DNA of 41,029 bases, from IMG/VR virus record IMGVR_UViG_3300045141_000064, positions 1-41,029 of that record. One strand, 5' to 3'. Of this stretch, positions 1 through 41,029 are shown in pieces (positions within the stretch are counted from its first letter, which is position 1; the number at the start of each line of letters is the position of its first letter). Under the pieces are notes generated by a model that ran no database searches, was not told where the DNA came from, and saw nothing but the letters and a program-made list of their open reading frames with translations. Both the position numbers and the translations under genes were made by a program. Source of the stretch: a virus.

Positions 1-528
1 GTGCTTGCCGTCACCGAACTTGCCGCCGATGGCAGCGAGTTCGCGCGTGACCTTCTTGTCCACGCACTTGATGTACATGCGCGTGTCGGTGACCTGACAG
101 GACATGACATCGACATCGAGGTCGAGCAGCACCGGCAGCAGAGAGGCTGCCATGTCCTCGTACTCCATGTCGGTCCTGAACTTGTCGGAGCGCACCGCGC
201 GCAGGTGACCGTCCTGTGTGCGGAACAGTTGCTTGGTGGCGTTGCGCGTGAACCATGTGTTCACGTTCTCCGCCAGCAGGAGGTGATCTTCCTCCCACAT
301 TTTGTCGTAGTACACCTTCGGGATTTTGGTCACTTCGGCCAGTTGAGCGTGGCCGATCTTGTTGATCCAGAAGGACATGTCACCGACGTGCAGCTTCGGC
401 TGCTCGCCCTTGTCGTGGCCCGCCACCATTTCGACGTTCTTGGTGTTGGCGATGAAGTCCTTCTTAGTCTCCGCGCGGCGAGCGATTTCGGCGGCGAAGT
501 CTTGGATGGAGTGGATACCCGTCTTCAT
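1..528 (-). CDS. DUF932-family phage protein, copy 1 (N-terminal part, cut by window edge)
   Basis: The reading frame starts at ATG 528 and stays open for 176 codons to base 1, so the C-terminal half lies outside the window. The start is preceded by AGGAGAACGACA, a good ribosome binding site. The product matches the complete DUF932 (phage/plasmid-like TIGR03299 type) protein at 39772-40863: shared stretches include IARRAETKKDFIANTKNVEM near residues 15-34, NKIGHAQ and YEDMAASLLPVLLDLDVDVM. DUF932 proteins are common on phages and plasmids; their biochemical role is unknown. The two copies are nearly identical at bases 1-240 but diverge over the first third of the gene, including a different loop after NVEM. 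It is transcribed divergently from the early module. Confidence 0.85.
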   Translation of the reverse strand, partial: MKTGIHSIQDFAAEIARRAETKKDFIANTKNVEMVAGHDKGEQPKLHVGDMSFWINKIGHAQLAEVTKIPKVYYDKMWEEDHLLLAENVNTWFTRNATKQLFRTQDGHLRAVRSDKFRTDMEYEDMAASLLPVLLDLDVDVMSCQVTDTRMYIKCVDKKVTRELAAIGGKFGDGKH

Positions 529-570
529 TGTCGTTCTCCTGTGGACCCGCAGGTCCGGTTTCGGCTTGGC

Positions 571-603
571 TCTGAACCGCTCCCCTCAGCCTTAGAGGCG
601 CAG
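571..603 (-). promoter_or_regulatory. Conserved leader element upstream of DUF932 copy 1
   Basis: A block roughly 45-75 bases upstream of the start codon is nearly the same as the block at 40901-40933 in front of the second DUF932 gene. On the minus strand both carry GCGCCTC, then GCTGAGGGGAGCGGT, then CAGAG. A short CTG/CAG pairing could close a G-rich loop. Conservation in a non-coding leader while the adjacent N-terminal coding region has drifted suggests a regulatory role such as an RNA structure or protein site; that role is inference. Confidence 0.45.
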
Positions 604-621
604 TCCGCCTTGCCTGACCCG

Positions 622-650
622 GCGGTAGCATGGGGCAATAATCTTTGCAA
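622..650 (-). promoter_or_regulatory. Weak candidate promoter for DUF932 copy 1
   Basis: On the minus strand TTGCAA (645-650) lies 17 bases from TACCGC (622-627), and TGC immediately precedes the latter, giving an extended -10 look. The same arrangement (TTGnnA, 17 bases, TGC-TA) is seen upstream of the HTH gene at 38168 and the winged-helix gene at 36945. The -10 hexamer alone is poor. Confidence 0.3.
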
Positions 651-679
651 GGGGCTTATTACTAAGGCGCAAAGCACAC

Positions 680-708
680 TTGCCAAGGCTATGGCGGTGT
701 GACTAAGC
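680..708 (+). promoter_or_regulatory. Candidate promoter of the early module
   Basis: TTGCCA at 680-685 is followed after 17 bases by CTAAGC at 703-708, about 33 bases before the first early gene. The -10 resembles the TTAGC-type -10 elements found before other plus-strand genes (33754, 34201, 34596, 6501). This is a pattern match only. Confidence 0.35.
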
Positions 709-740
709 TGCCCGTTCACACAGCAAAGGAGTGAACGTCA

Positions 741-1523
741 ATGAACGAACTCAAACATCCCCGCGCGCTGGCGATTGCCAAGCGCGGCGAAAGCGCCCTC
801 TGGGACATGGGCGACTATCTGATCGAGGTCGCCGGGGCCTCGCGCATGGGAAGACCGACATCCGACCGCACGAACGCGACGGTTTCAGAGGTGTCGGCTG
901 AACTGGTGGAGCAGGGTTTCGAGCAGTACAGCCTTGCCTACATGACCTCGCTTCGCAACGTCGCCAATGCCTTCCCGAAAGTCAGTCGATGCGCCGGAGT
1001 TTCGTTCTTCGCACACCGCATCGCTGGCACGCCCGAGGTTCTGCAAGCGGTGATGGCCGCTGCCAAGGCGCAGGGTCGCGCGGTGTCCGGCCCGTTCGTC
1101 AATCTGGTGATGAAGGGCATGGACGCCGACCAGCGCGTCAAGCGCAAGGGCGTGCAGATCAGGGCGGAGAAGGCAGCCGACCGCGCCGAGAAGCGCGGCG
1201 ACAAGGAGGCGGCCGAACGCAACCGCACGCGCGCCCGCAAGCTGAAGGGCGCACCCAAGCCGGACAAGTCGCGCAAGCCGGAGGCGGCGGAGGTCCCGCT
1301 GATGCTGGTCAAGTCGAAGTTCATGGCTGACAGCGCCACAGCCAAGACGTGGGTCAAGCGGATGGACCGCGACATCAGCCCGCACATCGACGAACTGACC
1401 AAGGCGTTCGTGGTCGGCAGCGTCGAGGAACTGCTGGAAATTGCCGAACTGTACCGGAAGCTGGCGGCGAAGCTCAACCGCAACCAGACCGAAAAGCGTG
1501 CTCACCTGCACGCCGTAGCTTGA
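741..1523 (+). CDS. Early protein of unknown function, basic and helix-rich (260 aa)
   Basis: This is the first gene of the rightward early module. ATG 741 is preceded by AAGGAG, seven bases upstream of the start region. I do not assign a family. The first 120 residues contain an LWDMGDYLIEVAG segment and a YMTSLRNVANAFPK segment, the kind of helical pattern found in ParB-like or replication-associated DNA-binding proteins, but no motif is decisive. Residues about 125-185 are strongly basic and probably a coiled coil (repeated AEKAADRAEKRGDKEAAER type sequence), followed by a compact helical C-terminus. First position in an early operon and high positive charge suggest DNA binding; this is inference. 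Confidence 0.8.
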   Translation: MNELKHPRALAIAKRGESALWDMGDYLIEVAGASRMGRPTSDRTNATVSEVSAELVEQGFEQYSLAYMTSLRNVANAFPKVSRCAGVSFFAHRIAGTPEVLQAVMAAAKAQGRAVSGPFVNLVMKGMDADQRVKRKGVQIRAEKAADRAEKRGDKEAAERNRTRARKLKGAPKPDKSRKPEAAEVPLMLVKSKFMADSATAKTWVKRMDRDISPHIDELTKAFVVGSVEELLEIAELYRKLAAKLNRNQTEKRAHLHAVA

Positions 1524-1544
1524 GCGCCACAGGAGGGATTTCAG

Positions 1545-2039
1545 ATGCCAAATTTAAGAGACAAGGTCATCGAGGCGATCTTCGATGCCTTGCCATCCGA
1601 CAGCTACGAAGGCATTGCCGAAGATGTTGGCGACAAGCTGAACCTGCGGATTACCAGCGGCGACATCAGCAATGCCCTCACCCACCTGCGGCGCAATTCA
1701 GCCGAGTACGGTTGGACCGTCCCGCATGTGAAGCGGGGTACGCCGCACCGTGTTGACAGGCCGGGGCGGTTCTTTGCCGTGCTTGTTGACCGCGACGGCC
1801 ACTACGAACTCGACGCCAACCCGGACAGCGCCGCGCACATGCAGCGTGGCGCATTGGCGACGGCGCAGCACGCCGCCACCATGCTGACGAACGAGACTGC
1901 GGCGCTCCGCATCGCCGCCACCAATACGCGCTCAGTCAATGCACGGGCGCGTATCAATGACCTTGCCGACGACTTCTCCTATGTCGCGCGCAAGGCAATC
2001 GCTGTCGCCCGTGACCTGCGGGACGACAGGGCAGCGTGA
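1545..2039 (+). CDS. Hypothetical early protein, possible winged-helix N-terminus (164 aa)
   Basis: ATG 1545 follows a strong ribosome binding site (AGGAGGG) and lies 21 bases after the previous stop, so the two are co-transcribed. The first 60 residues (IAEDVGDKLNL, GDISNALTHLRRN, GWTVPHVKRG) read like a small helix-turn-helix or winged-helix fold in which a recognition helix precedes a beta wing. The C-terminal half is alanine-rich and helical (residues 95-164). A DNA-binding or regulatory role is plausible but not shown. An intrinsic terminator follows immediately at 2058-2095, making this the last gene of its unit. Confidence 0.75.
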   Translation: MPNLRDKVIEAIFDALPSDSYEGIAEDVGDKLNLRITSGDISNALTHLRRNSAEYGWTVPHVKRGTPHRVDRPGRFFAVLVDRDGHYELDANPDSAAHMQRGALATAQHAATMLTNETAALRIAATNTRSVNARARINDLADDFSYVARKAIAVARDLRDDRAA

Positions 2040-2057
2040 CCTGAAACCACTGTCCAC

Positions 2058-2095
2058 AGGGGCTGCCTTCACCGGCAGCCCCTGCTTGCTTTTTT
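2058..2095 (+). terminator. Intrinsic terminator after the first two early genes
   Basis: A perfect 10-bp stem (AGGGGCTGCC / GGCAGCCCCT) with a 6-base loop is followed by a T-rich run ending in TTTTTT at 2090-2095. It lies directly after the stop at 2039 and before the next unit. Confidence 0.85.
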
Positions 2096-2139
2096 CGCCT
2101 GCGGCATATAACATTCAGCCATCAAAACGAGGGCTGAAC

Positions 2140-2367
2140 ATGACCACAAAACTAGAACTGAAGGACATCCCCGGTATGCCGGGGCTGGTCGCCTACCAGA
2201 TCACCGCACCAACGGCCGACGAAGTTCAGGTCGCCATTACCCGCATCATGAACCGCATCAGCCGCGTCGGCGGTGTGGCCGAGTTCCGCAACCCATACCG
2301 TGTCGGGGCCGAGTGGCTGGCGCGCGGTTACGTCAAGGAGAACGTCAGTGAAAAAACCGAAGGCTAA
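2140..2367 (+). CDS. Small protein of unknown function (75 aa)
   Basis: The likely start is ATG 2140, preceded by GAGGG at the expected distance; the open frame extends further upstream but that would run through the terminator. The product is mostly a single alpha/beta module (TADEVQVAITRIMNRISRVG, then AEFRNPYRVGAEWLARGYV). It is the first gene after a terminator, and its 3' end overlaps the GTG start of the ERF gene, so the two are translationally coupled. A TATAAC hexamer at 2107-2112 could be a -10 for this unit, without a convincing -35. No family recognised. Confidence 0.7.
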   Translation: MTTKLELKDIPGMPGLVAYQITAPTADEVQVAITRIMNRISRVGGVAEFRNPYRVGAEWLARGYVKENVSEKTEG

Positions 2368-3157
2368 GATGCCGCGCGGTCAGGGCACCAAGCTGCCCAT
2401 GCCCGCCGCACCACCACGTCCGCCGATGACGGACGCACAGGCCTTCCTCGCCATGATCGACCGGGCCGCGCGCGACCCGCACGTTGACATCGGCAAGATG
2501 CGCGAACTGCTGGCGATGCGGAACGACGAGCAACAGCGCATTGCCAAGCAAGCCTTCAGCGCCGCGATGGTCGAGTGTCAGGACGGCATGCGGCCGATCA
2601 AGAAGAACATGCAAGCCGACCGCTTCCGCTACGCCAGCCTCGAAGCCCTCGACGATGCCCTGCGCGGCATCTACTCGAAGGCAGGCTTTGCGCTGTCGTA
2701 CAACTCCGCACCCATCGAGGGCAGCCTGAACCGACTGCTGATCAGTTGCACGGTGATGCACCGGGGCGGCCACGAGCAAGTGTACAGCGTGCCGATCACG
2801 GTCAGCACCAAGGGGCCGAAGGGCAGCGAGGTGATGACGCAGACGCAAGGCGAGGGCGCGGCTGTCTCGTTCGGCCGCCGCTACCTGCTGCTGATGATCT
2901 TCAACATCATCACGTCGGAGAGTGATGCGGCGATCACCATGAACGGCGGACCTATCAGCGACGAGCAACTGTGGGAGTTGGGTGAACTGATCAAGGCGAC
3001 CAAGACCGACGTGGCCGCCTTCTGCGGCTACATGCAGGTCGATGCGCTGGTGAACCTGCCGGTGTCAAAGTTCGCGGACGCCAAGGCAGCACTCGAAGCG
3101 AAAGAGAAGAAGCAACGACAACAGCAACAGGCAAGCGAAGGGAACCCCGCACAATGA
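2348..3157 (+). CDS. ERF-family single-strand DNA annealing protein
   Basis: ERF-superfamily recombinases (P22 Erf type) bind single-stranded DNA and anneal complementary strands, usually with a partner 5'-3' exonuclease. Diagnostic features are the central block with FRYASLEALDDALRGIYSKA (about residues 95-115), VMHRGGHEQVYSVPI, and the terminal GEGAAVSFGRRYLL signature (about 178-192). The preferred start is GTG 2348, preceded by AAGGAG with good spacing; ATG 2369 is an alternative. The tail is lysine- and glutamine-rich and disordered. It overlaps the next gene, a YqaJ exonuclease, by four bases (ATGA), the usual annealase-exonuclease pairing. Confidence 0.9.
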   Translation: MKKPKAKMPRGQGTKLPMPAAPPRPPMTDAQAFLAMIDRAARDPHVDIGKMRELLAMRNDEQQRIAKQAFSAAMVECQDGMRPIKKNMQADRFRYASLEALDDALRGIYSKAGFALSYNSAPIEGSLNRLLISCTVMHRGGHEQVYSVPITVSTKGPKGSEVMTQTQGEGAAVSFGRRYLLLMIFNIITSESDAAITMNGGPISDEQLWELGELIKATKTDVAAFCGYMQVDALVNLPVSKFADAKAALEAKEKKQRQQQQASEGNPAQ

Positions 3158-3825
3158 ACACGCTAGACGAGGCCAGATGGCTGGCAGACGCTGAGGCGCA
3201 ACCGATACTACAGGGCAGCCCCGAGTGGTTCGCCATGCGGCTTGGCAAGGTGACGGCGTCCCGCATCGCTGACGTGATGGCAAAGCCGCGCGTCCCCGGT
3301 GCAGGCATGCGCGTCAACTACATGTGGCAACTGGCGTGCGAGCGCATGACCGGGCAGCCGATGAAAACCTACCAGAGCAAGACGATGCTCGAAGCGCACG
3401 AGTGGGAACCGATTGCGCGCGCGGCCTACGCCTTTAAGTCCGACAACCACGTGTCGCAGGTGGCGTTCGTAGATCACAATGACATCCCGAACTGCGGCTG
3501 CTCGCCGGACGGGCTGATCGGTGACGAGGGCGACGGGCTGGTCGAAATTAAGTGCCCCGAACTCACGGCGCACATGGACACGCTGCTGCGCGAGGTCATC
3601 CCCAGCGAGTACGTCAAGCAGATGCAGTTCCAGATGGCTTGCTGCGAGCGGCTGTGGTGCGACTACGTCAGCTTCAACGCCGACCTGCCGGAGAACATGC
3701 GGGTGGCGATCATCCGCCTCCCGCGCGACGTGAACATGATCAGCGAAATGGAGGCGGAGGTCAGGAAGTTTCAGGCTGAACTGGCGGAGAAGGTGGGGCT
3801 GCTGCGCGAGAAGTTTCCGACATGA
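3154..3825 (+). CDS. YqaJ-type (lambda exonuclease family) recombination nuclease
   Basis: The protein should resect double-stranded DNA 5' to 3' to give 3' tails for the ERF protein encoded just upstream. The PD-(D/E)XK catalytic core is visible: D119 in CSPDGLIG, then E131 and K133 in LVEIKCPE, with an earlier glutamate in the EWEPIAR helix near residue 85. The N-terminal QGSPEWFAMRLGKVTASRI segment (about 20-38) is a hallmark of YqaJ nucleases. At 223 residues it is of normal length. ATGA overlaps on both sides place it in a tightly coupled operon. Together with ERF it would support recombination-dependent replication or end repair, and exchange between repeated genes such as the DUF932 copies. 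Confidence 0.92.
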   Translation: MNTLDEARWLADAEAQPILQGSPEWFAMRLGKVTASRIADVMAKPRVPGAGMRVNYMWQLACERMTGQPMKTYQSKTMLEAHEWEPIARAAYAFKSDNHVSQVAFVDHNDIPNCGCSPDGLIGDEGDGLVEIKCPELTAHMDTLLREVIPSEYVKQMQFQMACCERLWCDYVSFNADLPENMRVAIIRLPRDVNMISEMEAEVRKFQAELAEKVGLLREKFPT

Positions 3826-4193
3826 GGGACCTCCGCCTTCTCAACGCCAACCGCATCGACACCAGCGGCATCGAGCACTTCGGTCGCTGGTCCGGTGACG
3901 AGACATGCGGTGCGTTCGTTATTTCATCCCCGACCGATGGGCAGCCGCTGCGCGTGATTGCCTCGTCCGGTCTGGGGTGGGACCACGTATCGGTCAGCCG
4001 CACCAACCGCTGTCCGAACTGGCCGGAAATGGAGTTCGTGAAGCACCGCTTCTTCGAGGACGGCGAAACGGCGATGCAGTTGCATGTGCCAATGGCGGAG
4101 CATGTCAACAACCACCCGTACTGCCTTCACCTGTGGCGGCCACAGAACGCGGTAATTCCCCGGCCTCCGGCCATGCTGGTGGGTGTGAAATGA
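3822..4193 (+). CDS. DUF7694-like phage protein (123 aa)
   Basis: The WDHVSVSRTNRCPNWPEMEF segment (about residues 51-70) and the NNHPYCLHLWRPQ segment near the C-terminus match a small protein family common in alphaproteobacterial phages (DUF7694). The function of the family is unknown. The gene starts at an ATGA overlap with the exonuclease stop and ends at another ATGA overlap with the next gene. Conserved Cys, His and Trp residues suggest a compact domain that might bind a metal or nucleic acid, but nothing more can be said from sequence. Confidence 0.75.
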   Translation: MRDLRLLNANRIDTSGIEHFGRWSGDETCGAFVISSPTDGQPLRVIASSGLGWDHVSVSRTNRCPNWPEMEFVKHRFFEDGETAMQLHVPMAEHVNNHPYCLHLWRPQNAVIPRPPAMLVGVK

Positions 4194-4372
4194 GCCGCAA
4201 AGAAACGTATCTGGGTGATGGGCTGTACGCCTCGTTCGACGGCTGGCAGATCATCCTGCGCGCGCCCCGCCGGGGCGGCGACCACACCGTCGCGCTTGAG
4301 CCAGAGGTCTATGAAAACCTGACCAAGTACGCCGCGCACCTGAAGGCCAACATGGGCAGCGCCGATGAATGA
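4190..4372 (+). CDS. Small conserved phage protein, unknown function (60 aa)
   Basis: The start at ATG 4190 overlaps the preceding stop (ATGA); a longer frame exists upstream but lies inside the DUF7694 gene. The sequence opens with YLGDGLYASFDGWQIILRAP and contains HTVALEPEVYENL, a pattern I associate with widespread small phage proteins of unknown role. It probably folds as a small beta sheet plus one helix. It overlaps the following gene by eight bases. Confidence 0.7.
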   Translation: MSRKETYLGDGLYASFDGWQIILRAPRRGGDHTVALEPEVYENLTKYAAHLKANMGSADE

Positions 4373-4523
4373 CGAAAAACTAAAGGCCGAGAACGAGCGG
4401 ATGCGGGCGGCGCTGAAGCGATGTAGCGAGTTGTTCAGCGAAATTCGAGGCGATTGGACCGACCCGCGCCAACAATGCCGCGAAGGCTGGCGCGTGATCG
4501 ACGAGGCACTTGGCGATGAATAA
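4365..4523 (+). CDS. Very small coiled-coil protein (52 aa)
   Basis: Starting at ATG 4365 and ending with TAA at 4521-4523, this frame overlaps the genes on either side by eight bases each, as is typical for this operon. The first 30 residues (NDEKLKAENERMRAALKR) are a short heptad-like helix, followed by a Trp-containing C-terminal segment. No family is assigned. The gene is supported by its tight placement and by the absence of any other gene filling 4373-4515. Confidence 0.6.
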   Translation: MNDEKLKAENERMRAALKRCSELFSEIRGDWTDPRQQCREGWRVIDEALGDE

Positions 4524-4959
4524 CAAAGGCCTGTTCACGGTGTCACCGGATGGCTTTGTGCCGCGCGACGAGCGCGCGCGGCACATGCACAGCATCCTGC
4601 TGAAGCGCAACGACGGCAAGCCGGTGTTCTTCACGGTTCGCACCGCTAGGAACCCGGAGTTCTCCGCGATGGCGCACGTGGTCTTTTCGCTGCTGGCGGA
4701 CGGGCTTGGCGTGCCGATGGACGCGATCAAGTCGTACCTGAAGGAGCAGACGGGCAGGTTCGATCTGGTGAAGATGCCGGACGGCAGCGTCACCAAGCTG
4801 CGCCACTCGATTGCCTTCAGCGCGATGGGCGAAGAAGACTTCCGCGCCTTCTGGACCGACGCCCTGCCGGTGATTTACGAGAAGCTGCTAGGCGGCGTAC
4901 CGTCGGAGACATATCAGCAGATCGTGGACGTGTTGACCGGGAAACGTAAGGACTACTGA
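4516..4959 (+). CDS. DUF1367-like phage protein (147 aa)
   Basis: ATG 4516 is chosen over an in-frame TTG at 4510. The product shows the pattern of DUF1367: RNPEFSAMAHVVFSLLADGL near residues 39-58, a GRFDLVKMPDGSV segment, then LRHSIAFSAMGEEDFRAFW. DUF1367 proteins occur in early regions of many temperate phages, often beside recombination and HNH or NinG-like genes; the molecular role is unknown. The neighbours here (ERF, YqaJ, HNH) fit that context. Confidence 0.75.
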   Translation: MNNKGLFTVSPDGFVPRDERARHMHSILLKRNDGKPVFFTVRTARNPEFSAMAHVVFSLLADGLGVPMDAIKSYLKEQTGRFDLVKMPDGSVTKLRHSIAFSAMGEEDFRAFWTDALPVIYEKLLGGVPSETYQQIVDVLTGKRKDY

Positions 4960-4960
4960 C

Positions 4961-5134
4961 ATGACCGACATCGAGAGTGCGCGCCGCGCGCTGCAAAGCA
5001 TCCTGAACCTACCGAACGTCAGCAAGGACGTGAGGTACTACGCGACCGTGGCGATCAGCCACCTGCCGCTATCGAAGGAAGACAATGAGAGCCGAGTTCA
5101 GCAAGGTGACAAAGCGCGCGATCCACGCCCGTAG
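4961..5134 (+). CDS. Small hypothetical protein (57 aa)
   Basis: ATG 4961 follows the previous stop by one base, and TAG is at 5132-5134, so the last 50 bases overlap the HNH gene in another frame. The first 40 residues form two short helices (ESARRALQSILNL and KDVRYYATVAISHL). The GAAGGAAG that precedes the HNH start lies inside this gene, suggesting coupled translation. No family recognised; the C-terminal tail translated from the overlap may have no function of its own. Confidence 0.5.
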   Translation: MTDIESARRALQSILNLPNVSKDVRYYATVAISHLPLSKEDNESRVQQGDKARDPRP

Positions 5135-5417
5135 CGAAGGCCGCTGCGAGTGCTGGCGCTGCCCCGGCCTTGCGCCGTGCGGGCAGCCGCTGTCGTTCCC
5201 GATGTTCTACGAACACATCATCCAGTGCGAGGTCGGCGGTGACAATTCGGTCGAGAACGGGGCCGTGCTAAACAAGACCTGCTGGAAGGCCAAGACCGCA
5301 ACGCAGGACCTTCCCGTGATCGCGAAGTGCAAACGTGTCAGCGACCGTCATCACGGCATTACTGCACGCCCTCATCGCCGTTTGGGCGGGCGCAAGCACA
5401 ACATACGGGGGATGTAG
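5085..5417 (+). CDS. HNH-type endonuclease-like protein
   Basis: The gene begins at ATG 5085 after GAAGGAAG. The protein has the layout of small phage HNH proteins: an N-terminal RAIHARSEGRCECWRCPG (first zinc-ligand region), a central FYEHIIQCEVGGDNSVENGAVL (His of the HNH core at EHII, then the Asn-containing helix turn), and KTCWKAKTATQDLPVIAKCKR. The usual DH dyad is replaced by EH, and the second C-x-x-C pair is incomplete, so catalytic competence is uncertain. In related early operons such proteins assist recombination or packaging; a free-standing homing nuclease is also possible. Confidence 0.75.
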   Translation: MRAEFSKVTKRAIHARSEGRCECWRCPGLAPCGQPLSFPMFYEHIIQCEVGGDNSVENGAVLNKTCWKAKTATQDLPVIAKCKRVSDRHHGITARPHRRLGGRKHNIRGM

Positions 5418-5418
5418 G

Positions 5419-5745
5419 ATGCCGGACACCGAGAAGATTGAACCAGCCGCCCCACTTGAACCAGCCACGACGCCGCAGCCGACCACACAGACCGGGCCGC
5501 GATCAGTGCAGCCGATGAAGGAAGGCCGCGCCCGCGCCGCCGGGGACATCCCCGATTGGCTTGCACCCTACGCGCCGCAGCACGACGCCGTGCGCGCCAT
5601 CCTGACCACGCCAGAGGTCCCGCTGTTCGACAGCTTGTGGGACCGGGCCTGTGGCCTCGCGGAGCCGGGACTGTCCGGCCGCGAGCAGGACCACCTGATC
5701 GCCTTTCTCAACACGCCGATACCAACACAAGGGGGAACAGAATGA
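5419..5745 (+). CDS. Hypothetical proline-rich protein (108 aa)
   Basis: ATG 5419 is preceded by GGGGGATGTAGG and lies one base after the HNH stop; an earlier in-frame GTG exists within the HNH gene and is less likely. Residues 1-45 are low-complexity and rich in Pro, Thr and Ala, hence probably disordered. Residues 50-108 (DIPDWLAPYAPQHDAVRAIL, LWDRACGLAEPGL) form a helical domain. No family recognised. The 3' end overlaps the next gene through ATGA. Confidence 0.65.
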   Translation: MPDTEKIEPAAPLEPATTPQPTTQTGPRSVQPMKEGRARAAGDIPDWLAPYAPQHDAVRAILTTPEVPLFDSLWDRACGLAEPGLSGREQDHLIAFLNTPIPTQGGTE

Positions 5746-6137
5746 AGGGCACCAGCGAAAGCCTGCACGAGACAGCAGCGCGCGGGGTCGAGGCGATCCA
5801 CGCCATCGTCACCGAACGCGATGACCTGCGCGTCAACAACGACAGGATGATCACCGACATTTCGCTGATGCGCGAGAAGATCGAGCAGTTGACCAGCCGC
5901 CTGTCCACGGCAACGCTGGAACGCGACCACTACATGCGCCACACCGTCGAACTGGTGGCGCGGCTCAACAACATCCAGACGCTGATCGTGTCGTGCATCG
6001 AGGAAGCGGGGCATGCGGCCTACAAGCCCTCGCTGGCCCCGCCGCCGCCGACACAGGCCGACATCCCGGCAGAGGACCTTGCTCAACTCGAACACTTGAT
6101 CAGCAAGCTGCCGCAGAATGGCGGCGCAACGAACTAG
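5742..6137 (+). CDS. Coiled-coil protein of unknown function (131 aa)
   Basis: The start is ATG 5742, preceded by GGGGGAACAG, in an ATGA overlap with the previous gene. Residues about 20-80 form a long amphipathic helix (VTERDDLRVNNDRMITDIS, REKIEQLTSRLSTATLERDH), very likely a coiled coil. The C-terminus is proline-rich, then one more helix. It is the last gene before a 467-bp gene-free stretch with origin-like features. A role in replication complexes would fit the location but has no direct support. Confidence 0.7.
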   Translation: MKGTSESLHETAARGVEAIHAIVTERDDLRVNNDRMITDISLMREKIEQLTSRLSTATLERDHYMRHTVELVARLNNIQTLIVSCIEEAGHAAYKPSLAPPPPTQADIPAEDLAQLEHLISKLPQNGGATN

Positions 6138-6251
6138 GGTCTGCGCGTTCTGCATTTCGCGCAGGTCGGACCAGCGGGCGGTGTCCGGCGGTAGGCAACA
6201 ACACCCGCAGCGTACAGGTGCCTTATCCTTTCGGCATCAGACGGCGCACCA

Positions 6252-6281
6252 CCGCCCCCCGGTTTGCATGCCGGGGGGCGG
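6252..6281. repeat. Strong GC-rich inverted repeat
   Basis: An 11-bp perfect stem (CCGCCCCCCGG / CCGGGGGGCGG) encloses the 8-base loop TTTGCATG. No T-run follows on either strand, so it is not a standard intrinsic terminator. It lies 30 bases before the DnaA box and could be part of an origin or an mRNA 3' end. Confidence 0.7.
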
Positions 6282-6311
6282 CCCAATTACAACCGTTCCC
6301 GAAAAAAATAC

Positions 6312-6320
6312 TTATCCACA
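6312..6320 (+). other. Perfect DnaA box
   Basis: TTATCCACA matches the consensus DnaA-binding nonamer exactly and follows an AAAAAAATAC tract. A second perfect copy exists at 40987-40995. Confidence 0.55.
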
Positions 6321-6477
6321 GGCGACTGTTGGGGTTGGCGCTGCCCGACCTGCCAGAAGTCCAGACAAGTTGGCCGGGTTGCATTTTCGAAAAGCATTGG
6401 CACACCGAAATTCCAAACATTTTTTCTGCGGCAAGAACCGCTGCGGCACAGGCACAAGTAGGCCTACTGTAACACCA

Positions 6478-6506
6478 TTACAGCACACAACCAGCACGAG
6501 TGTTAG
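6478..6506 (+). promoter_or_regulatory. Candidate promoter upstream of 6605 gene
   Basis: TTACAG (6478-6483), 17 bases, then TGTTAG (6501-6506), continuing as GTTAGC like other plus-strand promoters in this window. It would give a leader of about 95 bases. Weak individually. Confidence 0.3.
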
Positions 6507-6604
6507 CAAGTGGGGTAGGATGTTTGCGTCGGTCTGGAATGATCCCGGTCGATGGGGGCGGTGCCCCGGTTCTTTGACAATCAAATCTGAAAGGAAGGTG
6601 CGTC

Positions 6605-7033
6605 ATGCAATCAGACGCACAGCGACTAGAGGCCGTCGAAGTGGCCTTACGAAGATGGCACTCTCGCCTGACCCGCGCGACCAACGCGATCAGGAAGCTG
6701 GAAGCGAAGCGGCGAAGGCTGAGTGGACCGACGAGGCCCAAGACCTTGGCCGACAGGTCACCGCGCAACGACAAGGGCATCAGCGGCACGATCAGCAAGA
6801 CGCCGCCGACGCCCGATGTCATCCCGCTGCCGGAACTGGATGCCTTCTTCCAGAAGGGGCGAGCGGCCCAAGCGGCGGTCGATGAACTGACTGTCCCCGC
6901 CTTCCTCGACCGGCGTGACCCGCTGATCGCGGAGCAGATGACCAAGGCCCGCAAGGCCAAGGAAGCCGACGCCCGCAAGGCCATGCCGCTGACCGGCAAG
7001 GCCGCGCTGGCGAAGATCAGATCGAAGAAGTAG
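6605..7033 (+). CDS. Basic hypothetical protein (142 aa)
   Basis: ATG 6605 follows CTGAAAGGAAGG, a ribosome binding site form shared with genes at 34246 and 34650. The protein is rich in Lys, Arg and Ala: an N-terminal helix (residues 5-40, LRRWHSRLTRATNAIRKLE), a disordered middle, a hydrophobic helix containing PELDAFFQKGRAAQAAVDEL, and a basic C-terminal tail. The composition suggests nucleic-acid binding, but no family is recognised. It is the last plus-strand gene before the convergent late region, with hairpins between the two stops. Confidence 0.7.
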   Translation: MQSDAQRLEAVEVALRRWHSRLTRATNAIRKLEAKRRRLSGPTRPKTLADRSPRNDKGISGTISKTPPTPDVIPLPELDAFFQKGRAAQAAVDELTVPAFLDRRDPLIAEQMTKARKAKEADARKAMPLTGKAALAKIRSKK

Positions 7034-7080
7034 CGCAGTCCGCGCTACTGGCCCCTCACCCTGTCACGGGTGGGGGGTCT
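7031..7080. terminator. Paired hairpins between convergent gene ends
   Basis: TAGCGC/GCGCTA forms a small hairpin at the end of the plus-strand gene. A second stem (CCCTCACCC / GGGTGGGGG) spans the stop of the minus-strand gene. T-runs are poor, so termination is inferred mainly from position between convergent genes. Confidence 0.4.
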
Positions 7081-7499
7081 TCGTATGGGAAGATCACCTC
7101 GACCTCGTCGTCGGTGTCGATGCCGAGGTCTTGCAGCATGATCGGGCTGATGTCGGCCACGCGCCCGGTGCTTTCGTGCGGCCCCCAATCGGCCGGGTAG
7201 GCCATCAGTTCGCGCCCGGTCTTGACCGCGCGCACCAGTGCCCGCTGCGTCAGCAGCATGTCGTGCGGTGTCTCGTCGTAGTCCCATCGACAGGCGATGT
7301 AGTACACGGCCATCGAGTTGAGCCGACGCGCCAGCCCGCTGGTGTCATCCGGCTGGTACGGCAGGAACAGGTGCGGTGCGTCCATGATGTCGAAGATGAA
7401 CGCGAGCGGTTCGTCCGGCTGCACGCCTTCGTCGGTCGGACCACCGAACCAAGACACCGGGCCTTGCAGGTGCAGGATCACTTCGGCACCGCGCCACAC
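7056..7499 (-). CDS. RlpA-like double-psi barrel protein, probable lysis-cassette member
   Basis: I read this 147-residue protein as a compact beta-barrel domain. The diagnostic part is AYPADWGPHESTGRVADISP (about residues 99-118), followed by LGIDTDDEVEVIFP, which resembles the DWGP...GRVIDLS...LG core of RlpA/DPBB proteins. A WFGGPTDEGV segment near residue 17 would form the first strand. RlpA proteins act on peptidoglycan; here the gene is the last of the late operon, after a one-helix coiled-coil protein and a secreted protein, as expected for a lysis cassette. It has no signal peptide. The start is GTG 7499, overlapping the previous gene by 22 bases. Catalytic activity is not established. 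Confidence 0.6.
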   Translation of the reverse strand: MWRGAEVILHLQGPVSWFGGPTDEGVQPDEPLAFIFDIMDAPHLFLPYQPDDTSGLARRLNSMAVYYIACRWDYDETPHDMLLTQRALVRAVKTGRELMAYPADWGPHESTGRVADISPIMLQDLGIDTDDEVEVIFPYEDPPPVTG

Positions 7500-7771
7500 T
7501 CGCCGCGCATGTAGGCCGTGGTCATGACGTTGCCGGTGGCTGGCGTGATCGGGCTGTCGAAGCCGGGACCGCCGAGGCCAAGCACGTCGCCTTGGCAGTT
7601 GGTCCGGCGCGACAGGTCGTAGAACATGCCGAGCACCGGGATGGCGGCAATCGGAACGCCGACCGGCTGCACCACCGGGCGCGGCGGCGGTAGCTTGTGG
7701 ATGCGGACGTGCGTGCGCGCGTCGGCTGGCGAGGCCGCCAGCACCAGCATGATGATCAGCCAGTTCTTCAT
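7478..7771 (-). CDS. Secreted small protein in lysis-like cassette (97 aa)
   Basis: ATG 7771 opens a clear Sec signal peptide (MKNWLIIMLVLAASPADA, about residues 1-18, cleavage after ADA). The mature part is proline- and valine-rich (LPPPRPVVQPVGVPIAAIP) and then carries a Cys-Gly-containing segment with FYDLSRRTNCQGDVLGLGG. There is no lipobox, so it is probably not a lipoprotein o-spanin. It overlaps the upstream coiled-coil gene by four bases (ATGA) and the downstream RlpA-like gene. A periplasmic role during lysis is inferred from location; a spanin-type component remains possible. Confidence 0.6.
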   Translation of the reverse strand: MKNWLIIMLVLAASPADARTHVRIHKLPPPRPVVQPVGVPIAAIPVLGMFYDLSRRTNCQGDVLGLGGPGFDSPITPATGNVMTTAYMRGECGAVPK

Positions 7772-8025
7772 TTCTTGTCTCCCTTGTTCAGGTCGCGCAG
7801 CAGAATTTCCTTCATCTGCTCGATGGTCAACTTGTTGGCGTCGGTCTTGCCTTCCAGCACCGTCAACCGGGTGTCAATCACGACAAGGTGGGGACTGCCC
7901 CTCGTCTCCAACGTGGTCACCCGCGTTTCAAGTTTCACAACGTAGGCCGTCACGCTGAAGATGGCGACCACCAGACCGCCAAGGAAATAGTTCTCCTTGA
8001 TCCACGATGTGACGGCGGTCGTCAT
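7768..8025 (-). CDS. One-helix membrane protein with coiled coil, candidate holin or i-spanin (85 aa)
   Basis: The start is ATG 8025. A single transmembrane segment (FLGGLVVAIFSVTAYVV, about residues 14-30) is followed by a heptad-repeat helix (LETRVTTLETRG, then VIDTRLTVLEGKTDANKLTIEQM). This layout, with an inner-membrane anchor and a periplasmic or cytosolic coiled coil, is found in i-spanins and in XhlA-type hemolysin proteins. Position in the last three genes of the late operon supports a lysis role. No two- or three-helix holin is adjacent; the two-helix protein at 30413-30655 may serve that function. Confidence 0.6.
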   Translation of the reverse strand: MTTAVTSWIKENYFLGGLVVAIFSVTAYVVKLETRVTTLETRGSPHLVVIDTRLTVLEGKTDANKLTIEQMKEILLRDLNKGDKK

Positions 8026-9404
8026 GTGTACGGCGCGGCTGGCGGTGTGAAGTTTGCGGTCCAGCGAGCGAGGCCGTTGCTGATGCGAACCTCGTCAATG
8101 TAGCCGGTAAAAAATGCGTTGCCGGGCGTCGTGTCGCCGGTCCCAATGTTGAGCGGCCCTGTGATTGCCGGAAGCGCACCGGAATAGGTGCCGGTCGCTT
8201 CTGCGATCCCGTTGACGTACAGAGTAAGATTGTTGCCACTTCTGACGGCAGCAATGTGCGTCCACACATTCAAGACAGCAGGGTTGACCGACTGAAGCTG
8301 GACGATGTTGCTGCTCGATACACTGTGAACGAACCTGATGATTTTATCGGTGGCCCTGATTACAAACTTCCAAGCATCTGCGAAACCTGTCGCGGTGCTA
8401 GGGTGCATGATGACCGTGCTGTCGCTTGGTAACGCTGTCGGAAACATCCACGCTTCGACGGTGAAGTCGTTTGCACCAAAGTCCCAGTCAGGGGCTGATG
8501 TCGGGTACGACAGATAATCACCAGTGGCACCAAACTGTGCCGATGCGCCGCCAAACTTTGATTGTGCGGTTGACACTTTCGCATTACCGCCAACAGTCGG
8601 ATTGGGCTTGCCCCATTGCGAAGTGTCGTAAAAAGTTTTGCTCCCGTTCGGGCCGTCCATGTGCAGCAGAAGTCTCGCTGTCAGGTCGGGGTCGGGACCG
8701 TAAGGCTTTGTTGGCGGCGTGAAGTTTGCAGTCCAGCGGGCAATGCCCTTGCTGATGCGGAGTTCTTCGATATAGCCGTTAAAATTCTGGCCGTTCTGCG
8801 CCGCCCCGATGCACAGCGGATTGGCGTTTGACTTGATTGCCAGAGCCGAAGCCCATGTCGATTTGAGAACGCCGTTTCTGAAGGCGTAGAAGTTGCTGCC
8901 CTTGCGACAGACCGCAAGGTGTTGCCATGTGCTTACGACGCCGGGACCGAAGCTTGGCGATGGAAGGCCAGCGGCCCCGTTGGCGATGTCCCACGATGAC
9001 CCGGTCGAAGTCATGTAGATTTCGCCTTGAGCGGAAGTGAACTCCAGAAGGAACGGGGAATAGGTCGTCGATAGATCACGCGAGAGTGGACACCCGGCCC
9101 CCGTCCGGTATTCCCACCAATCAATCGTGAAGTCGCCAGCACCAAATTCCCAATCGGCGCTGTACGGGAAGGTGCAATAGCCACCAGTGTTCAAGTAGCT
9201 CGACGAGCTACCAAGCAACCCGGTGCCAAGTTGCAGATGCGCGGTGCCGCCGACAGTGGCGAGGCCGTGCCTATTGGGAGAGCTGTCTACGATAATTGTC
9301 GAGCCGTCAGTCTGACTGTCGAAATGACACAGCAGCACGGTGAACTGGTCGTTGCCGGGAGAGGCACCGCCACCAAACAACGCTGGTGTGATCCCCGGCA
9401 GCAT
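8022..9404 (-). CDS. Tail-associated protein with two tandem LamG-like domains (460 aa)
   Basis: Two concanavalin A/LamG-type beta-sandwich domains are visible. Each begins with a short hydrophobic strand plus HFD or HMD (TVLLCHFDSQTDG; RLLLHMDGPNG), has a DFTIDWWEY or DFTVEAWMF strand, a W-x-H-x-A-x-x-R segment (WQHLAVCR; WTHIAAVR) and ends with the nearly identical GYIEELRISKGIARWTANFT and GYIDEVRISNGLARWTANFT. Internal duplication is therefore clear. LamG domains often bind sugars, so a receptor-recognition or fibre-tip role is likely. I prefer ATG 9404, in a TGATG overlap with the upstream gene, over the longer start at 9431. Confidence 0.8.
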   Translation of the reverse strand: MLPGITPALFGGGASPGNDQFTVLLCHFDSQTDGSTIIVDSSPNRHGLATVGGTAHLQLGTGLLGSSSSYLNTGGYCTFPYSADWEFGAGDFTIDWWEYRTGAGCPLSRDLSTTYSPFLLEFTSAQGEIYMTSTGSSWDIANGAAGLPSPSFGPGVVSTWQHLAVCRKGSNFYAFRNGVLKSTWASALAIKSNANPLCIGAAQNGQNFNGYIEELRISKGIARWTANFTPPTKPYGPDPDLTARLLLHMDGPNGSKTFYDTSQWGKPNPTVGGNAKVSTAQSKFGGASAQFGATGDYLSYPTSAPDWDFGANDFTVEAWMFPTALPSDSTVIMHPSTATGFADAWKFVIRATDKIIRFVHSVSSSNIVQLQSVNPAVLNVWTHIAAVRSGNNLTLYVNGIAEATGTYSGALPAITGPLNIGTGDTTPGNAFFTGYIDEVRISNGLARWTANFTPPAAPYT

Positions 9405-10066
9405 CAGGCAAAGCCCGCGTTGAAGGTACAAAAAATAACGCCGCCAGCAGCGGCAGGGATGACATACGAAATAATGTCATAGGCATTTGGTGCGGTTGAC
9501 AGTGTTGGCTTCACCCCACCGGGGAAAAACCACTGATTGCCCCACGAAGTGATCGTGCGACCGCCCGTTCCGTCTTGTCGAAGATATATAACTCCCTTCT
9601 GGCCGCCCTTCGTCATGTTGACAGGGTTTGCCATCGTCATCCCCGCCGCATTGAGAGCAATGTAAAAATCAAGACCGGCGTTCAGATCAATCGTGAACAC
9701 TCCTGCGCTTGGGGCGGGAGCGGAATATGCCGCCGCCGCCCACGCCGCACCCGGCGTGAGCATCTTGGTCGGCGCGGAGTTGGCGAGGTATTCGGCGGCG
9801 GTCGCGGCAACTGGCAGGGCTGATGTTGCGGCGCGCGATGTATCGGTCGGATGAACGTGATCCTCGCGCGCGTACTTGCTCGCGATCCCGACCACGGCGG
9901 GCGTTGCGTCGATCAACGGCAATGCAGTCGCCGCGCCGCCGCTGCCAAGCGTGCCGCCGATGGTCGTCCACTTCTCGCCGTCCCAAGTGTAGGTCGGGAT
10001 GCCGACGATGGGAGAGGCCGGAAACTTTTGCCCGTTGGTCGGTGAGGCTGGAAAGTCGAGCGACAT
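9404..10066 (-). CDS. Tail fibre-associated protein (220 aa)
   Basis: ATG 10066 follows an excellent ribosome binding site (GGAGGGG). The N-terminus (LDFPASPTNGQKF, TYTWDGEKWTTIGG) and the YAREDHVHPTDTSR motif (about residues 65-78) recur in phage tail fibre and spike proteins, where the latter lies at the junction between structural repeats. The C-terminal 110 residues are beta-rich (AGMTMANPVNMTKGGQKGVI, GGRTITSWGNQW), typical of receptor-binding or fibre-tip modules. It lies between the main fibre and the LamG protein, so these three probably make up the adsorption apparatus. Confidence 0.7.
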   Translation of the reverse strand: MSLDFPASPTNGQKFPASPIVGIPTYTWDGEKWTTIGGTLGSGGAATALPLIDATPAVVGIASKYAREDHVHPTDTSRAATSALPVAATAAEYLANSAPTKMLTPGAAWAAAAYSAPAPSAGVFTIDLNAGLDFYIALNAAGMTMANPVNMTKGGQKGVIYLRQDGTGGRTITSWGNQWFFPGGVKPTLSTAPNAYDIISYVIPAAAGGVIFCTFNAGFA

Positions 10067-10078
10067 GTCACCCCTCCT

Positions 10079-12262
10079 TTAATAATACTGGCCGCCGGTT
10101 GCGACCGAACCGGCAACGCTGCCGGGGAAGTAGCTGGCGTTGGCACCAGTTCCGCCTATCGTAGAGCAGCCATCAGCGTAATATCGTGTGCCGGACGCCG
10201 CCCCCGTAAAGGTGCAACCACCAAAAAGGTAGATACCGGCGCGGTCTTGGCAGTAGGCAAACGCATTTGAGAAGTTCGGACTGCCGGTTACGGTGAAGGC
10301 AAGCCCGCCGTTGTAGTTTTCAACAAAGCCACCATGTCCACAGCGTATGTGCGTCGCGCCGCCGCCTGTTATGGTGTAGGCGTTGTGAATGAAGATGACC
10401 GCATTGGAACCCTCTGTGCGGATGCCGTCAGTTGCACACGCGCCGAAGGTAATCCCGCCAAGGATGCGGATAGTGCCACAGCCTTCATTCTTGATCCCGC
10501 TGCCGCTTGTGATTGTCGAGACGGTCATGTTCTGGACGTACACGTCGCCGGGGCAAACGCCGTGCATCAGCACAACGTCGGCACCCGTGACCGTGAAGGC
10601 CTGACCGCCGCCGTCATAGATGATCGAGCCGCCGCCGACCCAAGGATAAAAGATCACACCATAGGTGCATGGAGCAGCGTTGCCGCGCAGGATCGTGACC
10701 TGAAAGCCAGCAAGATCGAGCGAGCTGACAATCGTAGTCACCGCCTGTTGTGGGGTGAGGAACGCGCCGCCCGGACTGTTCGACAGGCCGTTGTTGGCAT
10801 CGCTGCCGTCCGAGCGGAAGTAGTACGTCCGGTTTGCAGTCAGCTTCTCGCGAGCGGTTCTGCCGTCAACGTACTGCTTGGTGGCGATGCCGAGCGGCGC
10901 GGTCGGGTCGGCTAGAATGGTTGTCAGACCCGTCGAGCGATCTATATGAAGAACCGCCCCGCCAATGCCCGCGCCAGTGTTGTCGTAACGGTAAATGTCA
11001 AAGTCAGAGCCAACATTACCGGAGGCTTCAGCGGTGAAATTCCCCGGCATGATTGCCCAACGGTTCTGACCACCAACCGTGCCAGCGACAAATGCGGGGT
11101 TTGCGCCGGACTTATTAAGAACGAGGCCGGGGCTTGTCGCGTTAATCGTCAGGTTTCCCGTCATCGTGTCGCCAGCCTTGGCGACAACATTGGTTACCAG
11201 CGCGAACGAGGAAATATCCGGTTGCGGACAGGCGATCACCCATTGCGTCGAGTTGCCGTCGTTGTAGCGGACGTAGAGCAGACCGCTGTCGCTTTCCCAC
11301 CACAGCGTCCCGTCCTTCGCGCCGACCGGCGGTGTGTCCGACACGATGATGCCAGCCGCCGAAAAGCGCGGGTCGTCGCCAGCGGCAACCGTGCCAGCGA
11401 TTTGCCCGACATCGAGGACCGCCGCGCCCTTCAGGCCCAAGTTCGTGCGCGAGGCCGATGTGCTGATAACGTCGGTGAGGTTGTTGGCTCGCAGCATGTC
11501 GCCGGAGCCGGGACCGGCAGGACCCATGTTGCCGGTGTCGCCCTTGACGCCCTGCGGTCCTTGCGCGCCAACGGGGCCTTGTACGCCCTGCGGGCCAACG
11601 GGACCGATGGGGCCGATGGGGCCGATGGGGCCAACGGGACCGGGCACCGTGCTGTCCGCGCCCTTGGGGCCGGTGTCGCCCTTGATGTTGACCGCTTGGT
11701 GGATGTCGGTGACGTAGCCAAGCGGGCCGACGTACACGCCGGACGCAGGAGGTGTGCCCTCGCCGCCGGTCCAGCCCGCGACCTGCAACACCTCGCGCGC
11801 GCCGTCCGCGACGACGGCGAGTATTGGTACCCACGTTCCCGGCACCTCGACAATTGAGCCATCCGACAGGTGCAGCGTGCGGCCAAGGCCATCCTTCAAC
11901 TGCGACAGCGCGTGCCAGATTTTATCGTAGGCAGTTTCCTGATCGCCCGCGTCCATCGTGGACAGCACGGTGCCGTCGAGGTCCTGCACGAACTGCACGT
12001 CGCGCATGATCGTCAGTGTTGTGTTGGGGGGCGGAGCCACCATCATCGTGACGGTGCCAGCAGTCGGAGCCACCTCCGCGCCGGTCGCGCCGGTCAGCAT
12101 GTAGTTGAAGTTTTCGATCTGCGTCGTTTCGACAAGGGTCACGTTGTCGGTCAGGATGACCAGAACGTCCTGATTGTGCTGGAACGCAAAGCCGGTCGAG
12201 AACACCTTCGAGGTACCGTTGCCGGTGTACTGGACGCGCGCGAGGTCTGACGGGACTGTCAT
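10079..12262 (-). CDS. Tail fibre protein, T7 gp17-like N-terminus with collagen-like stalk (727 aa)
   Basis: The first 140 residues match the tail-attachment domain of T7-type fibres: [18 protein letters not shown] near the start, NFNYMLTG, then [11 protein letters not shown] and [21 protein letters not shown] collagen-like stretch follows (about residues 195-250) with repeated [11 protein letters not shown] and [10 protein letters not shown] triplets, probably forming a trimeric stalk. After a linker (ANNLTDV...) the C-terminal 230 residues look like a beta-helix or beta-prism receptor-binding region. The order attachment, stalk, tip is typical of podovirus fibres. The gene follows the internal virion protein genes as in T7. 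Confidence 0.88.
11568..11646 (-). repeat. Short tandem repeat encoding collagen-like GPI triplets
   Basis: Nine-base units (GGGGCCGAT type on the plus strand) recur in tandem within the fibre gene, encoding Gly-Pro-Ile/Val triplets. Such low-complexity DNA can vary in copy number by slippage, changing stalk length. Confidence 0.6.
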
Positions 12263-12269
12263 GGATCAC

Positions 12270-15200
12270 CTATTGTCCTGTTGGCACGGTGAAGCCCGCG
12301 CCTCCGCTGCCGTTCGGCTTCGCCTTCGGCGGTTCCCGCGTGTAGTTCTGCTCTAGTGTCGGCTGCATCCCCATCTTCATTCCCCAATCCTGTATCGGAG
12401 CGATGATGCCACCACGGCCAGTTTCAAACGTGTCTCGCCGCTGCCTCTCTTTCGTGACCTCGTCGGCAAAGGCGGGCCAGTTCTTCGGCGCGTCCGCCAT
12501 GATCTGCTCCTGCGCCATTTGCTTGAAGCGTTGTGCCTCGCTGTGGATGTACGCCATCTTGGTGCCGGGTGCCGTTTCGCCTTGGCTGTCCATCAGCGTT
12601 TTATAGAACTCGTGTTGTGCTTCCAGCATCGGGTTGCCGCCCTTGATGATCGCACTCATGTTGTCCTTGAAACCCAAGCCGGTTGCGGGGTCCTTCGCTT
12701 CGTTGCCAGCAAGCCTCTGGTACATGTCGAACACTTCCGGGTGGTTGGTGAAGTCCACCTTCACCCTGTCGAAGCTGTCAACTTTCGGGATACGCTGAAG
12801 CCCGCTTTGCAAGCGCACCAGTTCTTCGCGCAGCGGGTTGCGCTTGAACTCCGTAATCGGGAACGGCGAGAAGTAGTCGTACAACCGCCCAAACTTTTCA
12901 CCTGACCACGTTGTCGGCGGCATGATGTCGCCAAGGCGGTCGCGCACCGGGCCGACAGTGTCAGCCAACCCCCACACGTGTTGCTTGACCCCGTCCCACC
13001 AACTCATGACCTGCCTGTACGGCGGGTCCGGTTCCCACATCTTTTGAGTGGTGATCATCGCGCCGCCGAGGAACGGCACCATGTTAACGGTGGCGGTGCC
13101 GAGCGTGTTGTACAGGTACGTTTCAATCGCGCCCTCGTGCCCGCGCGCACCCTCGTCCATCATGTGCATCAACTGCGCGAAGCCTTGGAAATAACTCTGG
13201 TCCTTCATCGAGCCGTAGATCGACGAAACGCCCAACCCAAGAGCCTGACCCCAACGCGAGTACATGTCGGGCCTGATGTCCTTGGTACGCCAGATTTCCG
13301 AAATGTCACCGGCCATCGCCAACGGCGGCGCAAGCTGTCCAAGCCCGCTGATCGCCAGCCACTTGTCGCCAACGCGCAAGGAATACTTCTGCACGCCAAG
13401 CCCGATGTAGGCGTCGGCCAGCGCCGGGTCGTTCGGCAGCCCTGACACGATATGCGCGCCCAACAGTTTTGATACCTCCGGGTCGATCCTTTCGTTCGAC
13501 ATCAGCGTGCCGCCTTCGGCCAAGGCGATCATGACCGACAACATGGCCGACCCGGTCGCCATCTTTGCCAGCGCCAGATCACGCACCACGCCACCCGCCG
13601 CCACGTCGCGCCGGAACCCTGCGGTCACGGGCGCAAGCGGGCTGTGTTGGATTGACATTGCCGCCATGTTTCCCGGCGTCCGCAAGAACGGGAACGGGAT
13701 GTAGGATGCTGGCGCGAAGACCTCGCGTATCGCCATCAGCTTCGACGTTATGGGTCCGGGGTCGTTGTTGAACGTCGCCCATTTGGCCCAATCGCCCGCG
13801 TCCAGATGAATGTGGTCCGGCACGTCGATGGTCTTGGCTGTGACGTAGTTCTCGAAGTCCTTGCCGGTGAGGCCTTGCCGAATAGCATCGTCGGCCGCGC
13901 CCTGTCGTGCCTTGGCCGAGTACGTCAGCGACTTGAACAGGTCGTCGGCCGAAGTCAGGAAGCGGCCGGGGCTGGTCACGCCAGCGATGCTGTAGTCCAT
14001 CATCCTGCCGAAGCCGCTTTGTGTGAACTCCTTGATCTGCTCGTCGCTCCATGAGCGTTCCGCGCCGTAACGCTCACTTGGCCGCAGCGTGTCCATGTTG
14101 TGACCGAGCATCTTGCTGCCGCCGCTGACCAGATCGCCCTCAGTGGCCGTCGCACCGCCGCCAACAACGGCTTTCCCGAACTGACTTTTCCCTTCCTTGA
14201 AGGCCTTGCCAGCCATCGAGAAGGCGTTCATGGCCCCGTAAATGTGCGCGTCGATATAGGCGTTGGCACCGGCTTGACTGATGGCTTCCTCAACCGGCGT
14301 CCCGAACAGGTAGCCAAGTTTCTGCGCGTACTTGATGTCGGCGGCGGCTTGCACGAGCATCCCGGTGTTGCCGACGATGTTTCTGACCTGCGTGGCCGGA
14401 CGCATCAGCATGTTCATCACCTGCACGGTGCGAATTGCTTCCGACCCCGTTGCCTTCCATCCCTTCCTTGCCGCCAGCGACATCGAGAAATTGTCTGAGT
14501 TGGCGATCACTTCCGCGAGCGCGCGGATGTTGTCAGAGCCGCCGCCAGCCTTGACGATGTCCTGTATCGCGCGTCCCTGCCGCAACATTCCAGATGCGTG
14601 TATTTCATTGAAGATGTTGAGCGCACGTCCGGCCTCGCCCGCAACACCCAAGAAACTCTCTTGCAGGGCGGCGTGGTAGGTCAGTTGCCGCCGCAGCGCG
14701 AACTCGTCGGCAAGCGATGAACCCGGCACCATCACCTTCGCTGCCGCCGCCTTCAGGTCGGCCGTCGCCTGCCCGAAGATCATCGCCGCGCCGTAGATTT
14801 TTTCGTTATTCCACGCCTCGCCAAGCGGCTTGGCGAGCATGTCTTCCGGCGTCATCGCAAGGCTGTCGGCCAGTTCCTTGGTGACATCCACCGGGATCAC
14901 ACCGCGCTTGGCCGCCGAAATACGGTCCTGTATGGAGTGACCGATCTGCTGCGCCATGTCCGGCAGGTTGTCCTTGGTGATGTTGGCGTAGTTCAGATGC
15001 AGCCCCGGCATTGTCTCCGCTTTGGAAATTGCCTGTGCCAGCACGCTGCCGGGGACGCCCGGCTCGACCGCCATCTTGACCTCTTGCAGCTTGTTCGCCG
15101 CCAACGCTTCCTTTGCTGGCTGCTCGACCAGCGTGAACAAGGGGGCCTGCGCATCGGCGGCGGGCGCTGCCGCCTTCACCAGATCAATGTTGGCTTGCGC

Positions 15201-16148
15201 TGCCGTCGCCGCCTTCTGCAACGCTTCGGGAGTTTCCGCTGCGGCGGTGTTGGCGGCGAGGCGCGCGGCAGCATAGGTCTGCACCGCTTTCGTCAGACCC
15301 TCAGCCATCACGCCGAGGCCAGCCTGTTCGCCAGCATGCCGCAAGCGATTGACGATGGCCGGGTCATTCGGGTTGGTCGCGAGTGCTTGCGCGGCTTCAC
15401 CGACTTCGCCGGGAATTTGAGCGAGCAGGTTACCAAGACCCTTCTCGTCCGGTGACGACAGGAAGCCGGATATGGCGGAAGCGGCGACACCTGCGGTCTT
15501 GCCGCCCATCACCGTCTTCAACATGCCGAACGGAAGCCGGAAGCCCGCCATGAACTCCCCGGCCTTGCGAAAGACTTCTCCTGTGGTCGTCTTGGGGTCG
15601 GGGATTAGGTTTTCAAACATCTGCGACAAGGCGGGCTGGCCGTACTGGTCCTGCAACGTCTTCACGGTGTCCTTCTGCTGCTGTCCCGCTTCAGCATCGA
15701 ACATCCCCGGCGCGACCTTCTCGAACCAATCGCCAAGGTCGGATGCCACGCCGTAGGCGTGCTTGTAAAAATCGAGGCGTCCGCCGATGGCGAATTGCGG
15801 GTAGGCCGTGAGCAAGCCCCACCCCATGTCCTTCACAGCCGCGTTCAGCCGGTCGGGAAACGCGCGCGTCTGCGCTTCCTGCGCCTTGCCGACGAGTGGC
15901 GGCTCTCCGTAACTGTCCATTGGCGGCGCGGGTCCTCCCGCGCTCGCTTCAATCGCCGCCGACGTTGCGGGAACGTCACTTATCGAAGTTGACGGTGGTG
16001 CTTCAGGCTGCGCCGCTGGCTTTGCCGCAGGAGCGGGCGCGGCTGGCGCGGCGGGCGCACCGCTCTGCCCGCCGCCGAAGTATGTGTCGGCGTCCCTGAT
16101 CAGGCGGTCGTCCTGAATTAAGCGGTACTTGTTGTCCTGTTCGTTCAT
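12270..16148 (-). CDS. Large internal virion protein, probable DNA-ejection protein (1292 aa)
   Basis: This is the largest gene, located between the fibre and other internal virion protein genes, exactly where T7-type phages encode the gp16-like ejection protein. I choose ATG 16148, which overlaps the preceding stop (ATGA), over an upstream start at 16220. The N-terminus has a low-complexity Pro/Ala-rich stretch (about residues 30-80), followed by long alanine-rich helical regions and several hydrophobic segments (such as ATGSAMLSVMIALAEGGTLM) that may insert into the host envelope. No lysozyme or transglycosylase motif is evident here, in contrast to T7 gp16; the peptidoglycan-active domain seems to sit in the 607-residue protein upstream. 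Confidence 0.75.
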   Translation of the reverse strand: MNEQDNKYRLIQDDRLIRDADTYFGGGQSGAPAAPAAPAPAAKPAAQPEAPPSTSISDVPATSAAIEASAGGPAPPMDSYGEPPLVGKAQEAQTRAFPDRLNAAVKDMGWGLLTAYPQFAIGGRLDFYKHAYGVASDLGDWFEKVAPGMFDAEAGQQQKDTVKTLQDQYGQPALSQMFENLIPDPKTTTGEVFRKAGEFMAGFRLPFGMLKTVMGGKTAGVAASAISGFLSSPDEKGLGNLLAQIPGEVGEAAQALATNPNDPAIVNRLRHAGEQAGLGVMAEGLTKAVQTYAAARLAANTAAAETPEALQKAATAAQANIDLVKAAAPAADAQAPLFTLVEQPAKEALAANKLQEVKMAVEPGVPGSVLAQAISKAETMPGLHLNYANITKDNLPDMAQQIGHSIQDRISAAKRGVIPVDVTKELADSLAMTPEDMLAKPLGEAWNNEKIYGAAMIFGQATADLKAAAAKVMVPGSSLADEFALRRQLTYHAALQESFLGVAGEAGRALNIFNEIHASGMLRQGRAIQDIVKAGGGSDNIRALAEVIANSDNFSMSLAARKGWKATGSEAIRTVQVMNMLMRPATQVRNIVGNTGMLVQAAADIKYAQKLGYLFGTPVEEAISQAGANAYIDAHIYGAMNAFSMAGKAFKEGKSQFGKAVVGGGATATEGDLVSGGSKMLGHNMDTLRPSERYGAERSWSDEQIKEFTQSGFGRMMDYSIAGVTSPGRFLTSADDLFKSLTYSAKARQGAADDAIRQGLTGKDFENYVTAKTIDVPDHIHLDAGDWAKWATFNNDPGPITSKLMAIREVFAPASYIPFPFLRTPGNMAAMSIQHSPLAPVTAGFRRDVAAGGVVRDLALAKMATGSAMLSVMIALAEGGTLMSNERIDPEVSKLLGAHIVSGLPNDPALADAYIGLGVQKYSLRVGDKWLAISGLGQLAPPLAMAGDISEIWRTKDIRPDMYSRWGQALGLGVSSIYGSMKDQSYFQGFAQLMHMMDEGARGHEGAIETYLYNTLGTATVNMVPFLGGAMITTQKMWEPDPPYRQVMSWWDGVKQHVWGLADTVGPVRDRLGDIMPPTTWSGEKFGRLYDYFSPFPITEFKRNPLREELVRLQSGLQRIPKVDSFDRVKVDFTNHPEVFDMYQRLAGNEAKDPATGLGFKDNMSAIIKGGNPMLEAQHEFYKTLMDSQGETAPGTKMAYIHSEAQRFKQMAQEQIMADAPKNWPAFADEVTKERQRRDTFETGRGGIIAPIQDWGMKMGMQPTLEQNYTREPPKAKPNGSGGAGFTVPTGQ

Positions 16149-17548
16149 TTGCGCTTGGTTCTTTCGGCAGCATCTTCGACGGCTTTGGCGTTGTCCTTGT
16201 AATCGAAATACTTTCTCCACGCTTCAAGGTTGGTCATTTCGGTGACCTTCTGCGCGGCCGTCATCCGACCGGCGGCGGCGTCTGCATCAGCCGCAGCCTT
16301 CGCCGCATTGACCATGTCCCTGTTCACTACGATGCGAGAGGTCGCCTCTGGTATTCGCTTCAGGTACGGCGTCATGGGAAGTGATGTCAGCATTTCTCCG
16401 GCGAACACTTGGTTGTCCTGTTCGACCTTCATGGCGTATTCGAGCCGCTGCGCTCCGGTCCACTCAGCATGCGCGCCGCGACCGGCGAGGTACATCTGGA
16501 TAGTCTTCTCGCGCAGCGACTGAAGCGCCGACTGCAAGTAGTGGTTCTCGCCCAAGATGCGGACATCCATCGCGTTCTTGATGAACTTCACGCCGTCGTC
16601 GTTCTGCGCTTCGTTGTTGCGCGTGTAGAAGTGATCCTTGTCTGCCCCGGTGATGTCGTGGTTGATGTAGGCTGCGCTGACATCCCTGCCAAAATCGTCA
16701 GGCGACTTATACAGCGCGTCCCTGTCAAGCTGGTCGCGGATGGTGCGGTTGCTGTACTCCGCGCCGCCGGTCAAAAACTTCGCTGCCTTGTCCCGGCCCT
16801 CAATCGACAAGTTCTTGTTGTTAGCAGTCAGCCAACTGCCGTTCATGGCAGGAACGTCGGCTGGCCGTAAGCCGTCCGGCAGCATCATCTGGTCTGCCAA
16901 GTTGTCGGTGTCGGCGCGAACCTGCTTGTAGTGCGCCTGTCGCTTCTTCTCGTGGTCCAGCGCCTCCTTCATCGCGTCGTTGTACATGTCAACGTAGGTC
17001 GCGAACGCTGGCGTGTCGGGCCGGACGTTGTGCGGGTTTAATTTTTCAACGTCCTGCATCAGCTTCGAGTACGGCGTGTCTTCGTCCCAATCAGCGGTCG
17101 CGTTGTGTCTAGCGATAAAGGCGTTGCGCTTGTCGAGAATGATGCGGACCTGCTCCGGTGGGTAGGCTTGCGACAGCTTGGCGGCGTCAAGCCCCGGCGT
17201 GACGGCGTCCGCACCGCGAGCCTTGAGGCCTTCTTCTTCGTTGTTGAGAACCTTGTCGATGACGCCCTGCACGCGCTTCTGCGCGGCGCGGATGCCCGCC
17301 GACATCGCCTGAACTTGGGCGAGTTCCTTCTGCGTGGAAGTCATCAGACTTCCGGGGATGTTCGGGTCCTCGACCATCGTCTTGATCGACGTGGGCGGGA
17401 TTGAAACTGTCGGGCTTGTATCGACCGTCGTGGTGTCGGTCGCCACGCGCGCGTCAGTCCGCGCTGGCACCACAGCCGTTGACGGCGCTGTTGTCGTCGC
17501 CGTCGTTGCGCCGTCGTCGTCCACGGTCGGGTTCGGATCAGTTGCCAT
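16145..17548 (-). CDS. Internal virion protein, unknown fold (467 aa)
   Basis: ATG 17548 overlaps the upstream stop (TGATG) and the 3' end overlaps the large ejection protein gene (ATGA). The first 65 residues are Thr/Ala/Val-rich and disordered. The remainder is predicted mainly helical and charged (LAQVQAMSAGIRAAQKRVQG, then DHEKKRQAHYKQVRADTDNL), ending in a strongly basic KAVEDAAERTKRK. Position between the other internal virion genes suggests an equivalent of T7 gp15 or part of the ejectosome. No specific motif supports this beyond order, size and composition. Confidence 0.65.
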   Translation of the reverse strand: MATDPNPTVDDDGATTATTTAPSTAVVPARTDARVATDTTTVDTSPTVSIPPTSIKTMVEDPNIPGSLMTSTQKELAQVQAMSAGIRAAQKRVQGVIDKVLNNEEEGLKARGADAVTPGLDAAKLSQAYPPEQVRIILDKRNAFIARHNATADWDEDTPYSKLMQDVEKLNPHNVRPDTPAFATYVDMYNDAMKEALDHEKKRQAHYKQVRADTDNLADQMMLPDGLRPADVPAMNGSWLTANNKNLSIEGRDKAAKFLTGGAEYSNRTIRDQLDRDALYKSPDDFGRDVSAAYINHDITGADKDHFYTRNNEAQNDDGVKFIKNAMDVRILGENHYLQSALQSLREKTIQMYLAGRGAHAEWTGAQRLEYAMKVEQDNQVFAGEMLTSLPMTPYLKRIPEATSRIVVNRDMVNAAKAAADADAAAGRMTAAQKVTEMTNLEAWRKYFDYKDNAKAVEDAAERTKRK

Positions 17549-19371
17549 CAGCCCACTCCAACTGTCTGGTAGCGACTGTCGTAGTTGCTCAACGGCTTCG
17601 GGTTATTCAGCGCAAAGAACTGCTGGTTGTCGATGGATGCCTTGGTGATCTTGCCTTCCCGCGTCGGCGTGATGGTCGCGCCTTTCGGCCCGACGGTCAG
17701 AAACACGGTGCCGTAGCGCGCGATCATTCCAAGAACCTGCTGCTTGAACTGCGGGTACTGGTTGCCCGCGATTGCGACACAGCCCTGTGTCATCGGCATG
17801 TTGCCACTTCCTGCGTGCAGTTCGATGCCTTCACGGAAGCGGCCGAGCGTCGGGTCGTAAATTCTGTTGTAATTGATACCCATTGCACCGTGCGCGCGAC
17901 CCCAATCACCCATGATTTCCGGCGTCACCGGGTACGTGCCGTAAGGGATGGACGCAAAGCCGCCGCCGCCGGACCCGAACGTGTAGTGAGTGCCTTCGAC
18001 CGTCATGTCGCCGCCAATCCGCATGGGGCGCTGCGCGTTGTCGGCCGCTGCTGGCGTGTACTGCGGGCCGTACTTGCCGCCGCCCGCGAATGTGCCGCCG
18101 GTCGCACCGATCATTGCCTTGCGGCCAAGCTGCGCGCGGTAGTCTTGGAACGTGCGAGTATCATTGTCCATGTACTCGTGCATCTTCTGGTAGCGCGCTT
18201 CGGCAACGTCGTGATTGGCGTAGGATGGAAACTTGTCCAGACCCTCGTTCTTGGCGCGCGCCAGCGCCTGATCTGAGGTGAGTATCCTGCCGTCCCACAC
18301 CGTCGGGATCAGGTAGGTCTTGTCGCCAACGCCCTGCGTGGTGATGAACAGCGTCGAGCGCGAGCCGTTCGAGTTGTCCACGCCGTTGGCACTGTACAGG
18401 TTGGTCAGGTGGCGCTGGTACAGGTCCTGCTCGACCGGCGTCAGGTTGAGGTCGGTCTTGGCCGCGTTGAAGTTGTCCTGCGGGATGGTCGGCTTGTCCT
18501 GCTCGACACTGAGCATGCTCATGCGCTGCGCGCCGGGACGCACCGACCCCGGCATCGGCAGCGGCTGACCGGGCATCATGACCGGAGGCGCGATGGGTTT
18601 TGGCAGCGCGTCGATGCCAAGTGCCTTGGTCAGTGTTCCCGGCAGCGACAGAACCACCTTTCCGGCTTCCAGTTGCAGCCGCTTGGCTTCCTCGATGTTC
18701 CCAGAGTTGGTGGCGTTCTCGACGCGCAGCTTATACCCGGCGATGATCTGCGACTGAAAATGTTCGGCGGCGTTCACCAGTATGCCGCGCTTGATTTCCA
18801 GCGGCAGCGACAGTTCGTTGACTTGGGCGCGGATAGACCCGGTCACGGCTGGCAGCGTGCCGGGGTCCGCGAACACCGACATGCCTTGCCGCGCGACCTC
18901 ATTCTTCATCTGCGCGTCCACGGCATCGCTGTAGCCCTTGACGGCATCCACCTGATTTTTTGTGTACAGTTTATTCCAGTACAGATGCGCGTTGGTGTCG
19001 GCTATGGTGCGGTACTTTCCGCTGATCGACTGATTGCGTGTTGACCAATCGTTCTGTGCAAAGTCGTTCACCATGCCGGGGATTTTGTAGGCTTCCTCCT
19101 GCGGCAGCGTCGTTTGCAGCCGCAGCATTTCATTGTTGACGGCGACTTCGTGGTCCGACAGCGCCACCTTCGACTTGATTGCCTCCTGCTCGTCCTCTTG
19201 TCCGGTCAGCGCGGTGCCGAGTTTGTCGAGGCCGCTTTCGATGGCTTTGCCAGCCTGAATTTGTGCGGTGCCGATTTCGGAGCCGAACGCCTCCGGCGTT
19301 GCGTGCGGGGTTTTGACGTTTGCCCCCGGCAAATCGCTAATGCTTGGTTCCCAGATAGGGACCTTTACCAT
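17548..19371 (-). CDS. Virion protein with L,D-transpeptidase-like (YkuD-type) domain (607 aa)
   Basis: The first 300 residues are helical and resemble internal virion proteins. Residues about 335-410 contain LFITTQGVGDKTYLIPTVWD and YANHDVAEARYQKMHEYMD, a module frequent in phage structural proteins. Residues about 440-550 carry an L,D-transpeptidase-like core: YGTYPVTPEIMG, GIELHAGSGN and then MTQGCVAI, giving the H519...C531 pair expected for the H-x(n)-(S/T)-x-G-C active site. YkuD enzymes cut and rejoin peptidoglycan stem peptides; some homologues act only as amidases or carboxypeptidases. In a virion this domain would help the ejection apparatus cross the cell wall, replacing the usual transglycosylase. 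Confidence 0.8.
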   Translation of the reverse strand: MVKVPIWEPSISDLPGANVKTPHATPEAFGSEIGTAQIQAGKAIESGLDKLGTALTGQEDEQEAIKSKVALSDHEVAVNNEMLRLQTTLPQEEAYKIPGMVNDFAQNDWSTRNQSISGKYRTIADTNAHLYWNKLYTKNQVDAVKGYSDAVDAQMKNEVARQGMSVFADPGTLPAVTGSIRAQVNELSLPLEIKRGILVNAAEHFQSQIIAGYKLRVENATNSGNIEEAKRLQLEAGKVVLSLPGTLTKALGIDALPKPIAPPVMMPGQPLPMPGSVRPGAQRMSMLSVEQDKPTIPQDNFNAAKTDLNLTPVEQDLYQRHLTNLYSANGVDNSNGSRSTLFITTQGVGDKTYLIPTVWDGRILTSDQALARAKNEGLDKFPSYANHDVAEARYQKMHEYMDNDTRTFQDYRAQLGRKAMIGATGGTFAGGGKYGPQYTPAAADNAQRPMRIGGDMTVEGTHYTFGSGGGGFASIPYGTYPVTPEIMGDWGRAHGAMGINYNRIYDPTLGRFREGIELHAGSGNMPMTQGCVAIAGNQYPQFKQQVLGMIARYGTVFLTVGPKGATITPTREGKITKASIDNQQFFALNNPKPLSNYDSRYQTVGVG

Positions 19372-19892
19372 CAGCTAAACAGGGACAGCGATTGACCCGC
19401 CGACCCTCCCCCTCTCACGAATGAACCGGCCGCCCCGGTGATGCCGCCGATGATTGCGCCCTGCGCGGCGATGTCGCCCGCCTTCTTGGCGTTGATGGCT
19501 TGCATTTCGTCGAGCGTGGCTTGGTCCTTGAACCGCTGGCTCTCGACTGCGCCAGCGTACTGATACTGCTGCACGTCGCCTTGGATGCGCGCGTAGCTTT
19601 GCCCGAACACGGTGACCGGCGTGCCGGTGCCGACCTGCGCTCCCGATGACGCGAACGCCGCGCGCTGGCTGGCGAGCGCGTAGTCTCCCTTGATGGCAAC
19701 GTCCTGCGACTTTTCGGAATACTTGTAGGCTTCGGCGGTGGCGTTGTTGCGCGCGACTGCCGCCTGATACTGCGCGGCTTGTGCTTCAGCGTTTGCTTTC
19801 TGCTGTGCGCCCGCCGCCGCAGCCATCCCGCCGACGATGCTGCCGACCGCAGACACCACCGCACCAAGGACGCCTACGACTGCGAGGCACAT
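19371..19892 (-). CDS. Internal virion protein, T7 gp14-like (173 aa)
   Basis: A hydrophobic, Gly/Ala-rich N-terminus (MCLAVVGVLGAVVSAVGSIV) and a long helical, alanine/glutamine-rich body (QQKANAEAQAAQYQAAVARN) are characteristic of the small internal virion protein that T7-type phages insert into the outer membrane during ejection. The C-terminus again has a glycine-rich hydrophobic segment (GAIIGGITGAAGSFV). It sits directly after tail tubular B, as in T7-like order. The protein begins Met-Cys, as do the short proteins at 28192-29449, perhaps by coincidence. Confidence 0.75.
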   Translation of the reverse strand: MCLAVVGVLGAVVSAVGSIVGGMAAAAGAQQKANAEAQAAQYQAAVARNNATAEAYKYSEKSQDVAIKGDYALASQRAAFASSGAQVGTGTPVTVFGQSYARIQGDVQQYQYAGAVESQRFKDQATLDEMQAINAKKAGDIAAQGAIIGGITGAAGSFVRGGGSAGQSLSLFS

Positions 19893-19896
19893 GCGG

Positions 19897-22365
19897 CTAC
19901 CCTGAAATTCTGTGGCCGACGATCAGCGCGGTGAGCGTGAACGGCAGCGGTTCGTCATGCTCGATCACGATATACCTATCACGGTCCCATTCCCCGTCGA
20001 ACGGCAGCCGCTTGTCGCCGTTGAACAGCGGCACCGCCGTACTCAGTGGCGCGTCGGCGGAACGGTACGGGATGGGGTCCATCACGCCGTTTGCGTTCAT
20101 CAGGTCGGTGCCGTAGGTGCCGCCGATGGAGTTCTGCAAGCGTGCGGTGATTTCGAAAACACGGCCGATCTGGCCCTGCGAGGTGCCGCCTTGCGCGCCC
20201 GCCTCGATGTGCAGCGTGCGGATGCGGCTGGTGAAGCGGTAGCCGACCGTGACCTTCGAGGCCGGGACGTTGAACGTGATGCGTCCGTTGATCACCGGCA
20301 GGTCGTGCAGCGGCACGCCGTCAGCCAGCGCGCTGACGCTGTCGCCATTGAGGTGCCACAGCCCGCTGATCACGTTGGTGGGGTCGCCATCGTATTGCAG
20401 CGCGTTGTCGAGGAAGAAGGCATCTTCCAGCGGGTCGCCGTCGTTCAGCCCCGGCATGCCGACCACGATATGGCGCACCTGCTGCCCGCCGACGAGGTGT
20501 TCCACGATCATCCACAGTTCGTCGTTGTCGGAGCCGGGGATGGAGGCGATGTGTTCGGCAACGCCGTCGCCGCCAAGAATGTGATGGTGCCAGCCCACCA
20601 CCTGCTGGTCGCGCTCGTAGGTCATCGCCACGATTTCGCCGTCGGCGCGCACATACCAGATCATCAGGTCGGGACCGGCGACGTAGGCCCCTTGCAGGAT
20701 GCCGGGGGCGGTAATGTGCTCCGACAGGATGGTCAGGTCGGGGGCGACGTAGCTGTCGGTCTGGAAGTTGTACACAAGTTCGCGCAAGCGCCGCGCCGGG
20801 TTCTGGTTCCAGCCCCGGCGTTGGGCGAACAGGATGGCGGGTCCGGCGCGCACCGGCTTGACGTTGGCGATGCCGAAGGATGTTTCACGAGAAATTTTGA
20901 TGTTGGTGGACGTGATCGCCTCGTTGGTATTGGAGGCCGCCACCGTGTATTCGCCCGAGGTGGCGTTGACCACCAACCGCTTGGTGGTGGACATGAACTT
21001 GATGGCGTCCACCTGATCGGAACTGATGGTATAGTTGTAGGACTGATCGGCCTTGTCGCCGTCCTTGTAGTTCAGGTAGGCGTTGAGCACCGATCCCCAC
21101 AGCGTCGTCGGCTGGTTGGCGGTGTTGCCGGTCACAAGACGCTGTTCGTGAAATGTCCCGGTCGTGGGATAGCCGCGCAGGTCCGACCACGCCCCCTCCT
21201 GCCATTGCGCCGACGAGCGCCCGCCGTAGGCGGTGTAGGGCGTGCGGTACTTGTAGTAGATGGTGGCGTTGGCGTTCTGCGTGTTGACCACGTGCGTGAT
21301 CTGCACGATGCAGTAGCCGGAGTGCTCGTAGCGCATCTGCGCCACTTCGCCGTTGGTGCCGTAGAACAGGTCCACGGTGCCCGACGTGTGGGTCGGGTAG
21401 GTCGCGGTCGATGACATCAGCCCGCCGCCGCCCGATACCACGTAATAGACGTTGCCCTTGTATTCCCAGAACGTGTTGTCACCGACGGTGACGTTTGCGC
21501 CCGGTGCCCACGTAGCGTAGCCGAAGGTGTCGCCGGTTGACTTCTCCCAGATGCGGAACAGCGCGCCGACATGCGCGTCCTGAAATATCGGCTTCGACGC
21601 GGTCAGGATCGCGCCGCCGGATGCAACATCGAGCGACATGGTGTTGGCGAGGTCGGTGTTGAGGTCGAGCCACGGGCCTTCCTCGATGTTGCCGGTGGTC
21701 AGCGTCCAGAACGCATGCTGATAGCGTTTGAGCAACTGGATCGGCCAGTTGTCGCTGAAGATGTACAGCGTGTCGGCCGACTGCGTGAAGGTCATGGTCG
21801 CCACGTCAGAGGCCGTGAAGTAGGTGGCGATTTCATAAACGCGCGACACCGTGCCGCCGCCCGCGTAGACGGCGTAGCTGCTGCTGTCCACCGCGATGGT
21901 GAAGAAGCCGCTGCCGATGGTGGCGACCGTGAACTCGCGATTGTTGAGTTCGTTGGTGCCCATGATGTCGGTGGCGATGATGCGGTCGCCAACGTGGAAG
22001 GCGTGACCGGGCGCGTTGATCTGCGTCGTGGTCGCGCCGTGGACCACCCCGGTGACGGCGTACTGCACGTCGTAGATGATGCCGCGATCCTTGAAGAAGC
22101 GGATGTACCCCGGCCCGAACTCGATCATGTAGGCTTGCGTGGTCGAGAACACGAACGGCACCAAGATCGCGTTCGGGTTGTTGTCCTTGACGTTCGACAC
22201 GTTGAGGGTTCCGCCGCGCTTGCGTGCGCCGCCCTGCGGCAACACTGTCACGTTGGTGAGTTCGCGCGCACCGTTCTGATACTTGGCAAGATCAACGCGA
22301 CCGTACACGCGCGGAGAAATTTCCCCGGCCGTGAAGTTCGTGAGGATGGAGTGGACGGTTGCCAT
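19897..22365 (-). CDS. Tail tubular protein B, T7 gp12-like nozzle protein (822 aa)
   Basis: The N-terminal block TNFTAGEISPRVYGRVDLAKYQ, about residues 9-30, followed by GARELTNVTVLPQGGARKRGG, is the signature of podovirus tail tube/nozzle proteins. The full length (822 aa) and mostly beta composition fit that family. It forms the distal tail tube beneath the gp11-like ring and anchors the fibres. It follows the tail tubular A gene by three bases and precedes the internal virion genes. Confidence 0.9.
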   Translation of the reverse strand: MATVHSILTNFTAGEISPRVYGRVDLAKYQNGARELTNVTVLPQGGARKRGGTLNVSNVKDNNPNAILVPFVFSTTQAYMIEFGPGYIRFFKDRGIIYDVQYAVTGVVHGATTTQINAPGHAFHVGDRIIATDIMGTNELNNREFTVATIGSGFFTIAVDSSSYAVYAGGGTVSRVYEIATYFTASDVATMTFTQSADTLYIFSDNWPIQLLKRYQHAFWTLTTGNIEEGPWLDLNTDLANTMSLDVASGGAILTASKPIFQDAHVGALFRIWEKSTGDTFGYATWAPGANVTVGDNTFWEYKGNVYYVVSGGGGLMSSTATYPTHTSGTVDLFYGTNGEVAQMRYEHSGYCIVQITHVVNTQNANATIYYKYRTPYTAYGGRSSAQWQEGAWSDLRGYPTTGTFHEQRLVTGNTANQPTTLWGSVLNAYLNYKDGDKADQSYNYTISSDQVDAIKFMSTTKRLVVNATSGEYTVAASNTNEAITSTNIKISRETSFGIANVKPVRAGPAILFAQRRGWNQNPARRLRELVYNFQTDSYVAPDLTILSEHITAPGILQGAYVAGPDLMIWYVRADGEIVAMTYERDQQVVGWHHHILGGDGVAEHIASIPGSDNDELWMIVEHLVGGQQVRHIVVGMPGLNDGDPLEDAFFLDNALQYDGDPTNVISGLWHLNGDSVSALADGVPLHDLPVINGRITFNVPASKVTVGYRFTSRIRTLHIEAGAQGGTSQGQIGRVFEITARLQNSIGGTYGTDLMNANGVMDPIPYRSADAPLSTAVPLFNGDKRLPFDGEWDRDRYIVIEHDEPLPFTLTALIVGHRISG

Positions 22366-22368
22366 TGG

Positions 22369-22962
22369 CTACACGTCCGACAGGCGCGCCTGTTCCCAAG
22401 AACTCATTGGCATCAGGTCGGGTGAGCCGTCGAGCGCGTCGTTGAACTTGGCGTCTGAACTGATCGAGGTATAGGCCTGCATGTACATCTTGATGTCGGC
22501 GGCGCTGTCGGTCAGCGGCTTGCACCAGCGCCATGCGAGGCGCGCGGCAATGGTCGCCACCAGACCGGGGTCGAACTCATCGGTGGTCTTGCGCTCGATA
22601 TAGGTGAGGCAGAAGCCCTCGATGTTGCAATGGATGTACTGGCCGTGGCGTGCGAACGGTTCGATGTTGTTGGCGAGGTCGGCGTTGTTCGACCCTTGCA
22701 CGTACACCACCTTGACGAAGTTCGCTGGCACCCGGAAGGCGAGCGAGTAGCCGAACAGCGGCACGGCGGTCGGGTCCGATGCCATCAGCGCCTGCGAACG
22801 GCAGCAGCGCCACGGATGGTCGCGCAGGATTTCCAGAACTGTCGGCTCAAAGCTGGTGAGGAAAAGGCGGCCAGCCTTCGATGTGCTGTCTGCAACGGGT
22901 AGTATCGGCTGGCCCAAGTCGATCAAGGCGAGGTTTGCAATCCCCAAGTCTGTCATAGGCAT
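22369..22962 (-). CDS. Tail tubular protein A, T7 gp11-like (197 aa)
   Basis: MTDLGIANLALIDLGQP near the start, then FEPTVLEILRDHPWRCCR (about residues 38-55), and a C-terminal AARLAWRWCKPLTDSA match the gatekeeper/adaptor ring protein of T7-type tails. At 197 residues the length is right. ATG 22962 is used, and ATG 22956 two codons later is equally possible. The protein forms the ring between portal and nozzle. The gene lies downstream of the capsid and head protein genes. Confidence 0.88.
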   Translation of the reverse strand: MPMTDLGIANLALIDLGQPILPVADSTSKAGRLFLTSFEPTVLEILRDHPWRCCRSQALMASDPTAVPLFGYSLAFRVPANFVKVVYVQGSNNADLANNIEPFARHGQYIHCNIEGFCLTYIERKTTDEFDPGLVATIAARLAWRWCKPLTDSAADIKMYMQAYTSISSDAKFNDALDGSPDLMPMSSWEQARLSDV

Positions 22963-22990
22963 TGCAAGGACCTCGCCTCGATCCGGGGAA

Positions 22991-23491
22991 TTACTTCACG
23001 TATTCCATGTTCCAAGACACGTTGCCAGCGGCGGCACCAGCCGTCGTGGCGACGAGGACGATGTCGTACCACAGGTTTGGATCGACGGTCAGACCGGCGT
23101 CCTGCCACACCTGCTGGCCGATCTTTGATGCCAGCCGTCCGGTGCCGAACGACACTTCCGTTCCCGCCATGTTGGCGGCGGTGGGAGCGAGTGCCGACGT
23201 GTAACAGGCGGCAGCTACCGCAGCGCCGCCGTCGGCCGCCGTGCGGTAGAGGCCGAGCGTCCATCCGGCCGCCGCAGCCAGCGCGTCGTTCATCAGCAGG
23301 ATGGAGAGGATGCGCCACGACGAGTGGACGCGCGCGATGCGATAGGTCGAGCCGTCATTGTCGGATGCGGCCTTGGCAATCGAGCCGACCATGTGGGCGG
23401 CCTTGCCTTCGGATGTTGCGTTGGGAGAAAGCGTCTGCACCGCTGCGTCGGCGTTGGCAACGCCGGGTGCCTTGGCATTAACGACGGCCAT
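22991..23491 (-). CDS. Probable head decoration or head fibre-type protein (166 aa)
   Basis: I choose ATG 23491 because a perfect AGGAGG lies just upstream; the longer frame to 23536 has no such signal. The product is Ala/Gly-rich and beta-predicted (SSWRILSILLMNDALAAAAG, DPNLWYDIVLVATTAG), with a pattern seen in small capsid-surface or structural proteins encoded directly after the major capsid gene. It is separated from the capsid gene by a strong hairpin (23544-23575). Function as decoration is inferred from position and the strong ribosome binding site, which predict high expression. Confidence 0.6.
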   Translation of the reverse strand: MAVVNAKAPGVANADAAVQTLSPNATSEGKAAHMVGSIAKAASDNDGSTYRIARVHSSWRILSILLMNDALAAAAGWTLGLYRTAADGGAAVAAACYTSALAPTAANMAGTEVSFGTGRLASKIGQQVWQDAGLTVDPNLWYDIVLVATTAGAAAGNVSWNMEYVK

Positions 23492-23543
23492 GATGGCCTC
23501 CTGTGGTGTCGCCGCCGGGATTGACGGCGTCCGCAATGTGCTA

Positions 23544-23575
23544 GGGGCGTAACGGGGTGGAAACCGTCACGCCCC
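23544..23575 (-). repeat. 12-bp hairpin between capsid and following gene
   Basis: GGGGCGTAACGG pairs with CCGTCACGCCCC with one imperfect position and an 8-base loop. It follows the capsid stop by about 10 bases and lacks a T-run, so it may stabilise the capsid mRNA 3' end, act as a processing site or attenuate downstream transcription. Confidence 0.65.
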
Positions 23576-23585
23576 ACTCGTTTCA

Positions 23586-24491
23586 TCAAGAGCCGGGTCC
23601 GCCAGCCGGGGCACAGGTGATGATGCCGACCTTGCTTTCTTCCATGCGGGTCGCCCCGATGATCATGGAGTAGAACACCTGCGTGGCGTAGTTCTTGTCG
23701 GCGCGCTCGCTGATGCGCGCGGATGCGTCCTTGCCGATGCCCAACTTCAGGCCCGACTTGGCCCAATACAGCACGTTGTCGTTGAGCGAACCGTCGAGCA
23801 GCGTGCGCTGCGTGCGGATGAACTTGAAGCCGACGAAGGTGTCGATCTTGCCTTCGACCAGCGTCTTCACCGTGTTGTAGTCGGCCGACGTGGTGCGTGT
23901 GGTCGAGAGCAACGACGTGATCTGGCGAGCGGGGCACGCGATGTAGCGTTCCTCGTCGGCATCGACATCGTGGCTGTCGAGCATTTCCTTCGCGGCCAGC
24001 AACTTGGCGACGTTGAGGCCGTAGCTGCCAGCCGACGCCAGCGGGTCCTTGACGCCGATGCCGATGGTCATGGTGGTGTCGTAGGGCGTCTGCGTCGAGC
24101 CATCGACGCCGGTCGAGGCAACGCTGGTTGCGGCCACGATCAGCGCGTCGTCCATGGCGCGCCCCATCGCCCAAGCCGCCGCCTGTGCATACTGCGAGGC
24201 CGGGTCGATCAGCATGCGGACCTTGTCTTCCTGATCGACGAGGTCGGCCCAATCGTAGTCAACAAGCGCCACGCGCCTGCGGGCGTGTGGGGTATCCATG
24301 CGCGGGGTGTCGGAGTGGCGCGTGGTGCGGATTTGCGCCGCGACTTGCCCGATCTGTTCGAAGTACGCGGTCTTGCCGACCACGCTTTCACTCTCGACCG
24401 CCATCCTTAGACGGCTGCCTTTTTGCTGCGCCAGATGCGCGACGTTGCCTTTGTACTGCTCGACAAAGGCGGTGGTGATCTGAAACGACAC
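23586..24491 (-). CDS. Major capsid protein (301 aa)
   Basis: The gene starts at GTG 24491, preceded by GGAGG. Its place after portal and scaffold, its length, and its sequence pattern support a HK97-fold capsid protein: an N-terminal ITTAFVEQYKGNVAHLAQQK helix, RVALVDYDWADLVDQEDKVR, ASQYAQAAAWAMGRAMDDAL (the long spine helix, about 98-117), and the terminal DKNYATQVFYSMIIGATRME. Flanking hairpins on both sides (24506-24537 and 23544-23575) suggest dedicated control of its mRNA, as is usual for the most abundant virion protein. Confidence 0.88.
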   Translation of the reverse strand: MSFQITTAFVEQYKGNVAHLAQQKGSRLRMAVESESVVGKTAYFEQIGQVAAQIRTTRHSDTPRMDTPHARRRVALVDYDWADLVDQEDKVRMLIDPASQYAQAAAWAMGRAMDDALIVAATSVASTGVDGSTQTPYDTTMTIGIGVKDPLASAGSYGLNVAKLLAAKEMLDSHDVDADEERYIACPARQITSLLSTTRTTSADYNTVKTLVEGKIDTFVGFKFIRTQRTLLDGSLNDNVLYWAKSGLKLGIGKDASARISERADKNYATQVFYSMIIGATRMEESKVGIITCAPAGGPGS

Positions 24492-24505
24492 GGGGGTGCC
24501 TCCAC

Positions 24506-24537
24506 AAAAATGGGTTGAAACGGTTCAACACGTTTTT
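24506..24537 (-). promoter_or_regulatory. Palindromic hairpin just upstream of the capsid ribosome binding site
   Basis: AAAAA-tgg-GTTGAA-acgg-TTCAAC-acg-TTTTT: a 6-bp stem inside a second A/T pairing of 5 bp. It lies directly before the GGAGG of the capsid gene. It could be an operator, a weak terminator between scaffold and capsid, or an RNA 5' stabiliser. Confidence 0.5.
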
Positions 24538-24621
24538 GGGAGTGCCGCCCCGGTGGAGCGATCCCGATGTTCGGAAATGCCGCAGATCAGTGGTCTGAGT
24601 ACCTGCGACCGGATTTTCTTA

Positions 24622-25566
24622 TCACGCCGCCGGTCGTTCGACAAATAGCCTGTTGTGCAGGTCGGTCAATTCGCGCAAACGCAGTTCGTGTTCGGGGTGC
24701 GAGGCGTCCTTGAGCACGGCGTCGTGCGTGTTGCGGAACGCCGCGATGCGGTCGCGCAGCGCGTCGGGCGAACTCTCTGCACTCTCACCGGGCGGTCGCG
24801 GCTGGCGTTCGCCGGTCATGGCGACGCGCATTTCGTACAAGTTCTTGATGTACTCAGGATCACGCGCCAGCCCGCTGTCCTTGGCGCGCTGCTGCACTCC
24901 TGCGGGCAATGCGAGGAAGGCGGCCTTGGCGACGGCGCGGCGCGCCTCGTATTCGGACCCCCAATCGCGTTGCAGGATGGCCTTGCCGTTGGTGATTTCG
25001 GTTGTGATCTGGCGGTTGCCGAGGTCGATCTGCGAGGCGTAGCGGTCGCGGTACTGGTCCACCAGCTTCTGCGCTTGGCGTTGGCTCAACCCGCTTTCGA
25101 ACGCGGCCTGCCGCCACCAGCCCTCCATCTGCTCGTCCCACACCATGCCTTCCGGCAGCTTGTCCGGCTTCTGGAACTGGTAGGCCTTCGGTTCGGGCGG
25201 GCGTCCTCCGGCGACGTAGTAGCGGTCCCACGCCTCTTGGTCGTTGGGGTCGCGCGGGATCGGCACCTTCTCGCTTCCCAAGGTGCGCTCAAGGTTGACG
25301 TAGGCGCGCGCGAGACTTTCGGTAGTGGAGTAGCGCGACAGCGAGGCGTTCTGCTGCAAGTCCTGCGGCAGCGTCTTTAAGAACTCCTTGGTTGCGTCGG
25401 GGGCGAGCGCCGCCACATTGGGCGGGACCGTTGCAGCAGGTGCAGGAGCCGCAGGCGGCGCAGCAGGAGGACTAGCGGCTGGCGCGGCGGCGGGTGCTGC
25501 GGCAGGAGCCGCAGGTGGCGCAGGTGCGGCAGCGGGAGCGTCACTGAGCAGGTCATCCGGTGGCAT
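24622..25566 (-). CDS. Capsid assembly scaffolding protein (314 aa)
   Basis: ATG 25566 with GGAGAAA upstream is preferred; a GTG at 25581 would add five residues. The first 75 residues are an extreme Ala/Pro repeat and clearly disordered. The rest is helical and charged (LARAYVNLERTLGSEKV, VWDEQMEGWWRQAAFESGLS, LVDQYRDRYASQIDLGN), ending near LRELTDLHNRLFVERPAA. Location between portal and capsid and the acidic/helical composition are typical for scaffolds of podoviruses. It is lost from mature heads. Confidence 0.82.
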   Translation of the reverse strand: MPPDDLLSDAPAAAPAPPAAPAAAPAAAPAASPPAAPPAAPAPAATVPPNVAALAPDATKEFLKTLPQDLQQNASLSRYSTTESLARAYVNLERTLGSEKVPIPRDPNDQEAWDRYYVAGGRPPEPKAYQFQKPDKLPEGMVWDEQMEGWWRQAAFESGLSQRQAQKLVDQYRDRYASQIDLGNRQITTEITNGKAILQRDWGSEYEARRAVAKAAFLALPAGVQQRAKDSGLARDPEYIKNLYEMRVAMTGERQPRPPGESAESSPDALRDRIAAFRNTHDAVLKDASHPEHELRLRELTDLHNRLFVERPAA

Positions 25567-25819
25567 AGCTGATTTCTCCACGTTTAAGTCTTTCGCGCAT
25601 GTCGATCAATTCGCCCGACGCTTTGAGCACGTCGCGCTCGCGCCTGCGAACCTCTTTCTCGCGCCGCTTGGTGGCGATCAGGTCGGCCTCGATCTGGGCC
25701 GCGAGGCTGTCGAGCGCGACCGCGCGCGCCAGCAGTTCGGCGGCCAGATCGTCGAGGCGCTGCTGCAAGGTCAACTGCCTTTCAAGGTCAACGGTCATCT
25801 TCTCCATCCACGGGTTCAA
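25553..25819 (-). CDS. Small coiled-coil protein next to scaffold (88 aa)
   Basis: Almost the whole product is one amphipathic helix (LERQLTLQQRLDDLAAELLA, then IATKRREKEVRRRERDVLKA), so it is very likely a coiled coil. Possible starts are 25819, 25807 and 25798; the last gives the shortest overlap with the upstream gene. It overlaps the scaffold gene by 14 bases. It may assist head assembly with the scaffold, but no family is recognised. Confidence 0.6.
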   Translation of the reverse strand: MNPWMEKMTVDLERQLTLQQRLDDLAAELLARAVALDSLAAQIEADLIATKRREKEVRRRERDVLKASGELIDMRERLKRGEISYATG

Positions 25820-26087
25820 GTTCGAACTGCTGCAACATGGTGGTGCGCGCCTCCGGTATGTCGGCGGGCGTCATCTGCATGAAGCGCAGGATTTGCAGCA
25901 CCACATCGCGCTGCCCTTCGGCATGCGCCATGATAGTTGCCTCGCTGCTAAATGTCGAACCCAGAACGTAGTGCCGTGCGATTAAGTCGTGGAGAACCCG
26001 CTTTCCTTCGCCCGAAGAAAACACCACCCGGTAGTCGGACAGCCGCATGCGGTCGTCGTACTTCTGCGTCTTTTTGGCGTCCGCCAT
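25788..26087 (-). CDS. Bbp19-like phage protein (99 aa)
   Basis: YRVVFSSGEGKRVLHDLIARHYV (about residues 19-41) and AEGQRDVVLQILRFMQM (about 56-72) match the compact pattern of Bbp19-like proteins, named after Bordetella phage BPP-1 gp19 and commonly encoded beside the portal gene in podoviruses. The function is unknown, perhaps in head assembly. It begins one base after the portal stop and overlaps the coiled-coil gene downstream. Confidence 0.75.
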   Translation of the reverse strand: MADAKKTQKYDDRMRLSDYRVVFSSGEGKRVLHDLIARHYVLGSTFSSEATIMAHAEGQRDVVLQILRFMQMTPADIPEARTTMLQQFELEPVDGEDDR

Positions 26088-27914
26088 TTACTGCCTGAAG
26101 GCCTGACGGGCGTCGCCCGGAGTTCCCAGACCGCCCGCGCCGCCCTTCATCGCGCCGCCTGCAATCGAGCCGATCAGGTCCGCGATGGATTGGCCGCCCT
26201 GCGCTGGCGGCGGCGGGGCCTGCGCCGGAGGGCCGCCCTGCGGCTGGCCGGGAGGCTGCGGCATCGGCATCTGCTGCGCGGTGTTGACGGTGTTGACGGT
26301 CTGCTGGCCCGCGCTCGCCACGCTGTCCATGCCCGCGCCGCCGTCGCGGAACGCCTTCGCCAGCATCGGGATCATCTGCATGATGCGCTGCTGGTTCATC
26401 TGCTGGCCCTGCTGCGCGGTCTGCCCATCGTCCTTCAACATGGCGTCGTCCACGCCGAACCAGTCGAACAGCATCGGCGTGACTTTCGACATGTCGATGG
26501 GCGCGAACAGTTGCTGCGCCACTTCCGGCCCCAGCTTGGCGAGCGGTTCGAGCACGCCGATCACCTGCTCGAAGCCCTGCGCGATCTGCGACTTCTGCGC
26601 GCGCGCCAGCGGCGACTGATACTCGATCCGCATGTCCGCGCCTTGGATTTCCGGCGGCGCTTTGTCGAAGGCGTTCATCCTCGACATGATGCCGAACACG
26701 CGCTCGACCAGCGGGTTCAGGAACTCGTTTTCTAAGCGTCCCAAGACCGGCCCAAGCAGGCGCATGCGTTCCGTCTGCCGCTGGATAACTTCTGTCGCCG
26801 TCATCTTGAAGTCTCCAACAAATTGCACTTGGTCCACAAACATCGTGGTCCTGATGGCGTTGTCGAGCTTCATGATGTACTCGCCCGCGTAGGGCAACTG
26901 CGCGCTCGTCGGCATCTGGCCGATTTCAGACTTGTTGCGGAGGTAAGTCAGCGAGCCGGGATATTGTCTGACGGGTCCGACGAGGCCTTCGTGCGGCACC
27001 GTCAACGGCGGGTCCACGGCCTTCTCTGCCGCCCGCATCACGGTTCGCGTTGCAGCGTTCGCGACCTTCACCTGCGGCAATGCCGTCATCAGCGGCGAGC
27101 GCCCGTGGACTTCGCCGCTGATCACCCACCAGCGCGGCACCACGTAGGGCATTTCCTCCGAGCCGCTTTCCTCCACCACGTTGCACTCTGCTTCCTCGAC
27201 GTAGCAGATCGCGATGGGCATGTGCTGCGGGGTCTTGTTGGTGCCGTCGCGTTCGTAGTCCTCGCGCGGCGTGCAGATGTTGAGCACCTTGAACTTGTCG
27301 TCGTAGTTGCCCTTGTCGTACAGCGCCATCACCTTGGGGCTGACGTTGTCGCCCCAGATTTGAACCATCTGGCGCACCGTGTACATGCTGTCGCGCATGA
27401 CGGTATCGACGAAGCCGTACTCGTTCTCCGCGATGCAGCACTCGAAGATCGGATAGGTGCGGTTGAACAGGTGGCCGGTCTTCTTCTGGCCGACGTACAT
27501 GACGGCGGTGCCGAGCGATGCCATGTCTTCCAGCAACTGGTTGGCCTGTGAGTGAAACGCCGTGTGCGGCGAACTGAGCGCGTTGCTGATCCCCTTCGAC
27601 ACGCCGTTGGTCCAGTGCTTGTTGCCCTCCTGCTCGTCAAGCTGCTCGTTGGTGAGCCGGATGTTGAGCCAGTTGGTGGCGGGGTTCATCAGCATGCCGT
27701 GCATGGCGGCGGCCAGCGTCTGCACGCACTGGATGCCGATAGGATTATATATCTGCGGTGAGATGCGGCGGTCGCCGTCGGCGCGCGGACCAATCGCTCC
27801 CATGCGGCGCGGCGCACCGTAGCGCGCGCAGTCTTCCCACATGTTGCGCCAGTTGGCGCGGTCGCTGTCCAGCTTGTGGTAACGGCTGATCAGTTTTTCC
27901 GCGTCAACCGGCAT
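26088..27914 (-). CDS. Portal protein (head-to-tail connector, T7 type)
   Basis: This 608-residue protein shows the head-to-tail connecting family pattern: WRNMWEDCARYGAPRR near residues 22-37, YNPIGIQCVQTLAAAMHGML (about 56-75), NWLNIRL, LEDMASLGTAVMYV (about 129-142), VPRWWVISGEVHGRSPLMTA (about 260-280) and TATEVIQRQTERMRLLGPVL (about 383-402). The C-terminal 90 residues are low complexity (Gln/Met/Pro/Gly). The dodecameric portal nucleates head assembly and forms the DNA channel. It overlaps the zincin-like gene upstream by 11 bases. Confidence 0.93.
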   Translation of the reverse strand: MPVDAEKLISRYHKLDSDRANWRNMWEDCARYGAPRRMGAIGPRADGDRRISPQIYNPIGIQCVQTLAAAMHGMLMNPATNWLNIRLTNEQLDEQEGNKHWTNGVSKGISNALSSPHTAFHSQANQLLEDMASLGTAVMYVGQKKTGHLFNRTYPIFECCIAENEYGFVDTVMRDSMYTVRQMVQIWGDNVSPKVMALYDKGNYDDKFKVLNICTPREDYERDGTNKTPQHMPIAICYVEEAECNVVEESGSEEMPYVVPRWWVISGEVHGRSPLMTALPQVKVANAATRTVMRAAEKAVDPPLTVPHEGLVGPVRQYPGSLTYLRNKSEIGQMPTSAQLPYAGEYIMKLDNAIRTTMFVDQVQFVGDFKMTATEVIQRQTERMRLLGPVLGRLENEFLNPLVERVFGIMSRMNAFDKAPPEIQGADMRIEYQSPLARAQKSQIAQGFEQVIGVLEPLAKLGPEVAQQLFAPIDMSKVTPMLFDWFGVDDAMLKDDGQTAQQGQQMNQQRIMQMIPMLAKAFRDGGAGMDSVASAGQQTVNTVNTAQQMPMPQPPGQPQGGPPAQAPPPPAQGGQSIADLIGSIAGGAMKGGAGGLGTPGDARQAFRQ

Positions 27915-28191
27915 GGTTCATCGCCTTCCTCGCTTCGATTTCATACGGGCTATTCCAGTAGCCGTAGCGCACCAGATACCAGAACGTCTTGACCCAATAC
28001 GGGATGAAGCCGTCGCGTCGGCGTTGCAGCCAGTGGCAGATTTCGTGGCGGCGCAGCGCGCGGTTGTTGAAATACTTCGGCGTGATGAAGATGCCCCAAG
28101 GCGTGTACACGCCGGAGAACCCGAACGTCCACAGGAACGTGCCCCAGAACGGACCTGCCTTGCGTATTTTTGGCAGGATGCCGGTGAGCAT
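27904..28191 (-). CDS. Small zincin-like protein with HEICH motif (95 aa)
   Basis: A zinc-metallopeptidase signature HExxH is present as RRHEICHWLQ (about residues 48-57), and the later NSPYEIEARK (about 80-89) provides the downstream glutamate typical of gluzincins and of DUF4157-like mini-peptidases. The N-terminal half is aromatic and hydrophobic and may contact membrane (GTFLWTFGFSGVYTPWGIFI). Immediately upstream of the portal gene, it might mature head proteins; a moonlighting or inactive fold cannot be excluded. The length is close to that of the minimal catalytic core. Confidence 0.65.
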   Translation of the reverse strand: MLTGILPKIRKAGPFWGTFLWTFGFSGVYTPWGIFITPKYFNNRALRRHEICHWLQRRRDGFIPYWVKTFWYLVRYGYWNSPYEIEARKAMNHAG

Positions 28192-28395
28192 TTACTGACC
28201 CAACAGTGTCTTGGCGGTGGCCGCCGTCTGCGTCTGTCCGAGCGTGCCAGCGGCAGCGTCGGACCCGGCGGCGGCGGTGCGAAGAACGGCACCGCCTGCG
28301 GGCGCGCCTTCGGCCACGGGTGTCGGTAGTGGACCCGGCGGCGGCGGGGTCGGAGCCGGTGCCGCTTGCTGGGGAGGGGGTGAGCCGCCGCACAT
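28192..28395 (-). CDS. MCGG...KTLLG short protein, paralogue e (67 aa)
   Basis: One of five consecutive genes for short proteins that begin Met-Cys followed by glycines (here MCGGSPPP), continue as a Pro/Ala-rich disordered linker, and in four of five end in a KTLLG-like tail (AKTLLGQ here). ATG 28395 follows AGGAGAATAGTC, which is almost the same as the leader of paralogue a. Function unknown. The N-terminal cysteine could be a site for disulphide or thioester attachment, and the C-terminal motif could be a docking peptide; both ideas are inference. Confidence 0.65.
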   Translation of the reverse strand: MCGGSPPPQQAAPAPTPPPPGPLPTPVAEGAPAGGAVLRTAAAGSDAAAGTLGQTQTAATAKTLLGQ

Positions 28396-28405
28396 GACTA
28401 TTCTC

Positions 28406-28642
28406 CTATGCGCCTAACAGGGTTTTTGGACCGGCGAAGGCACCGGCTTGCCGGTTGACAGGGGCTGCCGGTTGCGGTGCGTCGGGGGTGGCCGGGGATA
28501 CGCTTTGAGAAATCGGCTGCGCGCTGGAAGCGGCTGGCGCTGCGGTCGTGCTCGCGGCGGCGGCGGCCGGGGCTTGCGGGTGCGCGGCGTCCCACCGCTG
28601 CTGGAACACTGGCGCGATAAACCCTGCTGGTCCGCCACACAC
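28406..28642 (-). CDS. MCGG...KTLLG short protein, paralogue d (78 aa, GTG start)
   Basis: The true start is GTG 28642, read as Met, preceded by AGGAGGACAGTA; only this start gives the family N-terminus (Met-Cys-Gly-Gly-Pro). A longer open frame runs upstream but belongs to no gene. The linker is Ala/Pro/Ser-rich with FIAPVFQQRW near the start, and the C-terminus is GPKTLLGA. The start overlaps the stop of paralogue c by one base (TAGTG). Confidence 0.65.
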   Translation of the reverse strand: MCGGPAGFIAPVFQQRWDAAHPQAPAAAAASTTAAPAASSAQPISQSVSPATPDAPQPAAPVNRQAGAFAGPKTLLGA

Positions 28643-28854
28643 TACTGTCCTCCTAGGGTTGTCTTCGGCGCTTTGTTGGCGGCGTCGATCAGCATTTCTC
28701 CGCCCATGCGGCCGGTGGTGTTGGGATCGGCGCGACCGCCTTGATACCTGTAGGCCTGCGAGGGGTCGGGCGCGACCTTGTTCACGTCGATCACTCCCAC
28801 GTTGGGCGCGGGTGCGACCGGCGCGGTCTGTGAACCTCCACCACCGAAACACAT
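28642..28854 (-). CDS. MCFGGG...KTTLGG short protein, paralogue c (70 aa)
   Basis: It starts MCFGGGGSQTAP, has a segment VGVIDVNKVAPDPSQAYRY that is less repetitive than in its relatives, and ends KTTLGGQ. ATG 28854 lies one base after the stop of paralogue b; no strong ribosome binding site is seen, so translation is probably coupled. The central RADPNTTGRMGGEMLIDAAN segment suggests a short folded or binding motif. Function unknown. Confidence 0.65.
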   Translation of the reverse strand: MCFGGGGSQTAPVAPAPNVGVIDVNKVAPDPSQAYRYQGGRADPNTTGRMGGEMLIDAANKAPKTTLGGQ

Positions 28855-28855
28855 G

Positions 28856-29224
28856 TTATTCGTTGTCCACTAATGTCTGGTCGCGTTTGCGTTTTGGCAC
28901 GTCGAGCCGTGGGTTGATGTTGTCACCGGCAAAGTTGTAGGTGGCGTAGGGTTTCTTGAGAACGGCTTCCGGGGTCTGCGCCTCGATGTTGCCAGCAAGT
29001 TTCGAGGGCGCGGCGGGCGTGAGCATGCTGCTGCCCGGTGCTGCGGTCTTGACCGGCTCCTGTTGCGGGTTGACCGGAACGACTGCGGGTGCGGGTGCGG
29101 CGGCCGGTGGCGGCGTCGGCGTCGGGTTGAACGCCGGGGCGACAGAGCCGCCCGCGCCGGACTGACTGCCGATGCCCATATTGACCGGCGAGCCGCCCGA
29201 CTGTCCGCCGCCCGCGAAGCACAT
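28856..29224 (-). CDS. MCFAGGG short protein, paralogue b (122 aa)
   Basis: The longest member of the array: MCFAGGGQSGG start, a long Pro/Ala/Val linker, then a charged C-terminus (NINPRLDVPKRKRDQTLV) in place of the usual KTLLG tail, although DQTLV sits at the equivalent place. ATG 29224 follows GGGGA. A GNIEAQTPEAVLKKPYATYN segment may form a short helix. Function unknown. Confidence 0.65.
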   Translation of the reverse strand: MCFAGGGQSGGSPVNMGIGSQSGAGGSVAPAFNPTPTPPPAAAPAPAVVPVNPQQEPVKTAAPGSSMLTPAAPSKLAGNIEAQTPEAVLKKPYATYNFAGDNINPRLDVPKRKRDQTLVDNE

Positions 29225-29227
29225 GGG

Positions 29228-29449
29228 TCATGTCCCCAACAAGGTCTTCGATGTCTTGGTGGTCGAACTATCGAGGCCGCCGAGGCCCGAAGGCCCGACG
29301 GTGGACAAAAATCCCGACGCCTGCGCTGCCCGTATCTGATCGACGTTGGCCTGTCGTCCCGCTGCGCCTTCGTCCATCTTGGACGGCGGCGGCGGCGGGG
29401 CCGCAGGTGTCGGGGGTGGTGAACTTGATCCGCCTCCGCCGAAGCACAT
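29228..29449 (-). CDS. MCFGGG...KTLLG short protein, paralogue a (73 aa)
   Basis: It starts MCFGGGGSSSPPP and ends TSKTLLGT. ATG 29449 follows AAGGAGAATAGCC, matching the leader of paralogue e. The middle includes MDEGAAGRQANVDQIRAAQA, a short helix likely to be folded. The linker is proline-rich. It is the promoter-proximal member of the five-gene array that lies between small accessory genes and the zincin/portal genes. Confidence 0.65.
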   Translation of the reverse strand: MCFGGGGSSSPPPTPAAPPPPPSKMDEGAAGRQANVDQIRAAQASGFLSTVGPSGLGGLDSSTTKTSKTLLGT

Positions 29450-29451
29450 GG

Positions 29452-29628
29452 CTATTCTCCTTCGGCCTTTTCGTCTGGGTTGCGCGCTTCGGACGCTTCG
29501 CTTTGATACTCCGCAGCCTTGCCCACGGGCGTGACGCGCGGGGTTTCGCGTGGCGTTTCACGCGGCAGTTCGCGCGGGGTCGGATTTGCGCTCGTGCCTT
29601 TTTCGGGATGTTCGTTGTTGTAGGACAT
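29452..29628 (-). CDS. Small disordered protein with PRETP repeats (58 aa)
   Basis: An open frame from ATG 29628 to TAG at 29452-29454 encodes a hydrophilic peptide with tandem RELPRETPRETPRVTP (about residues 19-34) and an acidic C-terminus (SEASEARNPDEKAEGE). It ends two bases before the start of the MCFGGG paralogue a, and the AAGGAG of that gene lies in its last codons, so the two are coupled. Its own ribosome binding site (GAGGG) is spaced a little far. It fills an otherwise unexplained gap in a tightly packed operon. Confidence 0.55.
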   Translation of the reverse strand: MSYNNEHPEKGTSANPTPRELPRETPRETPRVTPVGKAAEYQSEASEARNPDEKAEGE

Positions 29629-29662
29629 GGCTGGCCCTCAGTGGTCACCAGCCTCAGCAGTA

Positions 29663-30226
29663 TCACGCCGCCGCCGCTGCGTCATCCCACGTTCGCGCGA
29701 ACAGGATGAAGTCCTCGCCGTGGCGGCCGAACTTCTTCATCACCGCTTCCGGCTTGAGTTCGACGAGGCGGATGCAGGCGTGCGCCAGCCCATGGCTGGC
29801 GATGCTTCTGCACTCCAAGCGGTGCATGCCGCGCGCGCGCGCGAACGCCACCATCCTGTCGATCCTGTCCTTGAATACCACCATGACCCTTGGATAGAGG
29901 TCGGTGCCGAACGAGAACACCTGCCAGTTGCCGGGGAAGTTGGCGAACACGCCCATGCAGGCGGCCGGGCGTCCGTTGAAGTTGGCGATCCAGCCGCAGC
30001 CGTCTTTTGCAATCGCCTGATGCAGCATCGCCGCCCATTCGAGCGGGTTGTCGGTCGGCAACATGGCGGTGATTTCTTCGCGGTCGGAGGCGCGCATGTT
30101 GAAGCACAAAAATTCCAGCGGCAGCCATTCAAGCGGTTCGGTGGTGATGCGCCCGAAGCCGGTGACGCCGTCGAGCCAAGTCTTTCCGCGCGAAGTCTTA
30201 CCATCGGCTGCGACCTTGGCGAGCAT
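29663..30226 (-). CDS. GNAT-like acyltransferase-type phage protein (187 aa)
   Basis: ATG 30226 forms an ATGA overlap with the upstream gene. The product resembles the GNAT-type proteins encoded in T7-like late regions (gp13-like position or related): RASDREEITAMLPTD, then GWIANFNGRPAACMGVFAN, VMVVFKDRIDRMVAFARARG and HRLECRSIASHGLAHACIRL. The beta strand-helix order fits a GNAT fold, but the usual acyl-CoA loop (Q/RxxGxG/A) is not evident, so activity is doubtful. A structural or assembly role is equally possible. Confidence 0.65.
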   Translation of the reverse strand: MLAKVAADGKTSRGKTWLDGVTGFGRITTEPLEWLPLEFLCFNMRASDREEITAMLPTDNPLEWAAMLHQAIAKDGCGWIANFNGRPAACMGVFANFPGNWQVFSFGTDLYPRVMVVFKDRIDRMVAFARARGMHRLECRSIASHGLAHACIRLVELKPEAVMKKFGRHGEDFILFARTWDDAAAAA

Positions 30227-30426
30227 CAGGCTTTGCTCTTGGCGGCCTTCTTGTTGATCTGGTGCTCGTCCTCGTCGGCAAACAGGTCGGAGGTCTGGCT
30301 GGCGTTGAGCCGCATGCCGCAGGCCATGCAGCTTGCGGTGCCGTCGGCGCGGCGTATCCACTCGTGGATGCCGGTGCCGCGCTCGATGTTGTCGCAGGAC
30401 ATTCCCGCAGGATTATCGAGCCGCAT
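30226..30426 (-). CDS. Small putative zinc-ribbon protein (66 aa)
   Basis: A C-x(n)-H...C-x-x-C arrangement (MSCDNIERGTGIHEWIRRAD, then ASCMACGMRLNA) suggests a single small zinc site. The C-terminus is basic (INKKAAKSKA). The ATG at 30426 overlaps the preceding gene by 14 bases; an internal ATG at 30402 is possible. Function unknown; zinc-ribbon proteins of this size in phages often bind nucleic acid or protein partners. Confidence 0.6.
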   Translation of the reverse strand: MRLDNPAGMSCDNIERGTGIHEWIRRADGTASCMACGMRLNASQTSDLFADEDEHQINKKAAKSKA

Positions 30427-30655
30427 AGATCACCGCACCGCCCGGCAGGCCCGCGCCGAGGCGGAAGCCGCCGCGCGGCAGCACCACCTGCACCAGCACG
30501 AGGATGCACACCAGCGCGAAGATCAGCCACAGTATCTGGATCACCTTGGCCGGAAGCGCGATGCCGATGATGGTCTGCAACACCCAGATGATCAGGTAGA
30601 TGGCGAGTGCGACCAGAGCAATATAAATCAGGGCGTAGATGACACCTTCGATCAT
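30413..30655 (-). CDS. Two-helix membrane protein, possible holin (80 aa)
   Basis: ATG 30655 in an ATGA overlap is preferred to a start at 30694. Two strongly hydrophobic segments are visible: GVIYALIYIALVALAIYLII (about residues 4-23) and IQILWLIFALVCILVLVQVV (about 38-57), separated by a short loop, with a positively charged C-terminal tail. This is the topology of class II holins, but the gene is far from the lysis-like cassette at 7056-8025 and lies in the accessory cluster near terminase. It may be an envelope-modifying accessory protein instead. Confidence 0.6.
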   Translation of the reverse strand: MIEGVIYALIYIALVALAIYLIIWVLQTIIGIALPAKVIQILWLIFALVCILVLVQVVLPRGGFRLGAGLPGGAVIYAAR

Positions 30656-30918
30656 TTGCTTGGTTCCTCGTCGGTCACAAGGCCTTCGCTCCATGCGTCG
30701 GTCCTTGCCGCGCCGTCAGAAAAGCGCGTGATGGCGACGTTCACCCACATCGACACCTCGCGCAGCTTGCGCAGGATGTAGGTCTTGTCGGGACCGTCCG
30801 GCACGGCGATGTCGATGAGTTTGGCGTACTGCGTGGCACCGCCACGCAGTTCGTCCATCATGTCCACCTGCCGGTCGGTCGGCCTCAGATACGAGAACGC
30901 ATCCTTGTGCAGAGCCAT
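30652..30918 (-). CDS. Acb2/Tad1-hairpin-like protein, candidate anti-CBASS sponge (88 aa)
   Basis: The central part, about residues 18-66, has the helical-hairpin pattern of Acb2/Tad1-type domains: a first helix (DELRGGATQYAKLIDIAV), a Pro-Asp-Gly-Pro turn, then TYILRKLREVSMWVNVAIT, where the L-x-x-L-R/E-x-x-x-x-W-x-N-x-A-I pattern is typical. Such proteins bind cyclic di- and trinucleotides made by CBASS and related immune systems, so the phage blocks effector activation. The length is close to known members. It sits in a small-gene cluster downstream of terminase, a common place for accessory anti-defence genes. Nucleotide binding is inferred, not shown. Confidence 0.7.
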   Translation of the reverse strand: MALHKDAFSYLRPTDRQVDMMDELRGGATQYAKLIDIAVPDGPDKTYILRKLREVSMWVNVAITRFSDGAARTDAWSEGLVTDEEPSK

Positions 30919-30922
30919 TCTC

Positions 30923-31273
30923 CTACCGCTTTTTTGAGGCGAAGGTTGCCGGAGCGCCTGCTTCGGTGAAGGTGAACGGCATTTCGTTACTGGCTGGGAA
31001 ACCGGCGTTGCGCACCGCCACCTGACAGGTATCGGGTTCGACGAACAGCGACGGCTTCACGCCCGTGGACACCTGCGTCGTTGAAATAAACTTGGTGGGT
31101 TCGTCGTGACCGGCGAACATGATCACGGACTTTGGGTGGAAGCCGGTGCCCTCGACGATCATGACGATGTCCTTGGCATCACCGCTGACCGCCGTGTCGG
31201 GGATGAGTGAAGTGACGGTCGGCTGCTCGACGCCTTCGACGCGCACGCCTTCGGAGCCGACATCCATCGGCAC
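30923..31273 (-). CDS. IPT/TIG (immunoglobulin-like) domain protein (116 aa)
   Basis: The C-terminal 90 residues read as one IPT/TIG-like fold: TVTSLIPDTAVSGDAKDIVM, then IVEGTGFHPKSVIMFAGHDE, and SLFVEPDTCQVAVRNAGFPA with the final strand MPFTFTEA. Ig-like domains decorate many phage virions and bind loosely to sugars. The frame is open further upstream to 31402, but in 31274-31402 another frame looks more like coding sequence; the likely start is GTG 31273 or ATG 31267, coupled to that frame through TAGTG. The longer form cannot be excluded since ATG 31402 has a good AGAGGAAGG. Confidence 0.6.
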   Translation of the reverse strand: MPMDVGSEGVRVEGVEQPTVTSLIPDTAVSGDAKDIVMIVEGTGFHPKSVIMFAGHDEPTKFISTTQVSTGVKPSLFVEPDTCQVAVRNAGFPASNEMPFTFTEAGAPATFASKKR

Positions 31274-31383
31274 TACGGGCTGGTCGGCGGCTGCGGTCGG
31301 GGTTGCGGTGGCGCTGCGCGTTTGGCCCGCGCCTGTTTTTTGCGTTTGATGGTTTTGATGAGCTTCTTGGCCTTCTTCTTCAT
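31273..31383 (-). CDS. Very small Lys/Arg-rich protein (36 aa)
   Basis: ATG 31383 to TAG 31273-31275 encodes MKKKAKKLIKTIKRKKQARA followed by a proline-rich tail. Third codon positions here are more GC-rich than in the overlapping frame that would extend the TIG protein, which supports this frame as the coding one. It is coupled to the TIG gene by TAGTG. The peptide might bind nucleic acid or membranes. It is short, and the alternative is that the region is the low-complexity N-terminus of the TIG protein. Confidence 0.45.
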   Translation of the reverse strand: MKKKAKKLIKTIKRKKQARAKRAAPPQPRPQPPTSP

Positions 31384-31427
31384 GGTGCTTGTCCTTGGTC
31401 ATGCGTGTTGCCTTCCTCTGTGGGCGT

Positions 31428-32891
31428 TCAGTAATACGCTTCGTCGATGGCTTCGATCTGTTCGCCGTAGGCATAGTGCCGCCGCGCTTGTTCCGGCGCA
31501 AGCGGGTCGTAGCCTTCGTCGAGCGCCTTGGAGTGCGTGCGGTAGTCAACGGCGTATTCTCCGCCAGCGAATGTGAGGCAGAACGCGTCACCGGCATCGG
31601 GCGAGCGCAGGCCCCGTTTTTTCATATCGTCCTTGCTCTCGATCTGCAACTTGCCGGTCGAAAGCGCCTTGTAGGTGGGTCCGACCAGATCGCTGATCAG
31701 CGCAGGATCGTTGATGATCTTGCAGTCGCGCGCCATGAACCACAGCCGCGCCTTCCACCACAGTTCGTCCCTCAATCGCAGGTAACGGTCAGGCTCCGAC
31801 GATAGTTCCGCGACGTTGACGCCGAACACGGGCACGCCGAGTTCGCGCAGTCTGTCCACCACGCCAGCGCCTATTCCGATCACGTCGCAGTTGATGGCCG
31901 ACGGCTTGAGCACGTCCGGTGTCTCGTACCACTCGCGCATGACGATCCCGCAGGTTTCCATGGTGTCGCGGTGCTTCCACATCTTGGTCAAGTCCGGGAT
32001 GACGTTGCCGCGCCGCTTGACGAGGGCGCACCTGTCGTCGCCAAAGCGCGCAACGTCCAGCCCCCACACCATCGAGCGCGAGGAAATTCCCTCGACATCG
32101 CGGCGGATGGCGGCCTCGATGATGTCAAGCGGGATCACGGCGTTGTCCTCCGAAGTCGGAAACTCGCCCAGAACGCGGATGCGATAGACGTTGGAATTTT
32201 CCCCGTACTCCCTTGCCATCTGCTCCGGGTAGCTTTCGGACGACCACGGGTTCTTGCGCCACGGCCAGTGCAGGCCGTGCCACAGCCATCGGTTCTCCTT
32301 GAAGGCGCGGGCAAAGTACCCGGTGGACTTGTTGGGGTTGCCGATCATCAGCGCGGTCGCGCCCTTCGAGGACATGGCACCCGAGGCGATTTCGAAGATC
32401 ACGTCCTCCATGCCGGAGGCTTCCTCCAACAGAAACAGCAGGTTCTCCGAGTGAAAGCCCTGCAAGGCTTCCGGGTTCGACTTGCTCGCGGTGCGCGCCA
32501 CCATGAAGCAGTCCTCCGGCATACTCCGCAGGGTGATGCGTTCCAGCCCGATGTCGTACTGCTCACGCAGCAACGTCGGGAGTGATCTGCCCCACTTCAT
32601 CAGTTCGGCCCACGTCACGTCGCGAAGCTGGTCCTGCGTATTGGCGGCCACCGGGATTTTGCAGGGGATGCGCGTGGTCATGAAGAACCAGCCGATCCAC
32701 GCCAGAAGCGCCGTCTTGCCCTGATCGTGCGCGGCCCTGATGGCGACATGGCCGTGGTCGCGCAACGCAATCAAGGCCTCGACCTGATGCGGTTCTGGAA
32801 CGGCGCAAAGAACCCCGGTCACGAACAACAGTGGGTCGTTGGCGACGGCGCAGGCCTTCCAGTTCTCCATCCTCTCTGTGTCAGTTAGCAT
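31428..32891 (-). CDS. Terminase large subunit (TerL)
   Basis: The ATPase part has a Walker A variant in AIRAAHDQGKTALL (about residues 50-63) and a Walker B in NLLFLLEEASGM (about 157-168). The nuclease part has DVARFGDDRCAL with its conserved Asp, and CDVIGIGAG and SPDAGDAF further on, giving the RNase H-like acidic triad. With about 487 residues the length is normal. ATG 32891 or 32870 are both plausible starts; the open frame reaches 32954. TerL packages DNA through the portal and cuts it. The gene is separated from the TerS-like gene by a small gene. Confidence 0.9.
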   Translation of the reverse strand: MLTDTERMENWKACAVANDPLLFVTGVLCAVPEPHQVEALIALRDHGHVAIRAAHDQGKTALLAWIGWFFMTTRIPCKIPVAANTQDQLRDVTWAELMKWGRSLPTLLREQYDIGLERITLRSMPEDCFMVARTASKSNPEALQGFHSENLLFLLEEASGMEDVIFEIASGAMSSKGATALMIGNPNKSTGYFARAFKENRWLWHGLHWPWRKNPWSSESYPEQMAREYGENSNVYRIRVLGEFPTSEDNAVIPLDIIEAAIRRDVEGISSRSMVWGLDVARFGDDRCALVKRRGNVIPDLTKMWKHRDTMETCGIVMREWYETPDVLKPSAINCDVIGIGAGVVDRLRELGVPVFGVNVAELSSEPDRYLRLRDELWWKARLWFMARDCKIINDPALISDLVGPTYKALSTGKLQIESKDDMKKRGLRSPDAGDAFCLTFAGGEYAVDYRTHSKALDEGYDPLAPEQARRHYAYGEQIEAIDEAYY

Positions 32892-33071
32892 TGAGCGAAC
32901 GTGCCCCACGGTGAAAAAATTTTTTCGGAGAGAAGGGGAGTGCCCCCCGCACACCGGCCGCGTCGCGCAGGCGGGGTCGGGGTCGGGTGGCCCTCGAAAA
33001 TCGCGGGAGGGTCGAGGGTTGGCGCGTGTGCGCGGCGCTGCCGTGTCTCCTGCGCACGTCGGCCGGGATGG
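32892..33071. other. GC-rich stretch between TerL and the small gene upstream
   Basis: About 180 bases without a convincing gene on either strand. It contains an A/T run (AAAAAATTTTTT at about 32915-32926) upstream of TerL that could separate transcripts or bend DNA. I see no further structure. Confidence 0.4.
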
Positions 33072-33314
33072 TCACGGGCGGCGGGCGCGTGCGCGGTACG
33101 TGCGGACGCGTAGCCTGTGTGCCTGTCGCCGTGCATCGCATACCGGACACGTTGCACCCGGCTGTGACATCACAAGCGGTGGTGACATCACATGCACAGG
33201 CGGCCGTGACATCGCGATAAGCGCCCGTTCGGCCAAGTCGCACAGCGTCATGACATCGGTGTTGCGCGGCATTGCGCGGCGCAAGCGCGCGATCAGTTGC
33301 CCTGCTTCACTCAT
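33072..33314 (-). CDS. Hypothetical protein between terminase genes (80 aa)
   Basis: ATG 33314 overlaps the TerS-like stop by eight bases. The first 35 residues form a helix (QLIARLRRAMPRNTDVMTLCDLAERALIA pattern), and the rest has a C-x-x-C pair (ATCPVCDARRQ) and an Arg-rich end. The gene contains the four GTGACATC-type repeats described separately, so conservation may be on DNA rather than protein. No family recognised; coding status moderate. Confidence 0.5.
   Translation of the reverse strand: MSEAGQLIARLRRAMPRNTDVMTLCDLAERALIAMSRPPVHVMSPPLVMSQPGATCPVCDARRQAHRLRVRTYRARARRP
33164..33260. repeat. Four GTGACATC-type direct repeats beside terS
   Basis: GTGACATCACA at 33164-33174 and 33182-33192, GTGACATCGC at 33206-33215 and ATGACATCGG at 33250-33259, all in the same orientation with spacings of 18, 24 and 44 bases. 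Direct repeats near the small terminase gene are typical for packaging (pac/cos) sites; the link is inference. Confidence 0.45.
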
Positions 33315-33672
33315 TGTCGGCCGGTTCTCTCACAGCCTCAATCAACGGCAGGTGCTCTAATTCACGGCCGCTGCGAGCATCATTCAACGCGCGCAATAGC
33401 TCGACAAACACCGCACCAGCTTCGTGCGTGACGCTCGCATCAATCACCTGTGCAGCCTTGCCCTCTAGCCTGTCGAACACGATACCGACGGCCCATGGTT
33501 CACCCTCCATCGCGGACTTGGTGACCACATCGCAAATGCGCCGCAGCTTGGTTAGGCCTTTGTGTTTGCCTGATCTGATCGTGTCGAGGACTGACAGCCG
33601 CAGGGCATGTGTCGCAATGCGTTCGGTTAACTTGCCACCGGGATTGCCTGATACGCCGGGCACGAATGTCAT
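33307..33672 (-). CDS. Terminase small subunit-like protein, DUF5681 type (121 aa)
   Basis: The N-terminal FVPGVSGNPGGKLTERI is the FKPGQSGNPGG-type signature of DUF5681, which is encoded in front of terminase large subunits in many alphaproteobacterial phages and prophages and is thought to serve as the DNA-recognition subunit. The rest is helical (LRRICDVVTKSAMEGEPWAV, FDRLEGKAAQVID). ATG 33672 is the first gene of the late operon and follows a candidate promoter by about 35 bases. Length is near the usual. Confidence 0.75.
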   Translation of the reverse strand: MTFVPGVSGNPGGKLTERIATHALRLSVLDTIRSGKHKGLTKLRRICDVVTKSAMEGEPWAVGIVFDRLEGKAAQVIDASVTHEAGAVFVELLRALNDARSGRELEHLPLIEAVREPADNE

Positions 33673-33709
33673 GATTGCTGCAAGCCTTAAGCAGTTGCGG
33701 GGCTTGGCG

Positions 33710-33739
33710 ATTGTAGCGGGTGGTTAACTGACAGTCGAA
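33710..33739 (-). promoter_or_regulatory. Candidate late-operon promoter
   Basis: On the minus strand TTCGAC (33734-33739), 18 bases, then TACAAT (33710-33715), 38 bases ahead of the TerS start. This is the only sigma-70-like signal seen at the head of the 26-kb late block, and it is back-to-back with the plus-strand promoter of the 33812 gene. Confidence 0.45.
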
Positions 33740-33764
33740 TAGCTGCTTGCAAATACTGTTAGCC
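33728..33764 (+). promoter_or_regulatory. Candidate promoter with GTTAGC -10 region
   Basis: CTGACA at 33728-33733, then TACTGTTAGC at 33754-33763. The spacing to TACTGT (20) is long. The element is listed because TAnnnTTAGC recurs before the genes at 34246 and 34650. Confidence 0.3.
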
Positions 33765-33811
33765 GTGCTACACCGCTACCGGGCGATCATGCCCCTGTGA
33801 AAGGAACCACC

Positions 33812-34123
33812 ATGCGAACGCCAACAGTTGAAGCAGTTCCCGGTACCACCACGCAGCCAATGACGTTTCGGCCGGGTAAGGCGCGCAAGCGCCAGCCGGA
33901 ACAGCGTACCAACGTCGGAACCCTTACCAACATCATGACCTACGGCAATCCGATGAAACAGATTTGGATAATGGAGTGCATCATGCGGGAGGCCAAGCGC
34001 CAAGCCGAAGCGCCCGTGCCGAACTGGCCGGAGGGTAGCTTCATTCACCCGGAAGCGTGGAAGCGCGCAGCCTGTGAAGTGCTGGCCGAACTCAAGGCGG
34101 CCGGTTATAACCCCGACGCGTGA
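33812..34123 (+). CDS. Hypothetical protein (103 aa)
   Basis: ATG 33812 follows GTGAAAGGAACC, matching the leader style of the next genes; an in-frame ATG at 33797 is less likely. The first 40 residues are Thr/Pro/Arg-rich and disordered with RTPTVEAVPGTTTQPM at the start; a helical region follows (IWIMECIMREAKRQAE; EAWKRAACEVLAELKAAGY). The opening resembles that of the next gene (MKTPQIDALPGMTPLGF), hinting at related N-terminal motifs. An intrinsic terminator follows. Function unknown. Confidence 0.75.
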   Translation: MRTPTVEAVPGTTTQPMTFRPGKARKRQPEQRTNVGTLTNIMTYGNPMKQIWIMECIMREAKRQAEAPVPNWPEGSFIHPEAWKRAACEVLAELKAAGYNPDA

Positions 34124-34144
34124 CATCATCCGCAACACTAGCAG

Positions 34145-34171
34145 AAAGCCCCCGGAAACGGGGGCTTTTTT
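34145..34171 (+). terminator. Intrinsic terminator
   Basis: AAAGCCCCCG / CGGGGGCTTT with a GAAA tetraloop and six T residues (34166-34171). It follows the 33812 gene by about 20 bases. Confidence 0.9.
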
Positions 34172-34178
34172 GTGCCTG

Positions 34179-34206
34179 TTGACAGGTCCTGTGGACATCG
34201 TATTAG
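34179..34206 (+). promoter_or_regulatory. Candidate promoter of the 34246 gene
   Basis: TTGACA (34179-34184) with TATTAG (34201-34206) after 16 bases, continuing as ATTAGC. It sits directly after a terminator and 40 bases before the gene. Confidence 0.5.
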
Positions 34207-34245
34207 CTACGGGCTTACGTCACTCCAACCCTGAAAGGCTACCAC

Positions 34246-34518
34246 ATGAAAACGCCACAGATTGACGCACTCCCCGGCATGACCCCGCTAGGCTTCGCGC
34301 CCGCCACCTGCGAGTGGCTGGATTATACCGTTCACTTCCAGAAAGGCACCCGGATCGGCACGCGCTCGCTTCGCATGGAACACGTGCAGGCCGCCACGGC
34401 ATCGCAGGCGGTGGCAATGGCGAAGCGGCTGTTTCCTGACTTCCGCGCGCAAAAATACCGCATCGTGCGGGTCGATCACTTCGACGCCAACAGCATTGTA
34501 GTTGATTACCAGTACTGA
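34246..34518 (+). CDS. Hypothetical protein (90 aa)
   Basis: ATG 34246 follows CTGAAAGGCTACC. The protein begins MKTPQIDALPGMTPLGFAPA, similar in layout to the start of the 33812 product. Residues 25-90 look like a compact alpha/beta domain (DYTVHFQKGTRIGTRSLRME; AVAMAKRLFPDFRAQKYRIV; NSIVVDYQY). It is a monocistronic unit bounded by terminators on both sides. No family recognised. Confidence 0.75.
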   Translation: MKTPQIDALPGMTPLGFAPATCEWLDYTVHFQKGTRIGTRSLRMEHVQAATASQAVAMAKRLFPDFRAQKYRIVRVDHFDANSIVVDYQY

Positions 34519-34540
34519 ACGCCACGCCTCAACCTTAAAG

Positions 34541-34565
34541 CCCCGCCCCGTTGGCGGGGTTTTTT
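34541..34565 (+). terminator. Intrinsic terminator
   Basis: CCCCGCC / GGCGGGG with a 5-base loop and six T residues. It follows the 34246 gene by 22 bases. Confidence 0.9.
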
Positions 34566-34571
34566 GTTGCC

Positions 34572-34601
34572 TTGACGCTACCTCGTGCGCGGGGTTATGT
34601 T
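34572..34601 (+). promoter_or_regulatory. Candidate promoter of the 34650 gene
   Basis: TTGACG (34572-34577), 18 bases, TATGTT (34596-34601), continuing as GTTAGC. This is the clearest instance of the recurring plus-strand promoter form. Confidence 0.55.
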
Positions 34602-34649
34602 AGCTTGTGGCTTATGTTTTTAACGTCAACTCTGAAAGGAATACATTCC

Positions 34650-35525
34650 ATGGCTTCGCATGATGAAGTTGCCCACGCATGGGCAAACCAGACCGGCAAA
34701 CACCGCAAAGGCTTCGCGATGTTCTATGACGGGCCGTCGATTTTTTCGTGGGGCCGTCATTGGGAAATGGCGCGCCTTGTCACGCTGCCCGATGGTGCGC
34801 GCGGCGCGATGCTCTATCAGCCCACGCAAGGGCGCAGCGTTTCAACGTCAAAGCATTTCGGAAAAGTGCTGCGCGCGTGCGATCACCTGCCCTCGTTCAT
34901 GGTGCAATCGTTCGACGATCACGAGAAAAATTACCGCTGGTTCATCGAACAGGCTGCCGAACTTGTCGCCAAGGCGCGCCGCGCGATTAAGCACGGCCCG
35001 TTCTACATCGACAGCGCGCAGCGCGCCCTTGACCAAGCCAACGGCTATTCACTGGCATGGCAGCTAGGCCACGGCATCGTGGCGTTGATGAACGTGCCGG
35101 GATATTCCGGCCAGCTTGCCGCCAAGTTCGAGGGCCAACGCGCCGCGATGGAAGCGCGCGAGCGTGCAGCCATCCGTGACGGCCGCGCCAGCTATAAAAA
35201 GCATTTGCGCGAGTGGCTGGCGGGCGCTGATTGCTACGTGCCTCACACGGCCCGCCCTTGGTGCCGGGTCAATGACGATAAGGCCATCGTCGAAACGTCA
35301 TGGGGCGCGAGCGTGCCACTTGAACAGGCCTTGACGCTATTCCGCATTGCCACGAAGAAGCGCGCGGCGGGCGAGGCTTGGTCGCCGTGCGGACTGTGGG
35401 CGCATAAGGTAGGCGACTTTGCCGTCCGCCAGATCACGCGCACAGGCGACATCATCGTAGGCTGCCATCATATCCCGTACCGGGCCGCCAAGCTGGCGGC
35501 TGATCGGGCTGGCATCGCCATCTAA
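34650..35525 (+). CDS. Unknown phage protein (291 aa)
   Basis: The start is ATG 34650 after CTGAAAGGAATAC; the open frame upstream crosses a terminator and promoter. The protein is of ordinary globular composition. Notable segments: SHDEVAHAWANQTGKHRKGF (residues 3-22), MFYDGPSIFSWGRHWEMARL (about 24-43), SVSTSKHFGKVLRACDHLPS, and GDIIVGCHHIPYRAAKLAAD near the end. I have a sense of related phage proteins of unknown function (SHFPIARWVD-like blocks) but no named family. It has its own promoter and a structured 3' region, so it is expressed independently of the late operon. Confidence 0.8.
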   Translation: MASHDEVAHAWANQTGKHRKGFAMFYDGPSIFSWGRHWEMARLVTLPDGARGAMLYQPTQGRSVSTSKHFGKVLRACDHLPSFMVQSFDDHEKNYRWFIEQAAELVAKARRAIKHGPFYIDSAQRALDQANGYSLAWQLGHGIVALMNVPGYSGQLAAKFEGQRAAMEARERAAIRDGRASYKKHLREWLAGADCYVPHTARPWCRVNDDKAIVETSWGASVPLEQALTLFRIATKKRAAGEAWSPCGLWAHKVGDFAVRQITRTGDIIVGCHHIPYRAAKLAADRAGIAI

Positions 35526-35528
35526 AGC

Positions 35529-35569
35529 GCATCGCAGCACGGCCGCCTCTTGCGGCCGTGTCACGATGC
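35529..35569. repeat. Long two-part hairpin downstream of the 34650 gene
   Basis: GCATCG-cag-CACGGCCGC-ctctt-GCGGCCGTG-tca-CGATGC. An outer 6-bp and inner 9-bp stem are separated by a symmetric 3x3 internal loop. There is no T-run. It starts four bases after the stop and ends 34 bases before the next start, so it may control expression of the 35603 gene. Confidence 0.6.
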
Positions 35570-35602
35570 TCTGTAGAGGCATCCGAACGGAAAGGGCTAC
35601 CA

Positions 35603-35812
35603 ATGGGCCGACATCAATCTAGGCTGTTACGCTTTGCGCTGCGCTATCCATGCGAGTGGCACAGCTACGGAACCGATACCACCACAAGCCGCGCTGTGCA
35701 GGCGCTGGTGCGAGAGGGCATGATCGAGGTTAAGGGCCGACAGTTCCGGCTCAACCTGCCGCGCGACAAGGTCGAGGTGGCATGGCGGCCGGATATTCCC
35801 TACAGCGCATAA
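35603..35812 (+). CDS. Small winged-helix-like protein (69 aa)
   Basis: ATG 35603 follows GGAAAGGGCTACC. The sequence LLRFALRYPCEWHSYG, then TSRAVQALVREGMIEVKGRQ and FRLNL, has the helix, recognition-helix and wing order of a minimal winged helix. It may be a DNA-binding regulator or a host takeover protein. The gene shares the leader style of the three preceding units and is followed by a perfect terminator. Confidence 0.65.
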   Translation: MGRHQSRLLRFALRYPCEWHSYGTDTTTSRAVQALVREGMIEVKGRQFRLNLPRDKVEVAWRPDIPYSA

Positions 35813-35825
35813 ATCCAGAACAAGC

Positions 35826-35857
35826 ACGGCCGCCGTGATCCGGCGGCCGTTTTTTTG
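35826..35857 (+). terminator. Intrinsic terminator
   Basis: ACGGCCGCCG / CGGCGGCCGT with a 5-base loop and a run of seven T residues. It follows the 35603 gene. Confidence 0.9.
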
Positions 35858-35862
35858 CGCGC

Positions 35863-35896
35863 AAAATCCAATCGCATCAAAAAATCCAATCGCATC
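35863..35896. repeat. Tandem 18-bp repeat
   Basis: AAAATCCAATCGCATC occurs twice, starting at 35863 and 35881, with AA between. It lies between a terminator and the end of a convergent gene, without coding function. Confidence 0.8.
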
Positions 35897-35908
35897 GCCT
35901 GACTTAAA

Positions 35909-36094
35909 TCAAAGGCGCGGCAATCCTGTCGCTATTCCGCGCAGCGAAATGGCCTTGGGGATGATCGCGCGCCACAGCATGCGGTAGATCAAAGGTTCCA
36001 GTTTTTCGTTGAGCATGACCACGGCGGCAATGCCGAACGTGTCCATACGCTGGTTCCAGAGGCGCGCGGCTTGCGTGATCTGGTCTTCGGTCAT
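35909..36094 (-). CDS. Hypothetical protein (61 aa)
   Basis: ATG 36094 is in an ATGA overlap with the upstream stop. The product is helical and hydrophobic in the middle (FGIAAVVMLNEKLEPLIYRM). It ends the four-gene minus-strand cluster 35909-36945. No family recognised. Confidence 0.6.
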   Translation of the reverse strand: MTEDQITQAARLWNQRMDTFGIAAVVMLNEKLEPLIYRMLWRAIIPKAISLRGIATGLPRL

Positions 36095-36405
36095 CAGCCA
36101 ACGCCGGGAATACTGCCGCCGGGAGGCAGGCCGCCGTTCGGCGGCAGGCCGCCGGGGATGACCTGACCCATGTTCTGGCTGCCGGTGTTTGCGCCCGTGT
36201 AGGCCTGCGCGTGGATCGGGTGCTTCATGTGAACCGGATGCTCGCCGTACTTCATCGGGGCGGCGTTGCCTTGCGGATGTTTCACGTGCTTGGGCAGGTC
36301 GTGCGCGCCCTTGGTGGCTTGGTCGAACTCCTTAACCACGCTAGGTCCGACCGGCGAGTTGGGTGAGTGAAAGAGGCCCTGCTGCGCTTGCGATTTATAC
36401 GGCAT
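36094..36405 (-). CDS. Small His-rich, Gly/Pro-tailed phage protein (103 aa)
   Basis: The N-terminus MPYKSQAQQGLFHSP, then GPSVVKEFDQATKG and DLPKHV, matches a pattern common in small phage proteins (KSEAQ...FE..T KG.. LPE). The middle is histidine-rich (KYGEHPVHMKHPIHAQ) and the C-terminus is Gly/Pro-rich (GLPPNGGLPPGG). It overlaps the genes on both sides. A structural role has been guessed for such proteins, but I cannot support it from sequence. Confidence 0.65.
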   Translation of the reverse strand: MPYKSQAQQGLFHSPNSPVGPSVVKEFDQATKGAHDLPKHVKHPQGNAAPMKYGEHPVHMKHPIHAQAYTGANTGSQNMGQVIPGGLPPNGGLPPGGSIPGVG

Positions 36406-36646
36406 AGGTGCTTCTCCGTTCGAAGTATTTGCACGCGCGCGTGTTGCGCGGGATTGAGTTGACCGGCTGGTGTCCGTTCATCATACGCGAGTACAACGCG
36501 CAGCCATAGCCGATTGAACCGCGCGGCTGAAGATGCTCACAGTCGCCGCACGCCTTGCCCTTGGGGCCGCTGCCAGCCCAATGCGCCATGCCCTCCGGCG
36601 TGCGCTTGACCATCCTGTCGAGGGCAGGGTTCGGTGAGGTCAACAT
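36395..36646 (-). CDS. Putative four-cysteine zinc protein (83 aa)
   Basis: Four cysteines in the order C-x-x-C (ACGDCEHLQ), C (YGCALYSR) and C (RACKYFERR) could bind one zinc or an Fe-S cluster. ATG 36646 overlaps the winged-helix gene upstream by seven bases. Function unknown; such proteins recur in alphaproteobacterial phages. Confidence 0.65.
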   Translation of the reverse strand: MLTSPNPALDRMVKRTPEGMAHWAGSGPKGKACGDCEHLQPRGSIGYGCALYSRMMNGHQPVNSIPRNTRACKYFERRSTYAV

Positions 36647-36945
36647 ACCGTCAGCCTGTACTCGTACAGCCCGCCCTGAAGATGGCGGCGCTCGACCAGA
36701 TGGCCGCCGTACTTGGCCTTGCGAAAATCGCGCAGCCGCGCACTCAGCGCCGCCTCGCTGCCCTCAACGTGCGCCGCGATGTTCGGCAGCGTGCGCCACT
36801 TGCCGTCCTTCATCAAAGCAAAAACCCGGCCAAGCTGGCAGTCGAGGCGCAGGTAGTCGCGCTCGACCGTGTAGGTGGCACCATCAAAAGCCCGCCGTGG
36901 TTCAGGCTTGGGCAGCGAGAACAGGTCGCCTTGTTCGGTTTGCAT
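36640..36945 (-). CDS. Winged-helix-like DNA-binding protein (101 aa)
   Basis: ATG 36945 is preferred because GGAGGG precedes it; 36978 is less likely. Residues about 32-95 look like a winged helix: QLGRVFALMKDGKWRTLPNI, then EAALSARLRDFRKAKYGGHL as recognition helix and beta hairpin, ending LQGGLYEYRLT. This pattern is common in phage proteins that control gene expression or replication. A sigma-70-like promoter candidate with TTGGTA, 17 bases, and TGC-TACGCA lies upstream. It is the first gene of a four-gene unit. Confidence 0.65.
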   Translation of the reverse strand: MQTEQGDLFSLPKPEPRRAFDGATYTVERDYLRLDCQLGRVFALMKDGKWRTLPNIAAHVEGSEAALSARLRDFRKAKYGGHLVERRHLQGGLYEYRLTVC

Positions 36946-36978
36946 GGTCAGCCCTCCGTGATCTGGTGTGCGTAGCAT

Positions 36979-37465
36979 ATTTGCTTGGCGCTACCAACCC
37001 GGAATAAATCTGTGGACAAACTGGTTGCAGACGCAACCATCGTCAAACACACGATCTGGTGGACCCGGAACCGCTGTGCCGCACCGATAGACATAGGTCA
37101 GCATTGCTGCCACTAGATGTAGTGGGTACCCCCTTCGCTTGACACAAGACGGAACCGGCGTGGTACCACGCGCGCGGCCCCCCGGAACGGGAGAGGCCCC
37201 AAGGGGCTGCCGGGAGAGGCGGCAAGGCGACAGCAGCCCGCGTGCCCACAGCACGCTGTAGGGCTGCGAGAAAGTCAGCAAGGTGTACTTTTTGGTGGAT
37301 GGTGTGCCCAGAAAAACGAGGTTGGTGTCGCGCATGGAGGCGGCCCGCAAGGGCTGGCGTTCACGCAACCGGATGAAGGCGTGGATGGTGAGGGCAAAAG
37401 GAAAGGCCGCCACCGGGACTGTCCGACCGGAAGCGGCCTCACCTACTCCAACCCCCGCCGGAGGG
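36979..37465. other. Gene-poor region between two minus-strand units
   Basis: Long open frames on both strands here have poor starts and low-quality composition, so I call no gene. The region holds the promoter of the 36945 gene (about 36970-37005), a near-DnaA-box TGTGGACAA at 37011-37019, and several GC-rich inverted repeats around 37175-37235 and 37404-37439. The latter (AGGCCGC / GCGGCCT with a T-rich tail on the minus strand) may terminate the GcrA-like transcript. Confidence 0.45.
37404..37439 (-). terminator. Possible terminator of the HTH/GcrA-like unit
   Basis: Reading the minus strand, AGGCCGC pairs with GCGGCCT, enclosing an internal CCGG/CCGG stem, and is followed by TTCCTTTT. 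It begins 27 bases after the GcrA-like stop. The T-tail is interrupted. Confidence 0.45.
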
Positions 37466-37969
37466 CTAGGGGCTGAGGCTAGTCCCATGCGGGGACCTAA
37501 GTCTTAGCGGCGGTGGGGGGTTGCCCGCAATAGCCCTGTGCGTCGAGCAGTAGCTGCTCTCGCCGTCCTTCTGGCAGCCGCAGTAGCCACCGACCACAGG
37601 CCAGCGGCAATGTTCCTGCTCCAACTCCATGAACTCGACCGGCGTGATGCCTTCGAGCGGCAGCCACACCGCTTCCGGCGGTGGCGCGTGCGGAGGCTTC
37701 GGCAGCGACTTGTCCTTGCGGTGCTTGAGCATGGGCGATTGCTCCGTCCTTGAGGTCAGCGGGCGTTGCGGGCGCGGTCGGCATTTCTTCGGCTGCCATG
37801 GCCGGTGGGCATCCGACAGCTTCATCCGCCAGATGCGGCCGATGACCGAGTTCTTGCTGCGGCCAAGCCGGTCGGCAATCAGTCCGGTGGACAGGTTGCC
37901 GTAATGCTTGACGATCAGCGCGTCCTCGTCGGCCGTCCACGGCTTCTTAGACGTGTACTTGCGTGGCAC
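37466..37969 (-). CDS. GcrA-family transcriptional regulator homologue (167 aa)
   Basis: GcrA is an alphaproteobacterial cell-cycle regulator that binds sigma-70 RNA polymerase and CcrM-methylated GANTC promoters. Residues about 11-52 carry its N-terminal HTH pattern (WTADEDALIVKHY, LIADRLGRSKNSVIGRIWRM). The C-terminal EHCRWPV...YCGC...SSYCSTHR (about 119-145) is the family's conserved Cys/His region (C121, C130, C132, C141, H144). The middle is Pro/Arg-rich. It overlaps the upstream HTH gene by 23 bases, so both are expressed together. A phage copy could redirect host cell-cycle transcription or compete with host GcrA. Confidence 0.85.
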   Translation of the reverse strand: MPRKYTSKKPWTADEDALIVKHYGNLSTGLIADRLGRSKNSVIGRIWRMKLSDAHRPWQPKKCRPRPQRPLTSRTEQSPMLKHRKDKSLPKPPHAPPPEAVWLPLEGITPVEFMELEQEHCRWPVVGGYCGCQKDGESSYCSTHRAIAGNPPPPLRLRSPHGTSLSP

Positions 37970-38168
37970 GGACGATTGTCTCCATGGGCAGCTTGGTCAC
38001 TTCGGCAATGCGCGCGAGCAGACCGACCGACGGGTTCTTGGTCGAGTTCTCGATGTCGGACAGGTGTGGTGCGGAGGCCTTCACCTTCTTGCCGAGCACC
38101 GCCAGCGACATGCGGCCGTTCTCGAAGCGCCAGCGCGTCAGTGGGTGGATGTTCTTCTTCTTCGCCAT
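37947..38168 (-). CDS. Cro/CI-type HTH regulator (73 aa)
   Basis: A single HTH_3 domain fills the protein: LTRWRFENGRMSLAVLGKKV, then KASAPHLSDIENSTKNPSVG and LLARIAEVTKLPMETI. ATG 38168 follows GGAGTAACCCT. It lacks a C-terminal CI-type oligomerisation domain, so it is Cro-like. It sits back-to-back with the PEP-CTERM gene pair, and an inverted repeat GCTAT-CCC-ATAGC overlaps its own probable -10, suggesting autoregulation and control of the divergent operon. Confidence 0.88.
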   Translation of the reverse strand: MAKKKNIHPLTRWRFENGRMSLAVLGKKVKASAPHLSDIENSTKNPSVGLLARIAEVTKLPMETIVRATQVHV

Positions 38169-38188
38169 AGGGTTACTCCGTTGTTCAC

Positions 38189-38201
38189 GCTATCCCATAG
38201 C
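38189..38201. promoter_or_regulatory. Candidate operator in the HTH/PEP-CTERM divergent region
   Basis: GCTAT-CCC-ATAGC is a perfect 5-bp inverted repeat. On the minus strand it overlaps the extended -10 (TGC-TATGGG) that follows TTGTTA by 17 bases. A second imperfect repeat TCGC-cagtt-GCGA lies at 38203-38215. Confidence 0.5.
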
Positions 38202-38222
38202 ATCGCCAGTTGCGAATAACAA
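38194..38222 (-). promoter_or_regulatory. Promoter of the HTH/GcrA-like operon
   Basis: Minus strand TTGTTA (38217-38222), 17 bases, TATGGG (38194-38199) with TGC before it. It is 26 bases from the start codon. Confidence 0.45.
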
Positions 38223-38285
38223 TAGCCGTTGACGAGCGCGCGGTGCGGTGCTGTGGTAGGGCGTGGCAACCACAAAGAGGCTGAA

Positions 38286-38903
38286 ATGAAGAAAACCGTA
38301 CTACTGGCGGCACTCGCCCTGTTGGCGGCGGCACCAGCGGGTGCTGCGACCGTTACCGGCACCTACACGGCATCGCTGAGCATGCAATCGGGTGGCTTTG
38401 CCACGCTGGAAAGCAACTTGGCTTCGCCGTTCAGTCTGACATCCGGGGCAACACGCTCGCTGTTCCTGACCGTCGATCCCGGTGGGATATGCCTCTACAA
38501 CTGCAATCCCACGCACGGCACCATCACTGTCACGTTCTCGAACCTGACAGTGAACGGCCACAACTTCGGTGGCTTTACCGAAACTGGCCTATTCACCGCC
38601 AACTACTCCAACCAGACCGACAGCGTGGTCTGGGCGGGGGCGACGGCACAATCTGGCTTCGGCTTGGACCAAGACGGCTCAACGCCGCTGGTTTTTACCG
38701 ACACCATGAACGGCGGCGCTTTCGGCACACTCAAGATCAACTTGGTCGATGGTGCCGATTGGAACGTGCAGACATGGGCCGAGGCTGGTTTTCAGGCTGC
38801 GGCCACCACACCACTCCCGGCAGCCGTTTGGCTGTTCGGCAGCGCATTGGGCGGGGGCGCTCTCGTGCTCCGCCGTCGTCGTAAAAAAGAGGCAACCACA
38901 TGA
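38286..38903 (+). CDS. PEP-CTERM-type secreted protein 1 (205 aa)
   Basis: ATG 38286 follows AAAGAGGCTGAA. A Sec signal peptide (MKKTVLLAALALLAAAPAGA) leads into a beta-rich domain of Thr/Gly/Ser-rich sequence. The last 31 residues are a PEP-CTERM-type signal: TPLPAAVWLFGSALGGGALV followed by the basic run RRRRKK and a short tail, matching the VPLPAAVWLFGSGL form of the exosortase signal. Such proteins are exported, recognised by an inner-membrane exosortase, cleaved and released or anchored with exopolysaccharide. A pair of cysteines occurs in GGICLYNCNP. The phage copy may alter the surface of the infected cell. It overlaps the next gene by ATGA. Confidence 0.85.
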   Translation: MKKTVLLAALALLAAAPAGAATVTGTYTASLSMQSGGFATLESNLASPFSLTSGATRSLFLTVDPGGICLYNCNPTHGTITVTFSNLTVNGHNFGGFTETGLFTANYSNQTDSVVWAGATAQSGFGLDQDGSTPLVFTDTMNGGAFGTLKINLVDGADWNVQTWAEAGFQAAATTPLPAAVWLFGSALGGGALVLRRRRKKEATT

Positions 38904-39577
38904 AGAAGCTGCTGATTGCTTCGGTTGCGGTGCTGGCGCTGTCTGCTCCCGCGTGGGCCGACACCATCACTATGACCGCGAAGGTTGACGGCGTCACAGT
39001 CGCCGTCGATAGCAGCGCCGATGGAAACTTGGACATCAGTGCCCAATCCTTCGGCTCTGCCTTCAACCTCAACTCGTTGAGCATCAACACCGAGACGTTT
39101 CTGGCGGTGCCGGACCTGCTCTCGACCAACACGCTCAACATCAATCAGTCGGTTGGTGGCAATCACCAACTGACAATCGACATCAAGGGGTTCGGGTTGA
39201 CCGGCCCCGCTGCTGTCGAGGCGTTGCTGTCTTCGTTCAGCGTCACGGGCCTGACAGCGGGCTGGTCAGCCCAAGAGCAGACCTTCATTGACGGCGTCCT
39301 GCTGGCCGACACTGGCGTGTTCACCGCCACGTCCGACAGTGCGTTCTCCGTCAACAGTGTGCTGGTCGGCGGCCTGTTCACCGCTGAAGCCCTCTACACG
39401 ATCAACTCGGTCGGTATCGGGCGCTTCAACGGTGGCATCGACATCAGCGCGGCGTCAACGACACCGCTGCCGGGTGCGATCTGGCTGTTCGGCAGCGCGC
39501 TTGCTGCCTTCGGTCTGGTGACACACGGCAGGAAGAAGCCAAAGTCGGCGTGGGACATTTCGCCCCGCGCGGCGTAA
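38900..39577 (+). CDS. PEP-CTERM-type secreted protein 2 (225 aa)
   Basis: Start ATG 38900 overlaps the previous stop. Signal peptide MKKLLIASVAVLALSAPAWA, then a beta-rich domain. The sorting signal TPLPGAIWLFGSALAAFGLV begins at residue 188 and is followed by THGRKKPK and then a further ten residues (SAWDISPRAA), longer than the usual PEP-CTERM tail. The bodies of the two proteins share little clear sequence apart from composition, so they are partners rather than recent duplicates. Both proteins are expressed from one unit next to a Cro-like regulator, suggesting a lysogenic-conversion or superinfection-exclusion role; this is inference. Confidence 0.82.
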   Translation: MKKLLIASVAVLALSAPAWADTITMTAKVDGVTVAVDSSADGNLDISAQSFGSAFNLNSLSINTETFLAVPDLLSTNTLNINQSVGGNHQLTIDIKGFGLTGPAAVEALLSSFSVTGLTAGWSAQEQTFIDGVLLADTGVFTATSDSAFSVNSVLVGGLFTAEALYTINSVGIGRFNGGIDISAASTTPLPGAIWLFGSALAAFGLVTHGRKKPKSAWDISPRAA

Positions 39578-39583
39578 CATCAA

Positions 39584-39660
39584 CCCGGTGTCGTGGTCGC
39601 TAAGTTCTAGGAAGTCCCAAACACTCCCGACCGACAAAGCGCCACAACCACGGCACCGGG
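39584..39660 (+). ncRNA. Long-range inverted repeat after the PEP-CTERM pair
   Basis: CCCGGTGTCGTGGT (39584-39597) pairs with ACCACGGCACCGGG (39647-39660), 14 bp with one G-T pair, enclosing 49 bases. It lies between the second stop and the terminator, so it would be the 3' untranslated RNA or a small processed RNA. No known RNA family is claimed. Confidence 0.35.
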
Positions 39661-39721
39661 CACCTCGCGCCGCGAACAGGCGGTGTTCCCCACCCAGAGA
39701 CACGGCGCGGGGTGTCACGAA

Positions 39722-39749
39722 AAAAGCCGGGGGTTGCCCCCCGGCTTTT
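39722..39749. terminator. Bidirectional intrinsic terminator
   Basis: AAAAGCCGGGGG / CCCCCGGCTTTT with a 4-base loop, giving A/T runs on both sides. It serves the plus-strand PEP-CTERM unit and the minus-strand DUF932 gene. Confidence 0.92.
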
Positions 39750-39771
39750 CCTCGTTCAGGCCTAAGCGCGA

Positions 39772-40863
39772 CTAGGCGGCCTGTGCGATGCGCTTCCACT
39801 CGTTCGAGTTGAGTTCGATCACCTGTGCGCCGATGCGTTCCAGATCGGTCGCCCGGTCGTAGTCATCGACGTGCTGCGATGCTGCGGTGATCGCGTTGTA
39901 CAAGCCGAAGCGTGAGAGGTCGCCGCCGCTTGCCAGTTCCTTGAGGACCGACTTGCCCTCGACCTCGTTGAGGCCGAACGTCTTGCCAGCCATCGACACC
40001 ACCTTGACCAGATCGTCGCTTTCGATCTTGTCGGCCTGTGTGCCCTCGACCTTGCACGCCAGCGCCTCGAACTGAACCTTGTCGAAGGCCGCGCGTGTCA
40101 CGTCCACAAGCTGCGCCATCGACGCCACCTGTGTCTTGCGCTTCGTCTCGTCGGTGAGCATCGTGTAGTGCGCCTCGCTCACCAGTTCGTGCCGCGCGCC
40201 GACATGGTACTTGCGAACAGACCGTTCGCTGAAGGTCGCGAGGTTCGAGCAGAAGCTGTCGTAGAGGCCGGTCAACACGTTCGCGCCACCGTAGCCGACT
40301 TCGCTGTCGGAAATGGTGATCGCGGGCGACAGGCAGCGCACGATGTTGTGCTTGCCGTCACCGAACTTGCCGCCGATGGCAGCGAGTTCGCGCGTGACCT
40401 TCTTGTCCACGCACTTGATGTACATGCGCGTGTCGGTGACCTGACACGACATGACATCGACATCGAGGTCGAGCAGCACCGGCAGCAAAGAAGCTGCCAT
40501 GTCCTCGTACTCCATGTCGGTGCGGAACTTGTCGGAGCGCACCGCGCGCAAGTGACCATCCTGCGTGCGGAACAGTTGCTTGGTGGCGTTCTTGCGGAAC
40601 CACGTGTTGACGTTGTCGGCCAGCAGCGAGGGGTCTTCCGCCAGCATCTTGTCGTAGTAGGCCTTCGGGATTTTGGTCACCTCCGCGATCTGCGCGTGAC
40701 CGATCTTGTTCACCCCGAACTCCATGTCGCCAACCGTGACCGTTGGTTCGGCCAGCGGCTGCATTTCGACGTTCTTGGTGTTGGCGATGAAGTCCTTTTT
40801 TGTCTCCGCGCGCCGTGCGATTTCGGCGGCGAACTCTTGGATGGAATGTATTCCTGCCTTCAT
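39772..40863 (-). CDS. DUF932-family phage protein, copy 2 (363 aa)
   Basis: The complete copy of the family also present at 1-528. ATG 40863 follows AGGAGTACGCT. The product has the DUF932 layout (phage/plasmid-like TIGR03299 type): an N-terminal helical region, the LFRTQDGHLRAVRSDKFRTD strand pair (about residues 96-115), TDTRMYIKCVDKKVTRELAA, and a C-terminal VTRAAFDKVQFEAL region. Length is near normal. It is flanked by its own sigma-70-like promoter with perfect TATAAT and by a terminator, so it is a monocistronic unit likely to be highly expressed. The function of the family is unknown; association with plasmids and phage early regions hints at DNA metabolism. Confidence 0.88.
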   Translation of the reverse strand: MKAGIHSIQEFAAEIARRAETKKDFIANTKNVEMQPLAEPTVTVGDMEFGVNKIGHAQIAEVTKIPKAYYDKMLAEDPSLLADNVNTWFRKNATKQLFRTQDGHLRAVRSDKFRTDMEYEDMAASLLPVLLDLDVDVMSCQVTDTRMYIKCVDKKVTRELAAIGGKFGDGKHNIVRCLSPAITISDSEVGYGGANVLTGLYDSFCSNLATFSERSVRKYHVGARHELVSEAHYTMLTDETKRKTQVASMAQLVDVTRAAFDKVQFEALACKVEGTQADKIESDDLVKVVSMAGKTFGLNEVEGKSVLKELASGGDLSRFGLYNAITAASQHVDDYDRATDLERIGAQVIELNSNEWKRIAQAA

Positions 40864-40900
40864 AGCGTACTCCTGTGGGCGTCAGCCCGGTTCGGCCTGT

Positions 40901-40933
40901 CTCTGGACCGCTCCCCTCAGCATGGAGGCGCAG
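40901..40933 (-). promoter_or_regulatory. Conserved leader element upstream of DUF932 copy 2
   Basis: Matches 571-603: on the minus strand GCGCCTC, GCTGAGGGGAGCGGT and CAGAG recur with the same spacing, 40-70 bases before the ATG. Confidence 0.45.
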
Positions 40934-40951
40934 CCCGACCGGCCTGAAGGC

Positions 40952-40981
40952 ATTATAGCCTACGGCTGATTTCTTTTGCAA
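40952..40981 (-). promoter_or_regulatory. Strong candidate promoter of DUF932 copy 2
   Basis: Minus strand TTGCAA (40976-40981), 18 bases, and a perfect TATAAT (40952-40957). The leader is about 85 bases and contains the conserved element above. Confidence 0.65.
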
Positions 40982-40986
40982 GGGAT

Positions 40987-40995
40987 TTATCCACA
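40987..40995 (+). other. Perfect DnaA box in divergent promoter region
   Basis: TTATCCACA, consensus exactly, next to the -35 of the DUF932 promoter. Confidence 0.5.
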
Positions 40996-40999
40996 GGGC

Positions 41000-41029
41000 T
41001 TGTAATACCCTTGGCCGTAGGCGTATAAT
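41000..41029 (+). promoter_or_regulatory. Divergent promoter at window end
   Basis: TTGTAA (41000-41005), 18 bases, TATAAT (41024-41029), the last six bases of the window. The gene it drives lies outside. Confidence 0.5.

What the first reader, a model, noticed from the sequence alone, without database searches (positions are those of the whole stretch)
28192..29449. Tandem array of five short MC(F)GG...KTLLG proteins
Five consecutive genes encode 67-122 aa proteins that share only the two ends: Met-Cys-Gly/Phe-x-Gly-Gly at the N-terminus and, in four, K-T-(L/T)-L-G near the C-terminus, with variable Pro/Ala-rich linkers between. Two share nearly identical ribosome binding sites (AGGAGAATAGyC), indicating tandem duplication. 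One needs a GTG start and is easily missed. Fixed ends with a variable linker suggest flexible tethers: a reactive N-terminal Cys plus a C-terminal docking motif. I know of no described family with this architecture.
Basis: seen in the sequence. Interest (0 to 1): 0.75.

Follow-up and report, generated by a model that had tools for sequence, protein, structure and literature searches.

The report
Small portal-linked phage proteins, five copies
Five neighbouring genes in this short-tailed phage encode small, floppy proteins of a family that sits just before the portal gene in phages from Salmonella epsilon15 to ocean Pelagibacter phages; what they do has never been tested, and their layout suggests they bridge the DNA-ejection machinery inside the virion, as two small phage T7 proteins do.

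Summary
In detail: five minus-strand ORFs (28192-29449) start Met-Cys and four end K-T-(L/T)-L-G; simulated windows of the same composition gave no such ending. It is not an undescribed architecture. The five belong to, or are satellites of, a widespread uncharacterised family, PHROG 831, which includes epsilon15 gp3 and Pelagibacter phage HTVC010P gp03/gp04. In IMG/VR surveys the C-terminal module (STxLTGxxG...K[TS]LLGx-stop) lies upstream of a T7-type portal gene in every testable case, usually after terL. The N-terminus is less conserved: MCxGG in many lineages, MGS(I/L)FKPKMP, membrane-helix/coiled-coil or other N-termini elsewhere, and in two relatives of the window the Cys is not at position 2. 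Multi-copy sets (2-5) recur; in this clade g5, g3 and g1 are conserved while middle members turn over, keeping the ends. Best reading: flexible virion tethers at the portal/nozzle vertex, working like T7 gp6.7 (N-terminus on portal barrel) and gp7.3 (C-terminus on nozzle). Homology to those T7 proteins was tested and not shown; virion location is inferred.

The parts
29228..29449 (-). g5: 73 aa, MCFGGGG / Pro-rich / helix-prone middle / STVGPSGLGG / SKTLLGT; the member closest to PHROG 831
   Evidence: phrog_831 E 2.6e-4 aligned end to end; orthologs in relatives 68-88% identical; AlphaFold pTM 0.26
28856..29224 (-). g4: 122 aa, MCFAGGG..., ends KRKRDQTLVDNE; the only member without K-T-x-L-G
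   Evidence: ortholog in L002/L020, both ends conserved
28642..28854 (-). g3: 70 aa, MCFGGGG...PKTTLGGQ
   Evidence: orthologs in L013, L014, L020; profile match of its C-terminal 28 columns to the family, hhalign probability 97.1%
28406..28642 (-). g2: 78 aa, GTG start overlapping the g3 stop, MCGGPAGF...PKTLLGA; lineage-specific middle member
   Evidence: AGGAGG Shine-Dalgarno and start/stop overlap; position occupied by members with unrelated linkers in L014/L022 and L023
28192..28395 (-). g1: 67 aa, MCGG / Pro-rich / AAGTLGQ / AKTLLGQ; last member of the array, nearest the portal
   Evidence: orthologs in L002, L005, L013, L014 and others; profile match of its C-terminal 18 columns to the family, hhalign probability 97.8%, E 9.6e-13
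27904..28191 (-). 95 aa protein with HEICH motif (zincin-like), between the array and the portal
   Evidence: phrog_37302 E 6.7e-14, unknown function; HEICH read directly from the translation
26088..27914 (-). portal protein (T7-type head-tail connector), 608 aa
   Evidence: Pfam PF12236 Head-tail_con E 1.9e-114
31428..32954 (-). terminase large subunit, upstream of the array
   Evidence: phrog_2 E 2.3e-44
19897..22365 (-). tail tubular protein B / nozzle, the inferred partner of the C-terminal module
   Evidence: phrog_376 tail protein E 9.6e-184; assignment as the T7 gp12 counterpart from order and size (inference)
19371..19892 (-). gp14-like internal virion protein, also starting Met-Cys
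   Evidence: phrog_418 internal virion protein E 2.3e-18

Best explanation
The array is an expanded, diversified set of the small pre-portal proteins (PHROG 831; epsilon15 gp3) that accompany T7-type portals in podoviruses. They are natively extended polypeptides built into the virion at the portal/tail-nozzle vertex: the N-terminal segment (MC-x-GG or PK[IMP]xP, then a Pro-rich arm) lies along one component of the vertex (most likely the portal barrel or core proteins), the C-terminal module (STxLTGxxG...KTLLG) docks into another (most likely the adaptor/nozzle junction), and the proteins help assemble the vertex and leave with, or ahead of, the DNA. This is how T7 gp6.7 (residues 2-15 on the portal barrel) and gp7.3 (C-terminal residues 84-98 on the gp12 nozzle) work. 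Shown: family, synteny, the conserved C-terminal module, lack of a predicted fold. Inferred: virion location, docking partners, ejection. The five copies probably share equivalent sites, the linker being free to change.
For: Synteny independent of the ends: 80/80 epsilon15-type and 74/77 HTVC010P-type portal loci carry a member just upstream. Synteny independent of the N-terminus: a scan for the C-terminal module alone gave 117 placeable hits, 109 with a portal within 2 kb downstream and 8 cut by contig ends; the same pattern with spacing off by one base gave 0 hits. Two-ended scan: 80/80 in-frame proteins, 77 with portal downstream, 3 cut. The KTLLG ending was found nowhere else in 2.5 Mb of loci apart from one 30 aa chance ORF. 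MC starts: 243/1288 ORFs in the 3 kb before portals versus 25/2941 elsewhere (redundant sequences). T7 precedent: gp6.7 starts MCFSPKIKTPK, gp7.3 ends GKKSLSVARSSGGGINI, both encoded just before the portal, structures and ejection in PMC11784390, virion proteomics in phiPsa17 PMC4517105. Similar layout in other T7-order phages: P-SSP7_023 MCIFRAPKPP..., HTVC019P gp27 MCGSRPKMPP...SALNTSSGLNI. Four family members match the P-SSP7_023 PHROG, best E 1.7e-4.
Against: Profile comparison with T7 gp6.7 and gp7.3 families is not significant (hhalign probabilities 1-2%), and the HMM signal to gp7.3 largely disappears against shuffles that keep local composition (30 hits versus mean 18, max 28). No paper found reports a PHROG 831 protein in a virion, and no solved structure matches. 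Read-through AlphaFold of a family gene with its portal kept the small protein at pLDDT 30-59. The genes lie next to terL, so a packaging role is not excluded.
Confidence: 0.5

Rival explanations
1. Packaging or assembly factors that are not in the mature virion: small unfolded adaptors that help load the portal into the procapsid or couple terminase to the portal, then leave.
For: Strict position between terL and portal; not among the virion proteins listed for a phage with a related portal, OVC8 (PMC4802629), though that 12% SDS-PAGE could hardly show 7 kDa proteins.
Against: All testable members accompany a T7-type portal, i.e. ejectosome podoviruses, rather than terminases in general; T7 proteins in the same place are virion proteins.
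Confidence: 0.25
2. The C-terminal module is a targeting tag and the N-terminal parts are different payloads delivered to the host envelope or cytoplasm with the DNA.
For: The same C-terminus follows Pro-rich arms, hydrophobic-helix plus coiled-coil N-termini (BPP-1 bbp22, L054, L336), coiled coils (L306) and longer regions (L039 181 aa, L078 154 aa, L321 up to 307 aa). Middle members of the window-type array turn over.
Against: No payload resembles a known enzyme or toxin in the few members scanned; most are low-complexity arms of about 70 aa.
Confidence: 0.15
3. Lipidated or disulphide-linked anchors working through the single N-terminal Cys.
For: One Cys per protein, at position 2, in all five; no Cys in the linkers of 62 diverse members; T7 gp6.7 and gp14 and the window gp14-like protein also start MC.
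Against: No signal peptide for lipidation; HTVC010P-type members have Gly at position 2 and g5 of L020/L023 has an N-terminal extension before the Cys.
Confidence: 0.07
4. Unexpressed or spurious ORFs of a GC-rich, low-complexity region.
For: 62% GC and Pro/Ala-rich composition.
Against: Purifying selection on orthologs, e.g. pN/pS about 0.13 over most of the gene and 0 at the C-terminus in epsilon15-type genes; conserved synteny and Shine-Dalgarno sites.
Confidence: 0.01

Closest known systems
PHROG 831 (epsilon15 gp3, HTVC010P gp03 and gp04; unknown function)
   Same: Length about 70 aa, MC or MG start, Pro-rich arm, STxLTGxxG and KTLLGx end, gene immediately before the portal; g5 matches it directly, g1 and g3 through their C-termini
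   Different: Usually one copy (epsilon15) or two (HTVC010P); here five diverged copies, four of which are too far from the PHROG profile to be detected one by one, and one (g4) lacks the KTLLG end
T7 gp6.7 (Pfam PF17570, T7-like_gp67; PDB 9jyy, 9jyz, 9jz0)
   Same: MC start, with a PKI motif shared by some relatives; 88 aa; mostly extended; gene shortly before the portal gene
   Different: No significant profile similarity; no KTLLG module; T7 terL is not adjacent
T7 gp7.3 (Pfam PF11653, VirionAssem_T7; PDB 9jyz)
   Same: Small, basic stretch followed by a conserved C-terminal docking segment (GKKSL...), gene shortly before the portal
   Different: MG start and Lys-rich helix; similarity not above local-composition controls
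Prochlorococcus phage P-SSP7_023 (phrog_13568) and Pelagibacter phage HTVC019P gp27
   Same: MC start, PK[PM]P, Pro-rich arm, basic C-terminal segment, gene directly before the portal
   Different: C-terminus resembles T7 gp7.3 rather than KTLLG; link to PHROG 831 is weak (4 members, best E 1.7e-4)

Membership tests
PHROG 831 | Profile match over the whole protein (g5) | tested here: met
   g5 E 2.6e-4, residues 8-72 on profile 8-69/70; 47/47 members of a diverse alignment that includes g5
PHROG 831 | Profile match for g1 and g3 | tested here: met
   Only at the C-terminal module, hhalign 97.8% and 97.1%; hmmscan of single sequences finds nothing at E<=1
PHROG 831 | Profile match for g2 and g4 | tested here: inconclusive
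   No PHROG 831 hit with hmmscan; g2 has MCGG and KTLLGA ends, g4 has no KTLLG
PHROG 831 | Gene between terL and a PF12236-type portal | tested here: met
   general rule
T7 gp6.7 (PF17570) | Profile match | tested here: not met
   No Pfam hit; hhalign probability 1.3%
T7 gp6.7 (PF17570) | Virion core protein bound to the portal barrel through its N-terminus, ejected at infection | not testable with these tools
   Known for T7 from PMC11784390; read-through AlphaFold gave no docking
T7 gp7.3 (PF11653) | Profile match | tested here: not met
   No Pfam hit; hhalign 2.2%; HMM score not clearly beyond local-composition shuffles
T7 gp7.3 (PF11653) | C-terminal segment anchored between adjacent nozzle subunits | not testable with these tools
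   No complex prediction available
Bacterial lipoprotein | Signal peptide with lipobox before the Cys | tested here: not met
   Cys is residue 2, nothing precedes it except Met

The most novel reading that the evidence does not exclude
The module STxLTGxxG...K[TS]LLG-stop is a portable C-terminal docking tag that places whatever is fused in front of it at the portal/nozzle vertex of T7-type podoviruses, and arrays such as this one are banks of interchangeable, rapidly replaced N-terminal payloads or tethers that leave with the DNA.
Probability: 0.25. Interest if true: 0.78.

Novelty: new variant of a known kind. Interest (0 to 1): 0.5.

Why it matters
PHROG 831 is near-universal in the two groups of short-tailed phages surveyed, that of the Salmonella model phage epsilon15 and the marine HTVC010P type, yet has no assigned function. 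If it fills the role of T7 gp6.7/gp7.3, it supplies the missing small vertex proteins of non-T7 podoviruses and gives a ready genetic test in epsilon15. If the C-terminal module is a portable virion tag, it would be a short handle for loading chosen proteins into phage particles.

Tried and rejected
tblastn of g5 against annotated phages: no match, probably because of low-complexity filtering. First two-ended pattern with too short a gap: 0 hits, my error. Profile alignment of distant portals was too divergent for a collection scan. Genome-contig scan for prophage relatives found none, so the host is unknown. PDB profile search: only chance matches. hhalign to gp6.7/gp7.3 not significant; an apparent HMM enrichment for gp7.3 (66 of 305 members) was set aside after dereplication and local shuffles. 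P[KR][IMVPLA] near the N-terminus, expected from gp6.7, is only mildly enriched (17 of 62, shuffle mean 6, max 17). Read-through fusion of a family gene to its portal in AlphaFold: no docking. Codon analysis of HTVC010P gp04-type N-termini was unreliable because starts and alignment vary. Literature: nothing on KTLLG in phages; in the P-SCSP1u and PhiM1 structure papers searches for gp6.7/gp7.3-type proteins found nothing. The query used (ARRRGRASTILTGPQGLGAPANTAKKTLLGQ) was a consensus written from memory of such phage proteins; it served only to find real members, which were then read from the records.

Full report
What is there. The window is a 41,029 bp IMG/VR virus record, a podovirus with a PF12236 portal, related in its portal to HTVC010P (37% identity), epsilon15 and BPP-1 (28%). 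On the minus strand the order is terL (32954-31428), several small genes, the five-gene array (29449-28192), a HEICH zincin-like ORF, portal, capsid genes, tubular proteins A and B, a gp14-like protein and large ORFs. The five ORFs are real as described: MC starts, exactly one Cys each, four with K-T-(L/T)-L-G ends; the fifth, g4, ends KRKRDQTLVDNE. Simulated sequence gave no C-terminal motif at all. g2 starts at GTG, with AGGAGG upstream and a one-base overlap with the g3 stop.

It is a catalogued but unstudied family. g5 matches PHROG 831. All 47 members of a diverse alignment match PHROG 831, including epsilon15 gp3 (MCIGSKPSVPAAPEVQAAPQEQDAAVVSSRDDEERRRRAAAGRSSTLLTGAQGDTSTANTSGKTLLGQ) and HTVC010P gp03; gp04 matches too. 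g1 and g3 match the family profile at the C-terminal module. The function of PHROG 831 is listed as unknown, no PDB entry matches and no paper in the library was found that discusses it.

Synteny, tested three ways. (a) Two-ended pattern: 80 hits, all in-frame proteins of 64-74 aa with a Pro-rich arm, 77 with a portal downstream on the same strand and the other three at contig ends; 65 with terL upstream. (b) Portal-anchored, blind to the N-terminus and to the scan pattern: 80/80 epsilon15-type loci hold exactly one member, always MC; 74/77 HTVC010P-type loci hold one to three, nearly all MG; 20/20 window-type loci hold two to five. (c) C-terminal module alone: 117 placeable hits, 109 with a portal within 2 kb and 8 cut off, while the same pattern with a one-base spacing error matched nothing in the collection. 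Within 2.5 Mb of loci the KTLLG ending occurs elsewhere only once, in a 30 aa chance ORF.

Which end matters. The C-terminal module is the constant: STxLTGxxG, 8-9 residues, K[TS]LLG, usually one residue, stop. In the window only g5 keeps a recognisable middle part (STVGPSGLGG), g1 a remnant (AAGTLGQ). The module follows quite different N-termini: MCxGG Pro-rich arms; MGS(I/L)FKPKMP arms; a hydrophobic helix plus Gln-rich coiled coil (BPP-1 bbp22, L054 and relatives, L336); coiled coils (L306); Lys-rich helices (L285, L387, L395); longer regions (L039, L078, L321). Of 89 distinct proteins found by the module alone, 35 start MC and 40 MG. In epsilon15-type genes the last seven codons show no amino acid change in 63 distinct sequences (pN 0.000, pS 0.139). 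The Cys is not universal, and in L020 and L023 an HNH gene lies upstream and g5 has an N-terminal extension before CFGGGG. In the window's own clade g5, g3 and g1 are conserved, while the middle of the array differs: g4 and g2 in the window, MCLAGPGM...KALLGG and MCGTLPW...KTLLGQ in L014/L022, MCGANIP...KTLLGV in L023. The ends are kept, the linker is free.

How it most likely works. T7 has two small, mostly unfolded proteins encoded shortly before its portal. Cryo-EM places residues 2-15 of 12 gp6.7 copies around the portal barrel and the C-terminal residues 84-98 of six gp7.3 copies between adjacent nozzle subunits; both leave the virion at infection (PMC11784390); both are found by virion proteomics in phiPsa17 (PMC4517105). 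gp6.7 begins MCFSPKIKTPK; family members include MCFGGPKIPTP, MCFGGAKPKIPKPP and MCGFSKPKISTPPP. HTVC019P gp27 and P-SSP7_023 have an MC/PK arm and a basic C-terminal segment in a single protein at the same place. By position, size, disorder and two-ended conservation PHROG 831 proteins look like the counterparts, and the array like several such tethers sharing equivalent sites. This is an analogy: hhalign and HMM tests with composition controls do not establish homology, and AlphaFold of a read-through family gene plus portal monomer left the small protein disordered, which is weak evidence because the true site would be a 12-fold or 6-fold ring. Virion location, partners and ejection are inferred.

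Verdict. Real, ordinary in kind, unusual in copy number; it points to an unstudied protein of a model phage that could be tested at once.

Noticed in passing
window 38229-38903 and 38900-39577, + strand: Two tandem secreted-looking proteins with C-terminal VPLPA/PEP-CTERM-like signatures (TTPLPAAVWLFGSALGGGALVLRRRRKK; TTPLPGAIWLFGSALAAFGLVTHGRKK) in a phage record; the first has a sub-threshold match to floc_PepA (E 0.0045), no relevant Pfam match.
   Followed up: partly
window 19371-19892, - strand; T7 gp14 (L107); HTVC019P gp35 (L121); P-SSP7_033 (L119): gp14-like internal virion proteins also start Met-Cys (GTG start in P-SSP7), as do T7 gp6.7 and the array; an MC start may be a shared trait of ejected podovirus proteins.
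   Followed up: partly
L020 around 7682-8219 and L023 around 7926-8225: An HNH-like gene sits directly upstream of g5 in L020 and its 3' end overlaps an N-terminally extended g5, seen also in L023; L020 g3 is likewise extended (MFEYRDRFICYCFGGG).
   Followed up: partly
L054, L057, L084, L098, L103 and relatives: Three-gene sets with one long member (hydrophobic helix, Gln-rich coiled coil, then the KTLLG module) like BPP-1 bbp22, whose best PHROG matches are to Rz-like spanins.
   Followed up: no
L013 7098-7736 (= L026 8001-8639): g5 is frameshifted after SKMDEG; either a contig error or a broken copy.
   Followed up: no
window 39772-40863 (-) and about 1-702 (antisense ORF): Similar genes (DUF932-like by eye) at both ends of the record, which would be adjacent if the genome is circular.
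   Followed up: no

Follow-up and report, generated by a model that had tools for sequence, protein, structure and literature searches.

Overlapping phage genes for exported proteins with PEP-CTERM-type sorting signals: a probable modular cargo unit

The record of a soil phage (IMG/VR virus record IMGVR_UViG_3300045141_000064, analysed over its whole length of 41,029 bases and called the window below) contains two overlapping genes that encode exported proteins with C-terminal sorting signals of the PEP-CTERM type. Genes of this kind recur in phages with unrelated terminases, their bodies and signals are found in different combinations, and the bodies are under purifying selection. We think it probable that the pair is modular phage cargo and that the host sorts its products to the cell surface or into the exopolysaccharide.

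Exosortase substrates are known as chromosomal proteins of exopolysaccharide-making bacteria, and the function of most of them is open; phage moron, or lysogenic-conversion, genes alter the host surface. A search of the titles and abstract openings of open-access papers (subscription papers and preprints being outside its scope) returned no phage-encoded PEP-CTERM operon. The nearest case is in the accessible part of PMC11003980, where proteins of the TIGR03118 family, which have a putative exosortase-interaction domain at the C-terminus, are counted among horizontally acquired hot-spring virus genes; the genes in the accessible part of PMC12642866 are host genes.

Anatomy of the gene pair and its sorting signals

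The two genes overlap by 4 bases, and a gap of 117 nt lies upstream of the unit. Their parts are as follows:

38286-38903, plus strand: gene 1, exported PEP-CTERM-type protein of 205 aa
38808-38900, plus strand: sorting signal of gene 1, TPLPAAVWLFGSALGGGALVLRRRRKKEATT; TIGR03370 score 14.5 bits
38900-39577, plus strand: gene 2, exported PEP-CTERM-type protein of 225 aa
39461-39574, plus strand: sorting signal and tail of gene 2; TIGR03370 score 16.6 bits; common to L027/L028, where the bodies are of another family
39545-39574, plus strand: extended tail SAWDISPRAA of gene 2, after the basic cluster, predicted to be cytoplasmic

By inspection, the N-terminus of each protein is a signal peptide of the basic-hydrophobic-AxA kind, and the C-termini (TPLPAAVWLFGSALGGGALVLRRRRKKEATT in gene 1 and TPLPGAIWLFGSALAAFGLVTHGRKKPKSAWDISPRAA in gene 2) both consist of TPLP(A/G)A(V/I)W, then a hydrophobic helix, then a basic cluster at the extreme end. 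The combination of this motif with a basic cluster near the end of an open reading frame occurs twice in the window, in genes 1 and 2, and was absent from 300 first-order Markov simulations, in which codon structure is not preserved. The preliminary description of this DNA, which had reported two overlapping genes with a signal peptide and such a C-terminal signal, was correct on this point; both are real and they are the only such reading frames in the window.

The bodies between the signals are rich in Ser, Thr and Asn (together 31.2% in gene 1 and 29.9% in gene 2, against a mean of 14.8% and a maximum of 25.0% in the 49 other window reading frames called by our own analysis) and poor in Lys and Arg (1.3% and 1.8%; the same 49 average 11.6%, with a minimum of 4.7%). 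Cys makes up 0% of gene 2 and 1.3% of gene 1, which is not low. According to the accessible part of Haft et al. (PMC1569441), a Ser/Thr/Asn-rich body poor in basic residues and Cys is a trait of PEP-CTERM proteins, so the composition of the pair is the one given there, with the Cys content of gene 1 as the exception. The bodies had also been called beta-rich, and for this the support is weak: the AlphaFold model of gene 2 shows strands and a C-terminal helix (192-209, low confidence), but its mean pLDDT is 44.9, and the models are poor (pLDDT 44.9 and 51.1).

Both window signals score below every curated cut-off: gene 1 reaches 12.8 with TIGR02595 (cut-off 16), gene 2 reaches 12.7 with PF07589 (cut-off 20.7), and the VPLPA-CTERM model TIGR03370 (cut-off 25.35), which matches no other place in the window record, gives the two scores listed above. 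TPLP replaces the near-invariant PEP of the canonical signal in them, and they are nearer the VPLPA variant. When TIGR03370 was run on a set of 36 virus records, made up of the window and 35 others found by way of its relatives (many of them fragments), 29 matched at E <= 0.01, as did none of 14 control genomes, and eight (G006, G007, G008, G012, G013, G015, G033 and G034) exceeded the curated cut-off; six of the eight are cargo records (below), and G033 and G034 are without demonstrated kinship to the window phage. The seven records that the model misses are six with signals of the VPGPI/VPAPI type (below) and G032. The comparison of both C-termini with PEP-CTERM profiles, as first proposed, is divided in outcome: the window proteins fall short of the curated thresholds, and relatives in these records match.

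Other curated models also match relatives of the pair. L010 gene 1 is above the PF07589 cut-off (21.5 versus 20.7), and the FxDxF PEP-CTERM model NF038126 matches L013, and with it others of the largest phage body family, over nearly the full length (8.6e-10); at 39.1 bits L013 is below the cut-off of 50, so it is no curated member, and it is phage-carried. The floc_PepA model (NF033554, cut-off 80 bits) matches gene 1 (0.0042), L018 (0.0017) and L010 gene 1 (2e-5) weakly, over stretches that contain the signal itself. The second gene of the G008 pair (L010, 9434-10105) has weak matches to TIGR03934 (TQXA, 0.021) and PF08341 (thioester domain, 0.21), a hint of a covalent adhesin.

Phage context and recurrence of the unit

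The window carries the hallmarks of a phage (head-tail connector, tail, terminase, head and Erf/RecE-like genes). The features that bear on the setting of the pair are these:

2348-3157, plus strand: Erf-like ssDNA annealing protein (phrog_155, 1.6e-29)
3154-3825, plus strand: RecE-like exonuclease (phrog_149, 9.6e-43; phrog_434, 3.5e-16)
37466-37969, minus strand: GcrA-like regulator (PF07750, 55.3 bits, cut-off 26.9)
37947-38168, minus strand: HTH_3 (Cro/XRE-like) regulator, divergent from the pair (PF01381, 25.2 bits, cut-off 23)
39610-39649, plus strand: intergenic element past the end of the pair, 90% identical over 40 columns with L029 (E 3.8e-6) and 87% over 31 with L002-L004 (E 0.024)
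39722-39749, no strand assigned: hairpin with a stem of 12 bp between A and T runs, a probable bidirectional terminator
39772-40863, minus strand: phrog_1362 phage gene right of the pair, 88% identical in G012 and G032

The unit adjoins a Cro-like regulator, as had been described; the HTH_3 match passes its cut-off. In G012 (L015) and G032 (L051) the phrog_1362 gene, of which each has one copy in the stretches examined, is followed by homologs of the genes at the left end of the window, including the recombination genes, so that the ends of the window adjoin each other there and the pair is internal to the phage genome; in G012 the cargo slot is mid-record with phage genes on both sides. TerL is 79–92% identical among the window, G012 and G032 (92% between the latter two), and in these three the position bounded by the HTH and phrog_1362 genes is occupied by different body families. 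The pair thus behaves as phage cargo, and the possibility that this end of the window is host chromosome is excluded by the phage genes on both sides of the unit. We also note that phrog_1362 paralogs, 85% identical in protein, are present at both ends of the record (1-528, minus strand, truncated; and 39772-40863, minus strand), and the assembly may have broken inside a tandem duplication.

A bidirectional terminator at the end of the unit, another element of the first account, is plausible. The hairpin is strong on both strands (39715-39765 folds at -25.9 kcal/mol on the plus and -29.7 kcal/mol on the minus strand, z -4.0 and -4.6), but a scan for consensus terminators gave one site, on the minus strand, which is not above the mean of 1.7 in shuffled sequence. 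The element at 39610-39649 likewise lies downstream of pairs in L029 and in the near-identical L002-L004. The stretch 39590-39720, which includes this conserved 40-bp element, has a predicted RNA fold better than that of shuffles (z -3.4), and Rfam gave no match in the window. A consensus scan found no sigma-70 site at the unit. Upstream sites of the sigma-54/PrsR type are common, but not required, in many proteobacterial PEP-CTERM genes; with a consensus for which 2 mismatches were allowed, there was none near 38286 and there were 6 matches elsewhere in the window, versus a mean of 10.75 expected.

Scans of viral sequences gave 43 records besides the window, namely 34 phage cargo records with TPLP/TPIP/VPIP-type signals, six of the VPGPI/VPAPI type and three that were set aside, so that further PEP-CTERM reading frames, for which the preliminary description had proposed a search of phage databases, are present in 34 more virus records. 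At least one other gene is common to the window phage and 27 of the 34 in the stretches examined; the remaining seven are L007, L030, L042 (which has a terminase match), L079, L088, L095 and L105. L016, L017 and L019, the three set aside, have PEP-CTERM reading frames but neither a window-phage gene in the stretch examined nor a phrog_2 match, and they may be misassigned bacterial DNA. L033-L035 and L044-L046 were also dropped from the phage counts, their signal being of another type (VPGPI/VPAPI-x-GAG(L/F)PG-hydrophobic-basic), unmatched by TIGR03370, on bodies of families 1 and 2 (below); three records of this type (G022-G024) carry integrases.

Two such genes are present in 13 distinct records, the window included and near-identical records merged by eye, and the gap between them is less than 100 bases in 11 of these pairs, 1823 in L014 and 575 in L020. 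Terminase (phrog_2) matches were found in 12 of the 36 records, and the eight of these terminases that were compared fall into four groups (window/G012/G032; G013/G015; G008; G025/G028) without mutual similarity (best between-group E 0.83); the cargo is thus present in at least four terminase lineages. In 15 of the 34 other cargo records the cargo has another place, no more than a few kb from homologs of window genes 7056-8025, a putative lysis region that is so labelled by inspection only, because 7056-7499 and 7768-8025 gave no match in a PHROG search. PF00589 integrases are present in 4 of the 36 records, including G008 (36297-36773, about 1.5 kb upstream of its pair), and absent from the window and the 31 others, many of which are fragments. 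Among 50,697 phage records there was no match to gene 1, L021, L013, L010 gene 2 or a 32-aa signal, nor does the gene 1 body have a relative in the viral contigs. Gene 2 gave 48 weak matches to the same phage records, the best 20 of the 48 being at E 0.5 and mostly to cell-wall hydrolase or rIIA, and these were taken as chance.

Exchange of bodies, signals and tails

Clustering by BLASTP placed 56 proteins in 12 body families (near-duplicates and VPGPI types included, L016 and L019 left out, and L034 removed by the motif rule). The signals on family 1 (19 proteins) are of the TPLPAAVW, TPIPGAIW, VPGPI and VPAPI kinds, in tailed and untailed forms, and family 2 (10 proteins) covers both TPLP and VPGPI signal types; the two window bodies are in other families than the largest, that of L013. 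What is kept over the body families is the TPLP/TPIP-x-A-x-W motif, beyond mere hydrophobicity. Comparison of DNA shows the same separation within single genes. Gene 2 and L022 are 81.5% identical in the body and 63.9% in the signal, and gene 2 and L027 are 39.6% identical in the body and 75.4% in the signal, so that gene 2 shares only the body with the former and only the signal with the latter, a mosaic in both directions. The values are 41.0% (body) and 71.0% (signal) for gene 1 and L027, and 89.7% and 56.7% for L009 and L015. Furthermore, when the DNA of the unit was aligned to other cargo loci, 19 of 25 alignments, from 12 contigs, had their left end at 38808, exactly where the gene 1 signal begins.

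Homologous bodies were compared in eight cases, and dN/dS was 0.01–0.14 (dS 0.46–2.0, with synonymous sites near saturation in several cases), which indicates that the bodies are maintained by selection; for gene 2 and the second gene of L022, which share 85% amino acid identity, dN/dS across the body was 0.07. Sorting signals within a record were not closer to each other than those of different records (similarity 0.635 versus 0.644, p 0.65, 12 pairs), which gives no support for signals matched to the host. Helix similarity was about equal among first genes (0.68), among second genes (0.65) and between first and second genes (0.65).

The extended tail that had been remarked on in the second protein is real and recurs across the cargo set. 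By eye, exactly one gene has an AW(D/S/P) tail in 10 of the 13 distinct pairs, the second gene in eight and the first in L014 and L020; the pairs L009, L010 and L031 have none, and no pair has both genes tailed. Single cargo genes occur with the tail (L015, L018, L021, L038-L040, L094 and L095) and without it (L042, L051, L079, L081 and L088). Across the entire collection of viral contigs its long form, G(A/V)WD(D/N)LPRx(D/E)FLPK, is present in 6; all of these belong to the cargo set, and in each the PEP-CTERM-type protein has this sequence as its end, on bodies of three families. By a span that we set ourselves, gene 2 has 13 residues beyond the domain and L018 and L021 have 19; in the accessible part of Haft et al. 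(PMC1569441), 87% of PEP-CTERM proteins have fewer than 10. The tail would face the cytoplasm.

Host sorting, alternative explanations and meaning

The terminase is 48% identical to that of phage C72C1 and 44.5% to that of Sinorhizobium phage phiM5, and the head protein (23586-24491) is 52–57% identical to proteins of Pelagibacter phages (best 20 of 119 records), so this phage group has a virion module akin to that of HTVC010P-like marine phages. GcrA is widely conserved in Alphaproteobacteria and present in Caulobacter phages (PMC9437464, accessible part), and the GcrA-like gene, together with the head and terminase similarities, suggests an alphaproteobacterial host. Homologs of this gene (37466-37969) are also present in several cargo-bearing relatives, and it may couple phage expression to the host cell cycle. 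PEP-CTERM genes are carried by soil bacteria (PMC1569441) and are absent from some Rhizobiales, for example Shinella (PMC9012009), as the accessible parts of these papers have it. An exosortase (PF09721) was found in none of the 36 virus records, many of them fragments, so processing would need the exosortase of the host. When 84,980 genomes of bacteria and archaea were scanned with body families 2 and 1 in place of the window's own bodies (two short peptide patterns each, of limited sensitivity, with 31 and 238 stretches checked), no confirmed relative emerged, which lends no support to a bacterial source of those bodies; plasmid searches gave no match.

We propose that the host Sec system would export both proteins and that the TPLP-hydrophobic-basic signal would anchor them in the inner membrane, until a host exosortase would cut each one and deliver it either to the surface of the cell or to its exopolysaccharide. 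Once there, they would most likely alter the outside of the cell, whether infected or carrier, through receptor masking or through retention of exopolysaccharide as by PepA, with the outcome that competing phages adsorb less well or that cells aggregate. These more specific roles, masking against superinfection or retention of the matrix, we advance as a tentative hypothesis. In bacteria, PEP-CTERM proteins are considered exosortase substrates, and retention of exopolysaccharide by Zoogloea cells depends on PepA (PMC9012009, accessible part). The locus looks suited to exchange: bodies are swapped in between a conserved signal peptide and a conserved sorting signal, the probable route being recombination at these short stretches, and the Erf-like annealing protein and RecE-like exonuclease of the window phage could drive such cassette exchange. 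The swapping of bodies fits contact with variable partners, such as receptors, competing phages or polysaccharides.

Among known systems the pair comes nearest to the substrates of the PEP-CTERM/exosortase (EpsH, Xrt) system in its TIGR03370 variant, with which it has in common a signal peptide, a Ser/Thr/Asn-rich, low-basic body and the order of motif, helix and basic cluster. The pair differs from these in being phage-encoded as an overlapping two-gene unit, in having TPLP in place of PEP and scores below cut-off, in the lack of a sigma-54 site in our scan, and in the AW(D/S/P) tail on one gene of most phage pairs. The resemblance to PepA, whose functional model is exopolysaccharide retention (PMC9012009, accessible part), is partly through the signal and far below 80 bits, and PepA differs from the phage genes in being chromosomal and under sigma-54 control. 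With phage morons the pair shares the form of an accessory unit with a probable terminator, an adjoining regulator and variable content at a fixed slot, but, bearing the host's sorting signal, it would depend on the host's sorting system.

Several other explanations could account for parts of these observations. The proteins could be plain C-tail-anchored periplasmic inner-membrane proteins and no exosortase substrates, acting at the membrane, perhaps to time lysis or to keep out the DNA of a second phage; the sub-cut-off signals, the lack of an exosortase in the phages, the proximity to the putative lysis genes in 15 of the 34 other records and a cytoplasmic AW(D) tail that could touch a phage or host protein all fit this. 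We nonetheless consider it rather improbable, since the TPLP/TPIP-x-A-x-W motif itself is conserved over body families, the VPLPA-CTERM score of relatives is above its cut-off, FxDxF PEP-CTERM proteins are matched by one body family, and the body composition is of the exosortase-substrate type. Somewhat unlikely, but less so, is lysogenic conversion, in which the genes would serve the carrier cell (in biofilm, flocculation or adhesion) and not infection, and which differs from host-sorted phage cargo as we read it in timing and not in sorting route. The adjoining divergent HTH regulator and the integrases of four records, that of G008 so near its pair, are in its favour, and the lack of a PF00589-type integrase in the window and the 31 other records, often fragmentary, is against it.

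It is very improbable that the two proteins belong to the virion or serve host recognition and only look like PEP-CTERM proteins: some proteins of the structural block are also Ser/Thr/Asn-rich, the next highest after the pair, but a signal peptide, membrane anchor and basic end argue against such a role, as does the position of the unit, which is outside the structural block and varies among phages. The idea that the pair is accidental host DNA or a binning error, without function, draws on the presence of PEP-CTERM genes in soil bacteria (PMC1569441, accessible part) and is close to refuted by phage genes on both sides of the cargo in G012, G032 and other records, by the low dN/dS of homologous bodies, by recurrence in phages with unrelated terminases and by the two body families without a confirmed relative in the bacterial and archaeal genomes.

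Host-sorted modular cargo remains the reading that we favour, and it leads to a broader and more tentative one. Unrelated phage lineages may draw on a common pool of exosortase-substrate cassettes, their bodies recombined between conserved signals, and so mount changing surface proteins through the sorting system of the host, with the phage-associated, AW(D)-tailed form of the signal giving one protein of most pairs a different fate. If so, this would be a modular surface-variation system for superinfection control and, to our knowledge, the first phage system to exploit the exosortase pathway. If phages do carry and exchange exosortase substrates, surface sorting would be a phage target, and the phage versions would be small conserved substrates for probing what PEP-CTERM proteins do.
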